This document shows, one piece after another, positions 1 through 64,000 of a stretch of DNA of 64,000 nucleotides (within the stretch, counting starts at the first letter, position 1; every line of letters begins with the position of its first letter). The notes under the pieces are model-generated. The model searched no databases. It was not told the origin of the DNA and was given only the letters and a program-made list of their open reading frames with translations. Source of the stretch: Halichondria panicea. Lineage: Eukaryota > Porifera > Demospongiae > Suberitida > Halichondriidae. Location of the stretch: assembly GCF_963675165.1 (NCBI RefSeq), contig NC_087392.1, forward strand, positions 5,207,942 through 5,271,941. The letters are read 5' to 3'. The position numbers and the translations under genes were made by a program.

Positions 1-225
1 GATTGTGCTTGAAATTAGATGACCAATATAAAAATACTTACAAAAAAGTAACATCATTCCAGTGACAGATTTTGATTGTTAATTAATTCCCTGTTTATTT
101 TGTGGGTTTTGTGCACATCCTGCCAGGCTCATGGATTTCCAACGTGTTTTGTGCTCGAAATTATACCCCTTAGCCGGGATACCGGGAAGAGAGACAATTT
201 TGAGGGATATTCCTGGTAAGAAGGT

Positions 226-1233
226 ATGAGCTATCAGTATCAACATGAAGGGCCTCCTCCATCATATCACACGCTGCATGATCAAGGTGAGATGCTTTAC
301 ACAGCTGTAGAGGTAGGCTATATCATAATTATGAAGCTGATTGTTGTTAATTAATACAGCTCCTCCGCCTCCAGCTCCAAGACCAAGTGCCCCTCCACTT
401 TTTCCAGTGACAGATTTTGATGGGGCCAATCCACAGCCGCCAAGGGAGAATGCTCCACTGCTATCAGACACTCCTGAAGTGAATGCAGAAACGGAAGTGT
501 TCAGTCTTGAGAAGTTTGTGTTTCTATGGCTAGGAATTGGTCGTAAATATTGTGAGTAATAAAATTAGTGATAAGATTAGTGAATCGTTGGATGATTCCT
601 CACAACAAGTAGATATGTGTGCTTTTTAACAATAGCAATGTGTTAATGCTGTATTTACAGCCAGCCTGCTATAAGTTATAGTCATTGTGTGTAGCCAGAA
701 AAATGTAATTTTCATTAACGATGAACTGTTACTCACATACAGCGGGGCTGTGCCTTGTGGTGTTTTTGCTCCTATATGTCGGGGGAATTGTCATAATTAG
801 TTTTGCAGGTGAGCGTTCTTTTGCACAGCACATCCATTAACATTGTTTCTCTGATTTTACAGCACTCTTTCTTTCATTTCGGCCTTATCCAAATCCAGAT
901 CCAGATCCGTATTATTATTGTAATCCTCAACAAGGTTATATTTTGTGCCTTCTTTCTGGAGTCTTGTTCCTTTTGATTGGAAGTTACTGGCCAATTGCTT
1001 ACTGCTGGAAAAGAAGGCAGAGTCGCAACTTCACAATGCTCGGCTGCTACTCGTGTGTTTTGTCAGCTTTAATCGTCTCTTGTGTGGCAGCATTGGGTGC
1101 GACAATGGGTAGTCAATGTATTGACGTTCTTTCATTTAGTGTTTCTATCGCTATGGGAGTTGTTATTTTCATATTTTTGTGCTCTAGTGTTTGTTGTTTG
1201 TGTTGTAGCAACAAAATTGGTAGAATTTGTTAG
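226..1233 (+). CDS. Array copy 1: intact four-pass membrane protein
   Basis: Exons 226-286, 360-551, 743-808, 863-1233; 690 nt, 229 aa, every intron GT-AG and phase 1. The N-tail (residues 1-84) is cytosolic by prediction: a PPPSY (PPxY, WW-binding type) motif in exon 1, a Pro-rich stretch (PPRPS/APP), then RENAPLL, which fits the [DE]xxxL[LI] endosomal sorting signal. Exon 3 is exactly one hydrophobic helix (about residues 85-106). Exon 4 holds a PNPDPDPYYYC loop, helix 2 (132-154), a basic CWKRRQSRNF turn, helix 3 (163-187), a Cys-containing loop, helix 4 (200-223) and the short tail NKIGRIC. The start differs from sister copies: the usual ATGGGAGAAAGAAGC is replaced by ATGAGC, in frame. 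I do not recognise the family with confidence; TMEM272-like or MS4A-like four-pass proteins are the nearest architectures. Function unknown. Confidence 0.8.
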
Positions 1234-1479
1234 GTTAAAGAGACGGATATTTTAACTTTGTTCTTGAGGTACATGTATTCGCAAAATTTGTTTACATGGC
1301 AGCTATATAGTCTTTTAATAATCATGCGTATAATTATAGCAACATCTGTTTGCTATTCACTCACGAGTAATTTTTTTTGTTTTTTATATCGTTGGGAGTG
1401 CTGTAATTATTATAGAAGACAGCATTGCACATCATTTAATAATACAGGGACCCTTTGTGAGATTGTACCACGCCAGGTA

Positions 1480-2135
1480 GACATATTTACTATTGTGAGT
1501 GATAGGATCAGCTGCTGAGCAAAATCTTGTTTTCTAAACATGTTGGTCCAACTTAATCTAGCTGTAGAGTTACAACCAACCTGCTATATAGTCATTGTGT
1601 GCCAGAAGAATGTGATTTTCCATAATAAAAAAGATGATTGTTTAATACTCACATACAGCTGGACTCTGCCTTGTGATGTTATAATTTATGAGGCCTGAGG
1701 GAATTATCGTAATTGTTGTGACAGGGTAAGCATTTATTTTGCATATTGTATAACACAAATTCATCCATTAACAGTGTTTCTCCAATTCTTCTTTTCAGCG
1801 TTCCTCGGATCTGGTAGATACGTGTAATCTTTAACATCACATTATTAGCATTCTTTCTGGAGTCGTGTTAGAAGAAGTTGCTGGCCAAATTACTGACATG
1901 TATAGAGTGGCAACTTCACAATGCTGGACTACTATTTATGGATTTCATTTTCAGTATTGATTGTCTCTTATGTGGCAGCATTGAGTAACAATGGCAGCTG
2001 AGCTACTTGTTTTGATTGTTGTTGTTTAATACATTACAATGGGAGCTGTTGCATATTTTGTATACTCTGTTCTAGTTGTTGTGGTGTTTTTGTAGAAGTA
2101 ATGCTCAAAGTGTTGAATTGATAAAAATGGGGCGA
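1480..2135 (+). pseudogene. Array copy 2: decayed four-pass gene
   Basis: Relics in order: the end of exon 2 with its donor (about 1494), exon 3 (1659-1724) and exon 4 (1799-2135). Exon 3 has a TGA and TAA in the helix frame, exon 4 has several frameshifts, and the helix 2 segment has lost its LFLLIG core. No exon 1 is visible. The copy resembles copy 10 (18.7 kb) more than the intact genes, including the sequence after the exon 4 acceptor (CGTTCCTCGGATC), so the two decayed together or one was duplicated after decay. Confidence 0.7.
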
Positions 2136-2194
2136 GATTGTTAATGATCTTTACCCAACCAGCACTCACACGCAGGCGCAGTTGCAAGCGGAAT

Positions 2195-3063
2195 ATGGGA
2201 GAAAGAAGCTATATACCAGCACAAAGATGATTATCTCATGCCGCCAAGGGAGAATGCTCCACTGCTATCAGACACTCCTGACGTGAATGCAGAAACAGAA
2301 GTGTTCAGTCTAGAGAAGTTTGTGTTTCTATGCCTAGGAATTGGTCGTAAATATTGTGAGTGATAAGATCAGCTGCTGAAGTTATGAGCAAAACTTAAAC
2401 GTTGGATGATCCCTCACAACAAGTAGATATGTGTGCTTTTTAACAATAGCAATGCTAATTACAGCCAGCTTGCTATAAGTGGTTATAGTCATTGTGTATA
2501 GCCAGAAATGTGATTTTCATTAACGATGAACTGTTACTCACATACAGCAGGGCTGTGCCTTGTGGTGTTTTTGCTCCTATATGCCGTGGGAATTGTCACA
2601 ATTATTATAGCAGGTGAGCGTTCTTTTGCACAGCACATCCATTAACAGTGTTTCTCTGATTTTACAGCATTCTTTCTCCCTTCTTCTTATCAGCTTTATC
2701 CAAATCCGGATCCAGGTCAGACTCTATATATGTATTCCTTTACAAGGTAACATTTTGTGCCTTCTTTCTGGAGTTGTGCTCCTTTTGATTGAAAGTTACT
2801 GGCCAATTGCTTACTGCTGGAAAATAAGGCAGAGTCGCAACTTCACAATGCTAGGCTGCTACTCGTGTGTTTTATCAGTATTGATTGTGTCTTGTGTGGT
2901 AGCATTGATGGCGACAATAGCATTTAGCGCGACAATGTTTCAATGTTTTGATCTTTTTTCAATTGGTGCTACTATTGCTATGGGAGTTGTTATTTTCATA
3001 TTTGTGTGCTCTAGTGTTTGTTGTTTGTGTTGTTGTAGCAACAAAATTGGTAGAATTTGTTAG
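2195..3063 (+). pseudogene. Array copy 3: exon 1-2 fusion with frameshift
   Basis: A deletion has joined exon 1 directly to the middle of exon 2, removing intron 1 and the Pro-rich segment. A 4-nt insertion after the start makes the original frame hit TGA. An internal ATG at 2238 is in frame with exon 2 and would give a short MPPRENAPLL start. Exon 3 (2548-2613) is normal. Exon 4 (from 2668) is out of frame before helix 2, then open through all three helices to the stop at 3063. A protein would need both the internal start and a correction in exon 4, so I call it a pseudogene. The transmembrane part is still clean, so the damage looks recent. Confidence 0.65.
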
Positions 3064-3207
3064 TTTAGTGTTTTATTTTATTTTATGTGATTGATTATTG
3101 GTTCTGGAAGCTGTATAATGGTCACTATTAAAACGAGTGATGCAAACTGCGCTGTGCTAATACTCTCGCCATGTTTTGCTTTGCTTAGGTATTAGAATGT
3201 TTTTATT

Positions 3208-3374
3208 TACCGTATAGCGAGTAATTTTCATGGGGGAAAATATTTGTTATTCTCGTGGGCAAGCTGACCTCCACGAAAACATAGGTGTGGCTTACCGCAA
3301 TGAAAATTTTACTCCACGAAAATCATCGCTTTCGAGTTGAATGAATTTTTACCCCAGGAAAATTACCCGTAATA
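3208..3374. mobile_element. MITE, TACCGTATAGCG family
   Basis: About 170 bp with degenerate terminal inverted repeats: it begins TACCGTATAGCGAGTAATTTTC and ends with ACCCCAGGAAAATTACCCG. Related copies lie at 20707-20898, 23346-23515 and 24889-25126. No coding capacity. Non-autonomous DNA transposon by structure. Confidence 0.65.
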
Positions 3375-3385
3375 TAATACATAAT

Positions 3386-3523
3386 AGTTAGACACTGTTT
3401 TGGAGGTGTCTATGGGATTTAGAAGCCCAAAGGCACTGATTTAGTATCCCGAGCGTAGCGAGGGTACTACAAGTGGCTGAGGGCTTCTAAATCACATGGA
3501 CACCGACAAAACAGTGTCTAACT
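3386..3523. mobile_element. Short inverted-repeat element (138 bp)
   Basis: Two arms of about 40 bp, starting AGTTAGACACTGTTTTG and ending CAAAACAGTGTCTAACT, surround a short centre. The arms match almost perfectly near the ends. It lies immediately after another MITE. No open frame. Confidence 0.65.
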
Positions 3524-4686
3524 CATTTAGATACTAGTGCGCATGCCCAAACCTTGCCCCCGATGCTTGACTACAATACAATTACTTGGAAACAGAATAC
3601 TAGGTATACTAAGTAAGTTGCAGGTATACTAAGTCCCATAGTATACCTGCTCTGAGGCACTTTTCCCATGTACTTCCCATGTAGATCTTATCTACTAGTG
3701 TCTAAAATAATATAGAAGACAGTTTTAATTAATATATACGTACAGGGACCTTTTAATTTGAGTGGGTGAGGTGGCCGGTACATAATTATTGTGAGTGATA
3801 AGATCAGTTGCTGAGCAAAATAACTGGACATGTTTCTTAATCTAGCTGTACTTACAACCATAAGCATATAGAATAAGATAGATGTTACAACCAACCTGCT
3901 ATAATTATTGTTTAGCCAGAAGAATATAAATTATATATGTGATTTTCCATATTAGGATTGTTTGTTTAAAGCCACACAAAGTCAATTTGTAGTTTCTCAG
4001 GCTATTATTCCTTTTAGTCATCATAACCGAAAAACCATACAAATTTGTCTTTTTCTAATTTGAGGTCACGTGATATTTGAAAGCCATAGATAGAGTAGGG
4101 ATTGAAAACAGAAGTACCCTCGAAGTACCATCCATATATCTCCGCGGTTTTAATCGAGGCTTACTTTTTAACAAGGGCTAACATGAATAATTCATGAGAG
4201 TTGTTTTGCTCTCTGTAAGAAGTCCACGAGCAGTTCTGCTGCTAAACATCAACTTTTATCTCATACTTGAGGCCATTTGGGACACAGGACACTATTTAGT
4301 TACACAGCCTTAGCTATATCATAGGTACTATAGGAACACAAGCATGAAAAAGCACTTTGTGTACCTCTAGCTACTTCACGACAATTGAGATTGTATTTTC
4401 ATTTTCTTCATTTCCAATTGATATCTACTATCAGGGGGCATGTGATTCAGTAATGGGGGTAGCTCTGAGATGTATGCATTGAACACAATAAGTTTCCCGG
4501 GCTATTGCGGGGGTTATGAAGAATGGTCCCAGAGCCACTACGTAGACTTCATTGCAAAACATCACGTGAATCACTTCCGTTTCTAATCCCTCTCTACTGC
4601 ATGGGAGAGCCAAGTGCGAGTCTCGAATTCCAGCTCTTTGCATTACCCAACCAGCACTCACGCGCAGGCGCAGTTGCACGTGGAAT

Positions 4687-5464
4687 ATGGGAGAAAGAAG
4701 CTCATGCATGATCAAGGTGAGATGCTTTACACAGCGGAGAAGTTATAAAAAAATACTGATGTTGTTAATACAGCTCCTCCAAGACTAAGTGCATGGCCCC
4801 TCCACCTTTTCTAGTGACAGATTTTGGGGCCCGGGAAGGCAATCCACACGCCAGTCCACAGTCGTCATTAAGGGTGAATGATCGAACTTAATGACTTAAC
4901 CAGTTTTATACCACCTTGTGGACTGGTTAGGTTAATTTTTAAATGGAGCCTATAAATTTTGTTGGCACTAAGTCTCTGGAGATCTGCATGGATAGGAGCT
5001 ATAGGAGCTTCCCCGGCTATACTCTGCTTGATGGCTGGAGTTTTGTTTCTCCTGATAGGAACGTACAGATGTTTTGTGTGCGGCTGGAACAAATGTACTA
5101 AAAAGAAATTTCGTCGAAACTTTACACTCTTGGGTTGCTACTTGTGGTTTTTGCTGACAATGCTCTTCTCTCTGCCCCTGGCTATAGGCGTGGACGTCTA
5201 TGCCCACAGTGAACTCTTCCTGCATTTTCTGAGCGGGTCTTGCATGTCCAACTATACACACAACCTCGATGCTACGAGTGCTTTACAGATTTTAGGACTA
5301 ACGGCACACTGTGTCAATGCTAATGATGATAGGCCTATGATACGATCCATTTGTACATGCTGTATATGCCACTAGTTGTTGGTGGTAGCTGTGCATGTTT
5401 GTTTGTGTTGTGCAGCTCAGTTTGTTTGTGCTCATATCGTAAAATGTTGGGAAGAATTTATTAG
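4687..5464 (+). pseudogene. Array copy 4: divergent subfamily, probably broken
   Basis: Exon 1 (ATG at 4687) has lost its middle and runs out of frame into the donor. Exon 2 (from 4775) is frameshifted and ends in a foreign segment. From about 4990 a long open frame (to 5375) encodes a diverged helix 2/helix 3 region: LCLMAGVLFLLIGTY, a basic CGWNKCTKKKFRRNF turn and LGCYLWFLLTMLFSLPLAI. Helix 4 (to the stop at 5462-5464, ending MLGRIY) is in another frame. Copy 14 (29 kb) has the same turn and the same frame change, so both descend from one diverged parent. It could be a live gene with an extra splice I cannot see; a broken copy is more likely. Confidence 0.55.
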
Positions 5465-6044
5465 TTATGTGTCTTAGACTTAATTACTGGTTATTGTGTA
5501 GTTACCATAGTTTGTGTTAGGAATGTTTATTAGTAATTATCTCTGTTGAGTTTCCTGGAGCAGAGCCTCCCTTAGTAGTCTTTTGTTGTACAATAGTTCT
5601 TTTGTTGTAAAGAGGCCCTGCGCGTCTCTGTGCACTATACCCTGCATGCATGTTCTGTTTTGTCAGTGTGTCTTTCTGTGATCTCTATTGTTACCTGAAA
5701 CTCTGTCTAATTCAACTTGCTCGTCGCTTGCTAGCTATAGCTCAAACTGCTGTGCATCAGATCTCTTGCCAATAGAATTTGTTGAATTTGGCTAACATTG
5801 CATCCACAATAGCATGGAGGACCTTTGAATGCATGGGTGTTGCATAACGAGACACCATTGCAATTCACATTAATTGGCCATATATACATGCACTAGACTT
5901 GGTCTGGCATATCTCTTTAAGTTTTTATATTGAAATACAGTCCTTCAGAAGTTCCCCCTAAAACATTTTGGTCTCTTGTGGTAAGTTAAACAGATGCTTT
6001 TTTCAATAATTGGTACCATCTCACAATACTCTCTTTTCGATATT
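5465..6044. other. Spacer between array copies
   Basis: About 580 bp with no gene that I can see. The last 40 bp contain the conserved pre-exon-1 sequence ACCATCTCACAATACTCTC, also found before copies at 20952, 25159 and (relic) 23.5 kb. Confidence 0.5.
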
Positions 6045-6355
6045 ATGGGAGAAAGAAGCTACCAACCATGGCAACACAAATGATTATCTCACGTGGAATG
6101 ATTAAGCTAGGTGAGATACTTTACACAGTTGTAGGCTATATAGCCTATTGGTACATGGTATCATGAATGCTGTTGTCAATACCGTGGCAGCCCCCAAGAC
6201 CCACCTCTTCCAGGTTTTGGGGCCCAAGAGAGCAATCCATAGCCGCCAAGGGAGAATGCTCCACTGCTACCCGACCTTCCTGAAGTGTATGCAGGAACAG
6301 AAGTGTTCAGTCTAGAGAAGCTTGTGTTTCTATGGCTTGGAAATTGGTCAGAAAT
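6045..6355 (+). pseudogene. Array copy 5: exons 1-2 only, cut off by a (TG)n tract
   Basis: Exon 1 begins ATGGGAGAAAGAAGCTACC but reads into TGA at the point where sisters have GATGATTATCTC. Exon 2 keeps REN-APLL and FSLEKLVFLWLG coding but its donor is altered (TTGTTTATT instead of TTGTGAGTG). No exon 3 or 4 follows; the sequence runs into a 629-bp dinucleotide tract. Confidence 0.7.
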
Positions 6356-6612
6356 ATTGTTTATTCTGGATGGTGTTACAACAATATTATCCCTTTGTGT
6401 ATATCGAATCGCAAAGATTGAGCCCCCACCCTCAACTAGTTGGAGCATGCAAAGACTATATACCAGCCCACAATCTTGTTTGCACACTTTTTGTTACTTC
6501 AGTGCACATGCTCTCAACCTCACTCTTCCCCATTTTTTTCACAAAATGTTTTGCACTTGTATAATTGGGGCGAGCGAAGCGAGTCCCTTCCTAGTGATGA
6601 CTGTTGCAATTT

Positions 6613-8760
<2,148 letters not shown>

Positions 8761-9785
8761 ATGGGAGAAATAAGTCATAATCAAGTGCAAGGGCTTCCTC
8801 CACCACCATATAACACGCTGCATGATCAAGGTGAGATGATTTACACAGCTGTAGAGAGGCTAGATCTATTGATATCATGAATACTGTCAATACAGGTCCA
8901 AGACCAAGTGCTCCTTTTTGAGGAACAGATTTGTTGGTCCACAGCTGCTATACATTTGTTGTTGCAAGGGAGAATGCTCCACTGCTACCAGACACTTCTG
9001 AAGTGAATGCAGAAACAGAAGTGTTCAGTCTAGAGAAGTTTGTGTTTCTATGGCTAGGAATTGGTCGTAAATATTGTGAGTGGACCCGGTGCAGTGATAC
9101 CGCCGCTGTGTAAAACCTCAAACCTTTATTCTGTCACATGTCTGCCCTCGCTGTATTTAATAGTAATGCTAACTATGTAGTCATTGTGTAACCATGCAGA
9201 AGAATGCCACTCTCCATAAATGATCAACTATTGTGCTTGTACTCACATACAGCTGGACCGTGCCTTGTGGTGTTTATGCTCCTATTTTCCTGGGGCATTG
9301 GCATAATTGTTGTGACAGGTGAGGATTCATATACAGAGCACAATTCCATTAACAATGTTTCTCTGATTTAACAGTAATGGTGATTATCAAAACCAACCAT
9401 CAGCCTTTTTATGATGTCTGTCAACTCCAACAAGCTTACATTTTGTGCCTTGCTTCTGGAGTCCTATTTATTTTGATTGGAAGTTGCTGACCAATATCTT
9501 ACGGTTGGAAAAGAAGGCAGAGTGGCAACTTCACAATGCTGGGCTGCTACTCATGGCTTTTGTCAGTATTTATTGTGTCTTGTGTGGCAGCATTGGGCCT
9601 GGAACTATATGAGCAATGTGACGCCATTCTGCCACCAACAACGCTTTCGCCACCTGTTTGTCTGATGAGCTTGAAGTGTACCAGCTTTTAATTCCACTGG
9701 TTGTTGCCAGTACTATGGCAGCTGTTGTTTTTATGTTTTTATACTCTAGTCTAGTGTTGTTGTTTGTGTTGTTGTAGCAAAAAAA
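8761..9785 (+). pseudogene. Array copy 6: complete exon set with stop codons
   Basis: Exon 1 (8761-8830) is intact and encodes MGEISHNQVQ followed by PPPPYNTLHDQ, keeping a PPxY motif. Exon 2 (from 8896) has a TGA eight codons in, where sisters read TCA. Exon 3 (about 9252-9318) has good splice sites. Exon 4 (from 9375) carries a TGA in place of the conserved Trp of SYWPIAY, and the C-terminal Cys-rich tail is frameshifted. At least two nonsense changes, so a pseudogene. Confidence 0.75.
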
Positions 9786-10007
9786 CTGTTGTTAGAGAGT
9801 TGTCTATCGCTCATAATAATTATTTATGAGCCGGATTGTAAGTGAATAATTATATATAGATAGATCTAAATGGAAAATGATTATTTTGACAGTGAGGTGG
9901 GCGGGTTTTACGATCTTGCCAGTGATTAGCCTAGCCGCTGTGCAAAAAGCTAAAAATCTAAACGCTCCCTTCTGTTTCCATTTAAGCGAAAGTGCACAGC
10001 AGTTAAA

Positions 10008-11275
10008 ATGGGAGAAAGAAGCTACCAGTATCATCATGAAGGGCCTCCTCCATCATATCACACGCTGCATGATCAAGGTGAGAGCTGTAGAGGTAGTCTA
10101 GGCTAAAAGTATATTAATTTGTGTTGAGTTTGACCTTTATAAAGTTGTCATAACTTTGTCATACTTCACTGAAATTCAAAGTTTCATATACCATTGGATT
10201 CCTTGTTAAAAAGCGCTTCTATCTATATGCTGTAGAGCTAGTAAGCTCCAACCAGCTAAAAGTTAGCATTTTCCATGTAGAAGTCCCAGGCATACTTGTC
10301 CACCACATAAAGCATAAATGAAGCCATAATTGACCACATAACTTCCAGGGCCGAACTCAACACAAATAGACTTTTTTTTAGTTCTATTGGTATCATGAAT
10401 GCTGGATTGTTGTTAATGCAGCTCCTCCAAGGCCAAGTGCCCCTCCTCCTTTTTCAGAGACAGATTTTGGTACTGGTGGGGCCAATCCACAGCCACCAAG
10501 GGAGAATGCTCCACTGCTACCAAACCCTCCTGAACTGAATGCAGAAACGGAAGTGTTCAGTCTAGAGAAGTTTGTGTTTCTATGGCTAGGAATTGGTCAT
10601 AAATATTGTGAGTGATAAGATCAATGAGCAAACTTAAATGTTGGATGATTCCTCACAACAAGTAGTTATGTGTGCTTTTTTTTAACAATAGCAATGCTAA
10701 TGCTGTACTTACAGCCAGCCTGCTATTAAGTTATAGTCATTGTTGCCAGAACAATGTGATTTTCATTAACGATGAACTGTTACTCACATACAGCGGGGCT
10801 GTGTCTTGTGGTGTTTTTGCTCATATATGCCGGGGGAATTGTCATAATTATTACAGCAGGTGAGCTTTCTTTTGCACAGCACATCCATTAACAGTGTTTC
10901 TTTGATTTTACAGCACTCCTTCTCCCTCACCCTTATCCAAATCCAGATTATTATTATTGTAATCCTCAACAAGGTTATATTTTCTTCCTTCTTTCTGGAG
11001 TCTTGTTCCTTTTGATTGGAAGTTACTGGCCAATTGTTTACTGCTGGAAAATAAGGCAGGGTCGCAACTTCACAATGCTCGGCTGCTACTCGTGTGTTTT
11101 GTCAACATTATTTGTCTCTTGTGTGGCAGCATTGGGCGCAACAATCGGTCACTGTTTTGACAGTCTTTCCTTTAGTGTTAGTATTGCTATGGGAGTTGTT
11201 ATTTTCATATTTTTGTGCTGCTCTAGTGTTTGTTGTTTGTGTTGTAGCAGCAACAAAATTGGGAGAATTTGTTAG
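10008..11275 (+). CDS. Array copy 7: intact four-pass membrane protein
   Basis: Exons 10008-10077, 10422-10607, 10794-10859, 10914-11275; 684 nt, 227 aa, all introns phase 1 and GT-AG. The start ATGGGAGAAAGAAGC is the family standard. The N-tail has PPPSYHTLHDQ (PPxY), PPRPSAPPPF and RENAPLL. Exon 3 is one helix, exon 4 helices 2-4 with the tail NKIGRIC. Intron 1 is 344 nt because a 251-bp MITE (10117-10367) sits in it. About 110 nt upstream is the shared GTGGGCGGGTTTTACGATCTT block, also seen before copy 9. Role unknown; PPxY suggests binding to WW proteins such as NEDD4-type ligases (inference). Confidence 0.85.
10117..10367. mobile_element. MITE in intron 1 of copy 7
   Basis: The element begins ATTTGTGTTGAGTTTGACC and ends GAACTCAACACAAAT, giving inverted ends of about 15 bp. 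A reverse-oriented relative spans about 23102-23312 (sharing TTTAGCTGGTTGGAGCTTAC and AGCATATAGATAGAAGCGC), and a partial copy lies at 20595-20685. No coding capacity. Confidence 0.7.
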
Positions 11276-11584
11276 GTTAAAGAGACAGATAATTATTTTA
11301 CATGGCAGCCAGTATTTTAATAATCGTGCGTATATAGCAACATAGAATTTGTTAGGAGGTTAAAGAGACATTTATTAATTTGTTAGATTAATTAAGTGTG
11401 TGTGTATAATTATTGTGCTTCTGGAAGCTGTAATGATCACTATTAAAATTAAAAAAATTGTGGACACTCTTTTATTCTGGACATCGTGTTTGCTCTTTCT
11501 GTATTATTTAATGTGTTTTTACAACCAACCTGCTGCTATGTAGTCATAATTAATGTGATTTTCCATAACCAATGTTTGTTATTA

Positions 11585-11974
11585 TACCGTACGGGTAGAA
11601 CATTTCGAGGTGTTTTTAATTTCACGTTTTTCGTGGGTGGCTGCAAAACACGAAAATTTCAATACTCATTCTTTCCACACGCTGTAACTTTATGGAACAA
11701 ACTTGTTAGTACGTACAATATAGAAGATATTGTTACTGTCAGTGTGTTTAAATATTTTCTGTTTAGGATGCACTTTACATCTAGCTACTAGCTAATTGTG
11801 TATACCCTATGCTATATGCTGAATTATTATAAAAAAAAAACCCTTGGAAGGCTTCGTATGCGCAAGCGAGATAGTGCCACACCCTAACTCCCCGAAATTT
11901 ACTACCTGCGAAATTTTCCAAATAAAAGAGTTGCATGAAATTTTCCACTCTCAAAATGTTCCACCCGTACGGTA
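11585..11974. mobile_element. Inverted-repeat element, TACCGTACGGGT ends
   Basis: A 390-bp element beginning TACCGTACGGGTAGAACATTT and ending AAATGTTCCACCCGTACGGTA, about 21 bp of near-perfect inverted ends. It interrupts a relic of array exon 3 (TTGCTCATAATTTATG follows it). No transposase frame. Confidence 0.7.
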
Positions 11975-12153
11975 CACAGCTTTTGCTCATAATTTATGTT
12001 ATAAGCCCCGTTTACACCACACCTAATCCGGGTCAGATTTTTCTGAGTAGTGGGCATAGTAAAATGACCACTAATTTTTTTTGATATGAAAGTAAAGTAA
12101 AAAAATTAATTATAAAAAACAAGTGAAGGTAAAAGAGGTTGAATAAAAAACAG

Positions 12154-12487
12154 TTAGTTATGTTCTAGGTGTCCCTCGATAACCTGGACCTCGATTGGCT
12201 CAAGAAGTGCATCCTTAGCTGGTCTGTTTCGTGATGACCTGGCACCCCTAATTGCTATAATGGATGCCCTCAGTAGAGCAAAGCTCAACTGGCATCGTAT
12301 CCACCCTATCATTGTATTGTAGGGTACATCTCTCTTCTCACTGAGCATCGACGAAAGTCTCTTGTAGAATGTTGTTGCAGCTATTCCCATGCCTCCAGTA
12401 GACGAGAGGACTAGTGGTGTGAAAGTTGAGTGTTTCACTTCCCGAATACGCTGTTCATAGTGGTGTTTAACTTTCTTTTCTAGCTCA
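12154..12487 (-). mobile_element. Fragment of a retroelement ORF (C-terminal end, probable)
   Basis: The - strand is open from about 12480 to the stop at 12154. It reads HHYEQRIREVKHSTFTPLVL, then SSTGGMGIAATTFYKRLSSML, PYNTMIGWIRCQLSFALLRA and AIRGARSS. This block (FTPLV...GGMG..A..FYKRL...R..LSF.LLRS...IRG.RS) is a recurring C-terminal segment of retrotransposon polyproteins in marine invertebrate genomes; I recall the pattern but cannot name the clade. Nothing upstream of it is present: at 12487 the sequence switches straight into the middle of array exon 4. Confidence 0.5.
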
Positions 12488-12496
12488 TGACCACTA

Positions 12497-12807
12497 ATTG
12501 CATTTGCTGGCCAATTGCTTACGGTTGGAAAAGAAGGCAGAGTCGCAACTTCACAATGCTGGACTGCTACTCGTGGCTTTTGTCAGAATTGATTGTCTCT
12601 TGTGTGGCAGCATTGGGCCTGGAACTGTATGAGAAACATAATGTCCTTCTGCAACCAAACAGTATCTGTTCATTTCTTGAAGATTACCAGGTTTTAATTC
12701 TACCCGTTGTTGCTAGTACTATGGCAGCTGTTGTTTTGATGTTTTTGTGCTCTAGTATTATTTTGTTGTTTGTGCTGTTGTAGCAAAAAAACTGGTAGAA
12801 TTTGTTA
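12497..12807 (+). pseudogene. Array copy 8: exon 4 fragment
   Basis: The fragment starts abruptly inside exon 4 at CTGGCCAATTGCTTACGG and runs to the stop. Helices 3 and 4 are readable (NFTMLDCYSWLLSELIVSC, AAVVLMFLCSSI), then the Cys-rich tail is frameshifted and stops at 12781. Everything upstream has been replaced by a retroelement fragment. Confidence 0.8.
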
Positions 12808-14251
12808 GAGAGTTGTACTATCTATTGCTCATGATTATGATTGTATGTTGAAACTGCAAGCTGATATTTGTGAATGGTTGCATACCCCTTTACCGTTCAG
12901 CCGCACACAATCTGGAAAGTCTGGAACAGTTCCATCACTTTAGTTTGCATCTGAGCCCAACCCACCAAATTAGCTTGATGTTATCTCCGCCCCAAATGAA
13001 GTGGCTATATAATGGCTTGTAGAGATGGGCGTGGGTCAATGGCTGTGCACAAACTAACCATCGATTTTATGCCTTGCTGCTGCCTCGATGGAAGTATGTG
13101 TGGCCTTTAAAAGCTGCACTCTGGTCAACTAAGCTGCTTAGCAAGCGTGTAGACTATTGTAGAGCTTGTGTCCACTTGTGAAGTGCCTGTGTACACAAAT
13201 GGCTTGCTGCTTCCTCTTCGAAAATATTCTATGGCTACCAAGATAGTCCAGAGGGTCTATCAATGGATACTACTCAGTCCTACATGCTATATAGCTTGTT
13301 TTAAACCTTTTTTTTTTTTTTTTTTTTACTAATTGAACAGCTCAGCACAACATCAAAGGATAATCGCATTCATGATACTATCCAATCTGCCACAGAATCC
13401 AATATCATGCAACATTCACAAGTTGATAGCACGCTCCCTCCCAGATAGTTGTTGTAAAAATTACAACATTTTGACCGGTAAAGCAGAGATACAAAAGAAA
13501 GGGGATTGAAAACGAAATTTTTACGAAATTTTTGCGTGAAGCATTCCGCGTTATAGGGCGTGGCTAAAACTACAAAGGATTATATTTATAGTCAGCATGC
13601 TCATTACCTGTCTTGACTGCTCTACAATGTGCTGTACATAGAAACAGTGAAATTGATCATTTTTAATGTTGATTTTTCTAAAAAGTAAAGAGAATTTAGC
13701 TCTAAAAAATCGACTAAGCAACGCAGCCACTATTACTAGGCAAATAAATGCTATGCAAGAAGAAATAGCCTTTACTATGAAGTCGTAGGAGGGACAGGCC
13801 CGTGGTGTGTCTAAAAGTATACTAAAGCAGTTTGAAGGACTATACTGCAAACGTTTATGAACAGTACAGCTTATTTATAGCATGAAGCCATTCTATGTAG
13901 CACTTAGATACATAATAACCAAGTCAAGCAATGTCCTTTGCTGTTTTGACTTCACAGGAGGGACAGAGAAAAGTTGACATAGAGTAATTCAAGCTAAACT
14001 CAAAAAAATTGGAAACAGAGTAAAGACAACGGACTTAGAGCTTGTCAGTGGTATAAGCTTACTTCTCTCAAGTATCTCCCAGGCCCTGAGTGATCTCTAG
14101 TGGATAGGGGAGCTAGAAACCAGGGATACAAAACCGTAGCGCAGTCCTCCATGTAATTATTTGCGAGCGCAATAATTACACGGAGTGCTTCACCGGATGT
14201 CAGTCCTTTTACATAGGGCGTGGGCGGTCGTTTCCAATCCCCGGGTAGAGT
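12808..14251. other. Gene-free stretch
   Basis: About 1.4 kb in which I see no supported gene. It has a T-run at 13308-13328. A 99-residue - strand frame (13551-13850) has one hydrophobic segment but no recognisable domain or splice context. Confidence 0.5.
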
Positions 14252-14260
14252 GTTGTGCCA

Positions 14261-15377
14261 TAGCCTCGACTCCAGCCCCTTGAATAGTGGGCCTGGTATT
14301 TACTGTTGGCGCGTGGGTGGACAATTAATTTATTATTTACCGTATTTTATCTCATTGAACGTTAAAACAGTATTTTATCTTATTGTGATAAAGAACAGAA
14401 AAAAGAAAAAGAAGAGGCTACCTCTCTCTGTATATACTGTAGACAGAGACAGCTAAGTAAAACATCAGCTCTGTAGATTTATTTATTAACTTGAGACTCG
14501 GATCGGATACACACTCAGGCGACAGTTAATCTCATCAGAAATTAGTTAAACCTGTGGGTAAAAAATAAATAAATGTGGATAAGTACAGTGGCTGTGACGT
14601 AACATAATGTGAGGACTACTTATTGACTTACACAATAGATTTACCATTGAAAGCACTATCCATTAATACACACTCAAGCAACAAGTCCGGATACACACTC
14701 AAGCAACAAGTCCCTCGGATTGTAAACACATTCAGGCCACACAGTTCTCGGATCAGATACCACGTACTTACTCTGTGACCAATTTTCGGCAAATATCACA
14801 ACAATACTTCCTTCCAGAGAGAATGGCACTGAACGTCGAACAGACACACCAACACTTTGAAGATGGCTTCACTCAGAGAAACAAGAGGAGAAATCACCAT
14901 CACAACACTTCTTTCAGAGAGAGGTGCACTGGTCCTGTCAAGCTTCACATCAATCAAGAAAGGGAGTGTCTGGAAAGCAGATGGACTTGCTCTGGGACTT
15001 GCCATAGCCGGTCGGTACGGTACCCACATAAACACCAGCGTACAGACACTTCAACGCCTCCAGCTGCTTGTCTTTCAAGACTAGACCTGGTTTTCCAACA
15101 CAGGATAACGCGTACGCGAGAGCAGAAGAGAAGGTAGCAACCATTACACAACTATTTCTTTTTTCAATGACATCATTATAAATGAAACGGATATCAATGT
15201 TTTACAAACTAATGCGGAATAAGAATACTGATAAATATACTGCAATTTACGATTACCCAGATTCTGGGTAATTCTGGCGCATGCGTAAACAGTGTATGCC
15301 ATAAAGGCTAAAAAAAAAAAAAAAAAAAAAAAAATGTATACCAGGCCGTCTTTCTTAGCGGCTTGGAATCGAGGCTA
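14261..15377. mobile_element. 1.1-kb TAGCCTCGA-family element carrying a helicase fragment
   Basis: Begins TAGCCTCGACTCCAG and ends CTTGGAATCGAGGCTA. It is flanked by an exact 9-bp direct repeat GTTGTGCCA (14252-14260 and 15378-15386), which fixes both ends. The same terminal sequence borders elements at 17886-18648, 23595-23690, 24817-24876 and 57097-57154, each with 9-10 bp target duplications. A 9-11 bp duplication is typical of Mutator-like elements (established knowledge). Inside, on the - strand, is a broken RecQ-like helicase segment; no transposase is seen. An A-run lies at 15310-15333. Confidence 0.8.
14800..15144 (-). pseudogene. RecQ-like DEAD helicase fragment inside a transposon
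   Basis: Reading the - strand from 15144: LKDKQLEALKCLYAG, then VYVGTVPTGYGKS, the Walker A (motif I) of RecQ-type helicases. After one frameshift near the codons for ICF (about 14970) the frame continues LPFLIDVKLDR and RSVVMVISPLVSL, which matches motif Ia. Order and spacing fit the first ~100 residues of the helicase core. DEAH/SAT and later motifs are absent. It is too short to act and is enclosed by transposon ends, so it looks like a captured gene piece. Identification rests on motifs seen; the capture is inference. Confidence 0.65.
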
Positions 15378-15465
15378 GTTGTGCCAGTGAGGTGGGCGGG
15401 TTTTACGATCTTTACCCAACCAGCCTTTGTCATGCGCCAGAGGCGGGCCACGTCCATCTAAGCGA

Positions 15466-16999
15466 ATGTGCATAAGAGTGGCAGTGGGAGAAAGCAGCTA
15501 CCAGTATCAACATGAAGGGCCTCCTCCATCATATCACACGCTACATGATCAAGGTGAGATGCTTTACACCGCTGTAGAGGTAGGCTATATCTATTGAATA
15601 GAATCCGCCATTGTGTCAGCTGTAGTACAGCTGATACAGTAGCGGATTCAGGAAAAGAAAAGGGGGGTTCCAAAGTCTGAAGTGTGGCGCGGCAGCACAA
15701 AATTTTTGGAGAACGCCCATGCACTGTCCCAATAAAATTTGTCAGTGGTTGATATAACAAACTTCTTCACTACTACTGCATGTAACTGTGTCTGGCCTGG
15801 AGAGTTAAACACAGTAATAGCCACATGTGGTGCTGTCTGTAACCTCAAAAATAGCTCACTCAGCCAAAACTAGTCAGCAATAAGAGAAAAGTAAAAGGGG
15901 GGTTCAATGGAACCCCTGGAACCCCTCTGGATCCGCCACTGCTAATTGGTATAATGAATACTGATTGTTGTTAATTAATATAGTACAGCTCTTCCAAGAC
16001 GAAGTGCTCCTCCACTTCCAGCTCCAAGACCAAGTGCTCCTCCACCTCCAGCTCTTCCAAGACCAAGTGCTGCTCCACCTCCACCTCCAGCTCCAAGACC
16101 AAGTGTTCCTCCACCTCCAGCTCCAAGACCAAGTGCTCCTCCTCCTTTTTCAGTGATAGATTTTGGTAGGGCCAACTCACAGCCGCCAATAGAGAATCCT
16201 CCACTGCTACCAGACACTCCTGAAGTGAATGCAGGAACGGAAGTATTCAGTCTAGAGAAGTTTGTGTTTCTATGGCTAGGAATTGGTCGTAAATATTGTG
16301 AGTGATAAGATTAGCTGCTGAAGTTATGAGCAAAACTTAAATGTTGGATAATTCCTCACAAAAAGTTGCTTTTTAACAATAGCAATGCTAATGCTGTGCT
16401 TACAGCCAGCCTGCTATAAGTTGTAGTCATTGTGTAGTCATTGTGTAGTCATTGTGTATCCAGAAAAATGTGATTTTCATTAACGATGAACTGTTACTCA
16501 CATACAGCGGGGCTGTGCCTTGTGGTGTTTTTGCTCCTATATGCTGGGGGAATTGTCACAATTATTATAGCAGGGGAGCATTCTTTTGCACAGAACATCC
16601 ATTAACAGTGTTTCTCTATTCTTTACAGCACTCCTTCTCCCTTATCAGCCTTATCAGCCTTATCCAAATCCAGATCCATATTATTATTGTAATCCTCAAC
16701 AAGGTTATATTTTGTGCCTTCTTTCTGGAGTCTTGTTCCTTTTGATCGGAAGTTACTGGCCAATTGCTTACTGCTGGAAAATAAGGCAGAGTCGCAACTT
16801 CACAATTCTGGGCTGCTACTCGTGTGTTTTGTCAACATTAATTGTCTCTTGTGTGGCAGCATTGGGTGCGACAATGTTTCAATGTTTTGATCCTATTTCA
16901 TTTGGTGTTAGTATTGCTATGGGAGTTGTTATTTTCATATTTTTGTGCTCTAGTGTTTGTTGTTTGTGTTGTAGCAACAAAATTGGTAGAATTTGTTAG
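15466..16999 (+). CDS. Array copy 9: open frame but mutated splice donor and start
   Basis: Exons 15466-15553, 15989-16297, 16508-16573, 16629-16999 sum to 834 nt (277 aa) in frame. Two oddities. The family start ATG has become GTG (15484), but an in-frame ATG at 15466 opens a short extension MCIRVAVGESSYQYQ. The exon 3 donor reads GCAG|GGGAGC instead of GCAG|GTGAGC, so normal splicing should fail and read-through meets TAA within 13 codons. Exon 2 has an expanded Pro-rich tract: five rounds of PAPRPSAPP-like units against one or two elsewhere. Helices and NKIGRIC tail are normal. It is either a very young pseudogene or uses an unseen donor. Confidence 0.55.
15637..15941. mobile_element. Element with AGTGGCGGATCCAG ends in intron 1 of copy 9
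   Basis: Starts CAGTAGCGGATTCAGG and ends CTGGATCCGCCACTG, inverted ends of about 15 bp around a 305-bp body that includes GGGGGGTTC tracts near both ends. hAT-like MITEs with this GGCGGATCCAG terminus are common in invertebrates (recalled, not checked). No coding capacity. Confidence 0.55.
15989..16150 (+). repeat. Coding tandem repeat, Pro-rich units in copy 9 exon 2
   Basis: About five imperfect 27-36 bp units of the form CCAAGACCAAGTGCTCCTCC plus CCTCCAGCT. All keep the reading frame and extend the PPRPSAPP segment of the cytosolic tail. Other copies have one or two units. Confidence 0.85.
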
Positions 17000-17285
17000 G
17001 TTAAAGAGACAGATAATTATTTTACATGGTAGCCAGTATTTTAATAATCGTGCGTATATAGCAACATCTGTTTGCAAAGTTTCATTAAAGTTACTTTTTT
17101 TTTAATTGGTACCTAAGGCCACAATTAATTTGTAGAGTGATAAGATCAACTGCTGATTGTAACGGCTGGCTTGCGAGACTGCTGTGCATTAACAATAGCA
17201 ACTTAAATCTACCTGTACTTGCAACCATAAAGCATAACAAGTCATTGTGTAACCAGAAGAATGTGATTTTCCATATTAAAATGTG

Positions 17286-17345
17286 AGTCTCACGAATCAA
17301 CCGCGCCTCTCGGTGTCCTGAGAGGTGCGGTTGATTCGTGAGACT
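17286..17345. repeat. 60-bp hairpin
   Basis: Arms begin AGTCTCACGAATCAACCGC and end GCGGTTGATTCGTGAGACT, with a short CGGTGTC loop. Near-perfect palindrome inside a relic of array intron 2. Probably a very short inverted-repeat element. Confidence 0.7.
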
Positions 17346-17372
17346 AATTAAAATGAAAGCACCGCAGGTGCT

Positions 17373-18695
17373 GATGCCTCGGTGGAGATGCTAAAGCTAC
17401 ATAACATAAAGCTACTAGAGTCTAATAGCTTTTATACACATGACATGATAAACAATTAATTTTGCTGCATGCAAACTCAAGGAGTGGGTAATGATCAACC
17501 ATGATTGTTGTTAAAAACATCGATGCCAAAAGTTCAAGTCTAAAATAGCAGAGCCTTACAGCTCTCTTCTCATTCTTGCAGCTACCAATAGCTAGCGTTC
17601 TAGTGCAAAGCTAACTACTAAGTAGAGTAGCAACACTCGGTAAACAAGTTTGGCTACGTACTCTTCTGAAAAGGCTGCAATGGCATTCCAAGTAAGCAAA
17701 ACTTGTCATAACTCGAGAACGAAGCATTATTTTGCAAATCCACGAATTAAAATCCAAGTAAACATGACTAGAAGCCTATAGAAACTCTTACTTGCACTTG
17801 ATTCATCCTTGAGCAGCTGTAGCAGTCTACACAGACAGACAGACAGACAGACAGACACACACACACACACAGACACACAAACACATAGCCTCGATTCCAG
17901 GCCGCTTGAACAAGGCGGCCTGGTATACCTTGTATGCGCATGCGTGTACATTACCCCAAAAAGGGGGTAATCCGTGTATTTGTGGATACTGTCAGTAAAA
18001 TAAACCGTATACTATTTGTATTCTGATTTTACAGTCCGTTACATAGAAGTATTGTGTAAAGATGACTGAGTTCTTACGCCCTTTATTATATCAAGCCAAG
18101 TCTCTACTTAATTAACGACACCCTACACTGTAAGGCTACAGATGTTATAGGAAAGGCATGATGTGTTCCTGTGGGTCCCCTGATGAGGCTGTGGTAATAT
18201 AGACCAGGCAAGTGTTCTGCTACTAAATCTTGCCTTTATGTTCGACAAGAAGTCATTGCTGAAGATAAAGAAGCTAATGATTACTTCTAAAAGCTTTTAA
18301 TAAGCTTTAACTCGACACTCAGGAAGTTATTCACTCAAGATCTACTGATGTATTAAAGAGTCCACCACTCTTCCTAGCTGGCAGCTCTAGCTGTCTGGGA
18401 GGCTTTCTTGAACTGTCTCTTTGATAAACAGAGCTAGAAGAAGCAACACTGCTGCAGCATAATTATTCTACTTTGATTAGTGTCTCTGAAAGCTGCCATT
18501 GTGGTCACATTGTCATACGTATTATTCCCTTTTGTAACTTTGTCCGTTTTTTACAATTTGTATGATGAAATTGTTGTCAATTATTTTGCGCATGCGCATA
18601 CAAGGTATACCAGGCCGCCTTGTTCAAGCGGCCTGGAATCGAGGCTAACAAACACACTACCGTATACCTCGCTTGCGCATGCGCACCGAGGCATA
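17373..18695. mobile_element. TGCCTCGGTG repeat with nested insertion
   Basis: It shares a long stretch with 22101-23005: same beginning (GCACCGCAGGTGCTGAT), same middle (GTGGGTAATGATCAACCATG, CTAGTGCA-AGCTAACTACTA) and same end (GCTTGCGCATGCGCACCGAGGC). The ends are weakly inverted (TGCCTCGGTG / CACCGAGGCA). This copy is split by the 763-bp element at 17886-18648; the other is split by a different element at 22331-22912. No coding sequence. Confidence 0.65.
17886..18648. mobile_element. TAGCCTCGA-family element, 763 bp, 9-bp target duplication
   Basis: Long inverted arms of about 65 bp: the left begins TAGCCTCGATTCCAGGCCGC, the right ends GCGGCCTGGAATCGAGGCTA, and both contain GCGCATGCG. 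It is flanked by ACAAACACA on both sides (17877-17885, 18649-18657). The sister repeat at about 22951-22973 shows the same site uninterrupted (ACACAAACACACTACCGTAT), which is an empty-site proof of insertion. Confidence 0.85.
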
Positions 18696-18713
18696 ATGAT
18701 GGATTGTACTCAC

Positions 18714-19320
18714 ATACAGCTGGGCTCAGCCTTGTGATGTTAACATGCTCCTATAATTATATGACTGTCAGGGGAATTATCGTAATTGTTGTGACAGGTA
18801 AGCATTTATTTGCATAAAACAAATTCATGCAATTATGTGACTGTCAGGGGAATTATCGTAATTGTTGTGACAGGTAAGCATTTATTTGCATAAAACAAAT
18901 TCATCCATACAGTTTTTTTTATTTTACAGCAATTCTTCTTTTCAGCGTTCCTCGGATCACTGAAATCCTTTAATCCTGTAATCTTTAACATCACGTACAT
19001 TATTATCATTCTTTCTGGAGTGTGTTGGGAGTTGCTGGCCAAATTGCTGACATGGATATACTGCTGGATATAAGACAGAATGGAAACTTCACAATGCTGG
19101 GCTACTTATGGTTATTGATTGTTTCTTGTTTGGCATTCGCAACAATGGCAGCTAGATCTGCTTGTTTGATATTCATTGATTGCATGCTGTTAACAATGGA
19201 AGCTGTTGTTTTTATGTTTTCAGTAAAATTAAAACACTCGAGTACAATTATAATTGAGTGTTTTTAATAATACATGGTTTATTTGTTTGTGTAATAGTAG
19301 AATTTGTAATTACTGAAAGT
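18714..19320 (+). pseudogene. Array copy 10: decayed, with internal duplication
   Basis: Exon 3 begins at 18718 (CTGGGCTCAGCC) but contains stops. A segment of about 76 bp covering its end and donor is duplicated in tandem (about 18757-18832 and 18833-18908). Exon 4 (from 18930) is frameshifted through helix 2; helix 3 (NFTMLGYLWLLIVSCLAF) is readable. No exon 1 or 2. Confidence 0.75.
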
Positions 19321-19423
19321 GTTTGTGCTCTGTTGGGAAGAATTATTTTGATAACTGTGCTAAAATTAGCCTCGATCCCAGGCCACACTGAACTGACAAG
19401 ATGGCCTTACGGGGGCGAGGTTG

Positions 19424-20458
19424 ATGATGATCTTTACCCAACCAGCACTCACGCGCAGGCGCAGTTGCAAGCGGTACCAGCACAAAGATGATTATCTCGT
19501 GCATGATCAAGGTGAGATGCTTTACATAGCAGAGAGGCTAGATATCTATTGGTATAATGAATACTGATTGTTGTTTAATACAGCTCCTCCAAGACCAAGT
19601 GCCCCTCCACCTTTTCTAGTGACAGGTTTTGGGTACCGGGAGGGTAATCCACACGTCAATCCACAACTGCTAGTTGCAAGGGAGAATGCTCCACTGCTAC
19701 CAGACACTCCTGAAGTGAATGCAAGAATGGAAGTGTTCAGTCTAGAGAAGTTTGTGTTTTTATGCCTAGGAATTGGTCATAAATATTGTGAGTGGACGCA
19801 GTTAAGTGCTGTGAAGTACATGTATGAGCAAAAAAACTTGGACACTCTGAACATCATGTCTGCTCTTTCTGTATTATTAACTGTACTTATAACCAACCTG
19901 CTGCTATATGTAGTCATTGTGTAGCCAGCTGATGAATGTGATTTCCATAAACGATGAACTATATTGTTTGTTACTCACGTACAGCTGGACTGTGCCTTGT
20001 GGTGTTTTTGCTCATATATGTCGGGGGAATTGCCTTAATTGTTGAAGCAGGTGAGCATTCATTTGCATAGCATAATTCCATTGTCTTTTATTGTTACAGT
20101 ACAGATTTTTGCTGTCACTCCTCAGGGATATTATGGTTGTAATCCTCAACAAGCTGATTTTTTATGCATTCTTTCTGGAGTCTTGTTTCTTTTGATTGGA
20201 AGTTGCTGGCCAATTGCTTACTGCTGGAAAAGAAGGCCAAGTTGCAACTTCACAATGCTGGGCTGCTACTTGTGGCTTTTGTCTGTATTGATTGTGTCCT
20301 GTTTGGCAGCATTGGGCGCAACAATGGTAGCTGCTAACTGCTCTGATCCTCTTTCATTGATTGTTGTTATTACTATGGGAGCTGTTGTTGTGACGTTTTT
20401 GTGCTCTAGTGTTTGTTGTTTGTGTTTTTTTAGCAGAAAAATTGGTAGAATTTGTTAG
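19424..20458 (+). CDS. Array copy 11: intact frame with replaced start
   Basis: Exons 19424-19511, 19584-19787, 19985-20050, 20100-20458; 717 nt, 238 aa, all introns phase 1. The usual ATGGGAGAAAGAAGC is deleted. Upstream ATG ATG codons (19424, 19427) are in frame and open, giving MMIFTQPALTRRRSCKRYQ from what is 5' leader in other copies. Exon 1 lacks the PPxY motif and reads YQHKDDYLVHDQ. The N-tail has PPRPSAPPPF and RENAPLL. Exon 4 is almost identical to that of copy 12, including the 3' flank. Whether the upstream ATG is used needs transcript data; the rest of the gene is intact. Confidence 0.7.
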
Positions 20459-20706
20459 GTTTAGATCTAATACAGAGACTGACTGTGATGATGAATCGAA
20501 GCTGATAGTGTTCACTCTCTATATTGAATTATGGATCAATTAAGTGCCATTCTCAACTGAGTTTCATTGGCACATGGAGCTGTTTTCTGAGGCTAGTAGT
20601 ATATGAAACTTTGAATTTCAGTGAAGTATGACAACGTTATGACAACTTTATGAAGGTCAAACTCAACACAAATAGACTTTAGTGTGGTGCAACCATTAGT
20701 AATCTA

Positions 20707-20898
20707 TACCGGGTAATTTTCGTGGGGTATAATATATTCGTGGGCAGGCTCCTCCAGGAAATTTTAACGTAGGCGTGGCTTGTCGGAACGTAGTCATAGG
20801 AATGCCATGCAGCCACGAGACTAAAAACGAAATTTTTACTCGCGAATACCACTGTTTCTCGAGTTGAACGACACCCACGAAACTTACCCGCTATACGG
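20707..20898. mobile_element. MITE, TACCGTATAGCG family
   Basis: About 190 bp, starting TACCGGGTAATTTTCGTGGGG and ending CCCACGAAACTTACCCGCTATACGG. It sits between copies 11 and 12 next to a partial MITE of the 10117 type. No coding capacity. Confidence 0.6.
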
Positions 20899-20951
20899 CT
20901 GGTATATAATTTCAGTAAACTCGTACCATCTCACAATACTCTCTTTTCGAC

Positions 20952-21944
20952 ATGGAAGAAAGAGGCTACCAACACTTACAGTGGCAACACAAAGATGATT
21001 ATCTTAGGCATGATCAAGGTGAGATGCTTTACACAGTTGTAGGCTATAGCCTATGTCTATTCGTATCATGAATGCTGTTGTCAATACAGCTCTCCCAAGA
21101 CCAAGTGCCCCTCCTGCACCTCTTCCATTGACAGGTTTTGGGACCCTGGAGAGCAATCCACAGCCGCCAGTTGCAAGGGAGAATGCTCCACTGCTACCAG
21201 ACACTCCTGAAGTGAATGCAGAAACGGAAGTATTCAGTCTAGAGAAGTTTGTGTTTTTATGGCTCGGAATTGGTCATAAATATTGTGAGTGGACGCAGTG
21301 ATAAGATCAGCAGCTGCTGTGAAGTACATGTATGAGCAAAAAAATGTTATGAGCAAAAATACTTGAACACTCTGAACATCATGTCTGCTCTTACTGTATT
21401 ATTAACTGTACTTATAACCAACCTGATTTCCATAAACGATGAACTATATTGTTTATTACTCACAATACAGCTGGACTGTGCCTTGTGGTGTATTTGCTCA
21501 TATATGTCGGGGGAATTACCTTAATTCTTACAGCAGGTGAGCATTCATTTGCATAGCATAATTCTATTGTATTTAATTGTTACAGTATTGATTTTTGCTG
21601 TCACTCCTCCGGGATATTATGGTTGTAATCCTCAACAAGCTGATTTTTTATGCATTCTTTCTGGAGTCTTGTTCCTTTTGATTGGAAGTTGCTGGCCAAT
21701 TGCTTACTGCTGGAAAAGAAGGCCGAGTCGCAACTTCACAATGCTGGGCTGCTACTTGTGGCTTTTATCTGTATTGATTGTGTCCTGTTTGGCAGCATTG
21801 GGCGCAACAATGGTAGCTGCTAACTGCTCTGATCCTCTTTCATTGATTGTTGTTATTACTATGGGAGCTGTTGTTGTGACGTTTTTGTGCTCTAGTGTTT
21901 GTTGTTTGTGTTTTTTTAGCAGAAAAATTGGTAGAATTTGTTAG
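20952..21944 (+). CDS. Array copy 12: intact four-pass membrane protein
   Basis: Exons 20952-21018, 21090-21284, 21471-21536, 21586-21944; 687 nt, 228 aa, all introns phase 1, all GT-AG. The start ATGGAAGAAAGAGGC follows the conserved leader CTCACAATACTCTCTTTTCGAC. Exon 1 is the non-PPxY type (YQHLQWQHKDDYLRHDQ). The tail has LPRPSAPPAPLP and RENAPLL, then the exon 3 helix and helices 2-4 of exon 4. The first extracellular loop is short (VTPPGYYGCNPQQ) compared with copy 1. The C-terminus is FFSRKIGRIC. Its exon 4 and about 120 nt of 3' flank match copy 11 closely, so the pair arose by recent duplication. Confidence 0.85.
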
Positions 21945-22100
21945 GTTTAGATCTAATACAAACACTGACTGTGATGATGAATATAGTTTTTGTTGAATTA
22001 TGGATCAATTAAGTGCCATTCTCAACTGAGTTTCATTGGCACATGGAGCTGTTTTCTGAGGCTGCATGCTTGCTGATTTAATGAAAGCACCGCAGGTGCT

Positions 22101-23005
22101 GATACCTCGGTGGAGGTGCCAACATAAAACTACTAATAGCTAGCTTTTATACACACATTGATTATAATTATCATGATGAACATCTTTTACTGCATGCAAT
22201 CAACCAAATAGTGGGTAATGATCAACCATGATTGTTGTTAAAAACGATCTGCAAGTCAACAGAGCCTTGAGCTCTCTGCTCACTCTTGCATCTACCAATA
22301 GCTAGAGTTCTAGTGCAGAGCTAACTACTACAGCGGTTTTCAGAGTTCTTGCATCAACAATGTCTAGAGCGGAAGTCACTTGTCACGTGATATTCCCAAA
22401 CATTTAAAGGTTGGACAACATCACGGGAGCACAAATATTGCTGAGTCAGGCAAATTTTTGTACATTGATATAAATTTTATAGACAAAATTACTGAAATAA
22501 AATTTAGTTAATCAGAGAAGTCTGAAATAAGCGTGTAGCTTTCCAGTATTATAAGGAACTATTATAAGGAACTGGTTGAAGTGGCTTGCCCCGGCCTGAC
22601 TACTCATTTTGTGTTGCTGCAAGCTGATGAGTCATACAGACAGTAGAATCTCTCTTAGCTCCAGACATCCAGTCTTGTGTTACTAATAGTAGCTCACAAA
22701 ACTATTTGAACTGCTTACAATCTCAAAGATAGCTTCAGCGGGATGCAAAAGGCTTGCAAAGGCTATTTTCAAAGGTTGATTTTCTCCTAAATCATGTATT
22801 GGAAAAAAATCGGTTTGGAATGAGGTAGAAATTCAATCTTGTTACGTAATGGTTCACGTGACAAGTACTTCCGCTCTAGACATTGCAAATGCAAGAACTC
22901 TGAAAACCGCTGTAAATAGAGTAGTAACACTCAGTGAACACGTTTTGACACAGACACACAAACACACTACCGTATACATCGCTTGCGCATGCGCACCGAG
23001 GCATA
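22101..23005. mobile_element. TGCCTCGGTG repeat, second copy
   Basis: Second copy of the element at 17373-18695, here without the 763-bp insertion but with a different one at 22331-22912. The uninterrupted stretch ACACAAACACACTACCG near 22955-22971 is the empty site for the 17886 element. Confidence 0.65.
22331..22912. mobile_element. Tc1/mariner-type MITE, TA target site
   Basis: 582 bp with inverted arms of about 45 bp: it starts CAGCGGTTTTCAGAGTTCTT and ends AAGAACTCTGAAAACCGCTG, flanked by TA on both sides (22329-22330, 22913-22914). The sister repeat near 17608-17625 reads CTAACTACTAAGTAGAGTAG without it. The TA duplication is the mark of Tc1/mariner-type insertion. No transposase is visible. 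Confidence 0.8.
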
Positions 23006-23101
23006 AATGATTTCATAGTCATATCCTTACCTTACTGTGGTTACAAATGTGGTTACAAGTCACAAGTTTTACTGCATCTAAAAGCATTGAGTTCGTTGTC
23101 A

Positions 23102-23312
23102 ATTATGGCTTCATTTATGCTTTATGTGGTTGATAAGTTTGCCTGGGACTTCTCCATGGAAAATGCTAACTTTTAGCTGGTTGGAGCTTACCAGCTCTAC
23201 AGCATATAGATAGAAGCGCTTTTTAACAAGGAATTCAATGGTATATGAAACTTTGAATTTCAGTGAAGTATGACAAAGTTATTATGAAGGTCAAACTCAA
23301 CACAAATAGACT
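23102..23312. mobile_element. Reverse copy of the 10117-type MITE
   Basis: Reverse complement of 10117-10367 over most of its length (shared CTTTTTAACAAGGAATTC/GAATTCCTTGTTAAAAAG-type blocks and the ACTCAACACAAATAGACTT end). The left end is eroded. Confidence 0.65.
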
Positions 23313-23345
23313 TTAGTGTGGTGCAACCATTAGTTAATCTATACC

Positions 23346-23515
23346 GATAGCGGGTAATTTTCGTGGGGGTAAAATATTTGTTATTTTCGTGGGCAGGTTA
23401 ACCTCTTAACGTAGCCGTGGCTTATCGGAACGTAGGAATGCCGTGCAGCCACGAGACTAAACGAAATTTTTACTCACGAATACCACTGTTTCTCGAATTT
23501 TTTACCCCACGAAAC
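23346..23515. mobile_element. MITE, TACCGTATAGCG family
   Basis: About 170 bp; starts ACCGATAGCGGGTAATTTTC and ends TTTTTACCCCACGAAACTT. Same family as 20707-20898, and joined to the same neighbouring repeat, so this junction was itself duplicated. Confidence 0.55.
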
Positions 23516-23548
23516 TTAATTTCAGTAAACTCGTACCATCTCACCATA

Positions 23549-24812
23549 AGATATGAAACGCCTCCGTAAACGGACGTTTGGGCTGGGATGATGATAGCCT
23601 CGATCCCAGGCCAATCCGTCTCCAATTGAACGCTAGGTCGCCTCCTTGGAGGCGACCTAGCGTTAACAGATCGGCCTGGGATCGAGGCTAGGATGATGAT
23701 TGCCTCGGATGTAACGGTCTAGTATACGAATTTTTCCAAATAAAAATGGCTACTGAAAGTGTGTTTCTAGTTGTTCCAGCTCTGAGAGCGTCTCAGATGA
23801 CTTTTGAAAATTTCTGACAGAGAATGATGATGATGGAGGCTTGACAATAACAAGAATACACTTTACATGTGCATTCTGGGATTTAATATAGCACAAAATA
23901 TTATTATTATTTAATAACAAAAACTATGTGTCTAGATAGATTGGAAATGAATGAATCATGATAATGCTTGGCTATAATAGCTGATGTGGAGTACGGGCTT
24001 TGACATAGACATGTGGACGTCACATTCTCGTGTCATTCTTTCACCAGTCAATGAATGGTTCCTTCTTCTCGCGAGGCATTGTCTGAGGTGTAGTCTGGCT
24101 GCAAAACATAAGCAAACAGTTAAGTATGACATTGTAACTACTATAATAATTATACGAACGAATAATAATTATGTAGCTATAATTTCATAATCGAAAAATA
24201 ATAAATAATCAACAACAATTCATTGAGAGCGTGAGTTTTTAGTACATTTGAACTTGCTTTTTAGCCAAACTAAGACATGTGCATCAATAAAACTTTGTGG
24301 ACCCAGTGAACATGCTCTTACTCTACGCAATAAAACTTAGTACAGACATTCAACAAATGTGGTTCAAGAAATCAACTGACACAAAGAAGGACACTTTAAA
24401 ACACCTTCAACTGTTTGTAACCGATAGTTAAAGCATACACAAGGTCAAAAGTAAGTGGACCCAGTACCTATACCTACTGGCTAACTACTACACAAAAAAT
24501 AAACACAGTAATTCTTTTCAAACAGCAGATCAACTAACACAAGTTATTAAAAGAGTGAATATAGCCATTTTCAGCTCCACAAATCAGCTACAACGCTCTA
24601 ACTGGAACAATCATAACTTTACAGACCTAGTTAAAGCCAATCATAGTGGTATCACTTCAGCTTTCAATCGTAGACTCTTGTGACAACAGATTCTTTGCTT
24701 GCCAGTAGCTCTTCATTTTCTGGTAGATCTAGCTGTGAGACAATCCTCCTCCCAGCAAAACTCCGGATACTAGATCTGGAATCACTGTAATCTAGAGGCG
24801 TTTCATATCCTT
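23549..24812. mobile_element. 1.26-kb inverted-ended insertion in the leader of copy 13
   Basis: The conserved leader CTCGTACCATCTCAC stops at about 23545 and its continuation (CACAATACTCTCTTTTCGAC) reappears at 25138. The intervening DNA begins TAAGATATGAAACGCCTC and, before a second MITE, has GAGGCGTTTCATATCCTTATA, an inverted match of about 17 bp. Inside is a TAGCCTCGA-family hairpin (23595-23690) and AT-rich sequence without genes. Confidence 0.6.
23595..23690. mobile_element. TAGCCTCGA-family hairpin with 9-bp duplication
   Basis: 96 bp; arms TAGCCTCGATCCCAGGCC and GGCCTGGGATCGAGGCTA, plus an inner palindrome CGCTAGGTCGCC/GGCGACCTAGCG. Flanked by GGATGATGA at 23586-23594 and 23691-23699. 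Confidence 0.85.
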
Positions 24813-24816
24813 ATAG

Positions 24817-24876
24817 TAGCCTCGACTCCAGCCCCTTGAATAGTGTGCCTTTCTCAGCGGCCTGGAATCGAGGCTA
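24817..24876. mobile_element. TAGCCTCGA-family element with 10-bp duplication
   Basis: 60 bp, starting TAGCCTCGACTCCAGCC and ending GGCCTGGAATCGAGGCTA, flanked by ATCCTTATAG (24807-24816, 24877-24886). Confidence 0.8.
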
Positions 24877-24888
24877 ATCCTTATAGTA

Positions 24889-25126
24889 TACCGTATAGCG
24901 CGAAATTTTCGAGGCACTTATATTTCGTGGAATGGCCTCTAAAAACCATTTCGTTGCACAATGTTCGCGGAATGACTGCTTACCGGAAGCCACGCCTTTA
25001 AATATTTGCACGATAGCAGGTAATTCTAATTAAAGAACAATTTTCGTGGACTTAATTTTCGTATAGAATTCTAACCCACGAAATCCGCGAAAATTAAGCC
25101 CCTCGAACATTTCGCGCTATACGGTA
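24889..25126. mobile_element. MITE, TACCGTATAGCG family, well preserved ends
   Basis: 238 bp. It begins TACCGTATAGCGCGAAATTT and ends AAATTTCGCGCTATACGGTA-like sequence (TTTCGCGCTATACGGTA seen exactly). Several inner sub-repeats of the form ATTTTCGTGG. It lies just upstream of copy 13. Confidence 0.8.
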
Positions 25127-25158
25127 TATCTATGATCACACAATACTCTCTTTTCGAC

Positions 25159-26395
25159 ATGGAAGAAAGAGGCTACCAACACTTACAGTGGCAACACAAA
25201 GATGATTATCTTATGCATGATCAAGGTGAGATGCTTTCACACAGTTGTAGGCTATATATTACAGCCTATGTCTATTCGTATCATGAATGCTGTTGTCAAT
25301 ACAGCTCTCCCAGGACCAAGTGCCCCTCCTGCACCTCTTCCAGTGACAGGTTTTGGGACCCTGGAGAGCAATCTACAGCCGCCAGTTGCTAGGGAGAATG
25401 CTCCACTGCTACCATACACTCCTGAAGTGAATGCAACGACAAAAGTATTCAGTCTAGAGAAGTTTGTGTTTCTATGGCTAGGAATTGGTCATAAATATTG
25501 TGAGTGATAAGATTAGCTGCTGAAGTTAGGCCATGCAAAGTCAATTTGCAAGCCCTCATGCACGCTTGGTTTGGTAGCCTCAGTCCCAGGCCGCACTTTC
25601 TTCTGAGAGTGGGCCTGGTAACGACTGTTTGCGCATGCGCTAATCTCACTCCGGTATCTGGGTGCTTTGGACATAACATCGTATTATATACTCAGTAAGT
25701 CACAACGAACGGAAGTGGATTGAAGGAAGTAGATAGGACGTTTGATTTCTAGCCCATTTGATAGCATTCTGATAGCTGCCCGTAGCCTGCTATATATGCT
25801 ATAACAAAAGACTCACAGCCTGCAACAGTGTGACAATAAAGTAAAAGCCTATCGACAGGCCACGCCCATCTAATACTAACCTTGGTGAAAGTTTGCAAGA
25901 CTCTATCAGAAAGAAAATACCTGTGCTACAAACCTACAGCTCTAGCTATCTCTAGCTATATTGTAGCTCTGTGTATGACTTTAATATTATGGTCTGCACA
26001 TGTATACCGTAATTATTCTTAAAAGCGAAACACGGATGACGGATCAAAGGGATGCTTAAAATGTCAGTATCATGGGAAATTGTACGGGAAAAACATCCAA
26101 TAATTTGGCGCATACGCAAGCAGTCAGTAGCAGGCCTTCTCTTTGTTGAAGGCCGGTGAAGGAGGCTAGGAATTTGGCAGCTTTCCTTTGTTTGTCATGA
26201 ATATAAAATAAATTATGCACTTCCGCTTATTGAGGTGTGTTTTCAATCCGCTTGCTAGTTTAGGAATAATAGTGTGTGTGCTTTTAATGCTATAATGTTG
26301 TACTAACTTACAGCCAGCCTGCTATCTACTCTTGATTATAACAAGAGTAGATAAGAGTAAGACTGTAAGAGTGTTGAACTCTCCGTGTGTGTGTG

Positions 26396-26427
<32 letters not shown>

Positions 26428-28738
26428 TGCGTGTAGACTGCTACAGCTGCTCAAGGATCAATCAAGTTCTAGTCATGTTTTACAAACTCGTGTTTAGATG
26501 ACACACTAGCACTGCCTGTACAGTATCAGGAATTGCGCAATCAGCATGTGCGGTTTCTGGGAAGTGTTGCTAATAATATTATATATAATAGCACTGAAAT
26601 GCTAACCGTGAAATGCTAACCCTCGGCTGTTGACATGAATAAATAGAGGAGTGCTGCACAATAATAGAATGTATACATGTATTAAAATAGAGATTGGTAA
26701 AGGATCACTTCAGCTGCAAATGTGTAGCTCTACCTCGAATAAAGGTCGCGTGTAAAGCTGTAGAGCTAGCCAACGTGCAATTTCAACTAAGCTTCTTAAT
26801 TAGCTTTTGCTCGCTTTTATACGACAACGAAGCTTTAACATCAAAATCTTCCACTGTTTAAACTAAGAACTTGTTATGTGAAGGCTATACATGCTGTAAA
26901 TGCAGTGCTGTAGCAGCCAGGTGAGCAGGCTCAGCTGTCACAAATAAACAAACAAACTAGAGCACTAAAGTGCAAACCCTCGGCTGGTGACATGATAATA
27001 AAGAAACCAGAAGAGCGATAATACAGTGCATGTAGCATGTATGACTAGCACAGCAACTCAAGAGCAATAAACTAAACCATACTGGAGGCATGCTGTGGTA
27101 CATGTCACATTAGACATGTACTGTGGACTGGGATCACAGCAAAGAAGCCTGGAGTGTTAGACTTAGAGAGGTATGGCTCCTGCCAGGCTGGAGTATAGGA
27201 TCCAGAGTCAGCCAACAACCAGTCACAATTTTAGCTTTCTACTCAATTGTTTCTGGTACGGATCACTTCAGCCGCAACTACGTAATCAAGGCCACGTGTA
27301 GCTAGCTACTAGCTGCCAAAGTGCAAGTTCAAGCTTCTTAGCTTTTGCTCGACAAAAAAGCTTTAACATCATAATCTGCCACTATTTAAATCAAGATATT
27401 GTTCTGTGAAGGCTATACATGCTGTAAACGCAGAGCTGTGGTACCCAGGTGAGTAGATATATACCTGTGACAAACAAACAAACAAACTAGAGCACTAAAG
27501 TGCAAACCCTCGGCTGGTGACATGATAATAAAGAAACCAGAAGAGTGATAATGCAGTGCATGTAGCATGTATGACTAGCAAGAGCAACTCAAAAGCAATA
27601 AAACTAAACCAGACTGGAGGCATGCTGAAACTTTGAGTGCTAGTGGTATACATGTCACATTAGACATGCACTGTGGACTGGGATCACAGCAAAGAAGCCT
27701 GGAGCGTCAGACTTAGAGAGGTATGGCTCCTGCCAGGCTGGAGTATAGGATCCAGAGTCAGCCAACAACCAGTCACAATTTTAGCTTTCTACTATAATTA
27801 TATCAATTATTCCTGGTACGGATCACTTCAGCTGCAACTACGTAATCAAGGCCACGTGTAGCTAGCTGTAGCTGCTTCAAGCTTCTTAGCTTTTGCTCGA
27901 CAATGAAGCTTTAACATCAAAATCTGCCACTATTTAAACCAAGATATTGTTGTGTGAAGGCTATCTATGCTGTAAACGCAGCGCTGTGGCATCCAGGTGA
28001 GTAGATATACCTGTGACAAACAAACAAACAGACCAACAGACTACTATACCCGTGGCCGCCCACGCGCCTCGGGTAACAAACAAACAGCAGACCAACACAC
28101 TACTATACCTGTGGCCGCCCACGCGCGCCTCAATAACAAATTAGAATTAGTGATGCCCCAGGAGCAGTCTTATCTACTCTTGGTTATAATGTGATTTTCA
28201 TTAACGATGAACTGTTACTCACATACAGGGGGGCTGTGCCTTGTGGTGTTTTTGCTCCTATATGCCGTGGGAATTGTCACAATTATTTGGTCAGGTGAGC
28301 GTTCTTTTGCACAGCACATCCATTAACAGTGTTTCTCTATTCTTTACAGCACTCTTTCTTTCATTTTGGCCTTATTCAAATCCAGATCTGTATTGTAATT
28401 ATAATCTTCAACAAAATTATATTTTGTGCCTTCTTTCTGGAGTCTTGTTCCTTTTGATTGGAAGTTACTGGCCAATTGCTTACTGCTGGAAAATAAGGCA
28501 GGGTCGCAACTTCAAAATTCTAGGCTGCTACTTGTGTGTTTTGTCAGTATTAATCGTCTCTTGTGTGGCAGCATTGATCGCGACAATGGCATTTGTCGCG
28601 ACAATGTTCGGTAGTCGATGTTTTGACAGTCTTTCACTTGGTGCTTCTATCACTATGGGACTTGTAATTTTAATATTTTTGTGTGGCTCTAGTGTTTTTT
28701 TTTATTTTTATAGCAACAAAATTAGTAGAATTTATTAG
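25159..28738 (+). CDS. Array copy 13: intact frame across a 2.7-kb intron
   Basis: Exons 25159-25225, 25305-25499, 28229-28294, 28350-28738; 717 nt, 238 aa, phases all 1. Exons 1-2 alone look like a truncated copy. The intron 2 sequence that follows (ACTTACAGCCAGCCTGCTAT, 26307) is interrupted near CTACTCTTGATTATAA and resumes at 28173, leading to good exons 3 and 4 that keep the frame. Exon 1 is the non-PPxY type (YQHLQWQHKDDYLMHDQ). Exon 3 encodes a WGLCLVV helix. Exon 4 is diverged (LQQNYILCLLSG; tail NKISRIY, last Cys to Tyr). The intron holds a TAGCCTCAG-ended element and a threefold 560-bp repeat. Two half-genes is the alternative; the preserved frame favours one gene. Confidence 0.6.
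25575..26168. mobile_element. Probable old TAGCCTC-family element in intron 2 of copy 13
   Basis: Left end TAGCCTCAGTCCCAGGCCGC, right end AAGGCCGGTGAAGGAGGCTA, both diverged from the family ends. The flanks (TTGGTTTGG / GGAATTTGG) are only partly alike, so the target duplication is not certain. Confidence 0.4.
26383..26433. repeat. (GT)n/(GTGC)n microsatellite
   Basis: About 50 bp of GT repeats passing into GTGC repeats, inside intron 2 of copy 13. Confidence 0.9.
26697..28050. repeat. Three tandem 560-bp units in intron 2 of copy 13
   Basis: GGATCACTTCAGC recurs at about 26703, 27261 and 27821, and each is followed in order by AGCTTCTTAGCTTTTGCTCG-like sequence, AAGCTTTAACATCA, CTGTGAAGGCTATACATGCTG, then CAAACAAACAAAC. 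The second and third units are nearly identical (both contain TGGACTGGGATCACAGCAAA); the first is more diverged. Frames of 60-62 residues in the units are not supported as genes. Confidence 0.85.
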
Positions 28739-28984
28739 GTTAAAGAGACGGATATTTTAAGTGTGAATTTATGTGTTGATTATTGTGATTCTGGAAGCTG
28801 TATAATGGTCACTATTAAAACGAGTGATGCAAGCTGCGCTGTGCTAATGCCTCTCGCCATGTTTTGCTTCGCTCAGGTATTAATTATAAAAGACAGCATT
28901 GCACATTATTTAATTAATGCAGGGAGTGAGCCAGGGACCCTTGGTGGGTGAGGTGGGCGAGATTGTAAATACCACGCCGTGGTA

Positions 28985-29463
28985 TGGGCTCCATTTAAAT
29001 TAATTAATATAACCAGTCCACAAGGTGGTTTATTTACTGATTCACTCCGTATCCTAGGTGATGTTCAGTATATAAGTTTTGTTTCTTTTGACAGATGTTT
29101 TGCATGCGGCTGGAATAAATGTACTAAAAGAGATTTCGTCGAAACTTTACACTCTCGGGGGTTTCTGCAAACAATGCTCTTCTCGCTACCCCTGGCTATA
29201 GTATAGGCGCGGGTGCTTCCTGCCTTTTCTGAAAGGCATATCCAACTACACATAACCTCGATGCTACGAGTGCTTCACAGATTTTAAGACGGCACACTGT
29301 GTCAATGCTAATGATGATAGGGCTATGATACGATCCATCTGTACATGCTGTATATGCCACTAGTTGTTGGTGGTAGCTGTGCATGTGTGTTTGTGTTGTG
29401 CAGCTCAGTTTGTTTGTGCTCATATCGTAAAATGTTGGGAAGAATTTGTTGAATCTGCATGGC
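28985..29463 (+). pseudogene. Array copy 14: divergent subfamily, broken
   Basis: Close relative of copy 4: same CGWNKCTK-RDF turn, same LFSLPLAI segment, same downstream CTGTATATGCCACTAGTTGTTGG. It has lost helix 2 (SFDRCFACGWNKCTK follows a foreign start) and has a deletion between helix 3 and the second loop. The last codons GRICESAWL run past the usual stop. A 60-bp stretch before it (28985-29035) is the reverse complement of 4890-4950 before copy 4. Confidence 0.65.
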
Positions 29464-29640
29464 TAAAATTCATTTTTAATAGCATGGAATTATCATTGGG
29501 ACCCTTTGAGTGCATGGGTGTGCATACGATCTCTTTGGAAGTACAGTCCTAGAACTTCCTCCTACAAAAACAAAATCTTTTGTGGTATTAAACAGATGCT
29601 TTTGGTCAATTAAATGGACTAGATGGTATACCATCTTATT

Positions 29641-30629
29641 ATGGGAGAAAGAAGCTACCAACGGTGGCAACACAAAAAAGAGAAGAAAAATCTCACGCGG
29701 CTGATCAAGGTGAGATACTTTGCACAGTTGTAGGCTATATACTCTTATCATATCTGTGTTGTCAATACAGCCCCTTTTCCAGGGACAGGTGAATTGGGGC
29801 CCAGGAGAGCAATCCGCCATGCAGCCACCAAAAGGGAGAATGCTTCTGAGTCCACTGCTACCAGACACTCCTGAAGTGAATGCAGAAACGGAAGTGTTCA
29901 GTCTAGAGAAGTTTGTGTTTATAATTATGGCTAGGAATTGGTCGTAAATATTGTGAGTGGACCCAGTGCAGTGATACCTATGGTTAGGAATTGGTATTGT
30001 AAGTTTATTCTGCATGGATGGTTGTTACAACACTTATAGACATGTCTGCTCTTTGTGTATTATGATTACTTTAATTATTAGTTACTGCGTAACCAGAAAA
30101 ATGTCATTCTCCATAAACGATGAACTATTGTGTTTGTTACTCACGTATATACAGCTGAACTGTGCCTTGTGGTGTTTTTGCTCATATGCCTGGGGCATTG
30201 TCTTAGTTATTTTTACAGGTGAGTATTATTTTGCATAGCACAATTCCATTGTTTCCGATCTGAACTGAATCTCTCATGTCTCGATGCTACTATAAGGGTA
30301 GGTTTACAACACAAAGTTATGTTCTTTGCATTCTTTCTGGAGTTGTGTTCCTTTTGATTGGAAGTTACTGGCCAATTGCTTACTGCTGGAAAAGAAAGGT
30401 GAGTCGCAACTTCGCTGCTACTCGTGGAAGTTGTGGCTTTTTTCAGTATTGCAGATTGTCTCCTGTTGGCAGCATTGGGCGCAACGTTAACACTGGAAGC
30501 TCAATAATTATTATGATTATTACATCGTGTGCTATTAGTACCGCTATGGACTATGGTAGCTGTTGTTTTGATGTTTTTGTGCTCCAGTGTTTTGTGTTGT
30601 TGTAGCAAAAAAACTGGAAGAATTTGTCA
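29641..30629 (+). pseudogene. Array copy 15: frameshifted
   Basis: Exon 1 (29641-29709) begins ATGGGAGAAAGAAGCTACC and ends in phase 0 rather than phase 1. Exon 2 (from 29771) is open in that shifted phase (PLLPDTPEVNAETEVFSLEK) but an ATAATT insertion after FVF leads to TAA at 29945. Exon 3 (about 30152-30217) is shortened and out of frame. Exon 4 keeps SGVVFLLIGSYWPIAYCWKR, then loses NFTMLGC to a frameshift; the tail KKTGRICQ runs past the stop position. Last member of the array before the convergent four-pass gene. Confidence 0.75.
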
Positions 30630-30958
30630 GCTAGCTTATGGAGACTGGAAAGAACTTTCCATGAAACTATATAGATTTAGTTACACAATGACTACACATG
30701 TACAATGACTAAGTGTGAAGCTAATGAACTCTTGGTGAAGCTGATGTGTCCACTGAAAAATGGAAGCTATATTATTATAGTGGCAAGCAGAGTGGCAAGA
30801 GTACATGAATATTCATGTACTCCTGATAGTGGCTATTATCCAGTAAGTGGGCGGGTAGGTGTGATTTTATTAGCTACGATCTTTACCTAACCATAGCATG
30901 ACTCAAGATGAAAACTGTTCACACAAAAATATCATTACATTGCACAATGTCACACAGG
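30630..30958. other. Spacer with an orphan array leader
   Basis: At 30847-30893 lies GTGGGCGGGTAGG...GCTACGATCTTTACCTAACC, the same upstream block that precedes copies 7, 9 and 11, with no exon 1 after it. It faces the 3' end of the - strand gene. Nothing else recognised. Confidence 0.5.
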
Positions 30959-32390
30959 TCAGTCATCGACATGTCTTGCCCCCAGGGCTAATAAACAAGC
31001 ACAATAAGCTATACACAAAATCAGAACAGCTACACAATAACATACGATGAGTACACCAAATGGAAGTTCCACCATTTTACAATGAGACAGTACATTCACT
31101 GTAGTTCCGTTCACCATATCCGGAGGTGGTTGATCTGGACCAATCGGATATATCCGTGTAAACACGACCACAGTCCCAGCGATTGTGATGCAGATGTACA
31201 GAAACAGTACACAATAGGCAACACAAAATATTCCAAAGGGTAGGTCGTGATTGTCTTTGACCCAGTGGTAGCCACAACACAGACAGCCGAGTGTTATAGA
31301 GAGAGTGGCCACTAGGAACAGGTACACTACAGCTCCATTCAACTCAGGGCACTCCATTATACCACCATACACTGTATAGACAGACAGAGGGAGAGTGGAG
31401 CAGTTGAGTGGTACAGATACTATTATTTAGACAACGTATAATTATAGGCTAGGAATGAAATGACACAGAGAAAGGGGAGCATAAGTAATGGTTGAGTGAG
31501 TGTACAGTTGGACAACGTAGACAGACTAGGAATGAAAGGGCAAACAATTCACTGATCTCTGGTTATGTATATAGCTACCTGTCAGTAAAATGATGAGGAG
31601 TCCTCCTCCGAACAGGAGAGCATTGAGAAGGATGCAACCAACCTCTGTATGGGTATAGCAGTTAGACACACAACACAACCTCTGTATGGTATAGCAGTTA
31701 GACACACAACACAACACACTGGGTGCACAGTGCTATTAATAACAATACTTTTCTACACTACTGGGGAGATCAGCAGGTTCTAATATTTCCCGAAACCTAC
31801 GAGGGCTGATTGACATTGATTGGTGACTCACTCGTTTGAGATAGTAAGAACCACATATCACACCAAGTCTGACAAAATCCTCTCTTTCTCTTCTTACTGT
31901 CTCCATCTTCGTCGTCCATACTCGGCAGCAGTCTCCTTGTAACTGTGAGGAGAGTGGTGGGGGCGGTGTGTGAGTGTGTGGGTGGATGGTTACACACTTA
32001 CCTAGTTGTCTCCTCTGTGGATGATACGCATCATTGGCTGAACCAGGCGTCTGTGGACCAAAGTATGACAGGGTTAACGTCAATATAATACCCGGGAGGG
32101 GTGGGGGCAACTCAATTATGACTTTAATTATAAGAGGTTAATTTTTCAATATTACCGGAGGGAGGGTGACTCAACTATCACTCTATGTATGTGGCAATGT
32201 ATACAGCTAGATATATTATAGGCAGTGTGACCTGTAGTCTTGGCAGTAGTGGTGCATGGTCCTCCTTAGAGAGACCACCTTCCTTGACGTTGATAGATGG
32301 ACCTCCAGTGTTGAAACCTTCCTCCTCAGAGGAAAGAGATTTAACAAGCTCAGGCTCAGCTCCTCCACCAGATCTGAACCTGGCTGTCAT
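30959..32390 (-). CDS. Single-copy four-pass protein related to the array
   Basis: Exons (- strand) 32390-32232, 32050-32002, 31942-31832, 31644-31579, 31371-30959; 798 nt, 265 aa, in frame throughout. Exon 1 encodes a Gly/Glu-rich tail ending KEDHAPLLPRLQ. Exon 3 has an acidic-basic stretch (MDDEDGDSKKRKRGF) and TWCDMWFLLSQT. Exon 4 is 66 nt, phase 1-1, and is one helix (VGCILLNALLFGGGLLIILL), the same size and phase as array exon 3. Exon 5 has MECPEL, helix 2, helix 3 (FCVAYCVLFLYICITIAG), an outside loop with NGT and a Cys, and helix 4. The donor of exon 1 (CAG|GTCACA) is weak. EDHAPLL matches RENAPLL of the array. Common origin is inferred from gene structure and the motif, not from overall similarity. 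The CP spacing between helices 1 and 2 recalls TMEM272-like proteins (weak). Confidence 0.75.
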
Positions 32391-32762
32391 GATGATCTGA
32401 TTCCAGCTAGCCGGCCTTGGAGACTGCAAAGATAGTCGAGTCTTAGAACTTTATGCTAGTAGAGTCACATGCACTCGAACTTTGACCTCGGAACCTTTTG
32501 CCCTTTCATATTCCAAACACGGAAAGCCGCGGCATGACCTCAAAACATGTAGACATGTAGGTAATTACAATTTTAATGGGGGTGTTGCTATTTATTATAC
32601 CATATACATGTATACACATTGACTGTAATAATGATGTGCAATTCAAAATATTGACAGTATAATATATACATCATTGTACTAGAAACAGCATGGTGGGATC
32701 AGAAAATGCTACAACACACAATTGCGAGCAAATACAAACAAATACACAAACAGTCAGTTGTC
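32391..32762. other. Short intergenic stretch: promoter of the four-pass gene and 3' UTR of the RhoGAP gene
   Basis: 372 bp between two genes on the same (-) strand. It contains a candidate polyadenylation signal for the upstream gene (AATAAA on -, 32591-32596), about 165 nt after its stop codon. Confidence 0.5.
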
Positions 32763-47199
<14,437 letters not shown>

Positions 47200-47671
47200 G
47201 GGGAGTTCTTCTATTATGAATCGACTGTTCTCTTGACAATACTTCTTAATGACAAGCTATCAAAACTTCCTTAGATCTCAATCATCTTAGGATGGTCCAA
47301 CTCTCTACACAGTGATTAGGGCGCTTGCTTGGTGTAGTACTATACTGTAGAGATACAATAGCTCTAGCTAGCTTTTGAGACAGCTAGCTATCTCAACACA
47401 GTTTTTGTCGCAACTTGAGTTAATTAATTATGTAGATTGTGGACCAGATAAGGGACATTCTCTGCATTGTTGCGGTCTGTGCCTAACCACCATGAAGCTA
47501 ATGCTAATCACATGCACAGCCCCGCCCCCCTCCTTTGATCCACTGTTTACCAGAAGCTGTGTAAAGCTAGCTAGCTAGCCTATTCTGCCAGTGAAAGCAA
47601 CGATAGAGACATCCCTAGAAGGAGCTACAGGTGAACAGTTGTACCCTGGGACTAGTTTGAAGGTATCAAGA
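47200..47671. promoter_or_regulatory. Shared divergent promoter region
   Basis: 472 bp between the start codon of the - strand ARHGAP20-like gene and the + strand aminopeptidase start. Both 5' UTRs and promoters must lie here or overlap their neighbours, unless upstream non-coding exons exist. No TATA box stands out. Confidence 0.55.
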
Positions 47672-55614
<7,943 letters not shown>

Positions 55615-55846
55615 TGTCTTAGTGTCTCACTTTTATATTAATTTGTGCTTGTGCTTGTGTTTGTATTGTCCATGTACCCTTCCTTGCTTCAACACTGCTA
55701 TGCAGATTCTTACTATGGTTCTATGAATCACATTATGATGGCTAGATAGATATTATGAGGTAATGATGTGATGGTCATGCAGATAGCTTTATAGCTGAGC
55801 TTGCTAATTGGCTCTAATTGGCTAGCTACTTGATCCACTTTATACA
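55615..55846. other. Aminopeptidase 3' UTR and promoter of the next gene
   Basis: 232 bp only. No clear AATAAA; TGTATTGT-type T/G-rich sequence at 55650-55680 could be the downstream element of a poly(A) site. Confidence 0.4.
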
Positions 55847-56903
55847 ATGGGTAACTGCATAGACTCCAGTACCATTGATGGCTCCTCCAGTAATAGGAGC
55901 AGCCGTGCTGACCAACCACTGAAGGTGAGGGTTTGCAATGAGGACTAAATCTATATACATAAATATGCATGGAGCTCTCTTTTACAGCTAGAGCTCTAGT
56001 TGTAACTCTAGCTAGAGCTCTAGCTGTAGCTCTAGCTAGACTAGTAAACTGTATACTGTAGTTGTACATGCTAAAGCTGTGTGATTGTTTGATAGTGGTG
56101 TGTTGTTTGTCATTTAGCGTGACTCTGAGAAGAACAGTCTGTTATCTGCCACCACCCAGCAATCATACGGGACCGAGACTCAGCGGACACCACCCCCCAC
56201 CCAGTCGCCACGGCTACAATTACCCGCTGTATCTCTGTCCAAGTCCACTGCTAAACCTATCGGACAGTTTAGGTTCCTCGATCGAAAGTACTCCGTGACA
56301 ACGCCAGAATGTGGCGTCACTGACATTGACGAGGTGTTTAAGAGTGTGTGTGAGCGATATGACATTGCAGTGATCAATAGGGAAAAGATTGACGAAGCTC
56401 TGACATTGTTCAAGACCATTCTGGACATGGAGCTCGACACTTCACTGGAGGAATGCTTTACTGCTTGGAAGGAGTTTCTGGTCAACCCGCAATTCATCGT
56501 GAACTGCATAGAGGCCACGGGTGACGTCAAGGATATTCGAGTCAGAGCTGATGATATACCTAAAGTCAGACGCAAAGCTCAGAAGCATATTCGAGATCTA
56601 TTGGATGCCTGCCACTTGTTTTTGCAGCAAAGAGAATTTCTGCAGCGAAATATTATGGATGATTTGTCTAAATTGGAGGATTTAGCACGGGATCTGCATA
56701 ATATTGCCAACCATGCTAAACTCAGCTCCTCGCAGAAGAAACATCTTGAAAAGAATTTCTCTGGAGGTCAAGCAATGGTGGCTACATTTCCTGAGACCAT
56801 TGAACTTTTCTGGAGACAAACATACAGTCTTGTGCACGACATCAACACCTCCGTACATGTGCTGGATGGAGTGCCTGGACCAGAGTCTGCTGATCTACGA
56901 TAA
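55847..56903 (+). CDS. Orphan protein with MGNC lipid-anchor start
   Basis: Exons 55847-55924 and 56118-56903; 864 nt, 287 aa, phase 0 intron. The start MGNCIDSS fits N-myristoylation at Gly2 with palmitoylation at Cys4, predicting attachment to the inner face of membranes. Residues 27-80 are low complexity with TPPPTQSPRLQLP. From residue 80 to the end (IGQFRFLDRKYSV...) the sequence looks folded and mostly helical, with many Leu/Glu/Lys heptad-like stretches (IRDLLDACHLFLQQREFLQ, LSKLEDLARDLHNIANHAK). I do not recognise a named family. Length and codon use look like those of an ordinary gene. Confidence 0.75.
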
Positions 56904-57096
56904 GATAACACTAACTAGCTAACAGCTGCTGCTATAATTATATTTTAGTGCATGGCTATTCTCGTTATCTGTGTGACAGTTGTGTACATGTGTACATGTG
57001 TGTACAATGATCATTGTGAAGTCATGTGTGCATTGTTCTACTGGGAAGTGGACCTATACCACGCGTTACTTTCCAAAAAGTACTTTAGGTACTTAC

Positions 57097-57154
57097 TAGC
57101 CTCGATTCCAGGCCGATTAAAATACGTATTTTAATCGGCCTGGAATCGAGGCTA
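57097..57154. mobile_element. 58-bp perfect palindrome of the TAGCCTCGA family
   Basis: Every base of the left half (TAGCCTCGATTCCAGGCCGA plus TTAAAATAC) pairs with the right half. It is flanked by GGTACTTAC on both sides (57088-57096, 57155-57163). This is the minimal form of the family whose larger members lie in the array. Confidence 0.9.
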
Positions 57155-57556
57155 GGTACTTACATGTAGCACCACACATCCTGTTAGTTTATACGTATAG
57201 CTACTATAGTGTACACGCAGTATTATTAAAAAACAATCTGGTGTATGGGAAGAAAAAAGCCGTTTGCTACTGCCTAATGAAAGACAGTAGGAACTCTATA
57301 ATTATTGTGATAATTATGCTTGTGTTGTTTTTTTTTGGTTTTTTATTCGCTGCAGGGGTGAACACGAATGATCCAATTACAATAACTATGTACGCTTCGC
57401 AATTTTGTAAACTAATTGATGTTAAAAGTAAAACCTATTTACATGGTGATCTTCGATATTACAATGTTGCAATTAAGGAACGAATAATTAGTGAGTGGTC
57501 ACGTACTTGGTAGTGATTGCAGAAAGATCAAGGAGGAGCGAGCTGGTAGCTGGTAA

Positions 57557-57840
57557 CCAAGCAACAATAATTATGATGGGTGTGGGGACAAGGCTAATTA
57601 ATGTACCAAGCAACAATATTATGATGGGTGTGGGGACAAGGCTAATTAATGTACCAAGCAACAATATTATGATGGGTGTGGGGACAAGGTTAATTAATGT
57701 ACCAAGCAACAACATTATGATGGGTGTGGGGACAAGGCTAATTAATGTACCAAGCAACAATATTATGATGGTGTGGGGACAAGGCTAATTAATGTACCAA
57801 GCAATATTATGATGGGTGTGGGGGCAAGGTTAATTAATGT
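57557..57840. repeat. Minisatellite of about 48 bp, six units
   Basis: Units contain CAAGCAACAATATTATGATG, GGTGTGGGGACAAGG and TAATTAATGTAC. The array ends about 60 bp beyond the SECIS element of the selenoprotein gene, in or after its 3' UTR. Confidence 0.95.
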
Positions 57841-57897
57841 CCCTAAATTAATTCACGATTATTGTACAGTTCAGAGCAATTTAACATCAGAGCAAAA

Positions 57898-57978
57898 GTT
57901 GACAAAAATAGAAACATCTGCACACACTCGTCTGCAGAACACAGATTGAGAGAGCATGCATCATACACCATTGCCAAC
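57898..57978 (-). promoter_or_regulatory. SECIS element (form 2)
   Basis: Read on the - strand, 38 nt after the stop codon. Lower stem: GTTGGCAATGGTGTA (57978-57964) with the strand ending TTTTTGTCAAC at 57898. Core: 5' ATGAT (57964-57960) opposite AGAT (57919-57916), giving the tandem G.A/A.G pairs of the SECIS quartet. Upper stem: GCATGCTCTC with GAGTGTGTGC (G.U pairs and one mismatch). The conserved AA is at 57947-57946, 12 nt above the quartet. An extra mini-stem TCTG/CAGA makes it form 2. All four hallmarks are present at standard spacing. Confidence 0.88.
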
Positions 57979-58015
57979 TTCAGCTATTAAAGTTGACACA
58001 GATTGCTCAAAGTTT

Positions 58016-58960
58016 TTAGGGCTTGTGTGCTTTGTTGACTTGCTCCAAACACTCCAATAGATTGGTAACGTCAGGACGATCGTACTGTTCCTTGCTTCTA
58101 TACATGTAGACAGCAGTTCCCTCTGAGTCGCTAATGAAGTCCCCTCCAATCACAGTGACGTCATCTCCTGGCCAGGCAAACCGATCGACCCTACCACCAA
58201 CCACAGCCTCAGCATAACCAATAAATACCTTGAGGTCCCAGGCCACGCTGACCAGTCGATGGAGTCCAATATGTCTGTACAACTGCAGGTCTTGATCCAA
58301 TAAAAGTGGGAGTGAGCAATCGTACTCTTTAAACCATCTCAGCCCCCCTTCCCGATTTCCACTAGCAACCACCACCACTTGACAGCCCAATTTGTTGAAA
58401 TCACCCAGCTGTGCTTCGACGGCTGCAATGTGATTGGTTCACGGGCGTCATACATAGTGTTTGCGGAGTATAAACAGCGTATAGGGTGTCTTCTCCACAC
58501 AGCTCTTCAGAGACACAGTGTCACCAGACTTAGTTTCAACGAGTGCTATATCCATTGGAAACTTCTCCCCGACATCAATTACATCCAAAGCCGTCTTTTC
58601 TTCGTATGACGTCATTTCTTGATCGAGCTCACTGATCAAACCGACCCATTTTTCCTCGGCGGCTAACAACTCTTCCACATTTTCTTGTACTTCAACATCA
58701 GAGAACATGCCAGCCCACAATGACTCCAACTCTCTCCTGCTCTTGACTCCAGCCGTTCGTAGACAGGCCACATAGAGGTTGACCGGGTAGACACACATCA
58801 AACCATGCGGATCATCTGATCCACGGGACTTGACAAAGTCGTTGATACTTGGAGATGCTTCTATTGCTTTGCGCCCGTCTTGCACCATGCTGCTAAGTCC
58901 TTTAGTTAGTGTCTGCACAGCTTGCAGCAGGCAGGATCTGAGCTCAGTGTCTGCAGACAT
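58016..58960 (-). CDS. SELENOL: Selenoprotein L-type peroxiredoxin-like protein with UxxU
   Basis: One exon, 945 nt, 314 aa, if two UGA codons (58450-58448 and 58441-58439) are read as selenocysteine at residues 171 and 174. The frame is unbroken on both sides: LFILRKHYV-U-RP-U-TNHIAAVEAQL. This is the redox-site strand and helix of the thioredoxin-fold AhpC/TSA-like (PRXL2/SelU-related) family, where the motif is CxxC; both Cys are replaced. Downstream GCQVVVVASGNREGG, CSLPLLLDQDLQLYRHIGL and IGGDFISDSEG fit the same fold. UxxU with a diselenide is the defining trait of selenoprotein L (established). Residues 1-140 are an N-terminal helical extension. A GT-AG intron removing both UGAs would be 31 nt and would break the frame. 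A SECIS lies in the 3' UTR. Likely a thiol/selenol oxidoreductase. Confidence 0.9.
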
Positions 58961-59140
58961 CTTTTAGTCCATTAGCTAGGTATAGGGTTGCATCACGGAG
59001 AAGTGATAATTACGCCTATGACCTTTGTCCCTTGTCGCGTTTGATCTTTGACCCTTGCTTCTTTCACATTGTGAATAAATTCTCTTCTTGCTATTAAATT
59101 CTAGCACTGTTTCTTGTACAAATAGAGCTACTATTGGGGC
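58961..59140. promoter_or_regulatory. Bidirectional promoter, selenoprotein / SAP18
   Basis: Only 180 bp separate the two start codons, which point away from each other. The interval must hold both 5' UTRs and both promoters. AATAAA at 59078 is on the + strand and probably chance. Confidence 0.7.
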
Positions 59141-60055
59141 ATGGCTGATCTTAGCCCTAGAGAGAGAAAGTCAAGGTCTCCAGTAAATACTGTGAGGAAG
59201 TCAAAATCTCCAGTAACTATGAGGAGGTCAAGATCTCCTGTAACTATGAGGCGGTCAAAATCTCCTGTAACTGCTGCGAGGAGGTCACGATCACCAGCAG
59301 CTCTGAGGAGGGAAGCCAGGAACAGCAACATAGACAAGGAACCACCTCCTTTGGTGGACAGAGAAAAGGTGACTATCCTACTCACAGACAAGCAGTCCGA
59401 TTCATTATCCCCCCTCATATCATGCAGACATGTCCTTTGCTATTGAGGGTGTTTTGCAACGTTGGGAGGCACCATCGCCCTGACGAGTTCACTAGACATA
59501 GAGTGCCCTCCAATGAGCTGCAGATATACACATGGTGAGTTGTGTGTACACATACGTTACATCTGAATGCTTTATAGTACACAAATGGCCGTTTAATTAT
59601 AATACCATTCTACAAACCCAGCTAAGCGCTTCTTTTTTGCTCGAATCGGCATACCTCAAGGTGACATATTTTCGCGAGTATTAATTAGAAATGCTATGAA
59701 TAACATTAATTTCATTACTAGGCTCTCGTTAATTTCTTGTACTAGAACAGCTCGGCCTGCCACGGTTCCACTCTCATGTATTGACCCCCCCCCCAGGCTT
59801 GATTGCAGTCTGAGGGAGCTGATGTCACTGATTAGAGAGGTCAACCCGGACACCCGGCCCAAGGGCACTCAGTTCTCCTTCTCCACTGTGTACCCTGACA
59901 TGCGTAGGGGGGGCTATCGACTCAAGGAACTAGGTAAGACGCTCTCTGGCAAGAGGGGAATGGATGATGATACGACTCTCTACTCCAGAAAGTTTAAGAT
60001 TGGGGACTTTGTTGATGTTGCTGTAATACCAAGGTCAAGGAACAGACCCTATTAA
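59141..60055 (+). CDS. SAP18: SAP18, Sin3/ASAP complex subunit, with SRSP-repeat N-tail
   Basis: Exons 59141-59368, 59428-59534, 59797-60055; 594 nt, 197 aa. Exon 1 encodes an arginine-serine rich tail with repeats of the form RRSRSPVTM / RKSKSPVT (about five) and ends DREK. Exons 2-3 encode the ubiquitin-like SAP18 fold: TCPLLLRVFCNVGRHH, PSNELQIYTW, LMSLIREVNPDTR, KGTQFSFSTVYPD, YRLKELGKTLSGKRG, FKIGDFVDVAVIP. SAP18 is part of the Sin3-HDAC corepressor and of ASAP/PSAP with RNPS1 and Acinus, linking to splicing and the exon junction complex (established). The human tail is short and has no SRSP repeats, so the tail here is a lineage feature. It shares a promoter region with the selenoprotein gene. 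Confidence 0.95.
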
Positions 60056-60588
60056 ACTTTCTCTGACTGTTAGTCGTTGATTACTTTCAACTCTTGAATT
60101 TGTACTCATTGATATATCCTATGTACAATGGTAAAACTGTTACATTCATTGTACAATTCCATGTGCTGAGTTATTGAGGGCGGCTTGAAATCAAATCATT
60201 TCGCTTAGCAAAAATAAAATCGCAAAAAAGTCTGCTTGACTGCGCGAAACATTTGTAATAAATACGACAGAACGGCAGATTGCTCAATCATGACACACCC
60301 CCTCTTTGCTTGTACTAACTTGTGGTAGAAAAGCTTGTAGCTATACAAGCAGCTGCTATATAATAAAGCTTCTAAGTTAAATAGCAGCCTAGCCTAGCTT
60401 CTAATATTCCAGTTATTTAGTGGCTATCTCTGCAAGACTCTCCAAACAAACACTGTGGTTGCTCGCTCACACTGGTGGTCTATAAAGAGCTGAGTATGCA
60501 TCTCCTATTGTAAGGCTACAATACCTCAACTGATAACAATAAGTGCTACACACCCACAACACTGACTGACTGACTGGACAAGACAAGT
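60056..60588. other. Intergenic region before afadin
   Basis: 533 bp with the SAP18 3' UTR and the afadin promoter. No extra gene seen. AATAAA at 60215 and AATAAA at 60362 are candidate poly(A) signals. Confidence 0.5.
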
Positions 60589-63500
60589 ATGGCTAGTGCA
60601 AAGAGAGTCAGTCGCGAGGCGTACGAAGATCTGTGCAGACTTATTCAGCATTGGAATGAAAACAGACTCGAACTGTTCGAGATTAGCGTGCCAAATGAGG
60701 TACTGACTCAAGTGCTAGTGCATTCTGGTACCTTTGTGCTGTGTGGTGGCTGGAGTTCATGCTTTAGTCCGTGTGTCTATTATCATGGCTGATGCACATC
60801 TCAACGAGATAGCATTATTAAAGGGAAAAGCACACTGTAAACTGGTATTGTATTAGCTCTTTCTCTGTTGATATCTATAATAGTAGTGCACCAGTCAGTT
60901 ACTCTGCATTAGGATGGTTGGTATCCTCTCCTGATTATAATCAGCTCCCCTCAGCTGCAGTTGGTTATTTAGAGTTACCTCATATTTCACGGTACACGAG
61001 CACCTACTTTGTTGTGGCTGTCACTAATAAGGTGACAGGTCAGTTAGCAGTCCTGCTGCTAAATGCGTCGAATTAATGGCATTCATTAATTGTGGCAGAT
61101 GAATGTATTATTATGTAGTAAACAACTCTTCAAGTGGGGTGAGGGTTCACACTAATGCAGCACACACCTCTCTCATTATTACCCCCTCCCCACACACCTC
61201 TCTCATTATTACCCCCTCCCCACACACACACAGAATCTTGATTTTGAGGGCATCATGAGGTTCTATTTCCAGAACAACAGCTCTGCTAAAGGCTCTGATA
61301 CGGAGAAGGTGGCCACCAAGTGTATCCGTGTCTCCAACTCTGCCACCACTGAAGTGGTTATCAGAGCACTAGTGCAAAAGTTCCGACCTGACATGCGAAT
61401 GCTATCCAGCCACTCCTATGCTCTGTACGAGGTCCATGCCAACCAAGGTGAGGGGGTTGCTATTGAATTGGAGCTATAACTTGTAGTAGTTGTGTTTGTA
61501 TGTGTGTGTGTGTTCCTTTGAGTAGCGACTTACTTCCTTGCGAGCTTTGTACTGTGGCTATAGTCTATCATTGTTGAGTGTAGTCAATGGTGGGTAGTTT
61601 AAGTGGATGTTGGGTGAACCTTCCTCCCAGCAGAGACTGTTATAACTTCCTTCTCTCTGGTCTCAGGTTACACCAAGTGTTCCCTCCATTCACGTTTCCC
61701 CATTGTTGTGGGGCAGGGTATGCCATGGTAGACTGGCTACACTCTCAACCCGCCAGTGTGTTGTTTTGATAGACAATGTCCAGAGCTACTAATGTCTACC
61801 ACACCAGCACAGGTGGTGATAATCAATTAGTGGTAGCCATGACAATTACTGCAGGCAATGTCTGCTGACTATGTACTGGATAGGTGATCAGTGTGCTGTT
61901 TCATTAAACACAGACCATTAGTTTTTGAATGAATGAGACTAAAAATGGAGTGCACGCCCTATCGATAACAAGTTGTATCTTTAATGAAACCTATCCTGTA
62001 ACGTATATGTCAGCTTACTATCAACAGTATAGGGCAACACACTGCATTGACATGTGTGGCTGGGGAGGTGCACGCTTCCCAGTGGTACAGGTTCTGTGTG
62101 TGACTGCATTGACATGTGTGGCTGGGGAGGTGCACGCTTCCCAGTGGTACAGGTTCTGTGTGTGACTGCATTGACACGTGTGGCTGGGGAGGTGCACGCT
62201 TCCCAGTGGTACAGGTTCTGTGTATGTTGTGTCATGCTCCTAATCAGATTATGTTGCTAGGAACTCTTCTAATAGACCTCTAATTTCTAGTGTAAACAAT
62301 AATATTGTTTGTACAGCCGCTACCTAAAGCTGTGTAATGATGTCAACTTCCCTGATTATAGAGAACTGGTGGTAGACTATTCCCCGATGCAAGTGATCTA
62401 TATCCTTTGTTTTCCCTGTGACAGATGTCCCTCCTGTATGAACTAAGTGTTCTAAACATGCTCCCCAGCATCTGACACCTCATCTCTGAAGCTTGTTATG
62501 TATTGTAATACGATAACGTTTATATAAGTCAAGGTTTTCACTATCTTCTAAGCCAATCATTTGAAAGGATTTCTCGTCAATAGTTATTATGTCAACAAAA
62601 GCATTGTCTTGCTGTTTCACTCTTGCTTCATACATAACCTACGTAACTATCGTATGACCTTATTATTGTTTGACCATAACTTGGGTTTGGATTGTAGAAT
62701 TTGATGATTTTCTGAAAGCTTACAATGAGGCCTTTCAGATGACATGCTTAACGCACAAATCTTGATAGGACTTGGTTGTGCATTTCCCCCATCATCCCAC
62801 GATATTTTTGACACCACTTATAAACAGAGCTCACTTTTAAGTTTTCAGAAAAGCAAAGAAAATGGACTGTTTTGTTTAAGCAATGGGGCCTTTGTTCCAC
62901 GTGATACATGCGTGTTATAGCAGCTGTCTCTAATTAGCCCACCTACATTCTATATAGGTGTCCCATTACCATCAATATAATAATGAGCAATAACCTGTAC
63001 ACTCAACTGTATCAAGAAGTATAATCATGTCCACTGTTAAATCAGGTCCCAGTGTTAATTCTAGAGCATATGCTTGTAATTAAATACATTCAATTGATGT
63101 TCTTGTCAGCGTAGTCGGTGTGTGGGAGTGACCTTTGAGTCCGTGTTGTTAGTTTTGTAGTTCTCACATAGTACAGATTGTTTAGCCTCAAGTGCTTGTG
63201 TACAATAGAGAGCGTGGAGCGTGGTAGTCGGTTCCTGACCAGCAAACAACACTTGTAGTGCTTCCACTCACCAGCAGATATTTGCTGCCCGACATAAGAA
63301 CAAGCACTTGTAGCATAACTGGACCTTGTTCCCGTGTGTCCGCTTCTTGTAACCATGCATAATGAACATGTCCTGTGAGTGGTGTGGCATTTATTGGACA
63401 TGTGTCGAATTTTGTGTTGCATTTGGCGAGAAGAGTTGCCTAATTCAATTAGCACAGCTGTATTTTCGTATGGCCACTTTAAGTGACTGGGCTGTGTGGT

Positions 63501-64000
63501 CTCTTTGTACTAGCAGTTATGCCAGCTTATAGAATCCCTTTCCAGCATTCTAGGAACATAGTAAGTAGTTGCAATTGTGTATTACAAAATGCCAGCTAGA
63601 GGTCAAGTTACAGTGTCAACAGATTGTCTAGTCCTCTCCTCCCACAGGCTATAGTTTCATGAAAATGCAACTACTACCAAATCAACCATTTCCGTCACAT
63701 ATACAGTACATGTATCCAACCCCCCCTGTACACTTACTGTGCTAACTCTTACACTGACATACACACACCCATCCTCTACAGATGAGAGGAGACTGGAGGC
63801 CAACGAGAACCCTCTCCTAGTACAGCTGGGTTGGTCACGTGATGACAGAGACGGAAGGTTCCTGTTAAGATCAGAAACTCACTCAAAATCAAGCCAGAAA
63901 TCTGACAAAAAAGTTCAGAAAAAACGAGTTGCACGACGTGGAAAGAAAACGTCTAAAAAAGAAAGAATCGAAGTTGAAGGCAGTAAAGATGAAGAGGATG
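60589..64000 (+). CDS. AFDN: Afadin, N-terminal part (first RA domain), cut by window end
   Basis: Exons 60589-60699, 61234-61447, 63782 to beyond 64000; phases 0 and 1. Translation starts MASAKRVSREAYEDLCRLIQ, then HWNENRLELFEISVPNE, LDFEGIMRFYFQ, ATKCIRVSNSATTEVVIRAL, KFRPDMRMLSSHSYALYEVH, ERRLEANENPLLVQLGW and DDRDGRFLLR, followed by a Lys-rich stretch. This follows the human afadin N-terminus and first Ras-association domain nearly position by position. Afadin binds Rap1/Ras-GTP through its RA domains and links nectins to actin at adherens junctions (established). FHA, DIL and PDZ domains would lie past the window. Intron 2 is 2.3 kb, large for this region. Confidence 0.95.
62042..62223. 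repeat. Three tandem 59-bp units in afadin intron 2
   Basis: GCATTGACATGTGTGGCTGG...GTGGTACAGGTTCTGTGTGT repeated three times with one or two changes per unit. Confidence 0.95.

Follow-up and report, generated by a model that had tools for sequence, protein, structure and literature searches.

A minus-strand locus in a 64-kb window of the Halichondria panicea genome is, with high confidence, an intact and apparently intronless gene for a selenoprotein L (SelL)-type redox protein, with both of its in-frame UGA codons read as selenocysteine (Sec). The window is the whole stretch of DNA analyzed (64,000 nucleotides), and all coordinates refer to it unless a contig of the genome is named. The reading frame contains two UGA codons and is followed by a SECIS hairpin, the gene is conserved in two paralogues, and genes for Sec synthesis are present in the same genome. 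Both UGAs would be decoded by Sec-tRNA with the aid of the one hairpin in the 3´ UTR, which would give the thioredoxin/AhpC-TSA-type domain a Sec-Arg-Pro-Sec motif at the position that CxxC occupies in ResA-type oxidoreductases. The product probably cycles between diselenide and diselenol as a thiol/selenol-disulfide oxidoreductase. Transcription of the gene is presumed, as is a substrate for its product. Reports of a diselenide in the redox motif exist for few proteins, SelL among them.

One reading frame with two in-frame UGA codons

The coding frame (58016–58960, minus strand) is a single exon of 314 codons plus a TAA stop codon at 58018–58016. From the ATG at 58960 to this stop, the frame contains no TAA or TAG and two TGA codons. 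This ATG is the first one past the preceding stop, because an in-frame TAA is located at 58966–58964. The two TGA codons start at 58450 and 58441, nine bases apart, and correspond to codon 171 (58448–58450), the first U of the URPU motif, and codon 174 (58439–58441), the second U. Codon 171 is also UGA in both paralogues, while the equivalent of codon 174 is UGA in the paralogue on contig C9 and TGC (Cys) in the paralogue on contig C15. The initial annotation had joined two minus-strand open reading frames (58960–58448 and 58390–58016) into one frame interrupted only by these UGAs. Both frames appear in the list of open reading frames, and they unite into the 314 codons with the two TGA as the only interruptions; translation across them bears out the proposed peptide HYV-U-RP-U-TNH.

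Automatic annotation was expected to break such a gene, and the list of open reading frames does show two short frames. Gene finders would cut the gene at the first UGA, and the correct reading therefore matters for annotation. That the UGAs are ordinary stops, leaving a pseudogene or two separate genes, is nevertheless very improbable, even though two short frames are what standard annotation would see. UGA is the only one of the three stop codons inside the frame and occurs only at the CxxC positions, the conserved domain goes on past the UGAs, and the UGAs are conserved in diverged paralogues with a SECIS-like hairpin behind each.

It is just as hard to credit an intron that takes out both UGAs. 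Candidate splice sites are plentiful: 191 in-frame GT/GC..AG pairs (40–400 nt) span both UGAs, 123 of which leave the frame open to the TAA (for example 58632–58423, GTGAGC..TTGCAG), and the C15 paralogue has an apparent single intron of 51 nt, though well upstream of the motif as judged by eye. Any such intron, however, would delete the redox motif along with residues conserved across the three paralogues, and the SECIS would then serve no purpose. Splicing out the 31-nt GTATGA..TTGCAG stretch that covers the motif would put the frame out of register.

Around the gene, a minimal upstream reading frame (ATG GAC TAA, 58964–58972, minus strand) lies in the frame of the main start and ends three bases before it. 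The gene and a plus-strand reading frame starting at ATG 59141 are arranged head to head; the two ATGs (58960 and 59141) are separated by 181 bp, and a shared promoter is therefore possible. Further on from ATG 59141, a plus-strand open reading frame with a SAP18 domain is located at 59696–60055. Elsewhere in the window, 47591–48859 encodes a Peptidase M1 N-terminal domain, and 32763–35501 the last part of a RhoGAP domain.

A form 2 SECIS element behind the stop codon

The 3´ UTR contains a form 2 SECIS (57892–57985, minus strand) that consists of helix I, an AUGA/AGAU core, helix II, an AA bulge and an apical mini-stem. The 5´ side of the core, AUGA, is located at 57961–57964 and the 3´ side, AGAU, at 57916–57919, both on the minus strand. 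The AA bulge follows AUGA after 13 nt, and the presence of the mini-stem corresponds to form 2. This shape is the unconstrained minimum-energy fold of the 3´ UTR. A form 2 SECIS with an ATGA/AGAT core about 38 nt past the TAA had been predicted initially; the element is present in the unconstrained fold and at the top of the window scan described below, and the predicted distance is close to the measured ones, which are about 34 nt for the main helix I and 51 nt for the core. The gene has a single eukaryotic SECIS in its 3´ UTR for both UGAs.

A fixed SECIS scan (A/G before TGA, AA/CC 9–13 nt on, GA opposite, and minimum pairs in both helices) was applied to both strands of the 64-kb window and returned 14 cores. 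The SECIS of the gene ranks first with −34.2 kcal/mol, compared with −18.7 kcal/mol for the next core, a lead of 15.5 kcal/mol, and the next best core on the minus strand (−18.1 kcal/mol) is 40 kb off. When the 300 nt after the TAA were dinucleotide-shuffled, 30 of 2000 shuffles gave any hit, the best of them −19.4 kcal/mol, and none of the 2000 reached −25 kcal/mol or below. The SECIS is far above background in both the scan and these shuffles. The fold itself has a z-score of −2.18 over 104 nt (equalled or bettered by 6 of 200 shuffles) and −3.24 over 98 nt (2 of 200). The Rfam model SECIS_1 was unreported at E ≤ 10 when 1.7 kb around the gene was scanned. A narrow scan of 146 nt gave its top match at 57907–57972 (26.5 bits, E = 0.0015, gathering score 35; model positions 1–64 of 64), which has to be weighed as a second and easier look after the 1.7-kb scan. 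Further downstream, about 50 bp from the SECIS, six 48-bp copies (95% matches) form a minisatellite at 57556–57840.

Two paralogues keep the motif in frame

A protein search of the genome returned four matches that represent three genes: the window gene and one paralogue each on contigs C9 and C15. The C9 paralogue (5962994–5963893) consists of a single open frame coding for 318 residues, with two TGA codons and the motif USPU. The C15 paralogue, which bears the motif UGPC, is covered by matches at 5547674–5548084 and 5548070–5548639; the second match holds one TGA and one TAA, and translation identifies this TAA as the stop codon of the gene itself. The window protein shares 36% and 35% identity with the C9 and C15 proteins, respectively, where the C9 protein was used with 317 of its 318 residues in the identity comparison and in the profile and plasmid searches, and the C15 identity and E-value are slightly off owing to the putative intron being read through (17 residues). 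For C9, 60 of 134 positions are identical after the motif versus 46 of 166 before it, and for C15, 53 of 134 versus 50 of 166. The N-terminal extension of the window protein matches C9 at 34 and C15 at 39 of 125 positions.

Frameshifts at the two UGA positions in relatives had been named initially as evidence against Sec. Within this genome the opposite was found, as both paralogues remain in frame, with Sec/Sec on C9 and Sec/Cys on C15. The proposed double-Sec reading is held up by the single frame, by UGAs that occur only at the redox positions, and by these two paralogues.

SECIS-like hairpins are located behind both paralogues. The C9 hairpin has a GUGA core and −27.8 kcal/mol in the scan, and it has letters around the AA in common with the window SECIS. 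Plain folding does not set it apart from shuffled sequence (z = −1.19; 26 of 200 shuffles did as well or better), and two Rfam scans reported no SECIS at this site. In the sponge Amphimedon, 12 of 21 SECIS elements, that of SelL among them, are described as having GUGA_AA cores (PMC3473315). The C15 hairpin (−31.3 kcal/mol), whose UUGA core lies about 50 nt beyond the stop codon, was obtained in a relaxed scan that was run after the strict one. Rfam SECIS_1 independently matches this site (31.4 bits, E = 0.013, below the gathering score), and none of 200 shuffles folds as well (z = −4.64). With the strict scan, no element was obtained downstream of the C15 gene or of a SelU-like gene on contig C3, so the scan cannot count as complete or as validated against known elements.

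It is likely that this lineage has expanded SelL to three genes, two with double Sec (URPU and USPU) and one with single Sec (UGPC), which share an N-terminal extension and have SECIS cores of AUGA, GUGA and UUGA, respectively. The newest element here is this three-gene set, in which UxxU occurs alongside UxxC. Paralogues of both forms in one genome offer a side-by-side test of why two Sec are kept. If the expansion is true, diselenide and selenenylsulfide would mark the two ends of a natural series built on one scaffold within a single genome.

Domain structure and family assignment

The window protein contains an N-terminal extension (about residues 1–128) and an AhpC/TSA-type domain (about residues 130–305; Pfam AhpC-TSA_2 and AhpC-TSA). 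AhpC-TSA covers residues 130–234 (E = 2.2e-10) and AhpC-TSA_2 covers residues 185–290 (E = 1e-10). The portion after the first UGA, when searched alone, still matches AhpC-TSA_2 (E = 1.7e-11), while the portion before it has no Pfam match at E ≤ 1. The N-terminal extension likewise has no match at E ≤ 1 in Pfam or NCBIfam; that of the C15 protein has two borderline NCBIfam hits (E = 0.023 and 0.054). In a sequence search of the structure database with the window protein, the best rows were CDL2.2, CDL2.3b and CDL2.3a, which cover about residues 27–93 and are not significant (E = 0.025–0.15). A single-sequence AlphaFold model draws the extension as helices with pLDDT below 50 almost throughout, and its mean pLDDT of 35.7 is too low for use.

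The closest NCBIfam model is NF040769, SelL-related redox protein (SelL_rel_redox), which matches the window protein over profile positions 8–173 of 173 with E = 8.5e-29 and 100.4 bits, below the cut-off of 120. The C9 protein reaches 119.2 bits (E = 1.4e-34) and the C15 protein E = 6e-21, so all three proteins stay under the curated cut-off. At E ≤ 1 the model also gives matches in 12 of 14 control genomes, over the cut-off in none. UxxU or its Sec/Cys variant occupies the CxxC position in all three (URPU in the window protein, USPU on C9 and UGPC on C15). The SelL-type assignment put forward in the initial annotation is upheld as a predicted membership that rests on the motif together with NF040769, a profile matched below its curated cut-off. 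The 173-position model is matched over the whole domain and lacks the N-terminal extension of the window protein.

With a three-sequence profile, the motif falls on the active-site CEPC of the thiol-disulfide oxidoreductase ResA (2h1b and 1st9; E = 0.014 and 0.016, respectively), a weak match at the edge of significance, and the window protein alone gives a non-significant E = 0.2. ResA differs in having Cys rather than Sec, and the match does not include the N-terminal extension. Typical peroxiredoxins (AhpC/Prx) have the peroxidatic motif PxxxTxxC; the window protein has HYVURPUTNH instead, and this identity was rejected. Peroxiredoxin-like genes with FVCPTE, TPVC and TPGC are present elsewhere in the genome.

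Scans of genome contigs and viral contigs yielded no confirmed bacterial or viral relative. No match was obtained by tblastn with the window protein against plasmids (E ≤ 0.01) or phages (E ≤ 0.1). The C9 protein against plasmids at E ≤ 5 gave 18 records, 17 of them annotated as peroxiredoxin-like, and the best (E = 0.3) is not significant.

Selenocysteine machinery and other selenoprotein genes

A search for tRNA-Sec returned nine matches, the best of which has 73.4 bits and the anticodon TCA; all four that were checked among the eight others are serine tRNA. SepSecS is represented by six exon matches on contig C2, in a search that also gives matches in 3 of 14 control genomes. SelD is represented by three exon matches on contig C7, each below the cut-off and at an E-value where all 14 controls give matches. 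The Sec-decoding machinery of the host is thus found in the form of tRNA-Sec, SepSecS and SelD matches. One SepSecS exon match (C2:523208–523357) contains a TGA inside the matched stretch.

Two SelU-like genes have UGA at the first motif position, RRFGUVMC on C3 and RRPGUPLC on C2, and are probably further selenoprotein genes of the SelU type, a name assigned from their motifs. The motif exon on C2 is presumed to be part of the matched SelU-like gene. A relaxed SECIS scan on the C3 gene gave no clear element. A COX1 fragment with two in-frame TGA codons (C1:5280527–5280718) is apparently mitochondrial DNA in the nuclear genome; its sequence looks non-bilaterian, apparently similar to COX1 of sponges or cnidarians.

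Comparison with known systems

The founding paper on selenoprotein L (SelL/SELENOL) is reportedly that of Shchedrina et al. in PNAS in 2007. SelL is described in aquatic animals with two Sec two residues apart (PMC2397514, PMC2874816, PMC3316567, PMC3473315), both of which are served by one SECIS (PMC3316567), and its reported range includes fish, invertebrates and marine bacteria (PMC2397514). The family had been called rare in the initial annotation and is less rare than this implies, since SelL is listed in five of six invertebrates (Amphimedon, Trichoplax, Nematostella, Capitella and Branchiostoma), with one gene each (PMC3473315). Genes of the same kind as the window gene have thus been reported before, in fish and in invertebrates, including a sponge (Amphimedon, PMC3473315).

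Like selenoprotein U/PRXL2, the window gene belongs to the Pfam family AhpC-TSA_2. The SelU-like genes of this genome, unlike it, are UxxC and have several exons. When NF040769 was compared exon by exon, which is indicative only, the window domain scored 86.6 bits, the C3 exons 35.7 and 19.4, and the C2 exon 19.1. A SelU/PRXL2 identity was rejected on the UxxU motif and on this higher NF040769 score.

A further possibility, which we regard as unlikely, is that the gene should be placed in the sponge 'Aq.AphC.like' family (Jiang et al., 2012) instead of SelL, or that the family and the trio are one and the same under different names. The family has three members in Amphimedon with Sec in an AhpC-like Trx domain (PMC3473315), and among 16 AhpC-TSA matches in the genome, inner stops are TGA alone only in the window, C9 and C15 genes, and the active-site Cys is present in all 9 inspected of the 13 others. 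However, the published account of Aq.AphC.like gives its genes 2, 2 and 5 coding exons, places two of them in tandem and uses the singular, 'the Sec residue' (PMC3473315), whereas the trio is spread over three contigs, two of its genes look single-exon and two have two UGAs. This comparison of exon structure and tandem arrangement relies on the published description of the family, and gene structure can differ between species. NF040769 fits the trio at E = 6e-21 to 1.4e-34, and the same authors counted Amphimedon SelL separately from Aq.AphC.like (PMC3473315).

The SelL-type reading remains the preferred one. In the open-licence literature on selenoprotein L and selenoproteins, no description was found of a genome in which three such paralogues combine UxxU and UxxC motifs. 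Like SelL, the window gene has two Sec two residues apart and one SECIS for both; unlike SelL of Amphimedon, for which one copy is listed (PMC3473315), it is one of three copies in its genome, and one of these is UxxC.
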